The notes beneath the pieces were generated by a model, which saw only the letters and a list, made by a program, of their open reading frames with translations, searched no databases and was not told the origin of the DNA. A stretch of DNA of 64,000 bases from Rhodanobacter thiooxydans. Lineage in GTDB: Bacteria; Pseudomonadota; Gammaproteobacteria; Xanthomonadales; Rhodanobacteraceae. The stretch is from contig NZ_CP088923.1 in assembly GCF_021545845.1 (NCBI RefSeq), positions 3,472,001 through 3,536,000 of the forward strand. Direction: 5' to 3'. Positions within the stretch are counted from its first letter, which is position 1; every line of letters begins with the position of its first letter. The position numbers were made by a program, and so were the translations under genes. Below are positions 1-64,000 of the stretch, in pieces.

Positions 1-775
1 GCACCGCGCGGATGTCGTAGAGGTCGGAGAAGTCCAGCGACTTGCGCTGCATCTTCTTCCAGATCGAATAGATGTGCTTGGGCCGCCCGGCCAGCTCGGC
101 CTGGATGCCGGCCGCCGCCAGCGCGCGCTGCAGTTGGTCCAGCGAATCGTGGATGAACGCCTCGCGGTCGGCGCGGCGCTCGTCGAGCAGGTTGGCGATG
201 CGCCGGTAGGTGCCCGGCTGCAGGTAGCGGAACGCCAGATCCTCCAGCTCCCACTTCAGCTGCCAGATGCCGAGCCGGTTCGCCAGCGGCGCGTGGATGT
301 CGCGGGTGAGCCGTGCCAGCGCCTGCCGCTCGTCCTCCGGCAACGCCGGCGCCGCACGCATCCGCGCCAGCTGCCGCGCCAGCAGCACGAACACCACGCG
401 CAGGTCGCGCACGATCGCCAGCAGCAGCCGGCGCAGACCCTCGGCCGCGCCCTGCGGCGGCCGCTGCGCGTGCAGCGCCCACACCTGCTCGGCCGCTTGC
501 TGGCCGTCGACCAGCCGCTGCAGTTCGGCCGGCAACGCCGCGCGACGCTGCGCCCACAGCGCAGGGTCGACCCGGGCCAGCTCGAACCACAGCGCCGCCG
601 CCTGGGTCTGCGCGTCGCAACCGAGCATGCCGAGCAGTTCCAGCACGTCGGCGCATTCGACCTGGTTCACCGCGCGGGTGGTGCAGGCCTCCAGCGGCTC
701 GGCCAGTGCCGGCAACACGGCGCCGGCATGCTCGCGCCAGCGGGACAAACTGGAGGGTTCGACGATCGGGGCCAT
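1..775 (-). CDS. relA: GTP pyrophosphokinase RelA, N-terminal part (cut by window edge)
   Basis: Synthesises (p)ppGpp from GTP/GDP and ATP on starved ribosomes in the cytoplasm (family knowledge). The 258 visible residues end inside the synthetase domain. They contain the very conserved stretches APLANRLGIWQLKWELED (about 160-177) and GRPKHIYSIWKKMQRKSLDF (about 228-247), followed by DLYDIRAV. In the N-terminal pseudo-hydrolase region the HD dyad of SpoT/Rel is absent; the matching stretch reads ALWFELARVDP. This points to a synthetase-only RelA rather than SpoT. The start is the ATG at 773-775. The catalytic synthetase residues, TGS and ACT domains lie beyond the left edge. The gene diverges from the secreted protein at 917. 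Confidence 0.9.
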   Translation of the reverse strand, partial: MAPIVEPSSLSRWREHAGAVLPALAEPLEACTTRAVNQVECADVLELLGMLGCDAQTQAAALWFELARVDPALWAQRRAALPAELQRLVDGQQAAEQVWALHAQRPPQGAAEGLRRLLLAIVRDLRVVFVLLARQLARMRAAPALPEDERQALARLTRDIHAPLANRLGIWQLKWELEDLAFRYLQPGTYRRIANLLDERRADREAFIHDSLDQLQRALAAAGIQAELAGRPKHIYSIWKKMQRKSLDFSDLYDIRAV

Positions 776-916
776 GGAAGATCAGCTCGGGTATTGCCGC
801 CTCATGGTAGCCGCAGCCGCGCCGACCGTCGTGGGGCAAATCGCCCTGCTCCCCTTGGCGCGGGGCCGTCCTACCGCGCAGAATCGGCGCTTCCCTTCTG
901 CCCCGAGGATGCGCCC

Positions 917-1396
917 ATGTCGATTCGTCCCCGCCACCCGCGCTTGCCGCTGCTGCTGGCGCTGTCGCTGGCTTGCCTGTCTGCGCAGGCGCAACAGGCC
1001 GATGGCCTGCAACAGCGCATGAGCGCCACCGAATTCAAGGCCGCCGGCCTGGACAAGCTGTCGGCGCAGGAATTGCAGAATCTCGACGAATGGCTACGCC
1101 AGCACGGCAAGACCACCACCAAGATGGTCGACACCAGCGGCCAGCCGGTGTTCTACGAACCAAAGCAGAAGCGCAGCAAGTTCAACGCCCACCTGGTCGG
1201 GCACTTCAGCGGCTGGCACGGCCACGACGAATTCACCCTGGACAATGGCCAGGCATGGAAGCAGATCGGCTCGGACGCACCCGTCTGCATGAGCGCCGAC
1301 AACCCGGCGGTCAAGCTCAAGCCGTCGCTGTTCGACAGCTGGCTGATGTACGTGAATGGCTGCAACGGCAGCGTGCACGTGCGGCGGACGCGCTGA
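917..1396 (+). CDS. Small secreted protein of unknown function
   Basis: The product has 159 residues. It starts with a clear Sec signal peptide (basic MSIRPRHPR, hydrophobic LPLLLALSLACL, cleavage expected after SAQAQA-like residues near 25). The mature part is soluble and polar, with two cysteines near the C-terminus (PVCMSADN and VNGCNGS) that could form a disulphide in the periplasm. The second half (DEFTLDNGQAWKQIGSDA) looks like a small beta-domain, and PVCMSADNPAVKLKPSLFDS follows. I do not recognise a named family; similar proteins are familiar as hypothetical secreted proteins in this order. The stop codon lies inside a perfect hairpin. A longer upstream open frame was rejected because it is antisense to relA. 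Confidence 0.75.
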   Translation: MSIRPRHPRLPLLLALSLACLSAQAQQADGLQQRMSATEFKAAGLDKLSAQELQNLDEWLRQHGKTTTKMVDTSGQPVFYEPKQKRSKFNAHLVGHFSGWHGHDEFTLDNGQAWKQIGSDAPVCMSADNPAVKLKPSLFDSWLMYVNGCNGSVHVRRTR

Positions 1397-1422
1397 GAGG
1401 TTGTGATTTTTCAACCTCTCAG
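1393..1422 (+). repeat. Perfect 11-bp hairpin over the stop codon
   Basis: CTGAGAGGTTG at 1393-1403 pairs exactly with CAACCTCTCAG at 1412-1422 around an 8-base loop (TGATTTTT). The TGA stop of the preceding gene is in the left arm. No T-run follows the stem, so it is a stable 3' end or part of a dispersed repeat rather than a textbook terminator. Confidence 0.7.
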
Positions 1423-1520
1423 ACCGGCCACGGCGAGGGCATGGCGAGGGTATGGATGCCCGAGTTGAGGCAACGCAGGAGCAGTTGCCCGAGGGCCGGG
1501 CGTGTACCGGACTCGCGATC

Positions 1521-1549
1521 GAAGAAAACCACAGGATGTGGTTTTCTTC
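1521..1549. repeat. Perfect 12-bp hairpin next to the IS insertion point
   Basis: GAAGAAAACCAC (1521-1532) pairs exactly with GTGGTTTTCTTC (1538-1549) around a 5-base loop. Together with the hairpin at 1393-1422 it occupies the gap between two convergent genes. The right arm ends 11 bases before the left end of the IS element. It is either a terminator region for convergent transcripts or a mobile palindromic repeat. Confidence 0.7.
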
Positions 1550-1560
1550 ACAAGCTCTGA

Positions 1561-2776
1561 GAGGGTGTCGACAAAATAAAAATAGGCTGCGAACATGCCG
1601 TAAACAGGCACTTTGGGCGGGTTTGAATGAGCAAGACCGAGGCGACGCCGGTGAAACGAGGGCGCAAGCCGAGCCTGAACGCAGGGCATGTCACCGCCTT
1701 GCGTACCATCGTGAAGGCATCGCCGCACGCGACCTTGGACGAGGTGACCGGCGCGTTGCGTGAGCAAACGAAGGTCAAGGTCTGTTCGGCCACGGTGCGC
1801 AAGGCGCTGCGGCAGGCCGGTATCCACAAGGCGAAGCCTGCCATCGCCAAGCCGGAACCCACGCCGGCGGATGGTGCACCCCAACGCTATGGCTATACGG
1901 CAAGGCATCGGCGCAAGGAAGGTGCCAGCGGCATGAACACCGACCTGACCGACGCGGAATGGGCGTGGGTGGCTGACTTGTTCGAGCGCGATGGCGGGCA
2001 GGGGCGGCCCGTAAGCTATGCGCGCAAACGCGTCGTCGACGCCTGTTGTTATGTGGTGCGCACGGGGTGCGCCTGGCGCTTGCTGCCCAAGAGCTTCCCG
2101 CCGTGGGCCAGTGTCCACAAGACGTTCAGCCGCTGGGCGAAGGCCGGTTTGTTCGAAGCCATGCATGATCGTCTGCGCGCCCAGTGGCGGGAACGCGAAG
2201 GCCGCAAGCCCGAGCCCACGGCCGGCGTGATCGACGCACAAAGCAACCGCAGCAGCGCGCAAGGCGGCATGACTGGACGCGACGCCGGCAAGAAGGTCAA
2301 GGGTCGCAAACGCCACCTGTTGGTGGACACGCTCGGGTGGTTGTTGGCGGTGAGCGTGACCGCCGCCAGTGTGCAGGATCGCGATGCCGCGCCCGCCGTT
2401 GTGGATCAAGCCGTTGCCAAGGTTCCTGGACTGCTCAAGCTCTATGCCGACGGCGCCTACGCCGGCAAGTGCAAGGAAGGCATCGAGGCCGCGCACCCGA
2501 GCTTGAAGGTCGAGATCGTTCGCCACCCGCAAAACCGCAACACGGGATCGTGGCAGGGTGCACAGCTTCCGCTACTGCCCGACCCCGTGGCCAAAGGCTT
2601 CGTCGTCCTTGCCAAACGCTGGGTTGTTGAGCGCACTCATGCCTGGAACGAGCGCGCCCGGCGACTGATGGTGCACCATGATCGCTCCGCATGGGCGCCG
2701 GTGGCTTGGGTCTGGTTAGTCGAAGCGCGTATCCTCGCCACTAGACTCGCAAGCTGATTGTTTTGTCGACACCCTC
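1561..2776 (+). mobile_element. IS5-family insertion sequence, complete
   Basis: The ends are perfect 16-bp inverted repeats: GAGGGTGTCGACAAAA at 1561-1576 and its complement at 2761-2776. The flanks carry a 3-bp direct duplication, TGA (1558-1560 and 2777-2779). This fits the TNA target duplication known for the IS1031-type subgroup of IS5. The single transposase gene fills the 1216-bp element. It landed in the gap between the secreted-protein gene and hrpA, just beyond a long hairpin, and disrupts no gene. Perfect ends and an intact transposase suggest a recent, possibly active insertion. Confidence 0.93.
1627..2757 (+). CDS. IS5-family DDE transposase with N-terminal helix-turn-helix
   Basis: The product has 376 residues and catalyses cut-and-paste movement of the surrounding element. 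Residues about 10-70 form a winged-helix/HTH resembling the IS630-type N-terminus (RKPSLNAGHV through CSATVRKALRQAG). A basic linker follows. The IS5-type core begins near MNTDLTDAEWAWVADLF (about 103). The acidic triad is visible as VIDAQS, YADGAYAG and VVERTHAWNERARR, so the enzyme looks intact. The linker plus a second possible ATG inside the frame (MNTDLTD) suggests that a shorter product without the HTH could also be made. The ORF is uninterrupted. Confidence 0.93.
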   Translation: MSKTEATPVKRGRKPSLNAGHVTALRTIVKASPHATLDEVTGALREQTKVKVCSATVRKALRQAGIHKAKPAIAKPEPTPADGAPQRYGYTARHRRKEGASGMNTDLTDAEWAWVADLFERDGGQGRPVSYARKRVVDACCYVVRTGCAWRLLPKSFPPWASVHKTFSRWAKAGLFEAMHDRLRAQWREREGRKPEPTAGVIDAQSNRSSAQGGMTGRDAGKKVKGRKRHLLVDTLGWLLAVSVTAASVQDRDAAPAVVDQAVAKVPGLLKLYADGAYAGKCKEGIEAAHPSLKVEIVRHPQNRNTGSWQGAQLPLLPDPVAKGFVVLAKRWVVERTHAWNERARRLMVHHDRSAWAPVAWVWLVEARILATRLAS

Positions 2777-2836
2777 TGAGCAACTGACCCGAAGCCGGCG
2801 CCAGCCTGCTCCTGCGGCGCAGGGGCGCCGTATCGC

Positions 2837-5800
2837 TCAGCCCAGCGCCGCCAGCGCCTTGGCCAGGCGTTTGGCCGAGACCGGCTCGGCGGTCTTCAGT
2901 TCCTGCGCGAACAGCGAGACGCGCCATTCCTCGATCAGCCAGCGCAACTCGTCCAGACCCGCCGGGTCGGCGCCGGCGGCGCGGTGCTGCAGGTACGCGC
3001 GCCAATACGGCAGCACCTGCAGCAGGCGCTGCTGGTCCTTCGCCGGGTCCTGGCGCAGACGCTCGCCGCGCAGGCGCATCGCCTTCAGGTAGCGCGGGTA
3101 GTGCGCCAGCCGTGCCGGCGGCAGCTCGCGCAGGAAACCCGGCACCAGCAGCGCGTCGAACTGTTCGCGCAGATCGTCGTGGCTGGCGCGCGCGAAACCC
3201 AGCAGCGGCGGCTGCAGCCAGGGCTTGAGATCAGCCTGCGCCTCGATGATCGGTTCGGCCAGCTTCAGCCGCTCGACGCCGGCGCCGAACAGCTCGCGCG
3301 CGCACTGCGTGCGCAACGACTCGAACGCGCCGGCGGTGCGCACGTCCAGCTCATGGCGCTGCAGCAGGTCGGCGAAGCCGCCTTCGAGCAGGTCTTCGCG
3401 CAAGCCCTCCACGCCGCCCAATGGAGCGTACTTCAAGGCCAGCGCATGGCCGATCGGCAGCCGGCGGCGCGCCTGCTTCGCCTCGCTGGCCAGCGCATTG
3501 CGCAGCAGCCGCACCACGCCTTGCCGATGCGCCACGCGCGCTTCGTCGCTGCGCTCGAACACGCGCAGCGCCACCGTCTCGCCCAGGTCGACCAGCGCCG
3601 GGAACGCGGTGAGTCCGCCCTCGGAACGCAGCTGCGCTGGGATCTCCTCGAAATCCCAGCTGGCCACGTCTTCGCGGGTCAGCTCGAGATCGGTCTTGCG
3701 CGAGAACGCCTCGCGCGCCGGCCCTTCCCATTGCCCGCGCAGGGCCGCCAGGTCGCGACCGCTGGCCAGCGTCCTGCCACGCTCGTCATGCAGGCGGTAG
3801 CGCATCAGCAGGTGCGGCGGCAGTTCGACGGCGGTGAAGTCGCCGGCGGCAAGCTCGACGCCGGTGGCGCGTTGCAGGAATGCAGCCAGCGCCTTCACCA
3901 GCGATTCGTCGCGCGGCGCCTCGGCCTCGACGAACGCACGCGCGAAGTCCGGCGCAGGCACGAAGTTGCGCCGCAGCGCCTTGGGCAGGCCGCGGATCAG
4001 CTCGGCCACCTTGTCGGCCAGCAGGCCCGGCACCAGCCATTCGCAGCGTGCCAGCCGCAGCGCGTTCAACATCGCCAGCGGCAGCTGCAGGGTGACGCCG
4101 TCGGCCTCGTCGCCAGGAACGAAACGGTATTCGAGCCGGTAGCGTTGCGCGCCGATCTCCAGCGCGGCAGGGAAGGCCCTCGCGTCTAGCCCGGCGCCGC
4201 CGGCCATCACGTCGTCCAGCGACCAGCGCAGCGCCGCCTGCTCGGCCGGGCGTGCCTTGCGGTACCACACGTCCAGCGCGCGACTGCTGGCGATCTCCTC
4301 GGGCAGCTTGCCCTCGAAGAATGCGACCAGCTCGTCCTCGTGGCGAATCAGCCCCTCGCGCCGCTGCTTCGCCTCGATGCCCTGCGCCTCCTCCAGCACG
4401 CGCTGGTTCGCGCGCACGAAATCCACCTTCGTGTCGATGTCGCCGCGCACCAGCGCCTCGCGCAGGAAGATCGCATGGGCCAGCGCGGGATCCTGCCGCT
4501 GGAAGGTGACCGGCCGCTTCTCCACCAGCACCAGGCCAAACAGGCTGACCTGCTCGTACGCCACCACGCAGCCGCGCTTCTTCGACCAGTGCGGGTCGCG
4601 GCAATGTGTGCGCAGCAGGTGCGCGGCCTGCTGCTCGATCCACAGCGGCTCGACGCGTGCATTCATCATGCCCCACACGCGCCCGCCCACGTCGAGGATC
4701 TGCGCGCAGAAGACCCAGTTCGGCGGCGCCTTCGCCAGCGCCGAGCCGGGGAACAGCTGGAACTTGCGCTCGCGCGTGCTCTGGTAGACGCCCTTTTCGT
4801 CCTTGCGGCCGACCTGGGTGGGCAGGCCGGCGAGCAAGGCGCGATGTACTGATTCGTACAACCGATCGGCGTCGACGCTCTCGCTCCCTCCCCTGCTCGC
4901 AGGGGAGGGTTGGGGAGGGGTGCTCTTGATCTTAAAAGCTTCACCCCCTCCCAACCTCCCCCTGCGCGCAGGGGGAGGAGCAGGGCGCGCAGCTTGCGGC
5001 TGCCCATCCAGCTTCCAGCCTAGCTCCCCCACCACCAGCAGCAACTGCCGGTGCAGCTCGCGCCACTCGCGCATGCGCATGAAGCTGAGGAAGTGCCGCG
5101 AACACCAGTCGCGCAGTTTCGACTGGGTCAGCTCCTCGTGCGCATCGTGATAGGCGCGCCACAGGTTCAGCACGCCGGCGAAGTCGGACTTCGGATCGGC
5201 GAACGCGGCGTGTGCGGCGTCGGCCTGCTGGCGTGCATCGGCGGGGCGCTCGCGCGGGTCCTGGATGCTGAGGAAGGCGACGATGACGAGCAGCTCGCGC
5301 AGGGCATGCAGCTGCTCGCCCTCGACCAGCATGCGCGCCAGCTGCACGTCGATCGGCAACTTCGCCAGGGTACGGCCGATCGCGGTGAGCTTGCGCCCCT
5401 CGTCGATCGCGGAAATTTCGGTCAGCCGGCGGAAGCCGTCGGCCACCACGCGCGGGTCGGGCGCTTCCAGGAACGGGAACTCGTCGACCTCGCCCAGCTT
5501 CAGCGCCAGCATGCGCAGGATCACGTTGGCCAGCGACGAGCGCAGCAGTTCCGGGTCGGTGAATGCGGCGCGGCCGGCGAAATCCGCCTCGTCGTACAGG
5601 CGATAGCAGATGCCCGGTCCGACACGGCCGCAGCGGCCCTTGCGCTGATCCGCCGCCGCCTGCGAGATCGGTTCGACATGCAGCCGTTCGAGCTGGCTGC
5701 GCTGGCTGTAGCGCTTGACCCGCGCGGTACCGGTGTCGATCACGTAGCGGATGCGCGGCACGGTCAGCGAAGTCTCGGCCACGTTGGTCGCCAGCACCAC

Positions 5801-6856
5801 GCGGCGCTTCACGCCGGGCTTGAACACGCGGTCCTGCTCGCCAGCAGAGAGCCGTGCGTACAGCGGCATGATCTCGGTCTCGCGGTACTGCCGGCGCGAC
5901 AGCAGCAGGTGCGCGTCGCGGATCTCGCGCTCGCCGGGCAGGAACACCAGCACGTCGCCACGCGGATCGCCGCGGGTGATCTCGTCGAGCACGGCGGCGA
6001 TGTGCTCGGCGCTGCCCTGTCTGTGGTCAGAGTCACTTTTCGCCTGCGAAAAGTGACTCTGACCCCCCACTGGCCGCCAGCGCGTTTCGACCGGATACGC
6101 CCGCCCCTCCACCTCCACCACCGGCGCACCGTCGAAATGTTCGGCGAAGCGCGCGGTGTCGATCGTCGCCGAGGTGACGATGATCTTCAGTTCCGGCCGC
6201 TTGATCGCCAACCGTTTCAGATAGCCGAGCAGGAAGTCGATGTTGAGGCTGCGCTCGTGCGCCTCGTCGATGATCAAGGTGTCGTAGGCGGACAGCCACG
6301 GGTCGCCCTGCGTCTCGGCGAGCAGGATGCCGTCGGTCATGAACTTGATCAGGCTGCGCTCGGACACCTGGTCGTTGAAGCGCACCTGGAAACCCACCAC
6401 CTCGCCCAGCGGCGTGCCCAGTTCCTCGGCCACCCGGCGCGCGACCGAACGGGCGGCCAGCCGGCGCGGCTGGGTGCAGCCGATCATGCCGGCCTCGCCG
6501 CGGCCGGCGGCCAGGCACAGCTTCGGCAACTGGGTGGTCTTGCCCGAACCGGTCTCGCCGGCGATCACCACCACCTGGTGCTCGCGGATCAGCTTGACGA
6601 TGTCCTTGCCGCGCGCGCTGATCGGCAGCGATTCGTCCAGCCGGATCGGCGGCTTGGCCACGGCGCGGGCGCGACGTTTGGCCGCGGAACGTTCGATATC
6701 CGCGCGCAGCGACGCCAGCTTGTCTTCATCGGGTCGGCGCGACAGCGCACGCCAGCGGCCCAGCAGGCGGCCGAAATCGCGGCTGCATACCGTCTCCAGC
6801 TGGCCGCGCAGGCCGGAACCGGCGGAATCGTTGGCGGTCGAGTGGGTGTCGTTCAT
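2837..6856 (-). CDS. hrpA: ATP-dependent RNA helicase HrpA
   Basis: A DEAH-box RNA helicase of about 1339 residues; in E. coli, HrpA acts on mRNA and on stalled ribosomes (family knowledge). Motif I is GETGSGKTTQ (about 100-109), motif II IDEAH (about 196-200), motif III VTSAT, and motif VI QRKGRCGR (about 404-411). The long C-terminal HA2/OB/DUF3418 region is complete. The start at 6856 (MNDTHST) is chosen; an upstream in-frame ATG at 6868 is possible. Two stretches look like extra in-frame insertions relative to the family as I know it. Residues about 264-280 are encoded by an 18-bp palindrome and residues about 624-659 by two inverted copies of a GC-rich repeat. The gene converges on the IS element and diverges from dps. 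Confidence 0.95.
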   Translation of the reverse strand: MNDTHSTANDSAGSGLRGQLETVCSRDFGRLLGRWRALSRRPDEDKLASLRADIERSAAKRRARAVAKPPIRLDESLPISARGKDIVKLIREHQVVVIAGETGSGKTTQLPKLCLAAGRGEAGMIGCTQPRRLAARSVARRVAEELGTPLGEVVGFQVRFNDQVSERSLIKFMTDGILLAETQGDPWLSAYDTLIIDEAHERSLNIDFLLGYLKRLAIKRPELKIIVTSATIDTARFAEHFDGAPVVEVEGRAYPVETRWRPVGGQSHFSQAKSDSDHRQGSAEHIAAVLDEITRGDPRGDVLVFLPGEREIRDAHLLLSRRQYRETEIMPLYARLSAGEQDRVFKPGVKRRVVLATNVAETSLTVPRIRYVIDTGTARVKRYSQRSQLERLHVEPISQAAADQRKGRCGRVGPGICYRLYDEADFAGRAAFTDPELLRSSLANVILRMLALKLGEVDEFPFLEAPDPRVVADGFRRLTEISAIDEGRKLTAIGRTLAKLPIDVQLARMLVEGEQLHALRELLVIVAFLSIQDPRERPADARQQADAAHAAFADPKSDFAGVLNLWRAYHDAHEELTQSKLRDWCSRHFLSFMRMREWRELHRQLLLVVGELGWKLDGQPQAARPAPPPARRGRLGGGEAFKIKSTPPQPSPASRGGSESVDADRLYESVHRALLAGLPTQVGRKDEKGVYQSTRERKFQLFPGSALAKAPPNWVFCAQILDVGGRVWGMMNARVEPLWIEQQAAHLLRTHCRDPHWSKKRGCVVAYEQVSLFGLVLVEKRPVTFQRQDPALAHAIFLREALVRGDIDTKVDFVRANQRVLEEAQGIEAKQRREGLIRHEDELVAFFEGKLPEEIASSRALDVWYRKARPAEQAALRWSLDDVMAGGAGLDARAFPAALEIGAQRYRLEYRFVPGDEADGVTLQLPLAMLNALRLARCEWLVPGLLADKVAELIRGLPKALRRNFVPAPDFARAFVEAEAPRDESLVKALAAFLQRATGVELAAGDFTAVELPPHLLMRYRLHDERGRTLASGRDLAALRGQWEGPAREAFSRKTDLELTREDVASWDFEEIPAQLRSEGGLTAFPALVDLGETVALRVFERSDEARVAHRQGVVRLLRNALASEAKQARRRLPIGHALALKYAPLGGVEGLREDLLEGGFADLLQRHELDVRTAGAFESLRTQCARELFGAGVERLKLAEPIIEAQADLKPWLQPPLLGFARASHDDLREQFDALLVPGFLRELPPARLAHYPRYLKAMRLRGERLRQDPAKDQQRLLQVLPYWRAYLQHRAAGADPAGLDELRWLIEEWRVSLFAQELKTAEPVSAKRLAKALAALG
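4884..4981. repeat. Inverted pair of CTCCCTCCCC-type repeats inside hrpA
   Basis: Copy 1 (4884-4921) reads CTCCCTCCCCTGC, a short loop, then GCAGGGGAGGG and TTGGGGAGGGGT. Copy 2 (4942-4981) is the same type in the opposite orientation. Each copy is itself a hairpin. The same family occurs between genes at 12224-12262 and 26425-26462, with relatives at 26509-26638 and 41538. Here it is translated within hrpA (STPPQPSPASRGGS among others) without breaking the frame. Confidence 0.85.
6025..6064. repeat. 18-bp perfect palindrome inside the hrpA frame
   Basis: GGTCAGAGTCACTTTTCG (6025-6042) pairs with its exact complement at 6047-6064 around the 4-base loop CCTG. It is translated as part of GGQSHFSQAKSDSDHRQ, between the DEAH domain and the second helicase lobe. 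The family is usually shorter at this linker. Confidence 0.85.
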
Positions 6857-6892
6857 CGGACCGCGCATGATAGCTGCTGGCGGGTCGCCAAC

Positions 6893-6913
6893 CCGATAGC
6901 CGCGGACTATCGG
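6893..6913 (+). promoter_or_regulatory. Putative OxyR-type operator upstream of dps
   Basis: CCGATAG and CTATCGG form a perfect inverted repeat separated by 7 bases. The core is ATAG-N7-CTAT, the half-site pattern known for OxyR. A weaker second motif could begin near 6918. It lies about 83 bases before the dps start, and dps is a classical OxyR target. Regulator identity is an inference. Confidence 0.55.
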
Positions 6914-6995
6914 GAACATCCGAAGGATTCATTTCACCCGCGGGCACCGACCCGCTACGGTTGATCCATCGACTCACCGCAGGAAGGAGCAGCAC

Positions 6996-7463
6996 ATGGC
7001 CATTTCCATCGGTATCGCCGGGAAGGACCTCGAGGCGGTCGCCAGGCACCTGTCCCGGCTGCTGGCCGACACCTACTCGCTGTACCTGAAGACCCACAGC
7101 TTCCACTGGAACGTCACCGGCCCGCAGTTCAACAGCCTGCACACCATGTTCGCGACCCAGTACCACGAACTGTGGCTGGCCGCCGACGAGGTGGCCGAGC
7201 GCATCCGCACGCTGGACGTGTTCGCCCCCGGCTCCTACAGCCAGTTCGCCAAGCTCAGCGCGATCAAGGAAGAAGCCGGCGTGCCGGAATGGAAGGCGAT
7301 GGTGGCCCAGCTGGTCGAAGGCCACGAGATCGCCGCCGCCACCGCGCGCGACACGCTCAAGGCCGCCAACGCTGCCGGCGACGACGGCACCGCCGACATG
7401 GTCACCGGACGCCTGAAGGAGCACGAAAAGGCTGCCTGGATGCTGCGCTCGCTGCTGAAGTAG
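6996..7463 (+). CDS. dps: Dps-family DNA-protecting ferritin
   Basis: A 155-residue miniferritin that assembles into a dodecamer, oxidises and stores iron using H2O2, and protects DNA in stationary phase or under oxidative stress (family knowledge). The ferroxidase signature is visible as KTHSFHWNVTG (about 32-42) and HELWLAADEVAERIR (about 58-72). Length and overall four-helix layout are normal for Dps. A strong ribosome site (GGAAGGAG) precedes the ATG. A palindromic OxyR-like site lies upstream and a hairpin terminator downstream, so this is probably a single-gene unit. There is no lysine-rich N-terminal tail, so direct DNA binding is uncertain. Confidence 0.95.
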   Translation: MAISIGIAGKDLEAVARHLSRLLADTYSLYLKTHSFHWNVTGPQFNSLHTMFATQYHELWLAADEVAERIRTLDVFAPGSYSQFAKLSAIKEEAGVPEWKAMVAQLVEGHEIAAATARDTLKAANAAGDDGTADMVTGRLKEHEKAAWMLRSLLK

Positions 7464-7489
7464 GCCTTCCGGCGATTCGCCCGGAACCG

Positions 7490-7516
7490 ACGGCGCCTTC
7501 CCGGGGAGGGCGCCGT
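7490..7516 (+). terminator. Hairpin terminator after dps
   Basis: ACGGCGCC (7490-7497) pairs with GGCGCCGT (7509-7516), followed by a short pyrimidine run (TTCCGTCTC). It lies 27 bases after the dps stop. Confidence 0.65.
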
Positions 7517-7604
7517 TTCCGTCTCGCCCGCCGTCCTGGCGCGCTGCGCTCCTGACCTTGCGCTGACCGCAGCTGACGCGCTTTATTGAGCCCGATGGCA
7601 TGGA

Positions 7605-10283
7605 TTGGTTAAGCTCCTCGGGCTCTACCGCCTGTTGCGCAGGCTTCCTCCGGGGATTTTTTTGAGCGCCACCGCAGCAAACCACAACAGCCGGTATCCG
7701 CTGCTCACGGCGATCGTGCTCGCCCTGATCGTGGCCGCGATGAACATCGGGCTGTGGTGGTGGGGCAACTACCCGCGCGGGCCGGAGGACTGGCACGGCA
7801 AGGTCGGCGGCTACGCGCTGTCGGTGTTCCAGCGCTACCAGAGCCCGTTCAAGCAGGATTATCCCAGCGACGACGAGATCGCCGCCGACCTCAAGCTGCT
7901 GCATCGGTACACGGACCACATCCGCAGCTACACCATGCGGCAGAACCCGCAGCTGTACCGGCTGGCGCAGGCCGTAGGGCTGAAGGTGATGGCCGGTGCG
8001 GAGATCGACAAGCGGCTGGACAACAACGAGCGCGAGATCGAGCTGCTGATCGCCAAGGCGCGCGCCTACCCGGACACCGTCACCCGGGTCATCGTGGGCA
8101 ACGAGGTGCTGTTCCGCAACGACCTGCCGCCCGAGCAGATGATGCTGTACCTGGACCGCGTGCGCGCGGCCGTGCACCAGCCGGTGTCGATCGCCGAGCC
8201 GGACTACATCTGGCTGAAGTACCCCGAGCTGGTGCAGCACGTGGACTTCATCACCATCCACCTGTTCCCGTTCTGGAACGGCGTGCCGGTCAGCGGCCCC
8301 TCCGGCAACCCCCATCCGGCGCTGGACCAGGCGCTCGGCGCCTACCAGCAGATCCGCCAGCGCTACCCGGACAAGCCGGTGGTGGTCGGCGAAATCGGCT
8401 GGCCGTCGAACGGCGACCGCCACGAGTACGCCGACCCGTCGGTGTCCAACGAGGCGATCTTCATCCGCGACTGGATGAACGCGGCCAAGGCCGCGCACAT
8501 CGACTACTACCTGATGGAGGCGTTCGACCAGCCGTGGAAGGAGAACCTCGGCGAGGGGCGCACCGGCGCGTACTGGGGCATGTTCAACGCCGACCGCCAG
8601 CTGAAGTTCCCGCTGACCGGCCCGGTGGTCGAGGACACCTCGTGGCCGTGGAAGGCGATCGCGGCGAGCCTGCTGGCGCTGCTGCCGATGATCCTGTTCG
8701 CGCGCCGCTTCAGCCGCTTCAAGCTGATGGGGCGGTTCTTCTTCGCCGCGCTGATCCAGCTCGCCTGCGGCCTGATCGTGTGGTCGGCCACGCTGCCGTT
8801 CAACTTCTACCTGAGCTGGGTCGACTGGACCATGCTCACCCTGCTGTTCCCGGCGCAGATCGCCATCCTCGCCATCCTGCTGATCAACGGCTTCGAGTTC
8901 ACCGAGGTGCTGTGGCGGCGCGACTGGCTCCGCCACGCCGGCATGCTCACGCCCGACCCGCCTGAGAAGCAGCCGTTCGTGTCGATCCACCTGGCCTGCT
9001 ACAACGAACCGCCGGAGATGGTGCAGGTCACGCTCGATTCGCTGGCCGCACTGGACTACGCCAACTTCGAAGTGTTGGTGATCGACAACAACACCAAGGA
9101 CCCGGCGGTGTGGCAGCCGGTGCAGGCCTATTGCGAGAAGCTCGGCCCGCGCTTCCGCTTCTTCCACCTGGAACCGTGGCCCGGCTTCAAGGCCGGCGCG
9201 CTGAACTTCGGCCTGAAGGAAACCGCGCCGGAAGCCGACGTGGTGGCGGTGATCGACGCCGACTACGTGGTGCGCCCGGACTGGCTGGCCACCCTCACCG
9301 GCCACTTCCACGACCCGAAGGTGGCGGTGGTGCAGTGCCCGCAGTCACACCGCGATTTCGAGCACAACCGCTTCCGCCGCATGACCGCGTGGGAGTTCGA
9401 CGGCTTCTTCCGCATCGGCATGCACCACCGCAACGAGCGCAACGCGATCATCCAGCACGGCACCATGACCATGGTGCGGCGCTCGGCGCTGGAAGGTACC
9501 GGCGGCTGGTCGGAGTGGACCATCTGCGAGGACGCGGAGCTCGGCCTGCGCCTGATGCATGCCGGCTACGAGCTGGTCTACGTCGACGAGCTGATGGGCA
9601 AGGGGCTAACCCCGGCCGACTTCAAGGCGTACAAGAGCCAGCGCTATCGCTGGGCGTTCGGCGCCATGCAGATCCTCAAGGGCCGCTGGCGGTGGATGAC
9701 GCAAAAGGGCCCGCTCTCGGCCGGCCAGCGCTTCCACTTCCTCACCGGCTGGTTCAGCTGGTTCGCCGACGCGCTGCACCTGATCTTCACCCTGATGGCG
9801 CTGTTCTGGACCGCGGGCATGATCGCCTTCCCGCAGTATTTCAGCCTGCCGATGCAGCTGTTCCTGATCCCGGTGATCGGCTTCTTCTTCGCCAAGGCCA
9901 TCTTCGGCATCGTGCTGTACCGCGCCCGCGTGCCGTGCAGCTGGTACGACACGCTGATGGCCTCGCTGGCCAGCATGGGCCTGTCGCATGCCATCGCGCG
10001 CGGCATCCTGCACGGGCTCACCCGCCAGAAGACCTCGTTCGTGGTGACCGCGAAGAGCCGGCGCATGGGCGGCAGCAGCTTCGCCGCGTTCGCCCCGGTG
10101 CGCGAGGAACTGCTGATGGCGATCGCGTTGGCGTTGTGCATCATCGGCATGGCGCTGGGCTACGGCACGCGCTACGTCGAAGGCACCTTGTGGATGTTCA
10201 TCCTCGCCGCGCAGTCGATTCCCTATGTCTCGGCGGTGATCGGCGCATGGATCGCGCATCGCTCGGGCGATACGGTCGGTTGA
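7605..10283 (+). CDS. ndvB: NdvB-like beta-1,3-glucan synthase: GH17 + GT2 fusion membrane protein
   Basis: The architecture is a membrane anchor (about 32-52), a GH17-type periplasmic domain (about 60-340), transmembrane segments (about 350-430), a cytoplasmic GT2 domain (about 455-700), then several more transmembrane segments. The GH17 acids are GNE (E167) and VGEIGWPS (E263). GT2 motifs are DADYV (551), ED (642-643) and QRYRW (679-683), all intact. This matches Pseudomonas NdvB, where the GT2 part makes periplasmic beta-1,3-glucans and the GH17 part acts as a transglucosylase (established for relatives). The start is uncertain: TTG at 7605 gives 892 residues, and TTG at 7662 has a better GGGGA ribosome site. 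The gene stands alone between dps and tamA. Confidence 0.85.
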   Translation: MVKLLGLYRLLRRLPPGIFLSATAANHNSRYPLLTAIVLALIVAAMNIGLWWWGNYPRGPEDWHGKVGGYALSVFQRYQSPFKQDYPSDDEIAADLKLLHRYTDHIRSYTMRQNPQLYRLAQAVGLKVMAGAEIDKRLDNNEREIELLIAKARAYPDTVTRVIVGNEVLFRNDLPPEQMMLYLDRVRAAVHQPVSIAEPDYIWLKYPELVQHVDFITIHLFPFWNGVPVSGPSGNPHPALDQALGAYQQIRQRYPDKPVVVGEIGWPSNGDRHEYADPSVSNEAIFIRDWMNAAKAAHIDYYLMEAFDQPWKENLGEGRTGAYWGMFNADRQLKFPLTGPVVEDTSWPWKAIAASLLALLPMILFARRFSRFKLMGRFFFAALIQLACGLIVWSATLPFNFYLSWVDWTMLTLLFPAQIAILAILLINGFEFTEVLWRRDWLRHAGMLTPDPPEKQPFVSIHLACYNEPPEMVQVTLDSLAALDYANFEVLVIDNNTKDPAVWQPVQAYCEKLGPRFRFFHLEPWPGFKAGALNFGLKETAPEADVVAVIDADYVVRPDWLATLTGHFHDPKVAVVQCPQSHRDFEHNRFRRMTAWEFDGFFRIGMHHRNERNAIIQHGTMTMVRRSALEGTGGWSEWTICEDAELGLRLMHAGYELVYVDELMGKGLTPADFKAYKSQRYRWAFGAMQILKGRWRWMTQKGPLSAGQRFHFLTGWFSWFADALHLIFTLMALFWTAGMIAFPQYFSLPMQLFLIPVIGFFFAKAIFGIVLYRARVPCSWYDTLMASLASMGLSHAIARGILHGLTRQKTSFVVTAKSRRMGGSSFAAFAPVREELLMAIALALCIIGMALGYGTRYVEGTLWMFILAAQSIPYVSAVIGAWIAHRSGDTVG

Positions 10284-10302
10284 TGCGGGCGGCGCCCGCA
10301 TC
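10282..10302 (+). terminator. Hairpin at the ndvB stop codon
   Basis: GATGCGGGC (10282-10290), a 3-base loop, then GCCCGCATC (10294-10302): a perfect 9-bp GC-rich stem directly on the stop codon. No T-run follows, so it may only be a weak or Rho-assisted terminator. Confidence 0.45.
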
Positions 10303-10426
10303 GACAGGATCAGGAACGCGCTCCGGCTCCTGCCTCCAGGCAGGGCCGCCCTCGTACACACGAGTCATGCTCCACTTTGGGTAAGCTGCCGCTTATCGAA
10401 GACGCCTCGAGAACGAACCCCCGCGC

Positions 10427-12193
10427 ATGCGCCGTCTCCGCCGACGCCCGAGCCTTCTGCTGTCGCTGTTGCTGCTGGCGTCGCAGGCCCATGCCGGGGT
10501 GCAACTGGTGGTGGACGGTATCGCCGACCCGCTGAAGGCGGCGGCGACGGCCGGCATGGAGCTGTCGCAGTACAGCCACCGCGACGTCAGCGCCGCGCAG
10601 GCAAAGCGCCTGTACCAACGCGCGTCCGACCAGCTGAAGGCGGCGCTGGAGCCCCACGGCTACTACGACGCCAGCGTCACCGGCGAGCTGCAGCCGGTCG
10701 GCAAGGACTGGCGGGTAACCTTGCACGTGCAGCCGGGCGAGCCGGTCAAGGTCACCTCGGTCGAGGTGAGGCTGGCGCCGGAGGCCGCCGCGCTGGCCCC
10801 GATCCGCCGCGCGAAGCGCACGCTCGAACGGCTCCAGGGCAAGACCCTGGACCACGGCGCCTACGACGCGGCGCGCGACGCGCTCAGTGCACAGCTCACC
10901 GCCAACGGCTTCCTCGACGCGCGCCTGCTCACCCATCGGGTCGAAGTTACCCGCGCCAGCCACAGCGCGGCGATCAAGCTGGCGTGGCAGGCCGGTCCGC
11001 GTTACCGCTACGGCCAGGTGCACTTCGACGGCGCGCAGTTCAAGGACGGCTTTCTCGACCGCTACGTGCCGTTCAAGTCCGGCGACTACTTCTCGCAAAA
11101 GCAGTTGCTGGAACTGCAGCAGGTACTGAACGGCGCCGATTACTTCGCGGTGGTCAACGTGCAGCCGGAGATGGACCACGCGAAGCACGGCGTGGTCGAC
11201 GTCACCGTGCAGCTGGCGCCGGCCAAGCGCACGATCTATACCGGCGGCCCGTTCATCGGCACCGACACCGGCTTCGGCGTGCGCGCCGGGATGGAGCGGC
11301 GCTGGGTCAACCGGCGCGGGCACCAGTGGAAGAACGAACTGGTAGTGGCGCAGAAACTGAAGACGCTGTCCACGCTGTACTCGATCCCGATGCCCGGCAA
11401 CAACCAGCGCAGCTACAACATCGGCGCGAACTTCCGCGATGCGAACACCGCCACCTCGCAATCGCGCACGCTGGAACTGGTCGGCAACGAGACCCGCCAG
11501 TGGCACGGCTGGACCCGCAGCCTGGGCGTGCACGTACTGTCCGGCACCTTCACCGTGGGCAAGCGCGGCGGCGAGCCGGACAACACACCCGGCGTCGAAC
11601 ATGGGCACAGCACGCTGGTGTTCGGCGAGGCCGCGCTGACGCGCAAGCAGGCCGACAACCCCGACTTCGTGAGCCGCGGCTGGCTGCTCAGCGTGGCCGC
11701 GCGCAGCACCGCCGGCAGAGCGCTGTCCGACGCCAGCTTCAGCGAACTGACCGCCGACGCGAAGTGGATCCGCGCGTTCGGCCGGCGCAACCGGCTGATC
11801 CTGCGCGGCAGCGCCGGCGTGACCTGGACCGACGACTTCGCCGCGCTGCCGCCGCAGCTGCGCTTCTTCGCCGGCGGCGACCGCTCGGTGCGCGGCTACG
11901 GCTACCAGTCGATCGGCCCCCGCAACAGCGCCGACCGCGTGCTCGGCGGCCACCATCTGCTGGTCGCCAGCAGCGAGGTCGAGCACTACTTCACGCGCAA
12001 CTGGGGCATGGCCGCCTTCGTCGATGCCGGCAACGCATTCGACGGCACCGACTACCGGCCGAAGATCGGCGCCGGACTGGGCCTGCGCTGGCGCTCGCCG
12101 GTGGGCATGATCCGCGTCGACCTGGGCACGCCGCTCCACGACGATCGCGCGCACGGCATCCGATTGCATCTGGTGATCGGGCCGGATCTGTGA
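10427..12193 (+). CDS. tamA: Outer-membrane assembly factor TamA
   Basis: A 588-residue Omp85-family protein. With TamB it helps insert autotransporters and other outer-membrane proteins and links the two membranes. It has a signal peptide (cleavage after AHA, about 23), three POTRA-like domains (about 25-270) and a C-terminal 16-strand barrel ending in a typical strand (RLHLVIGPDL). The barrel includes the conserved surface-antigen motif FFAGGDRSVRGYGY (about 484-497). tamB follows 144 bases downstream, separated by a GC-rich repeat, so the pair is probably one operon. Confidence 0.93.
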   Translation: MRRLRRRPSLLLSLLLLASQAHAGVQLVVDGIADPLKAAATAGMELSQYSHRDVSAAQAKRLYQRASDQLKAALEPHGYYDASVTGELQPVGKDWRVTLHVQPGEPVKVTSVEVRLAPEAAALAPIRRAKRTLERLQGKTLDHGAYDAARDALSAQLTANGFLDARLLTHRVEVTRASHSAAIKLAWQAGPRYRYGQVHFDGAQFKDGFLDRYVPFKSGDYFSQKQLLELQQVLNGADYFAVVNVQPEMDHAKHGVVDVTVQLAPAKRTIYTGGPFIGTDTGFGVRAGMERRWVNRRGHQWKNELVVAQKLKTLSTLYSIPMPGNNQRSYNIGANFRDANTATSQSRTLELVGNETRQWHGWTRSLGVHVLSGTFTVGKRGGEPDNTPGVEHGHSTLVFGEAALTRKQADNPDFVSRGWLLSVAARSTAGRALSDASFSELTADAKWIRAFGRRNRLILRGSAGVTWTDDFAALPPQLRFFAGGDRSVRGYGYQSIGPRNSADRVLGGHHLLVASSEVEHYFTRNWGMAAFVDAGNAFDGTDYRPKIGAGLGLRWRSPVGMIRVDLGTPLHDDRAHGIRLHLVIGPDL

Positions 12194-12223
12194 TGAAGAC
12201 GCAATCGGCCAGCGCCCGTCTTT

Positions 12224-12262
12224 CTCCCTCCCCTGCAACGCAGGGGAGGGTTGGGGAGGGGT
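12224..12262. repeat. CTCCCTCCCC-type repeat between tamA and tamB
   Basis: This copy matches the one at 4884-4921 in hrpA except in the loop (CAAC in place of CTCG). The stem CCCTCCCCTGC/GCAGGGGAGGG is followed by TTGGGGAGGGGT. It could modulate expression between tamA and tamB or stabilise the tamA mRNA end. Confidence 0.85.
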
Positions 12263-12337
12263 CGCTCTTCGTCAATACTGAATCACTCCTTCCCGGCTTC
12301 GCCCTGGCAGAAACCATCGATGGAGCAGGCTGACGGC

Positions 12338-15300
12338 ATGAAGTGGGTCAAGCGCACCGCGATCGCGTTCGCCACCTTGCTGCTGGTTCTGGCGGCGGCA
12401 CTGTGGTGGCTGCTCGACACCAGTGCCGGGCTGCGCTTCGCGCTGGCGCGGGCGCAGGCCGGCACTGGTGGCGCGCTGCAGGTGCAACAGGCGCAGGGCC
12501 ATCTGTTCGGCCCGCTCGACCTCGCCGGCATCCGCTACGACGACGGCAAGGGCACCGTGGTGACGGTAGCGAAGGCGCGGCTGGATCTGCGCTTCTGGCC
12601 GCTGCTGGCCAGGCGCGTGCACGTGGCCACGCTGGACGTGGATGGTGTCGAGGTGGCGCTGCCCAAACCCGCCGAACAGAACAGCGCCAACGCCGGCGGC
12701 TTCTCGCTGCAGCCGCCGGTTGCGCTGATTCTCGATCGCGCGCATGTCGGCACGGTGAAGGTATTGCAAGGCGGCCAGCCGCTGTTCGCCTGCAACCGGC
12801 TCGACCTGGCCGGCAGCTGGACCGATCGCGGCATCGAACTGCGCCAACTCGTGCTGCAGGCGCCCGACGGCCACGCCAGCCTCGACGGCAGGCTGGGGAT
12901 CGGGGCGCGTTACCAGGGCGACGGCAACGCCGCCTTCGCCTGGAAAATCGGCGACACCAGTTATGCCGGCGATCTTGATGCGCACAGCGACGGCAAGCAG
13001 GCGCAAATCGACCTCCAACTCACCGCCCCGGCCGTCGCACGACTGCGGGTGGACCTGGTGCAATCCGGCGACTACGCCTGGACCAGCCGGCTCGATGCAC
13101 CACGCTTCGATCCGAAGGCGCTGCTCGGTACCGGCTCGCTGAAGGCGCTGGCCATCGCCGTGCAGGGCCACGGCGACCGCTACGGCGGCACGCTCGACGG
13201 CCAGCTCGACCTCGACGACTACCCGTTGCTGCTGCAGCCGCTGCGCGCGCAGTTCAGCCGCGACTACGCCACGCTGACCCTGCAGCAGCTCAAGCTCGGC
13301 TCGCCGCGGATCAAGGGCAGCGTGGAAGTCAGCGGCATCATGCAGCTCGCGGCCAAGCCGCCCAACGCGCAACTCGACATCCGCTGGAACGAGCTGCAGC
13401 TGCCGGCGGAGCTGATCGGCCAGGCGCTGGCCAGCCACGGCGAACTCAAGGCCAGCGGCAGCGCCGACCGCTACCACGCCGAAGGCAGCGTCGCGATCGG
13501 CCCACCCGGCATGCCGGCGCAACTGGCGCTGAACCTCGATGGCACGCCGCAGCGGGTCACCCTGCACACGCTGGCACTGAAACAACCGCAAGGCGGTCTG
13601 CAGGTCGCCGGCACGCTGACCCTGCAGCCGAGCCTGGCGTGGCAGGCCGAGGCCAGTGCCAGCAAGTTCGATCCCGGCCAGCTCATCGCCGGCTGGAACG
13701 GCACGCTGGATTTCACCATGGCCAGCAGCGGCAGCCTGGCGAATAACGGACCCGACGCCACGCTGGAAATCCGCCAGTTGTCCGGCAAGCTGCGCGAGCG
13801 TGTGATCGGCGGCCACGGCAAGCTGCACCTGTCGCCAGACCAGGTGATCGATGGCCGGCTCGACCTAACCTCCGGCCGCAGCACGGTGAAGCTGCTGGCC
13901 CGCCCGGGCGCCAGCAACGACACCGACCTGCAACTGGCGATCGCCTCGCTGGGCGACTGGCTGCCGGATGCCGGCGGACGTCTGGACGGCCATTTCAGCA
14001 TCCGCGGCAGGCAACCCAGGCTCAGCGTCAACGGTCAGCTGCACGGGCAGTCGCTGGCCTGGCAGCAGCAGAAGGTGGATGCGCTGCAGCTGGTGGCCGG
14101 CATCCCCGACATCAGCCATCCGGCCGGCAAGCTGGATCTGCGGACCCGCGGCGCGCACCTGCAGGGCCTGCAGTTCCAGCAGCTCGACCTGCTCGCCGAA
14201 GGCAGCCAGGGCGACCATCGCCTGGACGTCGATGCCCGCGGCAGCCAGCTCTCCGGCAGACTTGCGCTGCGCGGGGCGCTGAAGGGATCGACGTGGAGCG
14301 GCACGCTCTCCACGCTGAACCTGGAACCGCAGAGCATGCCCGGCTGGCGCCTGCTGCAACCCGCGCGGCTCAGCTACAACGACGGCGCGATGAGCCTGTC
14401 CGAGCTGTGCCTGACGGCCGGCGAACCGCAACTGTGCGTGGCCGCGAAGCAGGACAAACCCGGCAACCTCGACGCCAGCTACCGACTGCAGGCATTGCCG
14501 CTGGCGCTGCTGCTGAACGCCAGCGGCAACGCCGACCTGCCGATGCGCGCCGACGGCGTCATCGAAGGCAGCGGCAAGGTCCGCCGCAGCGCCGCCGGCG
14601 CGCTCAACGGGCACGCGTCGATCAGCTCGACGCAGGGCAGCATCAGCTACACCGACCATACCGAGGAACCCCTGCTGCGTTACCAACAGCTGCGCCTCAC
14701 CGCCGACCTCGCGCCGGCCAGCCGGCGCATCGAGCTGCATGGCGGCCTCGACGACGGCGGTCGCATCGACGGCCAGCTCACCCTCAGCGGCGCGCAGCAG
14801 ACGCTGGGTGGCCAGCTCGACCTGCGTCTGAACAACCTCGCTTTCATCGAGCTGCTCAGTAGCGAGCTGGCCAACGTCAAGGGCCACGCCGACGGCAACT
14901 TGCGTTTCGCCGGCACGCTCGGGCGGCCGGCATTCACCGGCCAGGCGAATGTGCGCGGCTTCGCTGCCGAGGTGCCATCGGCCGGCCTCAAGCTGAGCGA
15001 TGGCCAGCTCGCGCTCAGCACCATGGACGCGCGGCAGTTGCTGATCCGCGGCCAGCTGACATCGGGCGCCGGCACGCTGGCCATCGACGGCAACGCCGGC
15101 TTTGGCGCCGGCATGCCGACCCGGCTGACGCTCAAAGGCAGCCACTTCACCGCCGCCGACATTCCTGCCGCGAAAGTCGTGGTGTCGCCGGACCTGACCG
15201 TGCAACAGGATGGCAGGGGCATCGACATCGGCGGCGCACTCGGCATCGACAGCGCCGACATCAACGTGGACATACTGCCTGGCGCCGGTGCCACCCGGGC

Positions 15301-16084
15301 CTCGCCCGATGTGGTCGTGGTCGACGAGAAACAGCAGCAAGCCGCCGGCAAGCTGCCGGTCAGCGCGACGGTCAAGGTGGATCTCGGCCAGCAGACGCAC
15401 GTCATCGGCATGGGCCTGGACGGCCGCGTCGGCGGCGTGCTTACCGTGCTCGAACGCCCCGGCCGCGCCACCACCGGCCAGGGCCAGCTGACCGTCGACG
15501 GCACCTACAAGGCGTACGGTCAGAACCTCAGGATCCAGCGCGGCCAACTGCTGTTCGCCAGCACGCCGATCGACAACCCGGGGCTGAACATCCGCGCCGT
15601 GCGCAAGCTCAACCCGAACGCCACCATCGACGAAGGCCAGGAAGTGGGGCTGCTGGTTTCCGGTACCGCGCAGCGACCGATCCTCACCGTGTTCTCCAAT
15701 CCGGTGATGGAGCAGTCCGACGCGCTGTCCTACCTGGTCACCGGCAAGCCGCTGTCGCAGGTAAAGAGCGGCGAAGGCGACATGGTCAGCGCCGCCGCGC
15801 AGGCGCTGGGCTCAGCCGCCGGCGACCTGCTGGCCAAAAGCGTCGGCGCGAAGCTGGGCGCGGACGACGTCGGCGTGTCCAGCAACGAGGCGCTCGGCGG
15901 CAGCTCGGCGTTCACCGTGGGCAAGTATCTTTCGCCGCGCCTGTACCTCAGCTACGGCGTCGGCCTGTTCGAGCCCGGCGAAGTGATCACCCTGCGCTAC
16001 CGCCTCAGCCGGCGCTGGAACTTCGAGGCGCAACAGGCCACCGAATTCGGCCGCGCCAGCCTCAACTACCGCATCGAAAAATAA
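12338..16084 (+). CDS. tamB: Translocation and assembly module protein TamB
   Basis: A 1248-residue AsmA-like (DUF490) protein: one N-terminal transmembrane anchor (about 8-28), a very long beta-rich periplasmic body rich in 'GxLxLxG' repeats, and the conserved C-terminal TamB domain (about 900-1248). The C-terminus ends LSRRWNFEAQQATEFGRASL, typical of the family. It spans the periplasm as a groove that partners TamA and carries phospholipid (recent family work). The start at 12338 (MKWVKR) puts the anchor at the N-terminus; the upstream frame mostly translates the repeat at 12224. Confidence 0.93.
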   Translation: MKWVKRTAIAFATLLLVLAAALWWLLDTSAGLRFALARAQAGTGGALQVQQAQGHLFGPLDLAGIRYDDGKGTVVTVAKARLDLRFWPLLARRVHVATLDVDGVEVALPKPAEQNSANAGGFSLQPPVALILDRAHVGTVKVLQGGQPLFACNRLDLAGSWTDRGIELRQLVLQAPDGHASLDGRLGIGARYQGDGNAAFAWKIGDTSYAGDLDAHSDGKQAQIDLQLTAPAVARLRVDLVQSGDYAWTSRLDAPRFDPKALLGTGSLKALAIAVQGHGDRYGGTLDGQLDLDDYPLLLQPLRAQFSRDYATLTLQQLKLGSPRIKGSVEVSGIMQLAAKPPNAQLDIRWNELQLPAELIGQALASHGELKASGSADRYHAEGSVAIGPPGMPAQLALNLDGTPQRVTLHTLALKQPQGGLQVAGTLTLQPSLAWQAEASASKFDPGQLIAGWNGTLDFTMASSGSLANNGPDATLEIRQLSGKLRERVIGGHGKLHLSPDQVIDGRLDLTSGRSTVKLLARPGASNDTDLQLAIASLGDWLPDAGGRLDGHFSIRGRQPRLSVNGQLHGQSLAWQQQKVDALQLVAGIPDISHPAGKLDLRTRGAHLQGLQFQQLDLLAEGSQGDHRLDVDARGSQLSGRLALRGALKGSTWSGTLSTLNLEPQSMPGWRLLQPARLSYNDGAMSLSELCLTAGEPQLCVAAKQDKPGNLDASYRLQALPLALLLNASGNADLPMRADGVIEGSGKVRRSAAGALNGHASISSTQGSISYTDHTEEPLLRYQQLRLTADLAPASRRIELHGGLDDGGRIDGQLTLSGAQQTLGGQLDLRLNNLAFIELLSSELANVKGHADGNLRFAGTLGRPAFTGQANVRGFAAEVPSAGLKLSDGQLALSTMDARQLLIRGQLTSGAGTLAIDGNAGFGAGMPTRLTLKGSHFTAADIPAAKVVVSPDLTVQQDGRGIDIGGALGIDSADINVDILPGAGATRASPDVVVVDEKQQQAAGKLPVSATVKVDLGQQTHVIGMGLDGRVGGVLTVLERPGRATTGQGQLTVDGTYKAYGQNLRIQRGQLLFASTPIDNPGLNIRAVRKLNPNATIDEGQEVGLLVSGTAQRPILTVFSNPVMEQSDALSYLVTGKPLSQVKSGEGDMVSAAAQALGSAAGDLLAKSVGAKLGADDVGVSSNEALGGSSAFTVGKYLSPRLYLSYGVGLFEPGEVITLRYRLSRRWNFEAQQATEFGRASLNYRIEK

Positions 16085-16186
16085 CCGGCACGGTCGGCGA
16101 TGGCCGGCCGGCCTGGTCCACAGGTCATGCACACAAGGTTGCCGTGGCGGACTATCGTGGGCGCTTTCCACGGCGGAGGAACGAGC

Positions 16187-18238
16187 ATGCAGCGCACGCG
16201 ATGGATACTGGCGACGGCGATCCTGTGCAGTCCGGCGGCATGGGCGGCGACGCCGGCCAGCCGGTCCTCCGGCATCGACCTGGCCGGGATCGACCACGGC
16301 GTGAGACCAGGGGACGACTTCTTCCGCTACGCCAACGGCGAATGGCTGAAGACCGCGCAGATTCCCGCCGACCGCTCCAGCACCGGCACCTTCCTCAAGG
16401 TGTTCGAGCAGGCCGAGAAGAACACTGCCGAGCTGATCCGCGACGCCGGCGCCGGCCATCCCGCCGCCGGCAGCAATGCGCGCAGGATCGCCGACTACTA
16501 CGCCGCGTGGATGGACACCGCCGCCATTGAGCGGCATGGCCTGGCGCCGCTCAAGCCGGAGCTGGCGCAGATCGACGCGATCGGTTCGCGCAGGGACCTG
16601 GCCCGCGTGCTGGGCAGCCGCCTGCGCGCCGACGTCGACCCGGTCAACGCCACCCATTTCCATACCCAGAACCTGTTCGGCCTGTTCGTGACGCAGGGGC
16701 TGGAAGATCCCTCGCGCAACATCGCCTACCTGCTGCAGGGCGGCCTGGGCATGCCCAGCCGCGACTACTACCTGTCCAGCGACCCGCACATGCTGGCAAC
16801 GCGTGGCAAGTACCTGACCTACATCGGCGCCCTGCTGGAACAGGCCGGCACCGCCGACGCGGCGGCCAAGGCAAGAACCGTCCTCGACCTGGAGACGAAG
16901 ATCGCGAAGGCGCAGACGGACCTGCTCGACAGCCAGGATATCCACAAGGCCAACAACCTCTGGCACATGGCCGACTTCGCGCAGAAGGCGCCGGGCCTCG
17001 ACTGGGCCAGCTACTTCAAGGCCGCCGGCCTGGACGGCCAGCAGCAGATCGACACCTGGCAGCCGAATGCGGTAACCGGCCTGTCGGCACTGGTCGCCAG
17101 CGAGCCGCTGCCGGCGTGGAAGGACCTGCTGCTGTTCCACACCCTCAACCAGAGCGCCGGCCTGCTGCCGAAGGCCTATGCCGACCTCAGCTTCGACTTC
17201 TACGGCCGCACCCTGCAGGGCACGCCCCAGCAGCAGCCGCGCTGGAAGCGCGCGGTCGGCGCCACCAGCGGCGACCTCGGCGACGCGGTGGGCCAGCTCT
17301 ACGTCAAGCACTACTTCCCGGCGTCGTCGAAGGTGGAAATCGAGCAGTTGGTGAAGAACCTGATCGCCGCGTTCAACGACCGCATCGACACCCTGAGCTG
17401 GATGACCCCGGCCACGCGCGAAAAGGCCAAGGCCAAGCTCGCCACCCTGCGCGTCGGCGTGGGCTACCCGGATAGCTGGCGCGACTACGGTTCCCTGCAG
17501 ATCCGTGCCGACGACGCACTCGGCAACCAGCTGCGTGCCGGCAAGTTCGAGTACGAACACCAGCGCGCCAAGCTCGGCCAGAGTGTCGACAAGAACGAAT
17601 GGTGGATGACCCCGCAGACCGTCAACGCGCTGAACCTGCCGCTGCAGAACGCGCTGAACTTCCCCGCCGCGATCCTGCAGCCGCCGTTCTTCGACCCGCA
17701 TGCCGATGCCGCCGCCAACTACGGCGCGATCGGCTCGGTGATCGGCCACGAGATCAGCCACAGCTTCGACAACATGGGCGCGGAGTTCGACGCCGAGGGC
17801 CGCCTGGCGAACTGGTGGACACCGGAAGACCTGGCCCACTTCAAGGCCGCCGGCCAGCAACTGGCGAAACAGTTCGACCAGTACGAGGCGCTGCCCGGCC
17901 TGCACGTCAACGGCGAGCAGACCCTGGGCGAGAACATCGCCGACGTCTCCGGCCTGACCATCGCCTGGTTAGCCTACCGGAAGTCGCTTGACGGCAAGCC
18001 CGCGCCGGTGATCGACGGCCTGACCGGCGACCAGCGTTTCTTCCTCGCCTACGGCCAGGCCTGGCGCTCGAAGATCCGCGACGCCGCCCAGCGCCAGCGC
18101 CTCGCCACCGACGTGCACGCCCCCGCCGACTTCCGCGCGCAGACCGTGCGCAACCTGGACGCGTGGTACCCCACGTTCGACGTGAAGCCGGGCGAGAAGC
18201 TGTACCTGGCGCCGAAGGATCGAGTGAAGATCTGGTAG
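16187..18238 (+). CDS. pepO: M13-family zinc endopeptidase (PepO/neprilysin type)
   Basis: A 683-residue secreted metallopeptidase with a signal peptide (cleavage expected after AWA, about 20). The catalytic HEISH (521-525) and the downstream GENIADVSG, with the third zinc ligand Glu and the conserved Asp, are both present. NAxY-type substrate residues occur just before (the QTVNALNLP stretch). It degrades oligopeptides in the periplasm or outside the cell (family knowledge). GGAGGA precedes the ATG. It is followed by a strong terminator, so it is likely monocistronic. Confidence 0.92.
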   Translation: MQRTRWILATAILCSPAAWAATPASRSSGIDLAGIDHGVRPGDDFFRYANGEWLKTAQIPADRSSTGTFLKVFEQAEKNTAELIRDAGAGHPAAGSNARRIADYYAAWMDTAAIERHGLAPLKPELAQIDAIGSRRDLARVLGSRLRADVDPVNATHFHTQNLFGLFVTQGLEDPSRNIAYLLQGGLGMPSRDYYLSSDPHMLATRGKYLTYIGALLEQAGTADAAAKARTVLDLETKIAKAQTDLLDSQDIHKANNLWHMADFAQKAPGLDWASYFKAAGLDGQQQIDTWQPNAVTGLSALVASEPLPAWKDLLLFHTLNQSAGLLPKAYADLSFDFYGRTLQGTPQQQPRWKRAVGATSGDLGDAVGQLYVKHYFPASSKVEIEQLVKNLIAAFNDRIDTLSWMTPATREKAKAKLATLRVGVGYPDSWRDYGSLQIRADDALGNQLRAGKFEYEHQRAKLGQSVDKNEWWMTPQTVNALNLPLQNALNFPAAILQPPFFDPHADAAANYGAIGSVIGHEISHSFDNMGAEFDAEGRLANWWTPEDLAHFKAAGQQLAKQFDQYEALPGLHVNGEQTLGENIADVSGLTIAWLAYRKSLDGKPAPVIDGLTGDQRFFLAYGQAWRSKIRDAAQRQRLATDVHAPADFRAQTVRNLDAWYPTFDVKPGEKLYLAPKDRVKIW

Positions 18239-18260
18239 GCGTTTTCCAACCGCTGAAAAC

Positions 18261-18289
18261 AAAGGGCCGCATGCAAGTGCGGCCCTTTT
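18261..18289 (+). terminator. Intrinsic terminator after the M13 peptidase
   Basis: AAAGGGCCGCA (18261-18271) pairs with TGCGGCCCTTT (18278-18288) around a 6-base loop and ends in TTTT. The A-run on the left makes it bidirectional. It could also stop the convergent DUF1801 transcript. Confidence 0.88.
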
Positions 18290-18351
18290 GCGTGGAGCTC
18301 GAACGGGTGTGGCCACAGGCGATTCCGCCAGAAAACCGACCGGCAACAGGC

Positions 18352-18762
18352 CTACTTTTTCCTGGCTGCCCGCTGCGCAAGCGCGGCAGCGTTGGCCGCC
18401 ACCGCCGCGCGGATCAGTTGCCTGAACGCCGCCTCGTCGATCCCGTCCCCTTCGCGCAGGTCGATCGCACGCCGCGTGCTTCCTTCCAGGCTCGCGTTGA
18501 AAAGCTTCTTCGGGTCGCTGATCGCGGCACCACGGGCGAAGGTCAGCTTCACGTACTGCTTGTACGACTCGCCGGTGCAGACGATGCCGTCATGCGACCA
18601 CACCGGCGTTCCTCCTGACGTCGGCTTGGCCCATTTCCACTCCTCCTGAATCCCCGGATCGGCCACGTGGATGAGCCGACGAACACGCGCGAGCAACTCG
18701 CCCCGCCAATCCCGCAGCTCCTGAATCCGCCGGGTGATATTCGCTGATGCGGTTTTCGCCAT
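18352..18762 (-). CDS. DUF1801 (YdhG/YjbR-fold) protein
   Basis: A 136-residue cytoplasmic protein of the YdhG/DUF1801 type. Visible family features are EEWKWAKPTSGGTPVWSH (about 40-57), GESYKQYVKLTFARGA (about 64-79) and GSTRRAIDLREGDGID (about 94-109). The fold is related to frataxin-like domains and no enzyme activity is established. The C-terminus is lysine/arginine-rich (RAARKK). It converges on pepO and diverges from the toxin-antitoxin operon. Confidence 0.85.
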   Translation of the reverse strand: MAKTASANITRRIQELRDWRGELLARVRRLIHVADPGIQEEWKWAKPTSGGTPVWSHDGIVCTGESYKQYVKLTFARGAAISDPKKLFNASLEGSTRRAIDLREGDGIDEAAFRQLIRAAVAANAAALAQRAARKK

Positions 18763-18859
18763 CCGGATGATCTGTTGGCTTCATGTTTTCTCCCTTCCCG
18801 TTTCGCCGGCCGGGTCTGCGCAGGCGGGGAAAGGAGCATAACCCGCAATGGCACGGGCG

Positions 18860-18899
18860 TTGCGCCCAAGCCATTGCCCAATGTATAACATACGTTATA
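18860..18899 (+). promoter_or_regulatory. Promoter with palindromic operator of the AbrB-Doc module
   Basis: TTGCGC (18860-18865) and TATAAC (18884-18889) are spaced by 18 bases and look like -35 and -10 boxes. The -10 is the left half of a perfect inverted repeat, TATAAC-ATAC-GTTATA (18884-18899). A protein bound there would block RNA polymerase, as expected for autorepression by the AbrB-like antitoxin. The antitoxin start lies 20 bases further on, with AGGGAGA as ribosome site. Confidence 0.65.
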
Positions 18900-18918
18900 A
18901 CAAACTAGGGAGACCGCC

Positions 18919-19140
18919 ATGAAGCTCAAGATCACCACCATCGGCAACTCCGCCGGCGTCATCCTGCCGCGCGAACTGCTGGCCCGCCTACGCCTGGAAA
19001 AAGGCGACGAACTGTTCGCGCTGGAAACCCCCGACGGCATCCGCCTCACCACCTACGACCCCACCCTGGCCAGGCAGATGGAGGTGGCCGAGGAAGTCAT
19101 GCGCAAACGGCGCACCTTGCTGCACAAACTAGCGCAATAG
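18919..19140 (+). CDS. AbrB/MazE-type antitoxin
   Basis: A 73-residue DNA-binding antitoxin. The swapped-hairpin AbrB/SpoVT domain is clear: KITTIGNSAGVILPRELL (about 4-21), then LRLEKGDELFALETPDGIRL. The C-terminal helix (QMEVAEEVMRKRRTLLHKL) should wrap the toxin. It is the first gene of a pair, 4 bases before the Doc-like toxin. An AbrB antitoxin with a Doc toxin, rather than Phd, is a hybrid arrangement known in proteobacteria. Confidence 0.9.
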   Translation: MKLKITTIGNSAGVILPRELLARLRLEKGDELFALETPDGIRLTTYDPTLARQMEVAEEVMRKRRTLLHKLAQ

Positions 19141-19144
19141 GCAG

Positions 19145-19579
19145 ATGAAGATGATCATCTGGATCGAAAGACCGCTCGCCATCGCCATCCACGAACGTCA
19201 GCTGGCCGAACACGGCGGCGGCTCAGGCGTGCGCGATGACAACCTGTTGGATTCCGCCCTTGCGCGCCCGAAGCAATCGCATGCCTACGGCGATCCGCCA
19301 CCGGATCTCGCCGAACTCGCCGCCAGCCTGGCTTTCGGCCTGGCACGCAACCACCCCTTCGTGGACGGCAACAAGCGCACGGCTGCCGTCGCCTGCGAAG
19401 TATTCATCATGCTCAACGGCGGCATCCTCGACGCCGACGATCTCGATCTATACCCGTGCTATCTCGCTCTCGCCGAAGGCAGCCTGTCCGAAACCGAGTT
19501 CGCCGCCTGGCTACGCCAGAACATCAAGCTCAGCGGCAAAAAGCGCGTGAACGAGCCGCGTGCGCGCTACGCGCGCTGA
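19145..19579 (+). CDS. doc: Doc/Fic-type toxin (death-on-curing family)
   Basis: A 144-residue Fic-fold toxin. The Doc signature HPFVDGNKR (70-78) is intact, including the catalytic His and the GNKR phosphate-binding residues. In phage P1, Doc phosphorylates EF-Tu and stops translation (established for that homologue). There is no inhibitory (S/T)xxxE(G/N) helix visible, so restraint should come from the antitoxin encoded just upstream. Length is somewhat above the usual 125 residues because of a basic tail (KKRVNEPRARYAR). The start codon is ambiguous between 19145 and the ATG at 19151. Confidence 0.9.
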   Translation: MKMIIWIERPLAIAIHERQLAEHGGGSGVRDDNLLDSALARPKQSHAYGDPPPDLAELAASLAFGLARNHPFVDGNKRTAAVACEVFIMLNGGILDADDLDLYPCYLALAEGSLSETEFAAWLRQNIKLSGKKRVNEPRARYAR

Positions 19580-19596
19580 AGCCCCACTTTTTCCTC

Positions 19597-19616
19597 ATTC
19601 CCGCGAAAGCGGGAAT
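19597..19616. repeat. Small palindromic repeat ATTCCCGC-GAAA-GCGGGAAT
   Basis: A perfect 8-bp stem with a GAAA tetraloop, a very widespread intergenic palindrome in gammaproteobacteria. It sits 18 bases after the doc stop codon and could stabilise the 3' end of the toxin-antitoxin mRNA. Confidence 0.75.
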
Positions 19617-19779
19617 CCAGTGCCATCGGTCGTTATCAGGTCAAGCCAAAACACTATCCCGGCTTGACCAGCTTCGTTGTTGAAAACAACTCGCGAGGAT
19701 GACACCGCTCAAGTGCCACTCGCGCTCGGCACCGTTTCAGAACGCCTCGATACCTTCTCCGCGAGTCGCTGGTCGTCAA

Positions 19780-20355
19780 TCAGCGCCGGCCAGTCAGGCC
19801 GAAATGAAACGGACAACCATCCTGCAGATCAACCGATTCAATGTCGCGGAATCCGGCGTCGGCCATCCATTGCCGGCACTGTTCCGGCGTCGGTCGTATC
19901 GCCAGCGGCGGCCCGCGCGGAGTCGGGATGTCGCTGCGCCAGTGCATTACCGAAAGTACTCCGCCATCCCGCAGGGTCCGGCGAGCTTCCAGCAGCAACT
20001 TTCCCGGCTGCGCCAGGTGCAGCAGGTTGAAAATCATTGCATGCGCCTGCGAACCGGCAGCCACGCCCGCACCGTCCGCGACGAAATCCCGCAACTCGGC
20101 CCGGATGTTGTGCAGCCCGAGGCTCGCGGCCTTCCCGCGCACCACGTCAATCATCCCCGGCTCGATATCCAGCGCGGTAACCACCCCGCTGGTGCGCTGC
20201 GCCGCCGGCACCGTGAACGAGCCATAGCCGCAGCCAAACTCGACTACATCGCCCTGCACTTCCGTCACACCGAACAGCTTTCCGACGGCCGCCTCGCAGT
20301 CGAAGAAGCTGGCCCACCGGACCTCGTCGGGTATGCCGCTTTCACGGATCTTCAT
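19780..20355 (-). CDS. Class I SAM-dependent methyltransferase
   Basis: A 191-residue protein with motif I VVEFGCGYGSF (37-47), the acidic motif II region TALDIEPGMIDVVRG, and LRDGGVLSVMHWRSD near the usual post-motif. The fold is the UbiE/Methyltransf_25 type. The substrate cannot be told from sequence. It stands alone, with no partner gene and no clear terminator. It is transcribed in the same direction as murD2, but 239 bases separate the murD2 stop from this start. Confidence 0.85.
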   Translation of the reverse strand: MKIRESGIPDEVRWASFFDCEAAVGKLFGVTEVQGDVVEFGCGYGSFTVPAAQRTSGVVTALDIEPGMIDVVRGKAASLGLHNIRAELRDFVADGAGVAAGSQAHAMIFNLLHLAQPGKLLLEARRTLRDGGVLSVMHWRSDIPTPRGPPLAIRPTPEQCRQWMADAGFRDIESVDLQDGCPFHFGLTGRR

Positions 20356-20518
20356 GTGGCTTCCATTTACTCCCGAGCTGACGGTTCAAGCGGAGCAGGG
20401 AGACAACTCCGCCGATCAGGCCAACCATTCAAGGCTTCCGCAGGCGTGAGCCTGCACTCGTCATCGGGAGCCTGGAGGCATCGCAGGCGATCGACCGCTG
20501 TTCGCTTTGAATGCGGCA

Positions 20519-20547
20519 AGAGCACCGTGCACAAGTGCGTTCCTACA
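20519..20547. repeat. Solitary half of a TGTAGGAGCGCAC-type palindrome
   Basis: The segment (ending GTGCGTTCCTACA) is a diverged single arm of the long hairpin family seen intact at 43046-43123. It lies in the 239-bp gap between murD2 and the methyltransferase. Nothing else recognisable was found in that gap. Confidence 0.5.
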
Positions 20548-20594
20548 GTGCCGGACATCGGCGATGTCGCCGACGACCAGTCCCCGCAAGCGAT

Positions 20595-21968
20595 TCAGTC
20601 GCGCGGAGTTCCCTCGATACCCAGCCCATCAATACTGGCAATTCTGGAAGAATCAAACCCAGCCAGCGCACTGAACCGGCGACCCCGCTCGGCGTAGTCC
20701 TTGAACTGATCGAAACTGGGCGCACCCGGCGACAGCAGGATCACGCCATGCGCAGGCGTGCGAGCCCTGGCAACTTCGACCGCACTGGCGAGATTGGCAA
20801 CCAGCAGGATCGAACAGGCCACCTCGGCGCTGCGTAGCGCTGCCTCGATGCGCGCGCCATTGGCGCCCATGCAGACGATCGCATGCGCCGGCACCGCACG
20901 CATCGCCTCGACGAACGGCGTCCAGTCCAAGCCACGGTCGTGGCCGCCGACCAGCACGGTCACCGTGCGGCCGTGCAGGCTTTCCAGGGCGGCCAGCGTG
21001 GCCAGCGGCGTGGTGCTGATCGAGTCGTTGACCCAGTGCCAGCCATTGCGTTCGCCCAGCGGTTGCAGGCGGTGCGGCAGCGGGCGGAACGTCGCCAGAG
21101 CGGGCGCAGCGGCGAGCGCGTCCATGCCGACCGCTTCCAGCGCGGCCAGCGCGGCGCAGGCGTTGAGTGCATTGTGCAGGCCCGGCGCCGCCAGTTGCCC
21201 GATCGGGAAAACCGCCTGCGCACCGCGGCAGATGAAACCGTCGCTGATATGCCAGCCTTCCAGCGTGCCGAACAGCAGGCGACGCGGATGCGCGGCGGTG
21301 CGTTCCAGCAGGCCTGGTTGCAGGCCGTTGACCAGCAGCGTGCGCGAGGCGTCGGCCAGCTTCAGCTTGTCGGCCACATAGCGCTCGCGCGAGCCGTGCC
21401 AGTCGAGGTGCTCCTCGTACAGGCTGGTGACCACGCCCAGCTCCAGCGGCCCGGCTTCGCCGGTCTGGAAGCTGGACAGTTCGATCACCCACAGTTCGGC
21501 GCGCTGGTCGAGCAGCTCCAGCAGCGGCAGGCCGATGTTGCCGGCCAGCGCGGTGCGCACACCAAGTGCACGCGCCAGGTGCGCGATCAGCGCGCTGGTG
21601 GTGCTCTTGCCCTTGGTGCCGGTCACCGCGATCACGCGCGCGTCGGGGTTCTCGCCGAACCACAGCGCGGTGCCCGAGGTGAACCGCGTGCCCTGCGCCT
21701 GCGCGGCCAGCAGGGCGGGCTTGTAGGCCGAGATGCCGGGCGACTTCACCACCACGTCGAACCGACTGAGCGTCGCCGCATCCGGTTCGCCGGCGACGAT
21801 GTCCAGCGCAGGGTCGAACGCGCGCGCCGCCTCGACTTCGGCGGCGTTGCAGAACAAGGTCAGCGTCTGCGCCGGCAGGTACGCGCGTAAGGCCTTGATC
21901 ACCGCGTGACCCTCGCGACCGAAACCCCAGATCGCCACGCGGCGATCGGCCAGTTCAGCGATACGCAT
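20595..21968 (-). CDS. murD2: UDP-MurNAc-L-Ala--L-glutamate ligase MurD2
   Basis: A 457-residue Mur ligase. Visible features are the N-terminal Rossmann part (VAIWGFGREG), the ATP loop VTGTKGKSTT (115-124), the ligase centre (SLYEEHLDWHGS, NDSISTTPLATLAAL) and the C-terminal HDRGLDW region. In Xanthomonas the MurD2-type enzyme adds L-Glu, not D-Glu, to UDP-MurNAc-L-Ala, and MurL then epimerises it (established). Its position directly downstream of murL supports MurD2 rather than housekeeping MurD. The ATG at 21968 starts with MRIAEL. The 201-bp gap upstream is filled with a palindromic repeat and a hexamer array. Confidence 0.9.
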   Translation of the reverse strand: MRIAELADRRVAIWGFGREGHAVIKALRAYLPAQTLTLFCNAAEVEAARAFDPALDIVAGEPDAATLSRFDVVVKSPGISAYKPALLAAQAQGTRFTSGTALWFGENPDARVIAVTGTKGKSTTSALIAHLARALGVRTALAGNIGLPLLELLDQRAELWVIELSSFQTGEAGPLELGVVTSLYEEHLDWHGSRERYVADKLKLADASRTLLVNGLQPGLLERTAAHPRRLLFGTLEGWHISDGFICRGAQAVFPIGQLAAPGLHNALNACAALAALEAVGMDALAAAPALATFRPLPHRLQPLGERNGWHWVNDSISTTPLATLAALESLHGRTVTVLVGGHDRGLDWTPFVEAMRAVPAHAIVCMGANGARIEAALRSAEVACSILLVANLASAVEVARARTPAHGVILLSPGAPSFDQFKDYAERGRRFSALAGFDSSRIASIDGLGIEGTPRD

Positions 21969-21982
21969 GGAAGCCCCACGGC

Positions 21983-22150
<168 letters not shown>

Positions 22151-22169
22151 ACGGCGCGAGCGCGGACCT

Positions 22170-23534
22170 TCATCCGCCGATCGCCACCAGCGCGGGCTGC
22201 AACCGCGCCGGCACGCGATGTTCGGGCGATGGTTCCAGCCATGGCTCCAGCGCCAGCTGCGCCGCGTCGAGCTTGGGCAGGATCTCGCTGCGGAAGCGTT
22301 CGACCAGCGCGTCCTCCTGCCACTCCGGCCGCTGGCTTAGCGCATACATCGCCGCGCGCGCCTCGGCGCCCTCGCCCACGCATTCGAACGGCTTGTGGTC
22401 CTGGTATTCCAGCAACGCGTCGAAGCCGGCGGCCAGGCCTTCGTCGTCGAGCAGGTTGCGGCCGAAGATCGCCAGCAGCCGCGGCTTGGGCAGGAACGGC
22501 GCCAGCGCGAGGAACACGAAGTGGCATTTCGGGCATTGCCCGCACCAGCGGTCCACCGGCTTCGGACCGAGCAGCTTGAAGTTGCGGTTGCAGCTGGAGA
22601 ACACGTCGAAGTACGACGTCAGCTTCGCGAACGCCCGGGTGATCGCCAGCTCCGAGTACGGCCGCAGCAGCGAGCAGTAGTCGAGATCGGCGGCCACGTG
22701 GGTGTGCAGCCAGTCACCCAGCAAGATCTCGAAGGCGAGGCTCTTGCTCCACTGGTGGTTCACCTGCTGGCCGTCGTACTCCAGCGTGGCGGCCGAGGCG
22801 GAGCGTTCGTTGGCGAACGCGATCGAGTTATAGCCGTACAGGATCGCCGCCACGCCGAGGATCGCCGAGTTCACCGCGGTCACCGGGATATGCCCGTTCC
22901 ACGCGCCCAGCCGGTTCAGCTCGAACAGGCCGGGCGCCAGCTCGCGCTGGATGTTCAAGGTAGGCAGACCGGTGCGCTCGGCGCAGCCGGCGATCAGCGC
23001 GGAGCTGCCCACCCACACCGCGGTGGCCTCGCCGCCGATGGACTTGATCGCCTCCACCGCGACCAGCGAATCCTTGCCGCCGCCGATCGGCACCAGGGTG
23101 CGCTTGGGCAGATCGAGCGTGCCGACCACGCTCGCACTACCACCCCGAGGGAACGCAATCCGACCGCGCAGATCCAGCCCGTTGCGGTAGGCGAACTCGG
23201 CCAGGCCATGCAGGTACAGCTGGTCCAGCAGCTCGGCGGTGGCGTCGTCGAGCGGACCACTGGCCAGTTCGATCCGCGGCGGCACGCCGGCCTTGTAATA
23301 GCTGATGCCAGCGATCAGATGCAGCAGCTTCAGGGCGGCGTCGAACGCCGCCGCGCGCCCGGCCGGCACCACCGGCGCATTCGGAAAGCGGATGCGCTCG
23401 ACCAGTTCCTCGCCGTCGTCGAACGCATACGCCAGCTCGGCCACGCCATCGGCGTAGCTCGAACGCACGAAGCGGAAGACCTGGGTCAGGCGCGGTTGCA
23501 TCGTGTGGCTCACATCTTTCTCCATCGCCCGCAT
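22170..23534 (-). CDS. murL: UDP-MurNAc-L-Ala-L-Glu epimerase MurL
   Basis: A protein of about 454 residues that converts UDP-MurNAc-L-Ala-L-Glu to the D-Glu form in an ATP-dependent way (established in Xanthomonas oryzae). It replaces the need for MurI D-glutamate supply. Recognisable segments are PIGGGKDSLVAVEAIKSIGG (a PP-loop-like ATP site, about 150-169), VTAVNSAILGVAAILYGY, and a C-terminal pair of Cys motifs CGQCPKCHFVF (about 332-342). The start is uncertain among 23534, 23525 and 23501. The lysC-lysA fusion is 130 bases upstream on the same strand, so DAP and D-Glu supply may be co-transcribed. Confidence 0.9.
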   Translation of the reverse strand: MRAMEKDVSHTMQPRLTQVFRFVRSSYADGVAELAYAFDDGEELVERIRFPNAPVVPAGRAAAFDAALKLLHLIAGISYYKAGVPPRIELASGPLDDATAELLDQLYLHGLAEFAYRNGLDLRGRIAFPRGGSASVVGTLDLPKRTLVPIGGGKDSLVAVEAIKSIGGEATAVWVGSSALIAGCAERTGLPTLNIQRELAPGLFELNRLGAWNGHIPVTAVNSAILGVAAILYGYNSIAFANERSASAATLEYDGQQVNHQWSKSLAFEILLGDWLHTHVAADLDYCSLLRPYSELAITRAFAKLTSYFDVFSSCNRNFKLLGPKPVDRWCGQCPKCHFVFLALAPFLPKPRLLAIFGRNLLDDEGLAAGFDALLEYQDHKPFECVGEGAEARAAMYALSQRPEWQEDALVERFRSEILPKLDAAQLALEPWLEPSPEHRVPARLQPALVAIGG

Positions 23535-23664
23535 CGTTGGGAGCGAACAGGCTGATTCTAGCTTCGGGCGGTGCCGGCCCGATGGCTTTCGGCGGGCAAA
23601 GGCCGGGACAAACGGCGATCCCGCGCCTTTCGCCCGCTTGCCCCCTGGACAGGCGAACCCCGGA

Positions 23665-26280
23665 TCAGGCTTCGATCACCACTTCGTCGGCCTCGTCGCG
23701 CAGGTTGTAGTGCAAGGACATCACCTTGCCGTACGCGCCGGTCTGCGCGATCAGGATCACGTCGCCCTCGGCCGCCTCGGGCAGGCGACGATCGGTGCCC
23801 AGCACGTCGCCGGATTCGCAGATCGGACCGACTACCTGGTACAGCGCGGTGGCCGGCTGGCCGAGCCGGGTGAGGTTGACGATCTTGTGCCAGGCGTCGT
23901 ACAGCGCCGGGCGGATCAGGCTGTTCATGCCGGTGTCCACGCCGAGGTAGCGGAAGCCGCCCTTGTCCTTCTGCTGGGTCACCCGGGTCAGCAGTACGCC
24001 GGCGTCGGCGACCAGGTAGCGGCCAGGCTCCATCCACAGCTGATATTGCGGATAGACCGCCTTGACCTCGCGCAGCGCGCGGTCGAGCGCGGCGATGTCC
24101 AGCGGCGCCTCGCCCGGATGCGCCGGCACGCCGAGCCCGCCGCCGATGTTGAGGAATACCACGCTGGCGATGCGCTCGGCCAGGCTGGCCAGCTGCGCGT
24201 AGACCTCGCCCCAGTGGCTGGCGTCGAGTACGCCCGAGCCCAGGTGCGCGTGCAGGCCGCGTACGGTCACGCCGTGCGCATCGGCCAGTTGCAGGAACAC
24301 CGGCAGCTGGTCCAGCGGCAAGCCGAACTTGCTGCCACTGCCGCCGGTGCGCACCTTCTCGTGGTGACCCAGGCCGCGGCCCAGGTCCACCCGCAGCACG
24401 ATCTCGCGGCCGCGGAACAGCTCGCCCCACTGCTGCAGCGGATGCAGCGCGTCGAGCGTGACGGTGGCGCGGGTGGCGAGTGCGCCGGCGTAATCCCCGC
24501 GCGGCGCGAAATTCGGCGTGAACAGCAGCGGCGCCGACTCCGGCACCACGGCGCCGACGGCCTCCAGCTCGCCCGGCGACACGCACTCGAACGCGAAGCC
24601 TTCCGCCGCCAGCGTGCGCAGGATCGCCGGGTGGGTGTTCGCCTTCACCGCGTAGTGCAGCCGGTCCACCGCCGCCAGCGACTTCAACTCGCGCGCCTGC
24701 TGGCGCACCGTGGGCAGGTGGTAGACGTAGCGCGGCGTGGCCTCGGCGGCCAGTTCCAGCAGGCGCGGGCGCTGCGCCACGCGCCACCACGCCGGCACGG
24801 CGGGAACGACCTCGCCGCCGCCGTAAAGCATCTGCCAGCTGGGGCCGAACAACGCGCTGTCGTCGGTGCGTAGCGCGCCTGCCCCGATCAGCAGGTCGTG
24901 CAGATGCGGCAGCAGCACATCGACGACTTCCTCGTCCACTACGAAGGTGAGGTTCAGGTTGTTCGACGACTGCGAGATCAGGTGCACGCGCAGCTGGCCG
25001 AACTCGGCCAGCACGCCGGACAAGGTGTGCAGCAACGAGCGCATGCCGCGACCGACCAGGGTGATCGCCGCGCACGGCGCGATCACCTTGACCCGGCATA
25101 CCTTGGCCAAATCGCTGGCGAGCGCGGCGATCGCGTCGGAGTCGAGCAGGTTCTCGGTCGGGTCGAGCGACACGGTGACGTTGGTTTCGGCCGAGCCGAT
25201 CAGGTCCACCGACAGGCCGTGGGTCTTGAAATGGGCGAACACGTCGGCGAGGAAGCCCACCTGCTGCCACATGCCCACCGATTCCATCGACACCAGGGTG
25301 ATGCCCTTGCGCGCGCTGATCGCCTTCACGCTCGGCGCGTGCGCGCGCACCTCGGGGCCGATCACCGTGCCTTCGAGTTCGGGATGGTTGGTGTCCTTGA
25401 TCAGCAGCGGCACGCGCGGTTCGCGCAGCGGCGACAGGCAGCGCGGGTGCAGCACCTTGGCGCCAGTGGAGGCGATTTCCTGCGCCTCCTCGTAGTCCAG
25501 CCGCTGCAGCAGGCGCGCACCCGGCACCTGGCGCGGGTTGGCGGTGAACATGCCGGCCACGTCGGTCCAGATCTCCACCCGCTGCGCCTTCAGCAGCGCA
25601 CCGAAGTACGCGGCCGAAGTGTCCGAGCCGCCGCGGCCGAGCAGCACGGTGCGGCCATGCTGTTCGCGCGCGATGAAGCCCTGGGTGATGAACACCTCGC
25701 CCAGCGCGGCCAGGCGCGCATTCAAGGCTGCGTCGGGCTTCGCCTCGACCATCGCCGACAGCAGGCGGGTGCGCTCGTTCTGGTTTGGCAGCGCCACCGC
25801 CGCCAGGCATTCGCGCGCGTCCAGCCACTGCGTGGCCAGGCCGCTGTGGCTGAGGAACGCCGCGCCGAGCGCGCTGGACATCAGCTCGCCGTGTGCCTGC
25901 ACCTGCGCCTGCCAGGCCAGTTCGCCGCGCGGCGCCGGGCCGTTGGCGGCCAGCCCGGCCAGGTCGGCCAGACGCGCGCCGAGCGTGTCCGGCAGCGCCA
26001 GCTGCATGTGCTCCAGCAGGTCGTAGTGGCGTTGCGCGATCGCGCCGGCCGCCGCCTTGCGCTTGTCCTGCCCACCCTCGCCGCACAGTTGTTTCAGCGC
26101 GTCGGTGATACCGGTCAGCGCGGAAACCACCACCAGCACGCGCGCGCCTTCGGCGCGGCGGCTGGCGACCAGTTCGCGGATGTTCTGCCAGCGGGGAAGC
26201 GTGGCGACACTGGTGCCGCCGAACTTCATCACGATCCAGGGGGCGTCCGCGGAGAGCGGCGCGGGGTTGGGCGGGGTCAC
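23665..26280 (-). CDS. lysAC: Bifunctional aspartate kinase / diaminopimelate decarboxylase
   Basis: An 871-residue natural fusion of the first and last steps of the DAP-lysine pathway. The kinase half (about 14-460) has VMKFGGTSV (17-25), the GRGGSDTSA nucleotide region (215-223) and two ACT-type regulatory segments. The decarboxylase half (about 500-871) has the PLP lysine HYAVKANTHP (K546), the glycine-rich NIGGGLGVP, and the active-site ICESGDVLG motif. The fusion is known in Xanthomonas-type bacteria. Both halves look complete. Lysine made by the C-terminal half could feed back on the fused kinase. The start is the ATG at 26280. Confidence 0.95.
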   Translation of the reverse strand: MTPPNPAPLSADAPWIVMKFGGTSVATLPRWQNIRELVASRRAEGARVLVVVSALTGITDALKQLCGEGGQDKRKAAAGAIAQRHYDLLEHMQLALPDTLGARLADLAGLAANGPAPRGELAWQAQVQAHGELMSSALGAAFLSHSGLATQWLDARECLAAVALPNQNERTRLLSAMVEAKPDAALNARLAALGEVFITQGFIAREQHGRTVLLGRGGSDTSAAYFGALLKAQRVEIWTDVAGMFTANPRQVPGARLLQRLDYEEAQEIASTGAKVLHPRCLSPLREPRVPLLIKDTNHPELEGTVIGPEVRAHAPSVKAISARKGITLVSMESVGMWQQVGFLADVFAHFKTHGLSVDLIGSAETNVTVSLDPTENLLDSDAIAALASDLAKVCRVKVIAPCAAITLVGRGMRSLLHTLSGVLAEFGQLRVHLISQSSNNLNLTFVVDEEVVDVLLPHLHDLLIGAGALRTDDSALFGPSWQMLYGGGEVVPAVPAWWRVAQRPRLLELAAEATPRYVYHLPTVRQQARELKSLAAVDRLHYAVKANTHPAILRTLAAEGFAFECVSPGELEAVGAVVPESAPLLFTPNFAPRGDYAGALATRATVTLDALHPLQQWGELFRGREIVLRVDLGRGLGHHEKVRTGGSGSKFGLPLDQLPVFLQLADAHGVTVRGLHAHLGSGVLDASHWGEVYAQLASLAERIASVVFLNIGGGLGVPAHPGEAPLDIAALDRALREVKAVYPQYQLWMEPGRYLVADAGVLLTRVTQQKDKGGFRYLGVDTGMNSLIRPALYDAWHKIVNLTRLGQPATALYQVVGPICESGDVLGTDRRLPEAAEGDVILIAQTGAYGKVMSLHYNLRDEADEVVIEA

Positions 26281-26649
26281 GGGGGTTCGCTATAGGGTGA
26301 TGGGCATTCGACCAGTGTTGCGCCGCGGCATTGGAATTGCAAATTAATTTTGTGGGCGATCCATTTGGACGTATGGACGGCCGAATGGTCGACACCGCAA
26401 GCCCGGCAAAGAAGGAGCGCCCTGCTCCCTCCCCTGCTCGCAGGGGAGGGTTGGGGTGGGGTGCTTTTGGTTTCCGATCGCGGGGCTTGCGGTGACCCTG
26501 CGCCACCCCTCCTCAATCCTCCCCCAGAGGGGGAGGAGGCGATGGCGTGCGCTGACACACCTCGATACCAGATCGCGCAAGTCTCGTACCCTCTCCTCAA
26601 TCCTCCCCCAGAGGGGGAGGAGGCGATGGCGTGCGCTGCGCGCACGGGT
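26281..26649. repeat. Repeat-filled gap between fumarase and lysC-lysA
   Basis: This 369-bp non-coding gap holds one CTCCCTCCCC-type repeat (26425-26462) and two identical 46-bp direct repeats (26509-26554 and 26593-26638) 84 bp apart. Each direct repeat contains a CCTCCCCC/GGGGGAGG hairpin. The direct repeats look like relatives of the same family in the other orientation. The second copy ends 11 bases before the fumarase stop. The lysC-lysA promoter must lie in the remaining part near 26281-26420; no clear boxes were identified. Confidence 0.85.
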
Positions 26650-28167
26650 TTATTGAACAAAGACGGGGATCTTGCCGATCCTTGCTTGCCATTCGCGCGG
26701 GCCGGTCTGGTGTACCGAGCTGCCGCCGGCATCGACCGCCACGGTGACCGGCATGTCCTCGACGGTGAATTCGTAGATCGCCTCCATGCCCAGATCGGCG
26801 AAGCCGACCACGCGCGAGGCCTTGATCGCCTTGGAGACCAGGTACGCCGCGCCGCCCACCGCCATCAGGTACACCGAGCGGTGCTTCTTGATCGCCTCGA
26901 TCGCCGCCGGGCCGCGCTCGGCCTTGCCGACCATGCCGAGCAGGCCGGTCTGGGCCAGCACCTGCTCGGTGAACTTGTCCATGCGCGTCGCCGTGGTGGG
27001 GCCGGCGGGGCCGACCACCTCCTCGCGCACCGGGTCGACCGGACCGACGTAGTAGATGAAGCGGCCGTTGAAATCCACCGGCAGCGGCTCGCCGCGGTTG
27101 AGCATCTCGACCATGCGTTTGTGTGCGGCATCGCGGCCGGTGAGCAGCTTGCCGTTGAGCAGCAGGGTCTCGCCCGGCTTCCAGCTGGCGACGTCGTCCC
27201 GGGTCACCGTGTCGAGGTTCACCCGGCGGCCCTTCGAGGCGTCGTAGGTGAGCTTGGGCCAGTCTTCCAGCGACGGCGGGTCGAGCATCACCGGACCGGA
27301 GCCGTCCAGCACGAAGTGTGCGTGGCGGGTGGCGGCGCAGTTCGGGATCATCGCCACCGGCAGGTTCGCCGCGTGGGTCGGAAAATCCTTCACCTTGACG
27401 TCGAGCACGGTGGTCAGGCCGCCCAGGCCCTGCGCGCCGATGCCGAGCGCGTTGACCTTCTCGAACAACTCGATGCGCAGTTCCTCGGCCCGGTTGGCCG
27501 GGCCGCGCGCGATCAGCTCCTGGATGTCGATCTCCTCCATCAGCGCTTCCTTCGCCATCAGCATCGCCTTCTCGGCGGTACCGCCGATGCCCAGCCCGAG
27601 CATGCCTGGCGGGCACCAGCCGGCGCCCATGGTGGGCACGGTCTTCAGCACCCAGTCCACGATCGAGTCGGACGGGTTGAGCATGACGAACTTGCTCTTC
27701 GCCTCGGAGCCGCCGCCCTTGGCCGCCACGATCACCTCGACGGTGTCGCCCGGCACGATCGACATGTTCACCACCGACGGCGTGTTGTCCTTCGTGTTGG
27801 TGCGCTTGCCGGCCGGGTCGGCCAGCACGCTGGCGCGCAGCTTGTTGTCCGGATTCAGATACGCACGGCGCACGCCTTCGTTGGCCATGTCCTCCAGCGA
27901 CATGGTGGCGTCGTCCCAGCGCACGTTCATGCCCACCTTGAGGAACACGGTGACGATGCCGGTGTCCTGGCATAGCGGCCGGTGGCCTTCGGCGGCCATC
28001 CGCGAGTTGATCAGGATCTGCGCCATCGCGTCCTTCGCGGCGGGCGATTCCTCGCGCTCGTACGCGGCGGCGAGGCTCTTGATGTAGTCGACCGGGTGGT
28101 AGTAGCTGATGTACTGCAATGCGTCGGCGACGGACTGGATCAGGTCTGCTTGCTTGATGGTGGTCAT
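26650..28167 (-). CDS. fumA: Class I fumarate hydratase (4Fe-4S)
   Basis: A 505-residue TCA-cycle enzyme converting fumarate to malate, with alpha (ttdA-like) and beta (ttdB-like) parts on one chain. The three cluster cysteines are visible: LCQDTG (C66), GWCPPGM (C185) and PNCAATRH (C277), with spacing close to known class I fumarases. The C-terminal part has GPTTATRMDKF and GGAAYLVSKAIK. The start at 28167 (MTTIKQ) is chosen; the longer upstream frame has no family similarity. Which of FumA, FumB or FumD it matches best cannot be told. Confidence 0.93.
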   Translation of the reverse strand: MTTIKQADLIQSVADALQYISYYHPVDYIKSLAAAYEREESPAAKDAMAQILINSRMAAEGHRPLCQDTGIVTVFLKVGMNVRWDDATMSLEDMANEGVRRAYLNPDNKLRASVLADPAGKRTNTKDNTPSVVNMSIVPGDTVEVIVAAKGGGSEAKSKFVMLNPSDSIVDWVLKTVPTMGAGWCPPGMLGLGIGGTAEKAMLMAKEALMEEIDIQELIARGPANRAEELRIELFEKVNALGIGAQGLGGLTTVLDVKVKDFPTHAANLPVAMIPNCAATRHAHFVLDGSGPVMLDPPSLEDWPKLTYDASKGRRVNLDTVTRDDVASWKPGETLLLNGKLLTGRDAAHKRMVEMLNRGEPLPVDFNGRFIYYVGPVDPVREEVVGPAGPTTATRMDKFTEQVLAQTGLLGMVGKAERGPAAIEAIKKHRSVYLMAVGGAAYLVSKAIKASRVVGFADLGMEAIYEFTVEDMPVTVAVDAGGSSVHQTGPREWQARIGKIPVFVQ

Positions 28168-28614
28168 GGGTCTGGACAGGCGGCTTCGATTCGGGGACCA
28201 AGGCGCCGACGAACGACTGTTCGCGGCGCACAACCCTCCCATTGTGCCGCAAATCGGCCTTCCGCCCGAAAGCGGCCCGCGGCCGCATGACACGGACAGC
28301 ACGCTTCCGCACGTCCGGCGCGTCAGCCACAAGCCGCAAGAAATTTCTGGCAATCAGACACTTCCATGATCAGACGCGCCGGTCCAGACTCGCGCAACCA
28401 GCGCGGATCGTGTTCAGGGGCCGCGACTGAGGTGTGGGGTCGACTCGACTGCAAGCTGCCGGCGAACTGCCGCGGCCGCAACGAGTCCGACGTTTCGACA
28501 ACTCGTTCCATGCCGGCAGGAACGGCTGCGCGCCGGTGCCGGCGTTGCCGCCTGTCACTTGTCGGCAGCGCCCGCCGGTGCAATCGTCGGGCGGTTGCCC
28601 TACCGGAAACCACC
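28168..28614. other. Divergent intergenic region, fumarase / PhzF gene
   Basis: 447 bp between two divergent genes must contain both promoters. No convincing -10/-35 pair, operator or RNA gene was seen. Frames here are not conserved-looking. Confidence 0.5.
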
Positions 28615-29496
28615 ATGCCCCGCAACCGCCGCTTCATCCAGCTCGACGTGTTCTCCGCCAAGCCGCTGCTGGGCAATCCGCTGGCCGTGGTGGTCGACGG
28701 CGCCGGCCTCGACGACGCCACGATGCAGGCGTTCGCGCGCTGGACCAACCTTTCCGAAACCACCTTCCTGCTGCCGCCGACCAGCGCCGCGGCGGACTAC
28801 CGCGTGCGCATCTTCACCCCGCACCAGGAACTGCCGTTCGCCGGCCACCCCAGCGTGGGCAGCGCCTATGCCGCGATCGAATCCGGCCTGGTGTCGCCGC
28901 ACCAGCGGCAGCTGCAGCAGGAGTGTGCGGCCGGGCTGCTGCCAGTGCGCGTCGAGGGCAGCGGCAGCGGGCGGATCATCCACGTGCAGGCGCCGCCAGC
29001 CGGGTTGCAGACCGTGGCGGCACAGCAGCGTGCCCGGCTCGGCTGGGCCATGCATGCCGAACTGGCGGAAAGCCAGCTGCGCCTGGTCGACAACGGGCCG
29101 CGGTGGTTCGTCTGTAACCTGCACGAGGAGGCGGCGGTGCGCCAGCTGCAGCCCGACCTGGCCGCGATCGGCGCGCTTTGCGTAGCCGCCGGCGCCGTCG
29201 GCGTCAGCGTATTCGGCCGGCAGCGGAGCGGCGAGGCGAGCATGGCCGTGCGTGCGTTCTGCCCGGCCGACGGCACTCCCGAGGACCCGGTCACCGGCAG
29301 CGCCAACGCGGCGATCATGGCCTTCCTTGCCGAGGTCGGCGACCCGGCGGGTTATGGCCTGCGCTACCGCGCCAGCCAGGGGCGCGAAGTGGGCCGCGAC
29401 GGCTGCGTCGAGGTGGTGCGCGACGCGACGGACGGCAGCATCAGCATCGGCGGCGCCTGCGCCGTGGTCATCCGTGGCGAGCTGCAGCTGGACTGA
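28615..29496 (+). CDS. PhzF-family isomerase/epimerase-like protein
   Basis: A 293-residue protein with the diaminopimelate-epimerase-like double fold of PhzF/YddE. Signatures are QLDVFSAKPLLGNPLAVV (9-26), the catalytic Glu in NLSETTFLL (E48), FTPHQELPFAGHPSVGSA (about 66-83) and DPVTGSANAAIMAFL near the C-terminus. PhzF isomerises a phenazine precursor, but most homologues have no known substrate and no phenazine genes are present here. The start at 28615 is chosen because the family N-terminus begins there. The permease gene follows after 64 bases, so the two may be co-expressed. Confidence 0.85.
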   Translation: MPRNRRFIQLDVFSAKPLLGNPLAVVVDGAGLDDATMQAFARWTNLSETTFLLPPTSAAADYRVRIFTPHQELPFAGHPSVGSAYAAIESGLVSPHQRQLQQECAAGLLPVRVEGSGSGRIIHVQAPPAGLQTVAAQQRARLGWAMHAELAESQLRLVDNGPRWFVCNLHEEAAVRQLQPDLAAIGALCVAAGAVGVSVFGRQRSGEASMAVRAFCPADGTPEDPVTGSANAAIMAFLAEVGDPAGYGLRYRASQGREVGRDGCVEVVRDATDGSISIGGACAVVIRGELQLD

Positions 29497-29560
29497 AGTA
29501 CTTGTCCGTCCACGCGCCGACCGCCATGCTGCGGCTCCCGCCGCCAGCGACCTCCCCTGC

Positions 29561-30880
29561 ATGAACGACGCCTCTCCCGGCTACGTGCGCAGCCTGCGCC
29601 CGTGGGATGCTGCGCTGATCGTGGTCGGCGGCGTCATCGGCGGCGGCATCTTCCTCAATCCCGGCATCGTGGCGCAGCGCACCGAGTCAGGACTGGCGCT
29701 GCTGCTGATGTGGGTGGCCGCCGGCCTGCTCACCCTGGTCGGCGCGCTGTGCTACGCCGAGCTGGGCGCGCGGCGGCCGCGCGCGGGCGGCAGCTACGTG
29801 TACCTGCGCGAGGCGTTCGGGCCGCTGGCCGGCTTCCTGTTCGGCTGGACCATGCTGCTGGTGATCTACTCCGGCTCCACCGCGGCGGTGGCGACGATCT
29901 TCGCCCGCTACGCCGCCGCGCTGTTCGGGCTGCCGGCGGCGTGGACGTTGCCGCTCGCCGTCGGCGCGCTGGTGTTCGTCAGCGGCATCAACCTGTTCGG
30001 CATCCGCCTCGGCGCTCAGGTGCAGAACCTGTTCGCCCTGCTCAAGCTGCTGGCGGTGGCGGCACTGGTGGGGTGTGGCCTGTTCCTCGCCGGCGCCGGG
30101 CACGGCCAGGTGCTGGCGGCCGATCCGGCTCGCCAGGACGTCGGTTTCATGGGCGCCGCGCTGCCGGTGCTGTTCGCCTATTCCGGCTTCACCTATCTCA
30201 ACAACCTCGCCGGCGAGGTGCGCGACCCGCAGCGCACGCTGCCGCGCGCGCTGACCCTCGGCATGCTGCTGGTGATCGGCGCCTATGCGCTGGTCAACGT
30301 GGCTTATCTCGCGGTGCTCGGCCATGCCGGGCTGGCCGCCAGCAGCGCGCCGGCGGCGGACGTGATGCAGCAGGTGGCCGGCCCGCTTGGCGCGAAGCTG
30401 ATCGCGCTGGGCGTGGCGATCTCCACCCTGGGCTTCTGCAACATCACCCTGGTCGCCGGCGCGCGAGTGCTGCAGGTGATGGGCGAGGACGGCCTGTTCT
30501 TCCGCGCGGTGGCGCGGCTGCACCCGCGCTGGCGCACGCCGAACACCGCGCTGCTGCTGCTTTCCGGCTGGGCCATCGTGCTGGCGCTGTCCGGCAGCTA
30601 CGGCCAGCTGCTGGACTACGCCACCTTCGGCGACTGGCTGGCCTGCGCGATCGGCGTCGCCACCCTGTTCTGGTATCGCCGCCACGACGCCGTATCCGGC
30701 GGCTTCCGCGTGCCGGGCTACCCGTGGCTGCCGCTGCTGTTCGTCGCCGCGGTGACGCTGGTGGTGCTGCTGTCGCTGCGCGACAACCCGCGCAACACCG
30801 GCATCGGCCTGCTGATCATGCTCGCCGGCGTGCCGGTCTATGCGCTCTGGCGTCGCCTGTTCAGCCGCACGCGTCCCTAG
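29561..30880 (+). CDS. APC-superfamily amino acid permease
   Basis: A 439-residue inner-membrane transporter with about 12 transmembrane segments. The TM1 signature VVGGVIGGGIFLNPG (about 22-36) is the unwound substrate/Na+ region of APC carriers, followed by ELGARRPRAGGSYVYL. The family exchanges or imports amino acids (YfnA/SteT type). Specificity cannot be read. It lies just downstream of the PhzF-like gene, and a molybdenum-hydroxylase-like pair follows 50 bases later on the same strand. Confidence 0.88.
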   Translation: MNDASPGYVRSLRPWDAALIVVGGVIGGGIFLNPGIVAQRTESGLALLLMWVAAGLLTLVGALCYAELGARRPRAGGSYVYLREAFGPLAGFLFGWTMLLVIYSGSTAAVATIFARYAAALFGLPAAWTLPLAVGALVFVSGINLFGIRLGAQVQNLFALLKLLAVAALVGCGLFLAGAGHGQVLAADPARQDVGFMGAALPVLFAYSGFTYLNNLAGEVRDPQRTLPRALTLGMLLVIGAYALVNVAYLAVLGHAGLAASSAPAADVMQQVAGPLGAKLIALGVAISTLGFCNITLVAGARVLQVMGEDGLFFRAVARLHPRWRTPNTALLLLSGWAIVLALSGSYGQLLDYATFGDWLACAIGVATLFWYRRHDAVSGGFRVPGYPWLPLLFVAAVTLVVLLSLRDNPRNTGIGLLIMLAGVPVYALWRRLFSRTRP

Positions 30881-30930
30881 CCCGCGGCAGCAATGCCACA
30901 ATGCGCGGATCGACCCCGAGGAGATGATGG

Positions 30931-31467
30931 ATGGCGCGCGTGCAAGCCCAGGTCCTGTCGACCGCCCAGGAAAGCGGCGTCGTGGCGGAGAAGATCCGCG
31001 ACGGCATCGACCTCGAGGTCAACGGCGAGCGCTTCCGCCACACCGGCGATCCGCAGATGCCGCTGCTGTGGTACCTGCGCGACGTGCTGCGGCTGACCGG
31101 CACCAAATACGGCGGCGAAGCCGGCGAAAACGGCGCCGACCTGGTGCTGGTCGACGGCAAGGCGGTCTCCGCGATCATGCAGCCGCTGGCCAGGCTGGCC
31201 GGCAAGGCGGTGACCACCGTGGAAGGTCTGGCCGCCAACGACGGCAGCCTGCATCCGCTGCAGCAGGCCTTCATCGACGAGGACGCGATCGGCTGCGGCT
31301 ACTGCACGCCAGGTTGGCTGATCGCCGGCATCGACCTGCTGCGGCGCAAACCCCAGCCGGACGATGGCGACATCGACCAGCTGCCGAACCTGTGCCGCTG
31401 CGGCTGCCAGACCCGCGTGCGCCGCGCGATCAAGCGCGCCGCCGCCGGCAAGGCAGCCCGCGCATGA
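30931..31467 (+). CDS. Xanthine-dehydrogenase-family small subunit lacking one [2Fe-2S] site
   Basis: 178 residues, homologous to the electron-transfer small subunit of IorA/CoxS type. The C-terminal cluster is intact: CGYCTPG (C122, C125) and CRCGC (C155, C157). The N-terminal ferredoxin-type cluster is lost. Where relatives have KYGCGEGECGAC and a fourth Cys after VDGK, this protein reads KYGGEAGENGAD and VDGKAVSAI, so all four ligands are replaced. The frame is intact and the flanks are well conserved, so this does not look like random decay. It overlaps the large-subunit gene by ATGA. Electron flow through the normal two-cluster wire seems impossible. Confidence 0.85.
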   Translation: MARVQAQVLSTAQESGVVAEKIRDGIDLEVNGERFRHTGDPQMPLLWYLRDVLRLTGTKYGGEAGENGADLVLVDGKAVSAIMQPLARLAGKAVTTVEGLAANDGSLHPLQQAFIDEDAIGCGYCTPGWLIAGIDLLRRKPQPDDGDIDQLPNLCRCGCQTRVRRAIKRAAAGKAARA

Positions 31468-33719
31468 GCGGCCACGGCATCCGGCTCTCGCGCCGCCGCT
31501 TCCTGCAGGTGCTGGCCGGCGGCGCCGGTGCGCTGGTGGTGGGCATCCGCGTCGCCGACGCCGCCGACGCGCCACTGCCGCCGGCCATGCTCGGCGACAA
31601 CCTCTACGACCTCGGCGCCTACGTGCGCATCGACGCCAGTGGCAACGTGCTGATCGGCGCACGCGACCCGGACACCGGCAGCGGCGTCGCCACCGCACTG
31701 CCGCGGATCATCGCCGACGAACTGGACGCCGACTGGAACCGCGTCGGCGTGGTGCCGCTCGGCCTTGGCGTGGAGAACGACAACGGCAAGCCGCGCTGGA
31801 CCTACGGCCGCCAGCTCGGCGGCGTCGGCGGCTCGATCCCCGCCGCGTGGAACGACCTGCGCCAGATCGGCGCGGTGGCGCGCTGGCTGCTGCTGCAGGC
31901 GGCGGCGCGCCGGCTCGGCGTGCCGGCCAGCCGCCTGCACTGCGAGGCCGGCACGGTGATCGCGCCGGACGGCCGCCGCTTCGGCTACGGCAGCCTGGCC
32001 GCCGATGCCGGCAAGATCGCGCTGCCGTCCAGCGTGCCGCCGCTGAAGAACGCCGCCGACTACCGTCTGATCGGCCAGAGCGCCGGCGACGTCGATGCGC
32101 GCGCCATCGTCACCGGCACCGCCCTCTACACCATCGACCACTACTACGGCGACGCGCTGGTCGCCGTGTTGACGCATTGCCCGTGGCCGGACGGCACGCT
32201 GGCACACATCGACACCACCGACACGCTCGCCGTGAAAGGCGTGGTGAAGGTCGTCCAGCTCAAGCCCGAGCCCGGCCAGCCGCTGGGCAGCACGGTGATC
32301 GCCCCGGCGGTGGCGGTGCTGGCCGAAAACACCTGGGCCGCCTTGCAGGGCCGCGCGAAACTCCAGCTCGAATGGAAGCCCGGCGCCAGCAGCGGCGAGA
32401 ACAGCGCTGCGCTGGAGCAGCAGGCCACCACCCTGCTCGCCGGCGATGCCCTGCCCACCAGCCGCGTGCGCAACGACGGCGACGTCGACGCCGCCGGCAG
32501 GAAAGCGGCGCGTCGCCTCGACGCCACCTACGTGCAGCCGTGGCTGGCGCACGCCACCGCCGAACCGATGAACTGCCTGGTGCGGCTGGACAAGGACCGC
32601 GCCAGCCTGGTCGTGCCGACCCAGGCGCCGCAGAAAGCCTGGGCCGTGGTGCAGCGTCTGACCGGTCTGGCCCCCGACCGCATCGACATCCGCGTGCCGC
32701 GCGTCGGCGGCGGCTACGGCCGCCGGCTCGACCACGACTACGTCGCCGAAGCGGTGCTGCTGGCCAAGGCTGTCAACAAGCCGGTGCGCCTGCTGTGGAC
32801 GCGCGACGAGGACTTCAGCCACGACTGTTACCGCGCCGGCAGCGTGCACCGGATCAGCGCGATCGTCGACCGCAAGCGCCAGCTGCTGGCCTGGCACCAG
32901 CGCATGGCCAGCGCCTCCGCGCTGGCGCGTCGCGGCACGCCGGACGACCGCCTGTGGACGTCCGAACTGCAGGCCGACCAGTTGCCCGCCGCGCTGGTGC
33001 CGAACTACCGCAGCGACTGGTACGCGCTGGAATCGGCGCAGCCGCGCGGCCCGATGCGCGGCATGCCGCACCTCAGCAACGCGTTCGCGGTGGAAAGCTT
33101 CATCGATGAGCTCGCGCACCAGATGCGCGAGGACCCGCTGAAAACCCGCCTACGCATCCTCGGCGAACCGCGCGCGTTGCCGTTGAGCAGCGGCGGCACA
33201 CTGGACACCGGCCGCCTGGTGAACGTGCTCAAGCTGGTCGCCGACCGCATCGAGTGGAAGAACTGGCTGCGCACCATCAACGGTCTCGGCATCGCCTGCT
33301 GGCACGTCGACGGTGCCTACGTGGCGCATGCGATCGAAGCGGCGATGCAGGGCGAACAGCTGGTCATCCAGCGCGTCGTCTGCGCGGTCGACGTCGGCCG
33401 CGTGATCAATCCGCTGGGGCTGCAGGGCCAGGTGGCCGGCGCCACGCTGGACGCGCTGTCCATCGCGCTGAATGCGGCCATCACCGTCAAGGACGGCCAG
33501 GTGCAACAGCACAGCTACAAGGATTATCCGCTGGCCAGCATGGCGCAGCTGCCGAACGACGTGGAAGTGATCACCGTCCCCGGCGACCGCGCGCCGGCCG
33601 GCGCCAGCTTCCTCGCCATGCCCACCGCCGCCCCTGCGCTGGCCAACGCCGTGTTCCGCGCCAGTGCCGTGCGCGTGCGCCGGCTGCCGCTGATGAAGGA
33701 ACTGCTGCGACTGCTGTGA
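31464..33719 (+). CDS. Xanthine-dehydrogenase-family large subunit (IorB-like), active site altered
   Basis: A 751-residue protein of the isoquinoline 1-oxidoreductase beta type. It starts with a twin-arginine signal (SRRRFLQVLAGG, about 9-20), so it would be exported folded. Family landmarks are DPDTGSGVATALPRI, GGGYGRRLDHDYVAEA and AQPRGPMRGMPHLSNAF (usually with R for G). The C-terminal motif holding the catalytic Glu (normally G-x-G-E-P-G-x-PP) is replaced by GASFLAMPTAAPALANAVF, so the Glu is missing. Whether it still binds molybdopterin is unclear. It overlaps the small subunit by 4 bases and is followed by a terminator. Confidence 0.85.
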   Translation: MSGHGIRLSRRRFLQVLAGGAGALVVGIRVADAADAPLPPAMLGDNLYDLGAYVRIDASGNVLIGARDPDTGSGVATALPRIIADELDADWNRVGVVPLGLGVENDNGKPRWTYGRQLGGVGGSIPAAWNDLRQIGAVARWLLLQAAARRLGVPASRLHCEAGTVIAPDGRRFGYGSLAADAGKIALPSSVPPLKNAADYRLIGQSAGDVDARAIVTGTALYTIDHYYGDALVAVLTHCPWPDGTLAHIDTTDTLAVKGVVKVVQLKPEPGQPLGSTVIAPAVAVLAENTWAALQGRAKLQLEWKPGASSGENSAALEQQATTLLAGDALPTSRVRNDGDVDAAGRKAARRLDATYVQPWLAHATAEPMNCLVRLDKDRASLVVPTQAPQKAWAVVQRLTGLAPDRIDIRVPRVGGGYGRRLDHDYVAEAVLLAKAVNKPVRLLWTRDEDFSHDCYRAGSVHRISAIVDRKRQLLAWHQRMASASALARRGTPDDRLWTSELQADQLPAALVPNYRSDWYALESAQPRGPMRGMPHLSNAFAVESFIDELAHQMREDPLKTRLRILGEPRALPLSSGGTLDTGRLVNVLKLVADRIEWKNWLRTINGLGIACWHVDGAYVAHAIEAAMQGEQLVIQRVVCAVDVGRVINPLGLQGQVAGATLDALSIALNAAITVKDGQVQQHSYKDYPLASMAQLPNDVEVITVPGDRAPAGASFLAMPTAAPALANAVFRASAVRVRRLPLMKELLRLL

Positions 33720-33764
33720 ATATCCGGGAGGCGGCGCCTCATTCGCGAAGGCTCCAAGAGAAAA

Positions 33765-33790
33765 ACGGGGCCGCCCCACGGCGGCCCCGT
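33765..33790. terminator. Bidirectional terminator between convergent genes
   Basis: ACGGGGCCGCC (33765-33775) pairs exactly with GGCGGCCCCGT (33780-33790) around CCAC. An A-run precedes it, serving the minus-strand gene at 33843. The plus-strand side has only a short T pair. Confidence 0.8.
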
Positions 33791-33842
33791 TCCGTACACC
33801 TCGCCGAGACTGTCCGGCCGACAAGGCCGGACGGTGCATCGG

Positions 33843-35441
33843 TTACAGGCAGCCCGGGAACTTGAACGACGCGATGCGCGTGTTCCAGTTGAACGAGCCG
33901 GTGCTTTTCAGGTACTCGGTGGTGTACCAGAACGTGCAATCGTCGACCGGGTCGACCGTCATCGCGCTGTAGTCGCCCCAGCGCGACAGGTTGTTGCCGC
34001 TCTGCGAACCCAGGCCCTCGATGATGCTGTTCTCGGCCTGCATGGTGCTCAGCGCATCGGTGCCGAGGCGGCCGGTGTAGCGGATCGCCGGGTGCAGTGC
34101 GCTGCTGGATACGCTGTAGCCCAGCGCCATGTCGCCCATCTTGTCCATCGCCACCGAGCCCATCCAGCGGTAGCTGGTGTCCGGCGAGAAGGTGGACTGC
34201 TGATAGACCACCGGCGTAGTGCCCGGGCTGCGCACCTCATACCAGCGCACGCCGGTATACGGGTCGCGGTGCGTGGTGCCGACCTGCACCGAATGGCTCA
34301 CCACCAGCGACTCGTAAGTGCCGAAGTTGCGGTAGGCCAGGCGGAACATCAGCCGGTCGGCCAGCGAGTCGAGCTTCTGGCTGGTGCCAGACTGCGGAAT
34401 GCAGGTACCGCCGCCGCAGGCCGCGGCGAACGAGGCCACTGGGATGCTGACCGGGCCGGTCAGCGTGGTGTTGGCCGTGTTCGCCCAGTCGACGTGGAAC
34501 TTCCACAGGTTCAGCTTGCTGGAGCCGAAGTTCATCAGGTAGTTCGGCGAACCGGCCGGCGGCGCGGTGGCGCCGTCGAGGTCGGCCGGCAGCACACCGC
34601 CATAGCTGCTGGACAGCTGGAAGCACTGCTGCGTGGCCGCGGCGCCGCTCAGCATCGCGTTGCGGTTATAGGCGCAGAGCTTCGCGCCGGAGAACGTGTT
34701 GCCGCTGAACATGTTGAACGTTTCGTAATAGGCATCCGGCCATACGCCCATCTTCGGGTAGTCCGGGAAAACGCTGCCGTACGGGAACGCGTAGCGGTAG
34801 TAGGCGCCGGTGGCGTCGCTGGTCGCCGACACCGCCACGCACTGGTAGTACGGCGCGGCAGTCACCGCGAACTGGGAGATCACCCAGCGGCCGGCCGCCT
34901 TGTCGTAGACCACGGTGGCATCGCCGTCGTTGTCGGTTTCGCACGGGCCACCGAAACCGGCCCACAGCGTGTTGGTCGTCACCGGGCCGTAGGTCACGGC
35001 CTTGGTCGACTTGTCGAACACCGCGAACGCGCTGTTGACGATCTGCACGTATTGCGTGGCACCGACCGCACCGTTGGTATCCGGCGGCGCGCTGTTGACG
35101 GTGAACGTACCCTGCGGGCCGCTGAAGCCCTGGCCCACGCCGTCGAAGCCGGCGCCGAGTGCGGGCGCGAAGCTGCCGGTGGGGCTGCTCTGCACCGCGC
35201 CGTCGGTCTGGTTGCCTGGGCCGTCGATGAAGGGCAGCCGGTGGGCCGGATGTGCGTGCGAGTTCTTGGCGAAATCATCCGGACGCGGCATCACGCCGCG
35301 CAGCGAATGCAGGGTGTCGTGCTGCACCGCCGGCGTGACCTCGGGCCCCGTGGTGGTGGCGGCCTGGGCGCTTCCGGTGATGGCAAGACTGATGGCGGCA
35401 CACAGCGCGAGGCTGAGGCCGCCGGACGTTGACAATGACAT
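33843..35441 (-). CDS. Large secreted protein of unknown function
   Basis: A 532-residue protein with a clear signal peptide (MSLSTSGGLSLALCAAISLA, cleavage after AQA near 28). The mature part has repeated beta-type stretches with aromatic residues (PPDTNGAVGATQYVQIVNS, FAVFDKSTKAVTYGPV, RYAFPYGSVFPDYPKMGVWPD, GDMALGYSVSS, PVDDCTFWYTTEYL) and pairs of cysteines (CETDNDGD, CAYNRN, CGGGTC, CTFW, PGC). The layout suggests an extracellular beta-propeller stabilised by disulphides. I do not recognise a named enzyme. A good ribosome site (GGAGGGAGAA) fixes the start at 35441. It has no partner genes. Confidence 0.8.
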   Translation of the reverse strand: MSLSTSGGLSLALCAAISLAITGSAQAATTTGPEVTPAVQHDTLHSLRGVMPRPDDFAKNSHAHPAHRLPFIDGPGNQTDGAVQSSPTGSFAPALGAGFDGVGQGFSGPQGTFTVNSAPPDTNGAVGATQYVQIVNSAFAVFDKSTKAVTYGPVTTNTLWAGFGGPCETDNDGDATVVYDKAAGRWVISQFAVTAAPYYQCVAVSATSDATGAYYRYAFPYGSVFPDYPKMGVWPDAYYETFNMFSGNTFSGAKLCAYNRNAMLSGAAATQQCFQLSSSYGGVLPADLDGATAPPAGSPNYLMNFGSSKLNLWKFHVDWANTANTTLTGPVSIPVASFAAACGGGTCIPQSGTSQKLDSLADRLMFRLAYRNFGTYESLVVSHSVQVGTTHRDPYTGVRWYEVRSPGTTPVVYQQSTFSPDTSYRWMGSVAMDKMGDMALGYSVSSSALHPAIRYTGRLGTDALSTMQAENSIIEGLGSQSGNNLSRWGDYSAMTVDPVDDCTFWYTTEYLKSTGSFNWNTRIASFKFPGCL

Positions 35442-35857
35442 GAATTTCTCCCTCCAGAAAACAGCATTGGCTTTCTCTGAACCGGATACGGACGCGAGTA
35501 ACGGCGCCTGCGGCGACGTGCCGCGAGTCCACACCGGTGACGCCTTTCCGTATCGCGGCATGCGATGCCGCGCCCCCACGGAAAGGTGCCAGCATATGGC
35601 GCCGCGCAACTTCCGGCAGCCTTTCAATTCCGCGCAATTTCCTGCGAATACGCGGCCAGTTTCGCGTTAGCCCATGGCGGTCACGGCAACGGCGACCGCC
35701 ACGCCACGACGCCGGCACTTCCATCAACTCCGGTGCCATCGAAAAGCGGGGCGAGGTTCGACGTCGAGGTGCCGCCCGCCGAGGCGCGCGGCATGCCTAC
35801 AACGGAATCGTCATGCGCGATACGTGATGCTGGGGCGCCAACACGCCGGAGCTCCCG
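35442..35857. other. Non-coding stretch upstream of the secreted-protein gene
   Basis: 416 bp without a convincing gene. The promoter of the secreted-protein gene should lie in its left part. No repeat family, RNA gene or clear box was identified. Confidence 0.5.
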
Positions 35858-36068
35858 ATGACCGCCGAGCCTTCCAGCCCCTACACGTTTGGATTGGAGG
35901 AGGAGTTCGTCCCTGCGACACCTCGACACCATCGTCACCCACGGCACCAGCGCACAGCAGCAACTGGTTCTCTATCACGGCCGGCGCAACGCAGGATCAG
36001 GCAACATCGAGGCACTGCGCGCCGTGATCGACTGGCTGGCTGAAACCAGCATTCCCGTTTCGGATTGA
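35858..36068 (+). pseudogene. Remnant of a YbdK-like carboxylate-amine ligase
   Basis: Only the two ends of a glutamate-cysteine-ligase-type-2 (YbdK) gene remain. The start reads MTAEPSSPYTFGLEEEF, like the family N-terminus with its GxEEE motif. The end, in the +1 frame, reads LDTIVTHGTSAQQQLVLYHG and stops at 36066-36068, like the family C-terminus. About 300 residues between them are missing and the junction near 35910-35915 is out of frame. This is a large internal deletion. Confidence 0.7.
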
Positions 36069-36136
36069 GCAAAGAAGAAGCGGCGAGCCTGCGACGCATC
36101 CGGTGCGCCCGAGCAGGAATGACCGTCCGCCGCGCC

Positions 36137-38092
36137 TCAATGGAACTGGTCGTTCGCCGGTACCCACGAGCTGGATGACGCGGCGGGGACGGCGGGTTTC
36201 ACCGGCAGCACGATGCCTGCGCAGCCCGGCGGCGGCGGACCGCCGGCGACGCGCGCGGCGGCGCATTCGGCGCTGTTGTCGAACTTGACCATCGGCACGG
36301 GGGCGGCACGGCTGGCCGCCGGCGCGGGTGCGGCCACCGGGTTGGCGGGCGCCAGGTGCAGGCGCTCGTAAGCCTTGGCGCCGACCGGCTTGGCGGGCGG
36401 GTCGGGATTGGCGCAGCCGAGCAGCGCGATCGGCAGCAGCGGCTTGATCGAGCACTCCACCCGCACGCCGCGCGGCAGGTGGAAGGTATGGTTGACCGTG
36501 GTCTTCTCCACCGCGCGGCGCAACGCGGTGTCGATCGAGCTTTCGCCTTCGGGGGTCCAGTCCTGCTCGAAGCGGGTGGGCTGGTAGCCGATGTTCGGCG
36601 TGCCGTGGCGCATGATCTCGGTGTCCCCGCGCGGCTTGAGCTGCACGTAGCCGCCCAGTGCACCCTGCCGCGCACCTTCTTTCGCGCCGGGCTGGTGGCC
36701 GCCAAGCTGGCCCTTGCCGGGCTGCTCCCCGCGACGCCCGTGATCGTTGCCCTGCCGCGCCGCCGGCGATGCGGGGCTGCCGGCGTTGGCGCTTTCCGGC
36801 GCAGCAAGCACGCCTTCGGGCGTGCCGGGCGTGCCCAGGTCGCTGCCTTGCGGCGTGGCGTCGGGAGCGCGGCTGACATCGCGCACGCCGGCAGCCTCGG
36901 CCGGGCTTGGCGTCGCTTGTTCGGCCGCAGCAGGCGACGACTCCGCAGGCGGACTGCTCACCGATGGCGCCGGCGCGGCGGCGGCAACGACAGCCGGCGG
37001 TGTGCTCAATTGCGGCCGCTCAATGGACGTCTGGACGTCCATCTTCTTCGCGGCTTCGGTAACCTCGACCTTCGCTTTCGGCACCGACGGCTCGACCCGC
37101 GCTGGTACCGCCGGCGCCAGCGGCACCGCCTCGAGTTCCGCCTCGGCCACCTCGATCGACGGTGCCTGCAGCTGCGGCTTCTCGGCTGGCACGCTCGGCG
37201 CCGGCATGCTCGGTGACGCCCGCAGATTGACGCTCGGCAAAGGCTGCGCCGGCAACGGCACGGGCTGCAGCTCGGGCACCGGCGGCGCGGCGGGAAGCTG
37301 TGCACGCACCGGCGCCACGCTGGCCGGCGCAGCGGATTTCGGCAACTCGGTGTTCAACGCGATGCTGGAGATGGTGATCGGCGGCGCGGCCTGCGGCGGC
37401 AGCTCGGGCAGCGCCAGCGACGGTGGCGGCGGCATTGGGCGGTTGCCCTCCAGCTGCGGCCGGCGCACCGCTTCGGGCTGGAACTTCGGCGACACCGGCG
37501 GCTGCACGGCAGGCGTCGGCAGCGTCACCGCCGGCGGCTCGCCGGCCAGCGGTACGGGCTGCAGTTCGGGCGCCGGCTGCGGCAGGCTCACCGGCGCGGG
37601 CGGCGCGGCGGGCGGCTGCGCTTTCGGCGCGTGCGTCTTCGCGGCTTTCGCGATCGCCGGCGGTGCAACGGCCGTGGCCGGCGGCGACGCCACCGCGGCC
37701 TCGGTGTTCGCGCTGCGTTCGCTGACCGACGCGGGCCGGTGGCTGCGGCCCTGGTGCCGCGGACCGCGCTCCTTCGGCGGAGTGCCGCGCACCGGCGGCG
37801 GTGGCGGCGGCTCGGGCGGCTCGATCAGGCGCACCTGCAGCAGCTGCTGCCGCGGCTCCGCGGGTGGCACCACCTCGAACGCCGGGCCGAGCACGAAGCC
37901 GAACAGGAACACCAGGTGCACCAGCAACGCGCCGACCATGGCGAGGATGCGCAGGCCGCGTTCGCGCGGACGCGGACGAGTGTGCTGGTGGTAGACCCTG
38001 GCCCGCGTGGCCGCCGCCAGCGGCGAGTTCAGCATCACCCGCGCCGGATTGGCGGGGCGGCTGGCGGCTGGCGGGTCCGGCGGTGGGGGCAT
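36137..38092 (-). CDS. TonB-like proline-rich envelope protein, long paralog
   Basis: A 651-residue protein. A basic, proline-rich cytoplasmic tail (about 1-48) precedes one membrane segment (ILAMVGALLVHLVFLFGFVLG, about 49-69). A long Pro/Ala/Glu-rich periplasmic spacer follows (about 75-480). The C-terminal domain (about 500-651) contains IGYQPTRFEQDW and TTVNHTFHLPRGVRVEC, plus cysteines that align with the gene upstream. The layout resembles TonB or a cell-envelope spanning protein, but the classical TonB C-terminal domain is not evident. Codons are strongly biased by low complexity. It is transcribed 41 bases after its shorter paralog. Confidence 0.75.
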   Translation of the reverse strand: MPPPPDPPAASRPANPARVMLNSPLAAATRARVYHQHTRPRPRERGLRILAMVGALLVHLVFLFGFVLGPAFEVVPPAEPRQQLLQVRLIEPPEPPPPPPVRGTPPKERGPRHQGRSHRPASVSERSANTEAAVASPPATAVAPPAIAKAAKTHAPKAQPPAAPPAPVSLPQPAPELQPVPLAGEPPAVTLPTPAVQPPVSPKFQPEAVRRPQLEGNRPMPPPPSLALPELPPQAAPPITISSIALNTELPKSAAPASVAPVRAQLPAAPPVPELQPVPLPAQPLPSVNLRASPSMPAPSVPAEKPQLQAPSIEVAEAELEAVPLAPAVPARVEPSVPKAKVEVTEAAKKMDVQTSIERPQLSTPPAVVAAAAPAPSVSSPPAESSPAAAEQATPSPAEAAGVRDVSRAPDATPQGSDLGTPGTPEGVLAAPESANAGSPASPAARQGNDHGRRGEQPGKGQLGGHQPGAKEGARQGALGGYVQLKPRGDTEIMRHGTPNIGYQPTRFEQDWTPEGESSIDTALRRAVEKTTVNHTFHLPRGVRVECSIKPLLPIALLGCANPDPPAKPVGAKAYERLHLAPANPVAAPAPAASRAAPVPMVKFDNSAECAAARVAGGPPPPGCAGIVLPVKPAVPAASSSSWVPANDQFH

Positions 38093-38133
38093 GCGGCGAG
38101 TGTAGCGGGCACTGGCGCGCCTTCGCATGACGC

Positions 38134-39123
38134 TCAGTGGCCGCGCGCGGCACCCGCGGCACGCTCGCGCAGCTCGGCATCGACTGCGCGATTCGCGGTA
38201 TCGACCGGACAGCCCCACGCCAGCGGCTTGCCGGCGCGGTACATCGCAATGCATGCCTCTTCGCTGGGTTTCGTCGGCGCATGCGCGTCGCCGGCCAGCG
38301 GCTTCGCGGGCGCCATGCTGAGACGTTCGTCGCCGCTTTTCGCCGAAGGCGGTGGCGGCGGATCGCCACCGCAGCCACCGGCCAGCATGGCCAGCGAAAC
38401 GCCACAATGGATGCGCACGCCGCCGGGCAGGTTGACGGTCTTCCTCACCGTGGTGTTGTCCACCAGTTTCTGCAGCGCGCTGTCGAACGCATTGCCGCCG
38501 CTGCTCCAGTCCTTCTCGAAGCGCGTGGCCTGATAGGTGACCGCGCTGCGATGCTGCATGACCCGCGGATCGCCCTGCGGCAGGCGCTGCACGTAGTCGG
38601 GCGCGGGCGCGCTGGCCGCGGCCGCCGGCAGTAGCGGTTGGCCCTGTTCGTCGTAAAGACGCGGTGCAGCGGCCGGTGCCGGCGCCTGCAGGGTCATCGT
38701 GCCCTTCGCCGGCGGCTCGTACGAACGCGGCGGCAGGCGGGGCCGCGACGGCGCGACTGGCGCTGGCGGGGGTGGCGCCGTCGCGGTGGGCGACGCCCGC
38801 ATGATGAACCGCACCTGCAGCACCTCCGCCTGCGCGGGCGCCGCGGCAGGGATCGTGGGCGGGCGCATCTGCTGCCAGACCACCAGCACGAACAGCACGT
38901 GCAGCAGGCCGGCTACCAGCAGCGCCAGCCAGTGCGCGCGGCGGTCGCGCCACGACTCGCGCCAGCGCCCCGGCCGCAACAACACCCGCCCCGCGTCATC
39001 CCGCAGGCCCGGGCCGCGGCCCGGCTGGGCCGGTGGCGCATTCGACGGCGAAGGGTGGTGCCGGGCAAGCGGCTGCGGGCGAACGATGACGGTGCCTCTT
39101 GGGGTAATGGCTGCACACAGCAT
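38134..39123 (-). CDS. TonB-like proline-rich envelope protein, short paralog
   Basis: A 329-residue protein with one membrane segment (HWLALLVAGLLHVLFVLVVW, about 63-82), a short Pro/Ala linker and the same C-terminal domain as the next gene: VTYQATRFEKDW, TTVRKTVNLPGGVRIHC, GCGGD, EEAC and WGCPVD. Four cysteines line up between the paralogs and could form two periplasmic disulphides. The start at 39123 (MLCAAITPRG) is a best guess; the frame is open further upstream. This gene and the next look like a tandem duplication with a lengthened spacer in the second copy. Function unknown. Confidence 0.7.
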   Translation of the reverse strand: MLCAAITPRGTVIVRPQPLARHHPSPSNAPPAQPGRGPGLRDDAGRVLLRPGRWRESWRDRRAHWLALLVAGLLHVLFVLVVWQQMRPPTIPAAAPAQAEVLQVRFIMRASPTATAPPPPAPVAPSRPRLPPRSYEPPAKGTMTLQAPAPAAAPRLYDEQGQPLLPAAAASAPAPDYVQRLPQGDPRVMQHRSAVTYQATRFEKDWSSGGNAFDSALQKLVDNTTVRKTVNLPGGVRIHCGVSLAMLAGGCGGDPPPPPSAKSGDERLSMAPAKPLAGDAHAPTKPSEEACIAMYRAGKPLAWGCPVDTANRAVDAELRERAAGAARGH

Positions 39124-39428
39124 GGCCGATGACGCTTGAACCTGCGCCGATCGGTCGTCGGCGGCAGGCTGGCGGGCCTTGCGCTGGGACCGCCGCCGCG
39201 CCGCGCCGGTTCCCCGCATTGCAGCTTGACCGAACCGGCGGATGGCTCAAGGCTAGCCGGACGGCGCCACGCGCCGTCTCTCCGCCATGACCGCCCCTGC
39301 CCGGCGCACGGCTCGCCTGCCCAGGTGCAGGACGACCATGACGGCCCGCCATCGTCAGCCGCCAACGCGCGGCCTCGTGCGGTGCCGTTCGTGCCACGAG
39401 GCCACGCCCTGCATGGGAGGGTCGCATC
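39124..39428. other. Divergent intergenic region upstream of the EF-G-like gene
   Basis: 305 bp between divergent genes. No repeat or operator was recognised. GGGAGGG at 39414-39420 is the ribosome site of the GTG start at 39429. Confidence 0.5.
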
Positions 39429-41468
39429 GTGACGTATTCCACGGAAAGCATCCGCAACATCGCGCTCACCGGGCACGCCGGCGTGGGCAAGACCACGCTG
39501 TTCGAAGCGCTGCTGCACGCCGGCGGCGCGATCCAGGCGTTGGGCTCGGTCGAGCGCGGCAACACGGTGTCGGACAGCGACAGCCAGGAAAAGGCGCGCG
39601 CCCACTCCATCGACAGCTGCATCGCGCAGATCGAGCACGGCGACTGCCGCCTCAACCTGATCGACACCGCCGGCTACGCCGACTTCCGCGGCGGCACGCT
39701 GTCGGCGCTGGCCGCGGTGGAAACGGCGGCGGTGGTGGTCAACGCGGTCAACGGCATCGAGCACGGCACCCGCCGCATGATGATGCACGCCAGGGCGCGT
39801 GGCCTGGCGCACATGCTGGTGATCAACAAGATCGACTACGACGGCGCCAAGCTGGGCGCGCTGGTGGACGCGCTGCGCGAGGAGTTCGGCAACGAATGCC
39901 TGCCGGTGAACCTGCCGGCCGGCCGCGGCAGCCGCGTGCTGGACTGCTTCTTCCATGCCGACGGCGCCACCGATTTCTCCTCGCTGGCCGAGGCGCACCA
40001 GCGCATCCTGGACCAGGTGGTCGAGGTCGACGAGACCGTGATGGACCGCTACCTCGACGCCGGCGAAGGCGCGCTGACCCCGCAGGCATTGCACGACGCC
40101 TTCGAACAATGCCTGCGCGAAGGCCACCTGGTGCCGATCTGCTTCGTCAGCGCGCGCACCGGCGCGGGCGTGCCCGAACTGCTGGACGTGGCCGCGCGGC
40201 TGCTGCCGAACCCGGCCGAGGGCAACCCGCCGCCGTTCGTGCGCGGCGACGGCACGCCGCTGCAGGTCAGCGCCGACCCGGCGGCCCACGTAATCGCCGA
40301 CGTGTTCAAGATCGTCAACGACCCGTTCGTGGGTAAGCTCGGCGTGTTCCGCGTATGGCAGGGCACGGTGCGCCGCGACAGCCAGCTGCTGGTCGACGAC
40401 GGCCGCAAGCCGTTCAAGGTCGGCCACCTGCTGCGTCCGCAGGGCAAGGGCCACGTGGAGATCGAGGCGGCGATCCCCGGCGACATCGCCGCGGTGGCTA
40501 AGGTGGAGGAGATCCATTTCGACGCAGTACTGCACGACTCGCACGACGAGGACCTGATTGCGCTGGCGCCGCCGAGTTTCCCCTTGCCGATGTTCGGCCT
40601 GGCGCTGGTGCCCAGGCACAAGGGCCAGGAGCAGAAACTCTCCAACGCGCTGGCCCGGCTAGCCGAGGAAGACCCGTGCTTCCGCGTCGAGCACCACAAG
40701 GAACTCAACGAGACGGTGGTGCGCGGGCTGTCCGAACTGCATCTGAAGGTGGTACTGGAGCGCATGCGCGAACGCTACGGCGTCGAGGTGGAGGCGCAGC
40801 CGCCGCGCATCGCCTACCGCGAAACCATCGCCGCCGACGCCGAAGGCCACCACCGGCACAAGAAGCAGACCGGCGGCGCCGGCCAGTTCGGCGAGGTGTT
40901 CCTGCGCGTCGAGCCGTTGGAGCGCGGCGCCGGCTTCGAGTTCGTCGACGCGGTGAAGGGCGGCGTGATCCCCGGCCAGTTCCTGCCGGCGATCGAGAAG
41001 GGCGTGCGCCAGGCGATGGAGCACGGTGCGGTCGCCGGCTATCCGCTGCAGGACCTGCGCGTAACCGTGTACGACGGCAAGTACCACCCGGTCGACTCCA
41101 AGGAAGTCGCCTTCGTCAGCGCCGGCAAGAAGGCCTTCCTCGATGCGGTCGGCAAGGCGCAGCCGATCGTGCTGGAACCGATCGTCAACGTCGAGGTGGC
41201 GATTCCCGAGAGCAGCGTGGGCGACGTCACCGGCGGCCTCGCCGGCAAGCGCGCGCGCATCCTGGGCACCGACACCCAGCGCGGCGGCGAACTGGTGATC
41301 AAGGCACAAGCACCGCTGGCCGAACTCACCGACTACCCCACCGAACTGAAATCCATGACCGGCGGCCGCGGCCGCTACAGCCTCGACCTCAGCCACTACG
41401 AAGCGGTGCCGCCGCCGGTGCAGAAGCAGCTCAGTGCAGCGTGGAAGCCGCATGCGGAGGAGGAGTGA
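39429..41468 (+). CDS. Elongation factor G-like GTPase (second EF-G type)
   Basis: A 679-residue translational GTPase with EF-G domain order. Motifs are GHAGVGKTT (15-23), DTAGYADF (79-86) and NKID (133-136), with a domain IV containing GGAGQFGEVFLRVEP. Compared with canonical EF-G (DTPGH) the switch II histidine is Tyr, which is typical of the EF-G-like branch. Such proteins bind ribosomes but their cellular role is unsettled. The start is a GTG with a strong GGGAGGG site. It is not next to ribosomal protein genes, unlike housekeeping fusA. Confidence 0.9.
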   Translation: MTYSTESIRNIALTGHAGVGKTTLFEALLHAGGAIQALGSVERGNTVSDSDSQEKARAHSIDSCIAQIEHGDCRLNLIDTAGYADFRGGTLSALAAVETAAVVVNAVNGIEHGTRRMMMHARARGLAHMLVINKIDYDGAKLGALVDALREEFGNECLPVNLPAGRGSRVLDCFFHADGATDFSSLAEAHQRILDQVVEVDETVMDRYLDAGEGALTPQALHDAFEQCLREGHLVPICFVSARTGAGVPELLDVAARLLPNPAEGNPPPFVRGDGTPLQVSADPAAHVIADVFKIVNDPFVGKLGVFRVWQGTVRRDSQLLVDDGRKPFKVGHLLRPQGKGHVEIEAAIPGDIAAVAKVEEIHFDAVLHDSHDEDLIALAPPSFPLPMFGLALVPRHKGQEQKLSNALARLAEEDPCFRVEHHKELNETVVRGLSELHLKVVLERMRERYGVEVEAQPPRIAYRETIAADAEGHHRHKKQTGGAGQFGEVFLRVEPLERGAGFEFVDAVKGGVIPGQFLPAIEKGVRQAMEHGAVAGYPLQDLRVTVYDGKYHPVDSKEVAFVSAGKKAFLDAVGKAQPIVLEPIVNVEVAIPESSVGDVTGGLAGKRARILGTDTQRGGELVIKAQAPLAELTDYPTELKSMTGGRGRYSLDLSHYEAVPPPVQKQLSAAWKPHAEEE

Positions 41469-41537
41469 TGGATACCTGCGACGTTCGGAGATTGAAACCG
41501 GGGATTCGAACCGGCATCGAAACCTGTCTCTTGCAAG

Positions 41538-41671
41538 CCCCTCTCCCCTCAGGAGAGGGGTTGGGGTGAGGGTCCGGGCGAAGCGAGCAGCAGCAATCCA
41601 CATTGCAGCCGCACGCTTCGCCCGAACCCTCATCCGGCGCTGCGCGCCACCTTCTTCCGGAGGGAGAAGGG
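41538..41671. repeat. Composite repeat after the EF-G-like gene
   Basis: The left part (41538-41573) contains CCCCTCTCCCCT/AGGAGAGGGG and GGTTGGGGTGAGGGT. The right part (about 41628-41671) begins ACCCTCATCCGGCG and contains CTTCTTCCGGAGGGAGAAGG. GGGCGAAGCG (41577) and CGCTTCGCCC (41613) pair with each other between them. It is a nested palindromic element, related in style to the CTCCCTCCCC family, in the 249-bp gap between two convergent genes. Confidence 0.75.
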
Positions 41672-41717
41672 CCGTGTCGGCCGAGCCGCGGCGCGTATCC
41701 GCACAGCCAATCCCAGC

Positions 41718-43025
41718 CTATAGCCGGCTGCTGCGCTTCACCGAGAGATAGCGTTCGATCAGTGCGCCGGACAATTCGCTGCAACTGACGTCAAGCACGT
41801 TGACGCCTTCGCGGCGCAGCGCTTCGTGCACGCGTTCGCGTTCGGCCAGGTAGTGCATCGCGGCGGCGCTGCGGATGCCGGTTTCCAGTTCGTCGCCGGG
41901 GTCGGCGGCGGCGCGGTCGAGGGCCAGTTCGCGCAGGCTGACCAGCATCACCAGATGGCGCCTGGACAGCATGCTCACCGCGGCGCGCAGTTCGGCGTCG
42001 TCCTCGTCGCGCACGTTGGTGACCAGCACCACCAGCGCGCGGCGCCGTTGGTGCGCCTGCAGCGCGCTGGCGGCGGCGAGGTAGTCGGTGGCCAGCGGCA
42101 TCGCCTGCAGGTCGTAGCCGGCGCCGAGCAGCATGTCCATGCCGCCGCTGCCCTGCTGCGGCGGCAGCCAGCGCTGCTGTTGGCCGGTGCAGGCCAGCAG
42201 GCCCACCGCGTCGCCCTGGCGCAGTGCGATGCTGGCCAGCGCCAGCGAGGCGTTGAGCACGTGGTCGAAGTGCGCCAGCTGGTCGTCCTGCGCCAGCATG
42301 CGGCGGCCGCAGTCGAGCATCAGCACCACCTGCTGGTTGCGCTCATCGCGGTACTCGCGCGAGATCAGCCGGCTGCTGCGCGCGGTGGCCTTCCAGTCGA
42401 TCTTGCGCAGGCTGTCGCCGACGCGGTAGTCGCGCAGCTCCTGGAACTCGGTGCCTTCGCCGCGGCGCCGCTGCAGCCGCGCGCCGACGCTGCGCGAGGC
42501 CAGCTCAACGCTCAGTCCGGCCAGCTCGGCCAGCGCGGCGAAGTTCGGATAGACCCGCACCGTCGATGCCGCACCGAGCACGCGGCGCGCGGTCCAGCAA
42601 TGCCACGGCGAACGCAGTTGCACGTGGCAGCCGTCAAAGCTGAACTGGCCGCGCGCATCGGGGGTGACCGCGTAGTCGAGCAGCACCTCGCTGCCCGGCG
42701 GCAACACCACCGTGCGCGGCATGCCGCTTGCCGCCCAGCCGCCCGGATGCAGGTCGTGCAGGCGCAGCTTCTGGGCGCGCCGTGCCGTGCCACGCAGGCG
42801 CAGGCTCACACGTGCCTCCGGCCCCAGCGGCAGCACCGGCGCCAGCTCGCGCTGCACGGTAGGCGACGGCGTCCGGCGCAGGCGCCAGCCGTCGATGAGC
42901 GTCAGCAGCACGACCGCGCCGCCGCCGGCCAGCCACGCCGCCAGCGGTAGCCAGCCGAGGCTGACCAGCACGCCGAGTACGGTCCAGCCAAGCAGCAGCC
43001 ACAGCAGCGCGGGAGCTGGCCGCAT
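41718..43025 (-). CDS. DUF58 (von Willebrand A-like) protein
   Basis: A 435-residue protein with two N-terminal membrane segments (about 8-40). It has a beta-sandwich portion and the DUF58 core GEGTEFQELRDYRVGDSLRKIDWKATAR (about 194-221), followed by a vWA-like domain (VVLMLDCGRRM, with a degenerate metal site). DUF58 proteins pair with MoxR ATPases, probably as adaptors that receive mechanical work (family knowledge). The start at 43025 (MRPAPALL) is preferred; the longer frame runs through the hairpin repeat. It is the last gene of the RDD-SpoIIM-DUF4129-DUF4350-MoxR cluster. Confidence 0.88.
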   Translation of the reverse strand: MRPAPALLWLLLGWTVLGVLVSLGWLPLAAWLAGGGAVVLLTLIDGWRLRRTPSPTVQRELAPVLPLGPEARVSLRLRGTARRAQKLRLHDLHPGGWAASGMPRTVVLPPGSEVLLDYAVTPDARGQFSFDGCHVQLRSPWHCWTARRVLGAASTVRVYPNFAALAELAGLSVELASRSVGARLQRRRGEGTEFQELRDYRVGDSLRKIDWKATARSSRLISREYRDERNQQVVLMLDCGRRMLAQDDQLAHFDHVLNASLALASIALRQGDAVGLLACTGQQQRWLPPQQGSGGMDMLLGAGYDLQAMPLATDYLAAASALQAHQRRRALVVLVTNVRDEDDAELRAAVSMLSRRHLVMLVSLRELALDRAAADPGDELETGIRSAAAMHYLAERERVHEALRREGVNVLDVSCSELSGALIERYLSVKRSSRL

Positions 43026-43045
43026 CAACAGCCCCCGAGCATGCG

Positions 43046-43123
43046 TGTAGGAGCGCACCCTGTGCGCGATGCTCTGATGCTCCATCGGAGCGAAGAGCAT
43101 CGCGCACAGGGTGCGCTCCTACA
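43046..43123. repeat. 30-bp perfect hairpin between moxR and DUF58
   Basis: The arms 43046-43075 and 43094-43123 are exact inverted copies (TGTAGGAGCGCACCCTGTG type). The 18-base loop contains a second small hairpin, GCTCC-ATC-GGAGC. A solitary diverged arm occurs at 20519-20547, and the repeat at 21983-22150 has the same design. Within the operon it could protect upstream mRNA or reduce expression of the DUF58 gene. Confidence 0.95.
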
Positions 43124-43143
43124 AAAAAGGCGGGTAGCTCGCA

Positions 43144-44144
<1,001 letters not shown>

Positions 44145-44148
<4 letters not shown>

Positions 44149-45254
44149 GGGCGGCTCCTGAGTCGGGCCAGGGTGATGATGGAAGCGCGGAACGCCGGCG
44201 CGTTCGCGGGTGACTGGAAGGCCTGGGCGACCTGCGCGGCGTCGAGCCCGAAGCGTTCGGCCAGGCGTGCGTACAGGGCGTCGCCGCTGAGCATCACGCA
44301 GGCCGGGTCGCGCCGGCGCAGGCGCGCCAGCACGGTCTCGCAGGCCAGCCGGTGCAGGCTGCGGCCGCCGTCGCGGCGATACAGGAACTCGCCGGCGGCC
44401 TGCACGTGTTCGAGTAGCGCGCGCCGGTGCAAGGCCGGCGCCGGCAGCAGCGGGCCGAGCCGCGCGCTGCGCATCGCCACCCACGCGGCCAGCAACACGG
44501 CCAGCGCCAGCAGCGCGGGCCAGCCCTTGATCGACAGCCACTTGAGGAAGGCCGGGCCGTCCAGCGCGTAGACCAGGTAGAGCACGCCGCGCCCGCGGTT
44601 CGGCGCCAGCAACCGCCAGGCGAACTGCTGCGCGGCGGCCTGCTTCAGCTCGTTGCGCGAGAGCGCGTTGAAGCCGGCGAGCAGACTGACCGTGCCCTTG
44701 CCCAGCCGGGTGCGCGCGAACAGATAGCCGCCCTGCGCATCGCCGATCGCTGCCTCCACGGGCGCGCCCGGCTGCAGGCGGAAGCGCTGGCCACAAAGCA
44801 GCACGCCCTCCTTCTCGTTCGCGGCGGCGGTGCGCAGCAGGCTGCAGGCATGTTCCGCCGGGCGCGGATCGAGCAGGCCCAGCGCCTCGAACAGCGGCAC
44901 ATGCACCTTCGCGGCCGACCCCGGCGACAGCAGCAGGTGGCCGCCGCTGCGCACAAACGCGGCGATCCGCGCGGCATCGTCGACATCGACGCGCGCCGCC
45001 TCGGCACCGAGCAGCAGGGTGGCGCCGGACGTCAGCGGCATTTTTTTCGGATCCAGCGTGGTCAGCGAGATCACCGGCTCGCCCAACCGGCGCAGCGTCT
45101 GCTCCAGCGCAAAGAAGCGGTTGTAGCGTGCCTCACCATGCGCCGCCATCGGCTCGGTGACGTCCTTGCGCTCGAAGGTGGCGAAGAAGCCCGCCACCAG
45201 CAACGCGGCACCCAGCACCAGCAGGCCCGGCAGCAGCAGCGCCCAGCGGTTCAT
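44145..45254 (-). CDS. DUF4350 membrane protein
   Basis: 369 residues. A membrane segment at the N-terminus (LLLPGLLVLGAALLVAGFFA, about 6-25) is followed by a globular part of the GATase-like DUF4350 type (ARYNRFFALEQTLRRLGEPV, about 42-61; FVRSGGHLLLSPGSA, about 100-114). A second membrane segment lies near 260-285, with a cytoplasmic C-terminal helical region after it. No enzymatic residues are clear. It overlaps its neighbours on both sides by 4 bases, with DUF4129 upstream and MoxR downstream. Confidence 0.85.
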
Positions 45255-46765
45255 GCCGACGCCCCTGACTGCGCCGGCCAGCCGCTCAGCAGGCGCTCGA
45301 TCGCGGCATCGTCCGGGTAGCGCCCGGCGTACGCGGCGAACTGCCAGGCGCGCACGATCGCCACCACGCGTTGCGCGCGCTCCGCGTCGGCGATGGCCGC
45401 GGCCTGGCGCAGCCAGTCCGCCTCGGTCGCGCCGACTGCCGGCGGCAACTGCAGCAGCTGCGCAGTGCGCTCCACACTGCCGCGGTACAGCAGCGCCAGC
45501 GCCTCGCGCCGGCGCTGTCCTTGCCACAGGGCGCGGGTCGCCGCCGCCAGGTCGGCTGGCAGCGGCGATGGTGCCTCGGCATTCGCCAAACCATGCAACG
45601 GTGCCGGCGCCGCCTCGTCGGCGGCCGGCACCCGCCGCCTGCGCCAGCGCCAGGCGAACCACGCCAGCGCGCCGACGGCGCCGATCAGCCCCAGCCACAA
45701 CAAACCCTTGAACATCGCCGCCAGCACGCGCGCCAGCAGCGGGAACGACAGCGGCTGCGCACGCGCGGCCGGCGCCGAGGCGTACTTGAAGCTCCAGCGG
45801 CGAACCGTGCGCTCGCCGCCGAAGCGCGGATCGCGATAGACCTCGGCGGCCGCGGCGGCGAAACGGTCCGCGCCGGCCGGCGGCCCGAACACCTGATCGA
45901 GGTTGCTGGCCGCCGGCTTGGGCACGTCCACGCTCGCAGTTGCCGCCCGCACCGAGAGCGGCAGCGCGCCGGCGCACAGCAGCAGCACGCCGAGCAGCTT
46001 GCCCAGCCCCTGCAGGCGCGCGCGCAGGCGGCGGAACGCCAGGTCGATGTCCCACGCTTCGAGCTGGGTGCGCCGGTTCAGATACAGCGCGAAACCGCAG
46101 GCCACGTACAGCGGCTCGATCGCGCTCATCGCCAGGTAGGCCACCGTGGCGCCAGCGAGGATCCACGGTGTGGCGGCGACCTGCACGTCGTCGCGGAAGA
46201 AGCCGGCCAGCGACTCCGGCCGCCACTCGTGCGGAATCAGCAGCAGCGCGAACAGCCAGCAGCTCAGGAACAACACCAGCTCGAACTGCAGGCAGCCATA
46301 GGTGAGCAGGCTGGTCTCGCCCGTAATGCGTCGGCGCAGCACCTTCCAGCGCGCGGCGCGCTGCTGACGCGGCGCACCTTCGAGCAGATCCAGCGGCAGG
46401 CGCAGCGCGCGGCTGCTGTCAATGCGCAACCAGCTCAACCCGGCCAGCGTGCTGCGCCAGCTCCACTGGCGCTGGCCGCGCAGGGTCTCGCGCCAGCCCG
46501 GCGCGCGGTCGAACACCGCGCGCGACAGCACGTACAGCGGCAGGCGGTCGAACAGCGGCTTCAGCCACCACACCAGCACCAGGCCCAGCCACGGCAACCC
46601 CAGCAGCACGCCCAGCGCATTGCACAGCACGAATACCGGCAGGGTGAAGGCGAACCACGCCGACCACACCGCCGCCGCGTTCGCACGCAGCAGCGCGGCG
46701 CCCAGGTCCAGCGCCTCGCGCGGCGCGCGCGGCCGCAGCACCACGCTGATCCGCTCAAGCTCCAT
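45251..46765 (-). CDS. DUF4129-type multi-pass membrane protein
   Basis: 504 residues. About four membrane segments lie in the first 260 residues, then a periplasmic stretch (VPKPAASNLDQVFGPPAG). Another membrane segment (FKGLLWLGLIGAVGALAWFA, about 361-380) comes before a cytoplasmic helical DUF4129-like domain with LWQGQRRREALALLYRGSVE (about 421-440) and REALALLYRGSVERTAQLL. In other bacteria DUF4129 is often fused to transglutaminase-like domains, but none is present here. It overlaps the SpoIIM gene by 11 bases. Confidence 0.82.
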   Translation of the reverse strand: MELERISVVLRPRAPREALDLGAALLRANAAAVWSAWFAFTLPVFVLCNALGVLLGLPWLGLVLVWWLKPLFDRLPLYVLSRAVFDRAPGWRETLRGQRQWSWRSTLAGLSWLRIDSSRALRLPLDLLEGAPRQQRAARWKVLRRRITGETSLLTYGCLQFELVLFLSCWLFALLLIPHEWRPESLAGFFRDDVQVAATPWILAGATVAYLAMSAIEPLYVACGFALYLNRRTQLEAWDIDLAFRRLRARLQGLGKLLGVLLLCAGALPLSVRAATASVDVPKPAASNLDQVFGPPAGADRFAAAAAEVYRDPRFGGERTVRRWSFKYASAPAARAQPLSFPLLARVLAAMFKGLLWLGLIGAVGALAWFAWRWRRRRVPAADEAAPAPLHGLANAEAPSPLPADLAAATRALWQGQRRREALALLYRGSVERTAQLLQLPPAVGATEADWLRQAAAIADAERAQRVVAIVRAWQFAAYAGRYPDDAAIERLLSGWPAQSGASA

Positions 46766-47732
46766 GCGTGCCCGCCCTGCCGCCGCGCCACAGCCAGCCC
46801 AGCACCAGCAGCCACAGCAGTGCGCCGACGCCGAACCGCAGCGGGTCCGGCAGCGCCGCGATCGACGACCAGTAGGCCTCGATGAACGCCGCCACCAGCA
46901 GCATCGCGAATGCGCCCAGCACCAGTTGCGCGCCGACCCAGCCGGCCGCGACCAGCGCCGGCCCGCGCCGCTGCCGCCCCGGCGCCAGCAAGGTCAGGCC
47001 CAGCTGCAGGCCGGCGCCGCCGGCGATCACCAGCGCGCTCAGCTCGAACGCCGAATGGCCCACCACGAACCGCCAGAACGGTCCGCCGTAGCCGATCGCG
47101 GTGAGGTGCCCGGCCACCCCGCCGATCAACACGCCGTTGGCGCCCAGCACGTAGATCGCGCCGACGCCGAACACCAGGCCCGAGGCGAACGTGCGAAACG
47201 CGATGCTGACGTTGTTCATCACGTAGTAGCCGAACATCTGCAGGTCGGTGCCGCTGCTGCGGCCGATCTGCGTGTTCGCCGGGTCGTACATCTTCTCGAA
47301 CTGCACCAGCTGCGCACTGCTGAACAACGTATGCGCCAGCTCCGGGCGCAGTTGCAGCAGCACCACCAGGCACAGCGCCGGCAGGTAGAACAGCGCCGCC
47401 GCCAGCGCCATGCAGCGCCACTGCGCACGCACCAGGCGCGGGAAGCCCGCCAGCAGGAAACCCGCCACGCGGTGCCAGCGCAGCGCCGGTGGCCGGTACA
47501 ACACGCGATGCCCCTGCTGCACCAGCCGCTGCAGCCGCTCGGTGACCTCGTGGCTGTAGCCGCGCCCGCGCGCCAGCGCCAGGTGATGGCACACGCGCCG
47601 GTACGACTGCGGAAACTCCAGCGCCTGTTCCTGCCGCAGGGTGCGCTTCGGCTGGCGCTCCAGCGCGCTCAGCCACGACTGCAGGCCATCCCACTCGCGG
47701 CTGTGCAGGGCGATGAAACGTTCCTGCTTCAT
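46755..47732 (-). CDS. SpoIIM-like membrane protein (stage II sporulation protein M family)
   Basis: 325 residues. A helical cytoplasmic N-terminus (MKQERFIALHSREWDGLQ and following, with an HLALARGRGYS region) comes before about five membrane segments. The family pattern FGYYVMNNVSIAFRTFASG (about 164-182) is clear, followed by GVGAIYVLGANGVLIGG and VVGHSAFELSALVIAGGAGL. SpoIIM works in peptidoglycan hydrolysis and engulfment in Bacillus, but this organism is not a spore former, so the role must differ. Its start overlaps the stop of the RDD gene (ATGA). Confidence 0.88.
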   Translation of the reverse strand: MKQERFIALHSREWDGLQSWLSALERQPKRTLRQEQALEFPQSYRRVCHHLALARGRGYSHEVTERLQRLVQQGHRVLYRPPALRWHRVAGFLLAGFPRLVRAQWRCMALAAALFYLPALCLVVLLQLRPELAHTLFSSAQLVQFEKMYDPANTQIGRSSGTDLQMFGYYVMNNVSIAFRTFASGLVFGVGAIYVLGANGVLIGGVAGHLTAIGYGGPFWRFVVGHSAFELSALVIAGGAGLQLGLTLLAPGRQRRGPALVAAGWVGAQLVLGAFAMLLVAAFIEAYWSSIAALPDPLRFGVGALLWLLVLGWLWRGGRAGTHGA

Positions 47733-48409
47733 GCGCGCCCCAGCAGCCAGTTGGCGTGCGCCACCAGTTGCCGTATCGCCGCGGTATCGCGCTGCCCGGT
47801 CAGCGGCGTGAGCAGGTTGGCCAGTTCTTCCTGCCGCTGCACGGTGAGCTGGCCGGCGCGCTCGGCGTACTCCACCAGCGCCGCCTGTTCGTCGGCCGCC
47901 AGCACCTGCGGCAGCGGCAGCGCCGGCAACGCCGGCACCTGCTGGCCGGCCGGCAGCTCCTGCGCGTGGATCACCATGGTGCCCGCCACGATGTCGCCGA
48001 GCCGCCGCGCATGCGGATCGATCAGCGTGCTGGCCAGGCCCACGCCGTACACGCCGGGCAGCGCATCCACCACGCGCAGCAGGTTGCGCACCACCGACGG
48101 CAGCCAGGTCACCGGCGTGCCGTCGGCCTTGACCACGCGCAGGCCCAGAGCACGCTTGCCCAGGGTCTGCCCGTCCAGCCACACCTCGCACACCACCGAG
48201 TACGCCCACAGCAGCGCGAACATCAGCAGCATGGCCAGCCCGTTGCCGCCCTTGCCGAACAGCGCCAGCGGGATCATCGCGACGAACAGCACCACCAGGC
48301 GCAGCAACAGGTCGACCATCCACGCCTGCGCGCGCGGCAACGCGCCGGCCGCACGCAGACGCAGCGAGACGCCCTCGGGCGTCTCGATCTCGCGGACGGT
48401 GTCGAGCAT
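47729..48409 (-). CDS. RDD-family membrane protein, second copy in the operon
   Basis: 226 residues. Three membrane segments in an RDD domain (RAQAWMVDLLLRLVVLFVA; DGQTLGKRALGLRVVKADG near 79-97), then a soluble C-terminal extension with many Leu/Glu residues (about 160-226). RDD proteins are small membrane proteins, some implicated in cation/proton exchange, but their role in this operon is unknown. It overlaps the preceding RDD gene as TGATG and the following SpoIIM gene as ATGA. Confidence 0.85.
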   Translation of the reverse strand: MLDTVREIETPEGVSLRLRAAGALPRAQAWMVDLLLRLVVLFVAMIPLALFGKGGNGLAMLLMFALLWAYSVVCEVWLDGQTLGKRALGLRVVKADGTPVTWLPSVVRNLLRVVDALPGVYGVGLASTLIDPHARRLGDIVAGTMVIHAQELPAGQQVPALPALPLPQVLAADEQAALVEYAERAGQLTVQRQEELANLLTPLTGQRDTAAIRQLVAHANWLLGRA

Positions 48410-48927
48410 CAGACGTCGACGACGATGGTGTCGGCGATCAGATCGTGCAGACAGCGGCGCTCCGGGCCGAAGATCAGCAGCGGATCGGCCAGCGAAATCA
48501 GCCAGCCCACGTACGGAATCGCGCCAAGCAGGCTCACCGGCAACGCCCGGATGAAGATGTAGCGCAGCAGGCCCATGCGGCTGCCGTCGGTGCGCACGAT
48601 GGCGATGTCCAGCGCGCGCTTGCCGATGGTCTGCCCGTGCCGGTGCAGCAGCACGCAATTGACTACCAAGATCGCCACCAGCAGCGCGAAGCCCAGCAGC
48701 ATCACGCCGATCATCGGCGCGGCCGGCTTGACCCCCTTGCTGACGCCGACCGCCATCATGCCGCCCCAGAAGACCGGGAGGGCCCAGATCAGATTGACCA
48801 GCCCGTCCAGCAGCACGGCCCCCAGGCGCTTGCCGCGCCCGGCCTTGCGGTTTTCCAGATCGTACGCGTCCCACGCGGCCGCATCGTCGATCACCGCCGC
48901 TGGCGCGGCATACGGATTCGTTTCCAT
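48409..48927 (-). CDS. RDD-family membrane protein, first gene of the operon
   Basis: 172 residues with a short Asn/Ala-rich N-terminus (METNPYAAP). Three or four membrane segments form the RDD domain: RGKRLGAVLLDGLVNLI (about 31-47), HGQTIGKRALDIAIVRTDGS (about 97-116) and PLLIFGPERRCLHDLIADT near the end. A good ribosome site (GGAAGGAAG) fixes the start at 48927. It is the first of seven tightly packed genes; the promoter is probably in the 86-bp gap behind it. Confidence 0.87.
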   Translation of the reverse strand: METNPYAAPAAVIDDAAAWDAYDLENRKAGRGKRLGAVLLDGLVNLIWALPVFWGGMMAVGVSKGVKPAAPMIGVMLLGFALLVAILVVNCVLLHRHGQTIGKRALDIAIVRTDGSRMGLLRYIFIRALPVSLLGAIPYVGWLISLADPLLIFGPERRCLHDLIADTIVVDV

Positions 48928-49013
48928 CGCTTCCTTCCCCTTGTTGCCGTCCTGGTTGCCCTCCCCCATGTCGGGCAACTTTGGCGAGTATAGAAGCGAA
49001 TTTTGACTGCTGG

Positions 49014-49481
49014 CTAGCGCTTGGGCTTGAGCAGCGTGCCGGTGCATTTCGGCGAGCCGCACAGGCACTTCCACAGCTTCTTCAGGCGCGCGGTGTGCGG
49101 CACATCGAGCACGATGCCGTAGTCGTAGGTGAACTCCTCGCCCGGCTTGATGCTACGGATCGCCTCGATCAGCACGCGGTCCCTGCGCGGGTCGCCGCTG
49201 GCGCTTTCCTCGACCAGCGCGCGGCAGTTCGGCGCACAGCTGTGGTTGATCCAGCGTGCGCTGTTGCCGCCCTGGTTGGCGTCGATGATGTAGTCGTCGT
49301 TGAGCGTGAACAGGAAGGTGTGGCCGGTCTCGCCGCCGTCGCCATACAGGTCGTCGGCCTGCGCATGGGTCATCAACTTGCCCTTGTACTCGATGATCTC
49401 CTCGCCTTTCCTGATCGGCGCGGTGGCGAACACACCGTTGCCGTGGATCGGCGAGCGGCGAGCAACAAAACGTCGTGACAT
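49014..49481 (-). CDS. SET-domain protein methyltransferase
   Basis: 155 residues. The SET motifs are complete: GNGVFATAPIRKGEEIIEYKG (about 14-34, without the full bracket), NHSCAPNC (89-96) and EEFTYDYG (about 125-132). A post-SET zinc motif CLCGSPKC (149-156) is also present. This layout binds S-adenosylmethionine and methylates lysine in proteins. Bacterial members are few and their targets mostly unknown; ribosomal or nucleoid proteins are possibilities. The start at 49481 (MSRRFV) is preferred over a longer frame. Confidence 0.9.
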   Translation of the reverse strand: MSRRFVARRSPIHGNGVFATAPIRKGEEIIEYKGKLMTHAQADDLYGDGGETGHTFLFTLNDDYIIDANQGGNSARWINHSCAPNCRALVEESASGDPRRDRVLIEAIRSIKPGEEFTYDYGIVLDVPHTARLKKLWKCLCGSPKCTGTLLKPKR

Positions 49482-49698
49482 GCGGCGAAACCCTGTGGGT
49501 AAAAGATGAAACACCGATGATGCCCGTTTGCGGATGACCGCGAAACCTTCGTCAGGCGCGTTGCACGAAAGCCCGGCCTGCGCCTGCCGGAGATTTCGCA
49601 GGCAGCGCTCGAACTTCGCGCCGGCTCAGCGCCGCTGCCGACGGCGGCCATTCGCTGCACTGGCGCCAAGCCCCCCGAACGTGGTTAGAATCGACATT

Positions 49699-49712
49699 CA
49701 AACGATCGTTTG
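49699..49712 (+). promoter_or_regulatory. PsrA/TetR-type operator CAAACGATCGTTTG
   Basis: A perfect 14-base palindrome lies just downstream of a TAGAAT box (49686-49691) and 9 bases before the lipoprotein ATG. It matches the consensus published for Pseudomonas PsrA, (C/G)AAAC-N2-4-GTTT(G/C), a TetR repressor relieved by long-chain fatty acids. The gene behind it is an acyl-CoA dehydrogenase, which is a known PsrA target in Pseudomonas. Overlap with the transcript start suits repression. Confidence 0.7.
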
Positions 49713-49721
49713 GAGACCGCG

Positions 49722-50198
49722 ATGCGTCTGTTGCGCTGGATCACCCCCGTCCTGCTGCTGGGCTTGGCCGCCTGCGTCCCGGCGAAGAAGAGCGTGTATC
49801 CGCCGACCCTGAGCATCCAGCAACTGCTGGTGTTGCCGGGCGGGCAATGGCAACTGACCGTGCGCATCCAGAACAACAGCTACGCCGGGATGGACTTCAA
49901 GTCGCTGGACGGCCAGCTGCAGGTAGCCGAGCTGGTGCCGGTACGGCTGCACGCCGCGTTCGACCTCGACATTCCCGAACTCGCCGGCGACGTGGTCCAG
50001 CTTCGGGTGCTGCCCACCGCGGCGATGAGCCAGGCGCTGCATGCGGTCGCCGCCAAAGGCAGCGGCGGCGCGCTGGCCTACCGCATCAGCGGCAGCGCCA
50101 GCGCCAGACCCGAGCAGGAAGACAAGCCGCGCTCGTTCGACTTCAACGGCAACGACTGGATCTCCCCGGTGCCTGGCATCCCCGACACATACCGCTAG
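49722..50198 (+). CDS. Small lipoprotein upstream of the acyl-CoA dehydrogenase
   Basis: 158 residues. A signal peptide ends in the lipobox LAAC (about 14-17; full stretch LLLGLAAC), so the mature protein should carry a lipid anchor. The rest is a beta-rich domain (WQLTVRIQNNSYAGMDFKSLDG) reminiscent of LEA/WHy-type folds. Function unknown. It is 30 bases upstream of the acyl-CoA dehydrogenase gene behind a shared operator, so it is probably co-induced with fatty-acid degradation. Confidence 0.82.
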   Translation: MRLLRWITPVLLLGLAACVPAKKSVYPPTLSIQQLLVLPGGQWQLTVRIQNNSYAGMDFKSLDGQLQVAELVPVRLHAAFDLDIPELAGDVVQLRVLPTAAMSQALHAVAAKGSGGALAYRISGSASARPEQEDKPRSFDFNGNDWISPVPGIPDTYR

Positions 50199-50228
50199 AC
50201 ACCCCCGCTTTCCACCGAAGGAATCACC

Positions 50229-52019
50229 ATGACCGCTTACAAGGCCCCCCTCGACGACCTGCGTTTCGCCCTGTTCGACGTACTCGACGCCGAACAGACC
50301 CTGACTTCGCTGCAAGGCGGCGAAGCGCACAGCCGCGACCTGCTCGACGCGGTGCTGGACGAAGCCGGCCGCCTCAGCGAACAGCTGCTGGCGCCGACCA
50401 ACGCGCCGGCCGACGCGGAAGGCTGCCACTACGACAAGGCCACCCAGACGGTGACCACGCCGAAGGGCTTCAAGGAAGCGTTCAAGGCGTTCACCGAAGG
50501 CGGCTGGACCGGCCTGACCAACCCCGAGGCCTACGGCGGCCAGGCGCTGCCGGGCGTGCTCGGCATCGCCACCACCGAGATCTTCCAGTCCGGCAACCTG
50601 GCCTGGAGCCTGTACCCGCTGCTGTCCGAAGGCGCCACCCATGCGATGGAGCAGCACGGCGAGGCATGGCAGCGCGAGCGCTTCATGAAGCCGATCGTCG
50701 CGGGCCGCTGGACCGGCACCATGTGCCTGACCGAGCCACAGGCCGGCTCCGACCTCGGCCTGCTGAAGACCCGCGCCGAGCCAGCGGCGGCGGACGCGGA
50801 CGGCCACGCCGTCTACAAGATCAGTGGCACCAAGATCTTCATCAGCGCCGGCGAACACGACCTCGCCGAGAACATCGTGCACCTGGTGCTGGCGCGCCTG
50901 CCCGACGCGCCGGAAGGCAGCCGCGGCATCTCGATGTTCATCGTGCCCAAGTTCAAGGTGAACCAGGACGGCTCGCTGGGCGCGCGCAATACCGTGGCCG
51001 CCGGCGCGATCGAGCACAAGATGGGCATCCACGCCTGCTCCACCTGCGTGATGAACTTCGACGGTGCCGAGGGCTACCTGATCGGCAAGCCGCACAAGGG
51101 CCTCGCCGCGATGTTCACCATGATGAACGCGGCGCGCCTGTCGGTCGGCGTGCAGGGCCTGGCGCTGGCCGAGCGCGCGCTGCAGAACAGCCTCAACTAC
51201 GCGCGCGAGCGGCTGCAGTCACGTTCGCTGTCCGGTCCGAAGTTCCCGGACAAGCCGGCCGACAACCTGCTGGTGCAGCCGGACGTGCGCCGCATGCTGC
51301 TGACCCAGCGTGCCTTCGTCGAAGGTTCGCGCGCGCTGCTGCTGTACACCGCGCTGCAGACCGACATCGAACATCGCGCAGCGGACGAAGCCGCGCGGCA
51401 GAAGGCCGGTGAACTGGTCGCCTTCCTGATCCCGATCGCCAAGGGCATGACCACCGAGCTGGCGCAGGAGTGCACCAAGGAAGCGCTGCAGATCTACGGC
51501 GGCCACGGCTACATCGCCGAGAACGGCATGGAGCAGTTCGTGCGCGACGCGCGCATCATCACCCTGTACGAAGGCACCACCGGGATCCAGGCGGCCGACC
51601 TGCTGGGCCGCAAGATCCTCCAGTTGCAGGGCGTGGGTGCGAAACACTTCCTGCAGGAGATCAGCGCGTTCTGCCAGCAGCACAGCGCCGACCAATCACT
51701 GCGCGGCCTGATCGGTCCGCTCGCCATCGCCACCAAGGAATGGAGCGAGCTCACCGTGAGCCTGGCCCAGCGCGTGGCGGCCAACCCGGAGGAGCTCGGC
51801 GCCGCGGCGACCGACTACCTGTACTACTCCGGCTACGTCACGCTCGCCTACCTGTGGGCGCGCAGCGTGGCCACCGCCGAAGCCGGCGCGCAATCGGCCG
51901 CGTTCAAGCAGGCCAAGCGCGACACTGCCGCGTTCTACTTCGCCCGCATCCTACCGCGCACCCTGACGCACAAGGCGGCGATCGAGGCCGGGGTGACGAC
52001 GTTGCCTGAAATCGCCTGA
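50229..52019 (+). CDS. Acyl-CoA dehydrogenase, large type with C-terminal extension
   Basis: 596 residues. It catalyses the first step of beta-oxidation with FAD. The N-terminal helical domain, the MCLTEPQAGSDLG motif (about 163-175) and the catalytic Glu in LYEGTTGIQ (E448) are present, followed by a C-terminal DUF1974-like extension. It resembles Pseudomonas PA0506/PA0508-type dehydrogenases. An operator of PsrA type lies 500 bases upstream, ahead of the co-transcribed lipoprotein gene. Confidence 0.93.
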   Translation: MTAYKAPLDDLRFALFDVLDAEQTLTSLQGGEAHSRDLLDAVLDEAGRLSEQLLAPTNAPADAEGCHYDKATQTVTTPKGFKEAFKAFTEGGWTGLTNPEAYGGQALPGVLGIATTEIFQSGNLAWSLYPLLSEGATHAMEQHGEAWQRERFMKPIVAGRWTGTMCLTEPQAGSDLGLLKTRAEPAAADADGHAVYKISGTKIFISAGEHDLAENIVHLVLARLPDAPEGSRGISMFIVPKFKVNQDGSLGARNTVAAGAIEHKMGIHACSTCVMNFDGAEGYLIGKPHKGLAAMFTMMNAARLSVGVQGLALAERALQNSLNYARERLQSRSLSGPKFPDKPADNLLVQPDVRRMLLTQRAFVEGSRALLLYTALQTDIEHRAADEAARQKAGELVAFLIPIAKGMTTELAQECTKEALQIYGGHGYIAENGMEQFVRDARIITLYEGTTGIQAADLLGRKILQLQGVGAKHFLQEISAFCQQHSADQSLRGLIGPLAIATKEWSELTVSLAQRVAANPEELGAAATDYLYYSGYVTLAYLWARSVATAEAGAQSAAFKQAKRDTAAFYFARILPRTLTHKAAIEAGVTTLPEIA

Positions 52020-52167
52020 GGCCCCGTCGGCTACGCCAGCAGGAAGTCCGGTCGGCCTGGGCTTTCCTGCTGGCGCACCGGCGGCAAGCCTCCCCGGCCG
52101 CCGCGCCACGCTGGCGTTCGGCGTAAGCTGGTGCGCTCGGGCGGGAAGGAAGACGGCCTAGGATGGC

Positions 52168-52480
52168 ATGAACATCGGCGCGTTCACGATATCCATCGAC
52201 TTCGAGCTTTACTGGGGCTTACGCGACACGCGCAACCTCGACGCACCTGGCGGATACCGGGGTGGACACCGGCGGCGTGCTGTACCAGCAGCGGATCCAG
52301 GTCGAGGGCAACGACGGCTTCAACACCTATCCGCTGCACCAGCTGGCCGCCGCCATCCCGCTGATGAAGCAGGCCTTGCGCGACGCGGTCGACGGCAACC
52401 TCACCCCTCGCGACGGCGTCGACCCCTCCGTCTGGTATCACCCCACCCTGGCCAATACCTCAGGTACCGGTTTTCTAGGT
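52168..52480 (+). pseudogene. Fused remnants of a polysaccharide deacetylase and a formyltransferase-like gene
   Basis: The first 26 codons read like the start of a polysaccharide deacetylase (MNIGAFTISIDFELYWGLRD). From about 52259, in the +1 frame, the sequence reads VDTGGVLYQQRIQVEG and NTYPLHQLAAAIPLMKQAL, like the end of a formyltransferase-type sugar-modifying enzyme. The bodies of both genes are missing. It looks like two neighbouring polysaccharide-cluster genes joined by a deletion. Confidence 0.65.
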
Positions 52481-52572
52481 CGGTCAAATAACGTCCGCTC
52501 GAGGCGGGATCGTGTCAGCGGCGGTGTCGAAATGCGTCAGCTTTTCTTCGAGAGCGGCAGCCCTTTGGCAGG

Positions 52573-52812
52573 TTACTGCGGGGAAGTGCCCTGGCAGACG
52601 ATGCCGCTGAACCGCAGATACTGCTGGATCAGCGCCTCATGGGCATCGGCCACCTGCAACAGTTCCCGCGCCAGCGTTTCCTGCGCATTGACCGCATTGG
52701 CCGGTGACGGCGCCACGGCCGCCGGCGTCCTGATAGGCGCCCGCGATGGTGCCGCAGGCTCGGCCGATGCGGATTCGACCAGATAGGTGATGTCGTAGGC
52801 AAGCTCGCTCAT
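52573..52812 (-). CDS. Small hypothetical protein
   Basis: 79 residues, no signal peptide. An N-terminal part (MSELAYDITYLVESASAEP), a Pro/Ala-rich linker, and a C-terminal helix (ARELLQVADAHEALIQQYLR). Not recognised. Its ATG overlaps the stop of an open frame upstream (ATGA). That suggests an old operon, but it sits between gene remnants, so it may itself be a leftover. Confidence 0.4.
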   Translation of the reverse strand: MSELAYDITYLVESASAEPAAPSRAPIRTPAAVAPSPANAVNAQETLARELLQVADAHEALIQQYLRFSGIVCQGTSPQ

Positions 52813-53120
52813 GCACTCAGGCAAGCAATAGGCTTGCCAATGTCGGCGATGTCATCCGGGGCCATCGATGCGGTTACGCCAGGCCACTTCGTCCGCCGGG
52901 GGACCGGTGCCGTGACCCGCTGGATCACAGCCCAGGCCACCAGCGCGCAAGACAGCAGCACCGCCAGCACCAGCCAGGGGCGCGGCTTCCCGCGCCGAGC
53001 GATGCCCCGCCCATGCGGCGGTGTCGACTTAGGGCTGCTCCACGCCGATGCCGGATCGACGCTCCCGCCAGGGCGATCGATCGATGAACCTACCCCGCCC
53101 GACTCCTCGTTTCTGGCCTG
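52809..53120 (-). pseudogene. Open frame encoding one membrane segment, no start codon
   Basis: The frame is open from 53120 to the TGA at 52809-52811, coding for a basic stretch (KSTPPHGRGIARRGKPRP) and a membrane segment (WLVLAVLLSCALVAWAVIQ). There is no plausible ATG/GTG/TTG before the membrane segment. It looks like the 3' end of a membrane-protein gene whose front has been deleted. The overlap with the next gene supports real past coding. Confidence 0.35.
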
Positions 53121-53226
53121 TCACGAGATCCCGGTCACGCGACCGGATGGCGAAATACGGATCGAGCCCGCCACGCCGGTGGACATGGTGGAAATTGCCG
53201 CGGGGACGAATGTTGACCCGCAACCC

Positions 53227-53511
53227 ATGACACTGAAAACCCTCGCCCGCGCTGCGGCCATGGCCAACGCGGGGCTGATGCTTGCCGCGTGCATCCGCAT
53301 TTCAGAACCCGATGCGGCCCGCGTGGACTGCGGCAAACCCGGCCCCCACGGCGTCGCTTGCAAGATCCAGCGCACCGCCGGCAACGGTGGCTTCGAGGCC
53401 TGCTGGGAGCTGGTCATCAGCTGCCGCAACAAGGGCGGGATGAACGGCGGCGCCTGCCACGAGGTAGCTCCGGGACAAGGCACGGCAAGCGAAACCATGC
53501 CGTCCGGATAG
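53227..53511 (+). pseudogene. 3'-truncated small cysteine-rich lipoprotein gene
   Basis: 94 residues. The signal and lipobox (MANAGLMLAAC) are followed by a cysteine-rich domain (DCGKPGPHGVAC, FEACWELVISCRNKG, GGACHEVAPG). The end (TASETMPSG) runs directly into the tail of a convergent alpha/beta hydrolase remnant, so the original 3' end is probably lost. Whether a shortened lipoprotein is still made cannot be told. Confidence 0.5.
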
Positions 53512-53949
53512 CGATCGACGAACACGCGCGCCGTCAGGCCGGACATCGAATGCCCGACCAGCACGTACGGGGGACCGATGTGCGCCGCACGCAACAGGGC
53601 ATGCGGGTCTTCGGCGATGTTGTCGGCCGTGCCGGGGCGCATCGCTGAAGCCCATGCCGGCGCGATCGTACGCGCAGGTCCGGGTGCGCTTCGCCTGCGA
53701 CGGTTGCACCAGCGCCCAGGAAATCGAGGAATCGCCCATGCCGGCGTCGAGGATCACCGTGGACGAACCCGAGCCGCGGCAGTACAGATTCATGCGGCGT
53801 CCGTGGTCCATGTCCACCAGCTGTTGCGGCTTCGTGTAGACCGGATCGGTGACGATCGGCGGCCTGGGTTTGCTGTCCTGGCCCGGGCATGAGGCCGACA
53901 ACACGATACCCATGGCGAGGCTCGCCGCCACGGCGAAAGATTCGCGCAT
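53496..53949 (-). pseudogene. Truncated and frameshifted alpha/beta hydrolase
   Basis: The start (MRESFAVAASLAMGIV, a signal peptide) and the first half (NLYCRGSGSSTVILDAGMGD, CAYDRAGMGFSDA) are in one frame. The continuation (DNIAEDPHALLRAAHIGPPY, VLVGHSMSGLTARVF, DRYPD) is in another, so there is a frameshift near 53645. After DRYPD the gene ends at the junction with the convergent lipoprotein remnant. The nucleophile GHSMSG remains but the acid and His are gone. Confidence 0.75.
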
Positions 53950-54033
53950 GATTGCGGATTCCCCAGGCGTGCCGATGAAGCGCGAATCCGACATGTCCGC
54001 CGCGGACGCCGCAACCGCCGGCGCACCGATGCC

Positions 54034-54490
54034 TCAATGCAACTTCAGCAGTGGCCGGGTGTTGCGGGCGATCGCATCGCCGAGCAGCTTGTGCGAAGTG
54101 CGCCAGGGGCCGTACAGGGCGGTCTGGTGCATGCGCTAGAGCGAGGCGTAGAAGAAGTGCGCGAGGCGCCCCTCGATGACGCGGTTGCCGAACAGCTTGC
54201 CGAAGGCGTTGTACGAGGCCAGCGAAATCAGCGTGCTGTGGTCCTGGTAGCGGTAATCCTGCAAGGGTTTGCCGCCGAGCCGACGGCGCAGGTTGCCAAC
54301 CAGCAGGGCTGCCTGCTGATGCGCGACCTGGGCCAGCGCGGGCAGCTTGCCATTGGCACCGCCGCCACGCGGGCATGCCGCGCAATCACCGAACGCTGGC
54401 GCGACCGGGTTTGCCCAGCGCATGGCCGAGCCTGGTGGCCAGTTCCAGCCCGCCGGCGGCGCCGCCGGCGATCACGATCCGCTGCATCAT
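54034..54490 (-). pseudogene. Decayed type II NADH dehydrogenase gene
   Basis: The N-terminus (MQRIVIAGGAAGGLELATRL, the FAD-binding GxGxxG region) runs out of frame after about 33 codons. The remainder matches the family C-terminus: FGDCAACP, AQVAHQQAALLVGNLRRRL, YQDHSTLISLA. The frame then meets a TAG at 54136-54138 where relatives have Tyr (SLYRMHQ), and the final residues RPLLKLH follow in the same frame. About 250 middle residues are missing. Confidence 0.8.
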
Positions 54491-54596
54491 GGCTTTCTCC
54501 CGGCCCCGGAACGGCGAACGCCGCTGCGTGCCGTGTTGCTATACCCAGCCATTGTCGCGCCGTGGCGTGAAAAACAGATGCTGCCGATGCCTGCGG

Positions 54597-56492
54597 TCAC
54601 TTCGCCTGCTGCAACGTCGCCAGCTGCAGCCGCAGGATCCGGCGCAGCTCCACGATCGCCGCCGGCGTCTCCTGCACGCTGTGCCAGGAGGGAATGGCCA
54701 GTTCGGAATCGGCGCCGTCCAGATGGGCGCTCTCGTACGGCACCACGCCGTCGCTGCTGTCCTGCAGCGCGCCTTTCGATTTATACACACCGACGATGGT
54801 GTGGTAGTGCACCTGCGGCGAGATCGGCAGGTTGGCGGCGGCGACGATGAACGGGTCGTTGTCGCGGAGGTTGTCGATGCTGTTGGGCATGTACAGCGGC
54901 CGGGCCTCGCCCGAATCGTCGGATTCCAGCAGGTTGCCGATTTCCGCCATTTCCTTCAATACGGCCACCGGCAGCCGGATCAGGTTGCCGACCCAGCGCG
55001 CGAGGCGGTGCTGGGCGTACGGCGTGCCGCGATGCGGCGCGGCCAGGAACACCGCGCGGGTCACTTGCGGCATCGGGGTGAACTGCAGATAAGGCGCCAG
55101 CCGCTGGTGCAGCCGCTGCCGCTTCCTTGCCGACAGGTTGGCGCGTTCCGGGAACAGGCTCCACAACTGGTCGCCGCTGGAGGACACCAGTAGGCGCGCG
55201 ATCACGCCGCCCATGCTGTGGCCGATCAGCACCATGTTGTTCGAGGCGCGCGCCTGGCCGGATGGATCGTAATGTTGCAGCGTGGCGTCCAGCGCCTTGC
55301 GGATGTTGGCCAGGTTCACCGCCACCGGCAGGTTGGTCGGGTAATAGACCTCCCACACCTGGTAGTTGCGGCGCAGTTTCTCGTCGCCCATCACCTCGTT
55401 GGCCACGTTGATCCACGCTTCCGGGCTGCTCGCCAGGCCGTGCAGCATCACCACGGTGAGCCGGTCCGGGTCGTAAGGCTGCATCAGCAGTATGCGCGGC
55501 GTCTTGATGCCGCCCTCGCGGCCCAGCAGCGAGCGGATCGACTGGCTGGCGAAGCCCGAACGGGCCAGCCATACGCCGTAGGGTGCGGTGAAATTCGCGC
55601 CCAGCGGCACCACCCGGCCGCCCACCGTGACGGTGTTGTCGTGGTACGGGTCGCGCACCAGCAGGCGCACCTGCCGCGTCGCCAGCACGGCATCCAGCGT
55701 GCTGCCCTCGAATTCCAGCGCGCCGGTGATCGGCACGTAATCGGGTTCGCGCCACGGCACCTCGGCGTCGGCCGCTTCCGCCGGCGCCACGGCCACGAAG
55801 TTGGAGCCGAAGCCGTCGCGTCGATAGATATTGCGCAGGCCTTCGAAGCGCAGGTTCGCGGCGGGGATCAGCTCCGCCGGCAGGTGCGTGCCGCCAGGCA
55901 GACGCACGTCGCTCTGCGAGCGCAGCATGCTCCAGCCGGCCAGCGTGGCCTGCGTCCAGCGCGGGTCCAGATGCGGCAGCTCCAGGAAGAAGCGACTCAT
56001 CGCGCGCTGCACGGCCAGGTTGTAGAACCACGTCACCTGTACCTGACGCAATTCGAACGTGCGCTCGGTAGGCGAACGCGCGGTGTAGAAGAGATACGCA
56101 TAGGCGTAGCGTGCGGATTGCAGGAAGGCGTCCAGCGTCGCATCGTCCATCATCGCGCCGGACTGCGACCGCTCCGCCCTGAGCGCCCGGCCCAACCACA
56201 GCTCGGCCAGCGCGGAGAGCCGCTGCTCGTCGGTCAGCCCCGCCGCGTGAGCGACGGTGTCGGTGCAGGCGGCGAACTCGCGCCGGCAGCCGTCGGGCGT
56301 CAGCGCGACCACGTTGAGCGACTGCACGGTGCGGTCGCTCGGCCGGCCGGCAACGATCACGTCGGCACGCCGCTGGCTGACGTAGTCGTTGGTGTTGACG
56401 TGGCTCACCCCGACCATCGCGCAGGCGTTGAGGCCGAGCAGCCCGATGACGACGATGCAGCGCACTGCCCAGGCGCGGATTCCGGCCTTCAT
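54597..56492 (-). CDS. Lipoprotein alpha/beta hydrolase (PGAP1/lipase-like)
   Basis: 631 residues. The signal ends in the lipobox LNAC (LLGLNAC). The N-terminal half is a helical/beta region of unknown role. The C-terminal half is an alpha/beta hydrolase with VVMLHGLASSPEAW (about 362-375), the nucleophile GHSMGG (S426) and a late His in PSWHSVQETP. The enzyme would be anchored to a membrane in the periplasm and cleave esters or lipids (inference). It is divergent from the DUF4105 gene. Confidence 0.85.
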   Translation of the reverse strand: MKAGIRAWAVRCIVVIGLLGLNACAMVGVSHVNTNDYVSQRRADVIVAGRPSDRTVQSLNVVALTPDGCRREFAACTDTVAHAAGLTDEQRLSALAELWLGRALRAERSQSGAMMDDATLDAFLQSARYAYAYLFYTARSPTERTFELRQVQVTWFYNLAVQRAMSRFFLELPHLDPRWTQATLAGWSMLRSQSDVRLPGGTHLPAELIPAANLRFEGLRNIYRRDGFGSNFVAVAPAEAADAEVPWREPDYVPITGALEFEGSTLDAVLATRQVRLLVRDPYHDNTVTVGGRVVPLGANFTAPYGVWLARSGFASQSIRSLLGREGGIKTPRILLMQPYDPDRLTVVMLHGLASSPEAWINVANEVMGDEKLRRNYQVWEVYYPTNLPVAVNLANIRKALDATLQHYDPSGQARASNNMVLIGHSMGGVIARLLVSSSGDQLWSLFPERANLSARKRQRLHQRLAPYLQFTPMPQVTRAVFLAAPHRGTPYAQHRLARWVGNLIRLPVAVLKEMAEIGNLLESDDSGEARPLYMPNSIDNLRDNDPFIVAAANLPISPQVHYHTIVGVYKSKGALQDSSDGVVPYESAHLDGADSELAIPSWHSVQETPAAIVELRRILRLQLATLQQAK

Positions 56493-56626
56493 CTGCGGCG
56501 ATCCCATCGGTATCTCATCCCGAACCTGACGGTGCGGCGATTGTAGCCGCCGCATCGGGATTCCGGTGTTGCCATGGTGCAGTCAAAGCGGCAGGCTTGC
56601 GGCATGGACGGATGTCCGGGAACGAG

Positions 56627-57631
56627 ATGGCCAAGAAGCGCGGGATGATCGGCAGGGTGGCGCTCTTCGCGGCGGTGTCGCTCGCCAGCTTCGTCTCCGG
56701 TGCGTGGGGCGCCATGGCGCTGTGGTACCAACTGCCCGGCAACGCCACCGTGCGCACGCTCGGCGGCACGCTGTGGGCGCTGGCCGTGATCGCCCTGGCC
56801 GCCGTCGCCATGGTCCGCCGCAGCTGGCTTCCGCTGGGTGTCTACACGGCGATGTACGCGCTGCTGCTGCTGTGGTGGGCGGGCATCGCACCGTCCGGCA
56901 CGCGGGTCTGGGCCGACGACGTGGCGCGCCAGTTCACCGGCACGGTGAGCGGCAGCGAAGTCACCCTCGACAATGTGCGCGATTTCGACTGGCGCAGCGA
57001 CGACGACTACGACGCGCGCTGGGAAACCCGCCACTACGACCTGGACCACCTCGCCTCGGCCGACGCGGTGCTGTCGTACTGGGGCAGCCGGGCGATCGCC
57101 CACGCGATGCTCTCGTTCGGCTTCGACGACGGCAATCGCGTGGTCTTCTCGGTGGAGATCCGGCGGCAGCGCGGCGAGCAGTATTCGCCGATCGGCGGCT
57201 TCTTCAAGCAGTTCGAGACGGTGCTGGTGGCTGCCGACGAACACGACATCATCCGCGTGCGCACCAACGTGCGCGGCGAGGACGACTACCTGTATCCGCT
57301 GCGCATGGACAAGGCGGCCATGCGCAGGCTGTTCCTCTCCTATGTGCAGGCGGCGAACACGCTCGCCGGCAGGCCGGCGTTCTACAACACGATCACCTCG
57401 AACTGCACCACGATCGTCTACCGCATGGCCCGGCAGATCGAGCCGGGACTGCCGTGGGACATCCGCCTGCTGCTGACCGGCTACCTGCCGGGCTACCTGC
57501 ACGAGGTGGGTGCGGTGGATCGCAGCGTGCCGCTCGACGAGCTGCGCCGCCGCAGCCGCATCACCGAACGGGCGCGAAACACGGCGGCGGGCGATGACTT
57601 CTCCCGCGCGATCCGCGCACACGAATCCTGA
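56627..57631 (+). CDS. DUF4105 (Lnb N-terminal periplasmic domain-like) membrane protein
   Basis: 334 residues. Three N-terminal membrane segments (about 10-32, 47-64 and 68-88) precede a periplasmic domain. Conserved features of DUF4105 are a His (AHAML region, about H159) and the Cys in TITSNCTTIVYRMA (C260), the expected catalytic pair. In Enterococcus, Lnb of this family transfers an acyl chain within lipoproteins. Here the substrate is unknown. The start is uncertain between 56612 and 56627. Confidence 0.8.
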   Translation: MAKKRGMIGRVALFAAVSLASFVSGAWGAMALWYQLPGNATVRTLGGTLWALAVIALAAVAMVRRSWLPLGVYTAMYALLLLWWAGIAPSGTRVWADDVARQFTGTVSGSEVTLDNVRDFDWRSDDDYDARWETRHYDLDHLASADAVLSYWGSRAIAHAMLSFGFDDGNRVVFSVEIRRQRGEQYSPIGGFFKQFETVLVAADEHDIIRVRTNVRGEDDYLYPLRMDKAAMRRLFLSYVQAANTLAGRPAFYNTITSNCTTIVYRMARQIEPGLPWDIRLLLTGYLPGYLHEVGAVDRSVPLDELRRRSRITERARNTAAGDDFSRAIRAHES

Positions 57632-57706
57632 CCTCAGCGCGTCAGGCGCTCAGACCACGGCGACCAACTTTCGATCCGCGACGCGATTGAACGGCAGTCG
57701 CCGCGG

Positions 57707-59146
57707 TCATCCCGCCAGTTCGAAACGCGTCACGCGCCTGATCGGATCGGCCTCGACCAGGCTTACCCTGACGTCGGCGCCGAGCGAAAGACTCGCGGTG
57801 CCTGACACGCTGGCCTCGACCGCCGGGTCGCGCACGATGACCGTGCCCTTGCCCGGATCGTCATCGGCGACTTCGACGATCGCGCCGTCGAAGACCTCGC
57901 CCACGCGCGGCGCCAGCACGGCGGCTTCGGCCAGGTTCAGCACCGCCCGTTCGTACTGGCCGGCGCGGTGGCCGGAAGCCTGCATGGTGGCCGGCAGGCC
58001 CGGCAACGCGGCCAGCGCCCACGCCGGCACCGGCTGCTTCGCGCACAGCGCCACACAGACCTCGCCGGTGTAGCGATCGACCAGCCGGCGCAGCGGCGCG
58101 GTGGCATGGGTGTACTGCGCGGCCAGCGCCGAGTGCATCGGCTGCGCCGGCAGCGTGCCGTCGAACGCCGTGTAGCCGGCTCCGCGCAGCACCGTGGTGC
58201 AGGCGGTGAGCATCGCCACATGGACGTCGTTGGACGGGTCCAGCGAACGGATGAAGCCGGGGTAATCCAGCCCGGGCGGCCACGCGATACCCAGCACCCG
58301 CGCGGTGACGCGCAGGCGCTCGATGGCGTACGGATCGGGCGGCGGCAGGGTGCGCAGCAGGCCCAGCTTCGCCTGCACCATCAGGTCCGCGGCGGCCATG
58401 CCGACCAGCAGCGAGAGCTGCTCGTTCCAGTCCTCGATCGGCAGGCGCGCGCGGAACGCCAGCTTCCAGCGGCCATCGACCACGCTGACCTCCTGCTCCG
58501 GCAGCGGCAGGCTGACGCCGCCGCGGGCGAACTCGCGCTGCCGGCGCAACTCGCCGACCTCGCGCAGCACCGCCCACATCGGCTCGGCTGCCCCCGCGTC
58601 GATGCGTTGCTGCACGCCGGCGTAGTCGAGCCGCGCGCGTGACCTGACCTTCGCCCGCCGCACGTCTACGGCCACGCTCTCGCCGGTCCGGTCCAGCTCG
58701 ATCGTCCACAGCAGCGCCGGCCGCAACTGATCGGGCAGCAGCGAGGCGGCATCCTCGGACAACACCTTCGGGTGCAGCGGTATTTTCGTATCGGCGCCGT
58801 ACAACGTCTCGCCGCGCCGGTTCGCCTCCAGGTCGACCGGGTCGCCGGCGCTGACGAAAGCGGCGACGTCGGCAATCGCGTAGTGCACCCGATAGCCGCC
58901 CTCGGTGCGCTCCACGTGCAGCGCCTGGTCCAGATCCAGCGAGCCGGGCGGGTCGATGGTGACCAGCGCGATGTCGCTGCGATCCAGCTCCGGCCAGCGG
59001 GGGTTTGCGGCCGCCCGTGCCGCGGCGGCCTCGACTTCCGGCGGGAATGCCGACGGCAGTTTCAGGTCGTCATGAATGGCGCGCATGCCCTGCGCCAGCA
59101 CGGGCTCGCCGGCGGGCCGGAGATGGATGCAGCGGGTGGTCGACAT
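57707..59146 (-). CDS. RNB-domain exoribonuclease (RNase II/R-like, short)
   Basis: 479 residues. The catalytic acids are visible in TIDPPGSLDLDQAL (D65, D71, D73), with YAIADVAAFVSAGDPVD and LRRLVDRY further on. A C-terminal S1/OB-like part (VGEVFDGAIVEVADDDPGKG) is short. There is no N-terminal cold-shock domain, so it is smaller than RNase II or R. It should degrade RNA from the 3' end (family knowledge). The start at 59146 (MSTTRC) is chosen. Confidence 0.88.
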   Translation of the reverse strand: MSTTRCIHLRPAGEPVLAQGMRAIHDDLKLPSAFPPEVEAAAARAAANPRWPELDRSDIALVTIDPPGSLDLDQALHVERTEGGYRVHYAIADVAAFVSAGDPVDLEANRRGETLYGADTKIPLHPKVLSEDAASLLPDQLRPALLWTIELDRTGESVAVDVRRAKVRSRARLDYAGVQQRIDAGAAEPMWAVLREVGELRRQREFARGGVSLPLPEQEVSVVDGRWKLAFRARLPIEDWNEQLSLLVGMAAADLMVQAKLGLLRTLPPPDPYAIERLRVTARVLGIAWPPGLDYPGFIRSLDPSNDVHVAMLTACTTVLRGAGYTAFDGTLPAQPMHSALAAQYTHATAPLRRLVDRYTGEVCVALCAKQPVPAWALAALPGLPATMQASGHRAGQYERAVLNLAEAAVLAPRVGEVFDGAIVEVADDDPGKGTVIVRDPAVEASVSGTASLSLGADVRVSLVEADPIRRVTRFELAG

Positions 59147-59319
59147 GGACGGGTTCCCTGCGTGGATGCCGTTCGGCAAGGCGAGGCCGATGCCCTGCCG
59201 CGCTGCGCAAAAATATACACGGGCCTGCCGGCGGCCTGCTTCCAGCTACCCGAGGGCTACCGCCATCATCAGGCAAGGTGTAGAAACGGCACTGTCACCC
59301 AACCGCCGAGTCGATCCCC

Positions 59320-59796
59320 ATGACCGAGGTGTCCCTGCTGATCCGCCTGGCCGAAGAAGAGGACGACGACTTCATTCTGGCGCAGGCGCCGCGCTTCGCC
59401 GATTTCACGCTGCCGCCGTGGCGGCGTCGCCACGAGTGCATCGAGGGGATCCGCAACGACCTGCAGCGCCACCTGGAGGACCAACCGGCGAACAGTTACC
59501 TGTTCGTGGCCGAGGACGCCGACGGCGAACGGGCCGGCTTCATCCACCTGCAGCGCACCGCGGATTTTTTTACCGGACGCGGCAACTGCCACATCTCCGA
59601 CATGGCGGTGGCGCCGCCGTACGAGAATCGCGGGGTCGGCAAGGCGCTGCTGGCGCACGCCGAGGCATGGGCACGCGACCACCATTGCCAGCTGGTGACG
59701 CTGGCGGTGTTCCCCGGCAACGCGCGTGCCCGCGCGCTGTACGAAGCCTCCGGTTACCTGCCGGACCTGCTGCGGCTGGCCAAGCCGGTGCGTTGA
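59320..59796 (+). CDS. GNAT-family N-acetyltransferase
   Basis: 158 residues. Acetyl-CoA-binding motif A is clear: MAVAPPYENRGVGKALLAHAEAWA (shortened core PPYENRGVGKALL), followed by TLAVFPGNARARALYEASGY. The substrate is unknown. A terminator follows, and the SapC-like gene converges on it. Confidence 0.9.
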   Translation: MTEVSLLIRLAEEEDDDFILAQAPRFADFTLPPWRRRHECIEGIRNDLQRHLEDQPANSYLFVAEDADGERAGFIHLQRTADFFTGRGNCHISDMAVAPPYENRGVGKALLAHAEAWARDHHCQLVTLAVFPGNARARALYEASGYLPDLLRLAKPVR

Positions 59797-59810
59797 GTCC
59801 GCCAACGAAA

Positions 59811-59832
59811 GAAGCCGCCCGGAGGCGGCTTC
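59811..59832 (+). terminator. Hairpin terminator after the GNAT gene
   Basis: GAAGCCGCC (59811-59819) pairs with GGCGGCTTC (59824-59832) around CGGA. It lies between two convergent genes and probably serves both. Confidence 0.75.
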
Positions 59833-59857
59833 CTTGCGAACACCAGCAACCGCACGG

Positions 59858-60649
59858 TCAGTTCGTGAGCGTGCCGGCGGCCGCCTCTGCCTGCTCGCGC
59901 TGGTCCAGCCGGTGGGCCAGGCGGTCGATGTTGGTCAGCGACAGCAGGTGTGCGTAGATCCAGCCCAGCATGCCTTCGCGCAGGAACTCCTGGGCGGTCT
60001 TCTCGTCCAGCTCGCGCAGCTTGGCCTCGTTGACCACGAACATGCCATTGAGGTTGATCGACTTGCCCTGCCCGCCGTCCTTGCCTTCCTTCTGCAGCTG
60101 CACGGTGCGCGGCTCCAGCAGGTCATGCTTGTTCAGCTGCTCCATGAACCACTTGGTGCGCGCCACGTTCTGCTGGAAATCGCCGAGGAAACCCACGGCA
60201 TTGGCCAGCAGTTCGCTGTCGGTGCCGTCTTCCTTGAACAGGCGCTGGCCTTCGCTCGTGTTGAAGCCCTCGTAGCGTTCGTCGAGGAACACGGTGAAGT
60301 CGTCGCCTTCCTGCCCGGCCGGCTTCTCGGCCAGCACGAACGGGTAGCGGCGCACGAAGGCGGGAACGTAGGTATCCGGTGCCCACTGGCCGTTCACGTC
60401 GACGTACAGATTTTCGTTCTGGCGCAGGCCGAGCAGGGCCACCGGGCCGGCGTCGGCGACGCTGGTGCCGGCGAACACGATCAGCAGGTCGCGCGCGGCG
60501 ATGCCGAACTCCACGCCGGTCAACGGCACGGAGTGCGCACTCATGGCGAACTTCACGTTCGGCACGGCCTTCATGCGCAGGTCCTTGTGCTCGACGCGAT
60601 TGAGCGGTACCGGTTGCTCGTAGAAAAGAACTTCAGCCACGTTGTCCAC
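59858..60649 (-). CDS. SapC-family protein
   Basis: 263 residues with no signal peptide. Segments typical of PF07277 SapC are HSVPLTGVEFGIAARDLLIVF (first part, about 39-59), VPAFVRRYPFVLAEKP, LFKEDGTDSELLANAV and FVVNEAKLRELDEKTAQEFL. SapC was named after a protein encoded near an S-layer operon, but its function is not established. It is a stand-alone gene here. Confidence 0.85.
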   Translation of the reverse strand: MDNVAEVLFYEQPVPLNRVEHKDLRMKAVPNVKFAMSAHSVPLTGVEFGIAARDLLIVFAGTSVADAGPVALLGLRQNENLYVDVNGQWAPDTYVPAFVRRYPFVLAEKPAGQEGDDFTVFLDERYEGFNTSEGQRLFKEDGTDSELLANAVGFLGDFQQNVARTKWFMEQLNKHDLLEPRTVQLQKEGKDGGQGKSINLNGMFVVNEAKLRELDEKTAQEFLREGMLGWIYAHLLSLTNIDRLAHRLDQREQAEAAAGTLTN

Positions 60650-60880
60650 CTCTGCCCACGCCGTGCCGGGTCACCACCAAGCGCCCCTATCAAACCCGGC
60701 GTCAGGTCTGTGTTGACTGGCGATCATATCAGCGCCCGCCGAGCACGGCGACTGCCCCCACGTGGCGCCGCTGCACCATTTGCATGCGAATTGCAATGGA
60801 ATTGTTCTATGCTGATCCCGGACCACCATTCCCGCATTGCCGAAACGCTCTTTCGACGCCCTGGCTGAAGGACGACTTAC

Positions 60881-61486
60881 ATGCTGATGGAAGTGCCAAG
60901 TCGGGCCGACCTCCATGCGACCCGCGTATTGTCACTGGACGCCGCCGGCCGCATCCTCGACTGGATCAGCTGGCAGGAGGCGGTTTGCCTGTATGTCCGT
61001 GACGCGGTCGCCTGGACCCTGGGCGACCCCTGCCTCACCGTGCATGGCGGCCACAACCGCCTGCTCGGCGCGCAGAGCCTGCTGCGCCTGCACCCGATCA
61101 TCGCCAGCACCGGCCACTGCCGCGAGCATGCGATCGACCCGGCGCCGGCGCTGACCAACACCGCCCTGTTCGCGCGCGACCGCCACATCTGCCTGTACTG
61201 CGGCGACCATTTCACCCGCGCCGAACTGACCCGCGACCACGTGCTGCCGATCTCCAAGCGCGGCAGGGACGAATGGGAGAACGTGGTCAGCGCCTGCCTC
61301 GCGTGCAACCTGAAGAAGAGCAACCGCACCCCGCAGGAGGCCAACATGCCGCTGCTGGCGGTACCGTACCGGCCGAGCTGGGTCGAACACCTGATCCTCT
61401 CCAACCGCAACATCCTGGCCGACCAGATGGAGTTCCTGGTCAGCCGGCTGCCGCGCGACCGCCGCCCGCTGGTGGAAGCCGCCTAG
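60881..61486 (+). CDS. HNH endonuclease-family protein
   Basis: 201 residues. The zinc and nuclease motif is complete: CLYC (C104, C107), TRDHVLPISKRG (D119, H120), EWENVVSACLACN (N134, C139, C142). The N-terminal 90 residues (VLSLDAAGRILDWISWQEAV) are typical of a broadly conserved chromosomal HNH family. It may nick or cut DNA; no methylase partner or mobile element is adjacent, so it is not an obvious restriction enzyme. The stop codon overlaps a MITE-like repeat. Confidence 0.9.
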   Translation: MLMEVPSRADLHATRVLSLDAAGRILDWISWQEAVCLYVRDAVAWTLGDPCLTVHGGHNRLLGAQSLLRLHPIIASTGHCREHAIDPAPALTNTALFARDRHICLYCGDHFTRAELTRDHVLPISKRGRDEWENVVSACLACNLKKSNRTPQEANMPLLAVPYRPSWVEHLILSNRNILADQMEFLVSRLPRDRRPLVEAA

Positions 61487-61651
61487 GAGCGTGGGCGGCA
61501 GAAACACAAGCGGCTGCGGCTGCGCCGTTTTGGCCACCTTCCGCGCCGATTTTTGGCCCATGGAACCACTATGGGCCGGCAAACCGTCACGCAAGCTGGC
61601 TCAAAACGGCTTTGCCTCGCCTGCTTGGTTTCTACCGCCCACGTTCCTAGG
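61482..61651. mobile_element. MITE-like 170-bp imperfect inverted repeat
   Basis: The ends are inverted copies, starting CCTAGGAGCGTGGGCGG (left) and, read from the right end, CCTAGGAACGTGGGCGG. The internal arms (GCCGTTTTGGCC at left, GGCTCAAAACGGC at right) also pair, giving a long folded-back structure with no coding capacity. It overlaps the stop codon of the HNH gene (TAG at 61484-61486). Confidence 0.75.
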
Positions 61652-61840
61652 CACACGCGCCGACGCGCGCGCTGCGGTGTTCCCGCGGCTTTCGATTGAT
61701 CTCGTCGACCCGCCCGGGCATGGGCCCGGAGCGGGCGACGGTCGCCGCATGCCGGATTTGCGGGCCTTCAGCCGCCATGGACAGGCCTTCTTCATGGTTT
61801 CGCCCTTGCCCCACCCCGCCGCTGGACCAACAATACGCGG

Positions 61841-63730
61841 ATGAACGACCTTTCCCACTACCCCCACCTGGCGCCGATCGAGACGCCGGCCGACCTGCGC
61901 CGCGTGAGCGACGAGGAACTGCCCGCCGTCGCCGACGAGCTGCGCCAGTACCTGATCGAGGCAGTGGCCAGCTCCGGCGGTCACTTCGGCGCCGGCCTGG
62001 GCGTGGTGGAACTCACCGTGGCGCTGCACCACGAATTCGACACCCCGCACGACCGCCTGGTGTGGGACGTCGGCCACCAGTGCTACCCGCACAAGATCCT
62101 CACCGGGCGCCGCGACCGCATCACCACGATCAAGAAGAAGGACGGCCTGGCGCCGTTCCCGCGGCGCGAGGAAAGCGAGTACGACACCTTCGGCGTCGGC
62201 CATTCGTCCACCTCGATCTCGGCCGCGCTGGGCATGGCGGTCGCCGCGCAGCGCAAGGGCGACCACCGCAAGGTGGTGGCGGTGATCGGCGATGGCGCGA
62301 TGACCGCCGGCATGGCGTTCGAGGCGCTCAACCACGGCGGCGACATCGAGCCGGACATGCTGGTGGTGTTCAACGACAACGGCATGTCGATCAGCGAGAA
62401 CGTCGGTGCGCTGACCAAGATGATGGCGCGCGCAATGGCCAGCCGGCGGCTCAATGCGGTGCGCGAGCGGGCCAAGCGGGCGATCCCGAAGCAGTCCTTC
62501 GCCGGCCGCTGGTTCAAGCGCTGGGAAGAACACACCAAGGGCATGTTCGTGCCCTCCACGCTGTTCGAGGAGCTGGGCTTCCACTACACCGGCCCGATCG
62601 ACGGCCACAACATCCCGCAACTGCTGCAGGCGCTGCGCACGGTGAAGAACCTGCCCGGCCCGCAGCTGCTGCACGTGATCACCACCAAGGGCAAGGGCTA
62701 TGCCCCGGCCGAGCAGGCGCAGATCGAGTACCACGCGGTCGGCCCGTTCGACCCCGAGGCCGGCGTGGTCAAGAAACCCGCGCCGGCCAGGCCCACCTAC
62801 ACCGACATCTTCAGCGACTGGCTATGCGACCAGGCTGCCGCCGACGAGCGCCTGCTCGGCATCACCCCGGCGATGCGCGAGGGTTCCGGCCTGGTGCGAT
62901 TCTCGAAGAAATACCCCGAGCGCTACTTCGACGTGGCGATCGCCGAACAGCACGCGGTGACGCTGGCCGCCGGCATGGCCTGCGAAGGGGCCAAGCCGGT
63001 GGTGGCGATCTACTCCACCTTCCTGCAGCGCGCCTATGACCAGGCGATCCACGACGTGGCGCTGCAGAACCTCGACGTCACCTTCGCCATCGACCGCGCC
63101 GGCGTGGTCGGCCCGGACGGCGCCACCCATTCGGGCAGCTTCGACCTGACCTACCTGCGCTGCCTGCCGAACATGGTCATCATGGCGCCGGCCGACGAGA
63201 ACGAGTGCCGCATGATGCTGAGCACCGGCTTCCACCACCACGGCCCCGCCGCCATCCGCTACCCGCGCGGCACCGGCCCCGGCGCCGCGATCCACCGGCA
63301 ACTCGACACGCTGCCGATCGGCAAGGCCGAGCTGCGCCGGCGCGGCCACGGCCTGGCCCTGCTCAGCTTCGGCGCCATGCTGGCGCCGGCCGCCACGATC
63401 GCCGCCGAGCTCGGCGCCACCCTGGTCAACATGCGCTTCGTGAAGCCACTGGACGAAGCCCTGATCGTGGAACTGGCGAAGACCCACGACGCCTTCGTCA
63501 CGCTGGAAGACAACGCGATCGCCGGCGGCGCCGGCTCCGCCGTGGCCGAATGCCTGACCGCGCACGGCATCGTGCTGCCGATGCTGCACCTGGGTCTGCC
63601 GGATGCCTACCTCGAGCACGGCAGCCGCGAGGAAGTGCTGAGCATGGCCGGCCTCGATCTGCCGGGCATCCGCCACGCCATCCGCGCGCGCTTTCCGCAA
63701 CTGGTCACCGTCGCGGCCAACGCGGGCTGA
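61841..63730 (+). CDS. dxs: 1-deoxy-D-xylulose-5-phosphate synthase
   Basis: 629 residues. The first enzyme of the MEP isoprenoid pathway, joining pyruvate and glyceraldehyde 3-phosphate with thiamine diphosphate. The ThDP motif [10 protein letters not shown] (150-159) with [13 protein letters not shown] (177-189) is intact, as is the transketolase Glu region [18 protein letters not shown]. Length matches the family. No clear promoter was seen in the 189 bases between the MITE-like repeat and the ATG. Confidence 0.97.
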
Positions 63731-63754
63731 TCCCACCACCCCGCCAGCGGGCTC

Positions 63755-64000
63755 CTACGCGCTCCTGCGCCCACCGGAAACGCGATCGCGTTGTTCCAGG
63801 TCCAGGGCGCTGAAAACGTCGGCGTAGCCGGCCTCGGCGAGCAGCACGCGGGCCGCCAGGCCCTGGTTCCAGCCGTGCTCGAACAGCAGCCAGGCGTCGG
63901 GATGCAGGTGGGCGCGGGCGTCGCGCACGATGCGGCGAATGGCATCGAGGCCGTCGGGGCCGGAGGCAAGCGCCGCGGGCGGCTCGAAACGCAGGTCGCC
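63755..64000 (-). CDS. prmC: Release factor glutamine methyltransferase PrmC, C-terminal part (cut by window edge)
   Basis: The last 81 residues of a HemK/PrmC-type enzyme. Family features are [30 protein letters not shown] and the ending [14 protein letters not shown]. PrmC methylates the GGQ glutamine of release factors. The catalytic NPPY motif lies beyond the right edge. The stop is at 63755-63757, inside a short fragment resembling the GGAGC-type palindromic repeats. Confidence 0.85.

Follow-up and report, generated by a model that had tools for sequence, protein, structure and literature searches.

A gene pair with altered cofactor sites

The window, the whole 64,000-nucleotide stretch of the Rhodanobacter thiooxydans genome analysed here, carries on its forward strand two open frames that overlap in an ATGA. 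The first (30931..31467) encodes a 178-residue IorA/CoxS-like small subunit (S), in which one [2Fe-2S] site is kept, and the second (31464..33719) a 751-residue IorB/ALDH-like large subunit (L). The genome, a 4.2-Mb assembly in two contigs, holds one match to S and one PF02738 protein.

Alignment showed the C-terminal [2Fe-2S] ligands of S to be kept, at C122, C125, C155 and C157 (31294..31401, forward strand). In an alignment of 110 sequences, the N-terminal ligand sites are erased (31114..31176, forward strand): relatives read C-G-x-G-x-C-G-x-C ... C, and S reads G62-E-A-G-E-N67-G-A-D70 ... I82, with G62, N67, D70 and I82 in the ligand positions. The same alignment places G121 (31291..31293, forward strand) where relatives have a Gln before CGYC, a residue that we take to be a pterin contact matching bovine XO Gln112.

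L starts with a Tat-type leader (LSRRRFLQ...ADA; 31485..31562, forward strand). The RRxF[LIV] motif that marks it was found in the leader of L at 70/70 loci (L001-L070), and on this motif L is a predicted twin-arginine leader protein. The former GQG motif now reads DTGSGVAT (31671..31694, forward strand; alignment of 110 sequences); its Gln is presumably also a pterin contact, matching bovine XO Gln1040. In the former catalytic-Glu loop, PAGASFLAMPTAAPAL (33594..33641, forward strand), G713-A-S-F716-L-A-M-P replaces the G-x-G-E of relatives, and F716 aligns with the Glu of Escherichia coli PaoC (5g5g/5g5h) and of 8gy3_C. By sequence comparison, L has the cofactor fold but not the determinants that usually go with the cofactor. 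Passages of a study of mouse AOX1 describe the Glu as essential, the E1265Q variant being inactive (PMC2671166).

An earlier note on this DNA had claimed that the four N-terminal ferredoxin-type ligands of S are replaced and its C-terminal Cys kept, that L lacks G-x-G-E, and that the two genes have clean, full-length frames with an ATGA overlap. The alignment bore out the first two claims, with Phe716 as the residue at the Glu position, and we found both frames open and the overlap as described.

The substitutions are shared across the Rhodanobacteraceae

We searched for S in 120 genomes, the window's own among them, and detected it in all but two of the 44 further Rhodanobacter genomes (42/44); G005 and G011, where it was missed, are each 89% complete. 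Seventy loci were fetched (L001-L070), of which L001-L057 split into 43 Rhodanobacter loci and 14 loci of other Rhodanobacteraceae genera. In all 57 the N-terminal motif is Cys-free and the C-terminal CxxC...CxC intact, and absence of the N-terminal Cys in 57/57 loci makes the pattern one beyond chance. In a class-wide sample of 369 genomes, matches to S with an E value no higher than 1e-40 came from three: the genome of the window, another member of the Rhodanobacteraceae, and one whose match has 47% identity.

The 110 sequences were drawn from the window, from L031-L070 and, with added named genomes included, from L071-L150, of whose 80 loci 69 were used. L071, L082, L084, L096, L098 and L103 were left out as repeats, and L099, L106, L109, L124 and L140 for a missing or short subunit. 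L001-L030 carry at most about 500 residues of L, with the Glu loop outside the part read.

Within this set, 48 sequences lack the N-terminal Cys, 16 have eight Cys and no Glu, and 46 have eight Cys with Glu. The N-terminal Cys are either all missing (48/110) or all four present (the other 62), and all four C-terminal [2Fe-2S] Cys are present in 110/110. Among sequences without N-terminal Cys, the Glu column holds Phe in all 47 that reach it (L047 stops before the Glu loop), the Gln before CGYC has become Gly (48/48), and GQG has become GTG or GSG (48/48). Glu-keeping sequences have the Glu, the Gln before CGYC and the GQG Gln all intact (46/46). In the 16 Glu-less, eight-Cys sequences, which include Luteibacter and Oleiagrimonas, the Gln before CGYC is gone in 12 and GQG reads GEG in 7.

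Some loci carried further changes. The end of L is altered in L054 from Dyella silvatica (LANACCNAP, in a 785-aa frame), possibly through a frameshift or an assembly error, and in G049 one stop was counted inside the S match, yet the frame read is 175 aa. Outside the set of 110, L155 of G048 (1791-4600, minus strand) is a full-length relative, also from the Rhodanobacteraceae, that has lost three of the four C-terminal Cys and the Glu and has an altered N-terminal Cys spacing, making it a near mirror image of the window's pair.

Order of losses and strength of selection

A quick tree with trait columns removed, and with SH-aLRT support and no bootstrap, was built from 57 of the 110 rows, hand-picked to thin near-copies; 23 of these came from the 48 sequences without N-terminal Cys. 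On this 57-row tree, loss of the N-terminal cluster maps to one branch (SH-aLRT 100), which sits within a 28-row group (SH-aLRT 99) in which every remaining row has eight Cys and no Glu. Because the cluster loss is nested inside these Glu-less, eight-Cys rows, we read this as the Glu and pterin contacts having probably been lost first, and the N-terminal cluster later and once. The tree implies a minimum of five changes in the state of the Glu, and starred branches force four of them; gains and losses are not separated in this count. Glu-less, eight-Cys sequences also occur outside the main clade, on several branches (L107, L110, L114, L122, L066, L063, L104 and L064), and these scattered relatives suggest that catalysis may have been lost repeatedly within the order.

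We estimated dN/dS at 0.03-0.27 in nine close pairs inside the altered lineages, and at 0.10-0.38 in two Glu-keeping pairs; the altered genes are thus under strong purifying selection.

Cofactor and maturation genes

Searches of 72 Rhodanobacteraceae genomes for MoaA (counted as missing when no match exceeded 66 bits), for MoaC and for MoeA each failed to find the gene in 27, and these 27 were identical from search to search. All 27 hold S and L, with L read in part in some; 25 are at least 90% complete, and G025, G027, G061 and G066 are single contigs. The other 45 genomes, the window's included, have all three genes. A single PF00384 match, whose open frame spans 779-1230 aa, occurs in each of the 27, and those examined, in G025 and G068, are NuoG; the window's genome encodes two PF00384 proteins, one of them NuoG and the second in a 1295-aa frame. 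Assembly gaps are unlikely to lie behind the missing genes, given three genes jointly absent in 27 genomes, four of them single-contig. Among the genomes without cofactor genes, G037 (86% complete) carries an additional, distant S match containing an internal stop (C314:2761-3219). In the 27 genomes lacking these three core cofactor genes, molybdenum chemistry of the pair is very unlikely.

XdhC was surveyed alongside PF02738 proteins in 49 of the 72 family genomes, picked mainly by assembly quality. It was over the cut-off in none of the 30 genomes where the pair supplies the only PF02738 protein (G006, G056 and G068 gave matches below the cut-off), and was present in 19/19 genomes with more than one such protein. 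In an order-level control of 48 genomes, XdhC occurred in 28 of the 29 with a PF02738 protein and was over the cut-off in 0/19 without. The sole order-level genome with PF02738 proteins and no XdhC, G109, is possibly an incomplete assembly or a cofactor-free case. MocA exceeded its curated cut-off in none of the 72 family genomes, the window's included; scores of at least 78 bits were confined to genomes that encode another XO-family protein or have another S match, and the G068 match scored 73.7 bits. This pattern points the same way as the absence of XdhC, albeit weakly, since no match is over the cut-off and that of G068 lies in a 583-aa frame.

Published experiments bear on both readings of a missing XdhC. 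XDH from an R. capsulatus xdhC mutant is described in part of one report as having no cofactor and keeping its Fe-S clusters and FAD (PMC2997495), so such a complex can assemble empty. R. capsulatus XdhAB produced in E. coli without XdhC is described, in part of another, as cofactor-loaded yet inactive (PMC10609526); because of this result, and because G109 exists, absence of XdhC alone is not proof of absence of the cofactor. For the window's genome, the only arguments against a cofactor are that XdhC is missing, that no clear MocA turned up (a weak line) and that the contacts are lost.

The fold is kept and the former pocket conserved

The Pfam domains listed for L are limited to MoCoBD_1, MoCoBD_2 and Ald_Xan_dh_C, the first two over their cut-offs and with no NuoG/PF00384 domain; S matches none but Fer2_2. 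All listed NCBIfam matches of S and L fall below equivalog cut-offs, the models including PaoA/PaoC, XdhA/XdhC subunits and 4-hydroxybenzoyl-CoA reductase. The best alignments to solved structures, among the matches listed, were 5y6q (aldehyde oxidase small subunit) for S and 8gy3_C for L. Set against the xanthine oxidase family, the pair has the large-subunit cofactor-domain fold, and lacks the catalytic Glu and, of the two [2Fe-2S] sites in the FeS subunit, the N-terminal one; cofactor genes are missing in 27/72 genomes and XdhC in all 30 pair-only genomes.

The former active-site loops are more conserved than random blocks, of which 2/5000 were as low, in a comparison (excluding L047 and L054) whose loops were picked after viewing the alignment and include glycines conserved throughout the family. 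Listing the new residues of these loops (excluding L047 and L053) showed them to be invariant or nearly so and mostly non-polar or aromatic (F716, L717, M719, W613, V620, Y418, A660 and A664), with S715, D423 and H424 as polar members. Among the stretches of S whose conservation was measured, 119-128 ranks highest. An emptied pocket that is altered but strongly conserved suggests a possible new role, and the mainly non-polar and aromatic character of its new residues favours packing or binding over new catalysis.

Genomic neighbourhood

An APC-superfamily L-type amino-acid permease of 439 aa (29561..30880, forward strand) ends 50 bases upstream of S. A permease lies upstream of the pair in 42 of the 48 loci without N-terminal Cys (one a remnant) and is lacking in 6; it is upstream in 10/16 Glu-less loci and in 6/41 Glu-keeping loci, counting those with a match or with 1,500 or more bases of upstream sequence. 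Since the permease also stands beside Glu-less and some Glu-keeping pairs, the link predates the loss of chemistry in the lineage. With 6/48 loci lacking a permease, an obligate unit of pair and permease is unsupported. At L033, a 96-residue stretch upstream of S matched L-type permease, and the pair is intact.

Flanking ORFs were collected within 3 kb on the upstream side of the pair and 5 kb on the downstream side. The CxxCH haem motif was found in none of the 22 largest of 36 shared flanking-ORF clusters and in 4/505 flanking ORFs, all outside those 22, which leaves an adjoining haem-protein partner without support. Upstream of the permease in the window lie a PhzF-family isomerase (28609-29496, forward strand) and a fumarate hydratase (26653-28353, reverse strand), and related ORFs recur upstream in 7 to 9 of 40 other loci. 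Convergent with L is a 594-aa frame (33843-35627, reverse strand) with no Pfam or NCBIfam match.

A probable molybdenum-free complex and its rivals

We consider the pair to be a maintained complex that is molybdenum-free and holds one cluster, with a probability of about 0.87. That it very likely works without the cofactor is supported by the 27 genomes that keep it without MoaA, MoaC and MoeA, by XdhC in 0/30 pair-only genomes, and by the changes to the Glu, the GQG Gln and the Gln before CGYC. The ancestor would have been a two-subunit molybdenum hydroxylase that had a Tat leader and resembled IorAB or the membrane aldehyde dehydrogenases. Within the Rhodanobacteraceae, the pair would first have lost the catalytic Glu along with other expected cofactor contacts, and the N-terminal [2Fe-2S] cluster next, once, and would now function without the molybdenum cofactor and without XdhC. 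The ATGA overlap, the Tat-type leader and the complete cluster site that is kept point to S and L still assembling around one [2Fe-2S], folding inside the cell and being exported by Tat in folded form. The former pocket may bind a small solute or merely pack the core. We propose, at low confidence, that the complex may have a binding or scaffolding task in the periplasm, possibly on behalf of the upstream L-type permease.

That the genes are decaying remnants we regard as practically discounted. The catalytic and cofactor residues are gone, the end of L in L054 is altered and a stop falls in the S match of G049, but dN/dS is 0.03-0.27 in the altered lineages, and S occurs in 42/44 other Rhodanobacter genomes, the misses being 89% complete. 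Decay confined to one genome was likewise rejected, the substitutions being family-wide and selection strong. The earlier note had judged the genes to be maintained, and the dN/dS range and the substitutions common to sister species agree. It had also asked whether the substitutions occur together in one clade, which they do on the tree, and had named normal homologues in sister species or dN/dS near 1 as results that would count against it; neither was found. Its suggestion of altered chemistry or a non-catalytic assembly is supported, and the evidence now extends beyond it: where the three core cofactor genes were not found (27 genomes), it counts against molybdenum chemistry of any kind. 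A molybdoenzyme of altered chemistry, loaded without XdhC, is a highly improbable reading: the fold persists, as do several loop glycines, and cofactor genes are present in 45/72 genomes, the window's included, but the three core genes were not found in 27 genomes that hold the pair, XdhC is absent from the 30 examined genomes with the pair as only PF02738 protein, and in the part of the mouse AOX1 study cited, E1265Q inactivated the enzyme (PMC2671166).

Two further rivals accept the loss of molybdenum and differ over what the complex does. It is doubtful that S and L form a redox protein, with the [2Fe-2S] cluster as a periplasmic one-electron sensor or relay that docks on L as a scaffold. 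All 48 sequences of this type retain the four C-terminal Cys, and residues 119-128 are the most conserved stretch of S measured; yet the usual electron path is without the cofactor at one end and the N-terminal cluster at the other, the 22 largest of the 36 flanking-ORF clusters contain no CxxCH, and the relative L155 in G048 is a full-length pair despite the loss of three of the four C-terminal Cys. Conversion of the former active site into a new, molybdenum-free enzyme we think unlikely, because most new loop residues are non-polar or aromatic and no new metal site is evident, even though the old active-site loops hold new, invariant or near-invariant residues under strong conservation. We favour a binding or scaffold role ahead of a redox relay or sensor, and the latter ahead of a new enzyme.

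Relation to known systems and significance

Among the matches listed, the best VIA-align match of both S and L is the membrane-bound aldehyde dehydrogenase of Gluconobacter oxydans (8gy3 B and C), with the 8gy3_C match spanning nearly the full length of L. That enzyme is cofactor-bearing and operates together with a cytochrome subunit. Its Glu is present in 8gy3_C and its N-terminal Cys in 8gy3_B, whereas both are missing in the pair. The likeness to IorAB is one of label, one source naming relatives isoquinoline 1-oxidoreductase small and large subunit; the pair itself lacks the Glu, the N-terminal cluster and the GQG Gln. L also aligns with PaoC and S with PaoA of E. coli PaoABC, which in contrast, according to part of one report, has FAD and two clusters and needs the XdhC-like PaoD (PMC2997495). 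Labels of relatives such as aldehyde oxidase or molybdopterin-binding subunit are probably misleading. NuoG of complex I likewise keeps a molybdoenzyme fold without Moco, as passages of one source describe it (a Moco-less fold; PMC10609526), but is related to DMSO-reductase-type enzymes, whereas S and L belong to the xanthine-oxidase family. The pair would thus be that family's counterpart to NuoG, a molybdoenzyme fold kept for something else.

Within the open-access literature, we found among the matches listed no function for the pair and no molybdenum-free XO-family protein; a paper on Rhodanobacter root colonisation (PMC10719396) has no word starting with isoquinoline or molybd, and six residue names looked for in PMC8615798 do not occur there. 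A 2018 survey reported 305 bacteria with molybdoenzyme genes and without the cofactor pathway; in the parts of it drawn on here, these 'orphan molybdoproteins' are mostly DMSOR and XO family homologues, no sequence-level features of orphans are identified, and tests of their use of Mo or W are called for (PMC6147048). Compared with the orphans in those parts of the survey (PMC6147048), the pair can be described by particular residues, by a single clade and by the order in which sites were lost. The family provides features that mark an orphan, a relative order of loss, living intermediates (Luteibacter and Oleiagrimonas) and genomes without the pathway, and the features, intermediates and pathway-less genomes together make the question of molybdenum dependence directly testable.

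We tentatively picture a molybdenum hydroxylase turned periplasmic receptor or scaffold, near-universal in the sampled genus, whose pocket would have been rebuilt under a new constraint and which would work with a permease; losses in sister lineages would make some 'orphan molybdoproteins' truly independent of molybdenum. If so, related lineages of the order would have dropped the Glu more than once, with one losing the other Fe-S site instead. Some 'orphan molybdoproteins' would then be molybdenum-independent proteins, and not enzymes awaiting an unseen cofactor pathway.
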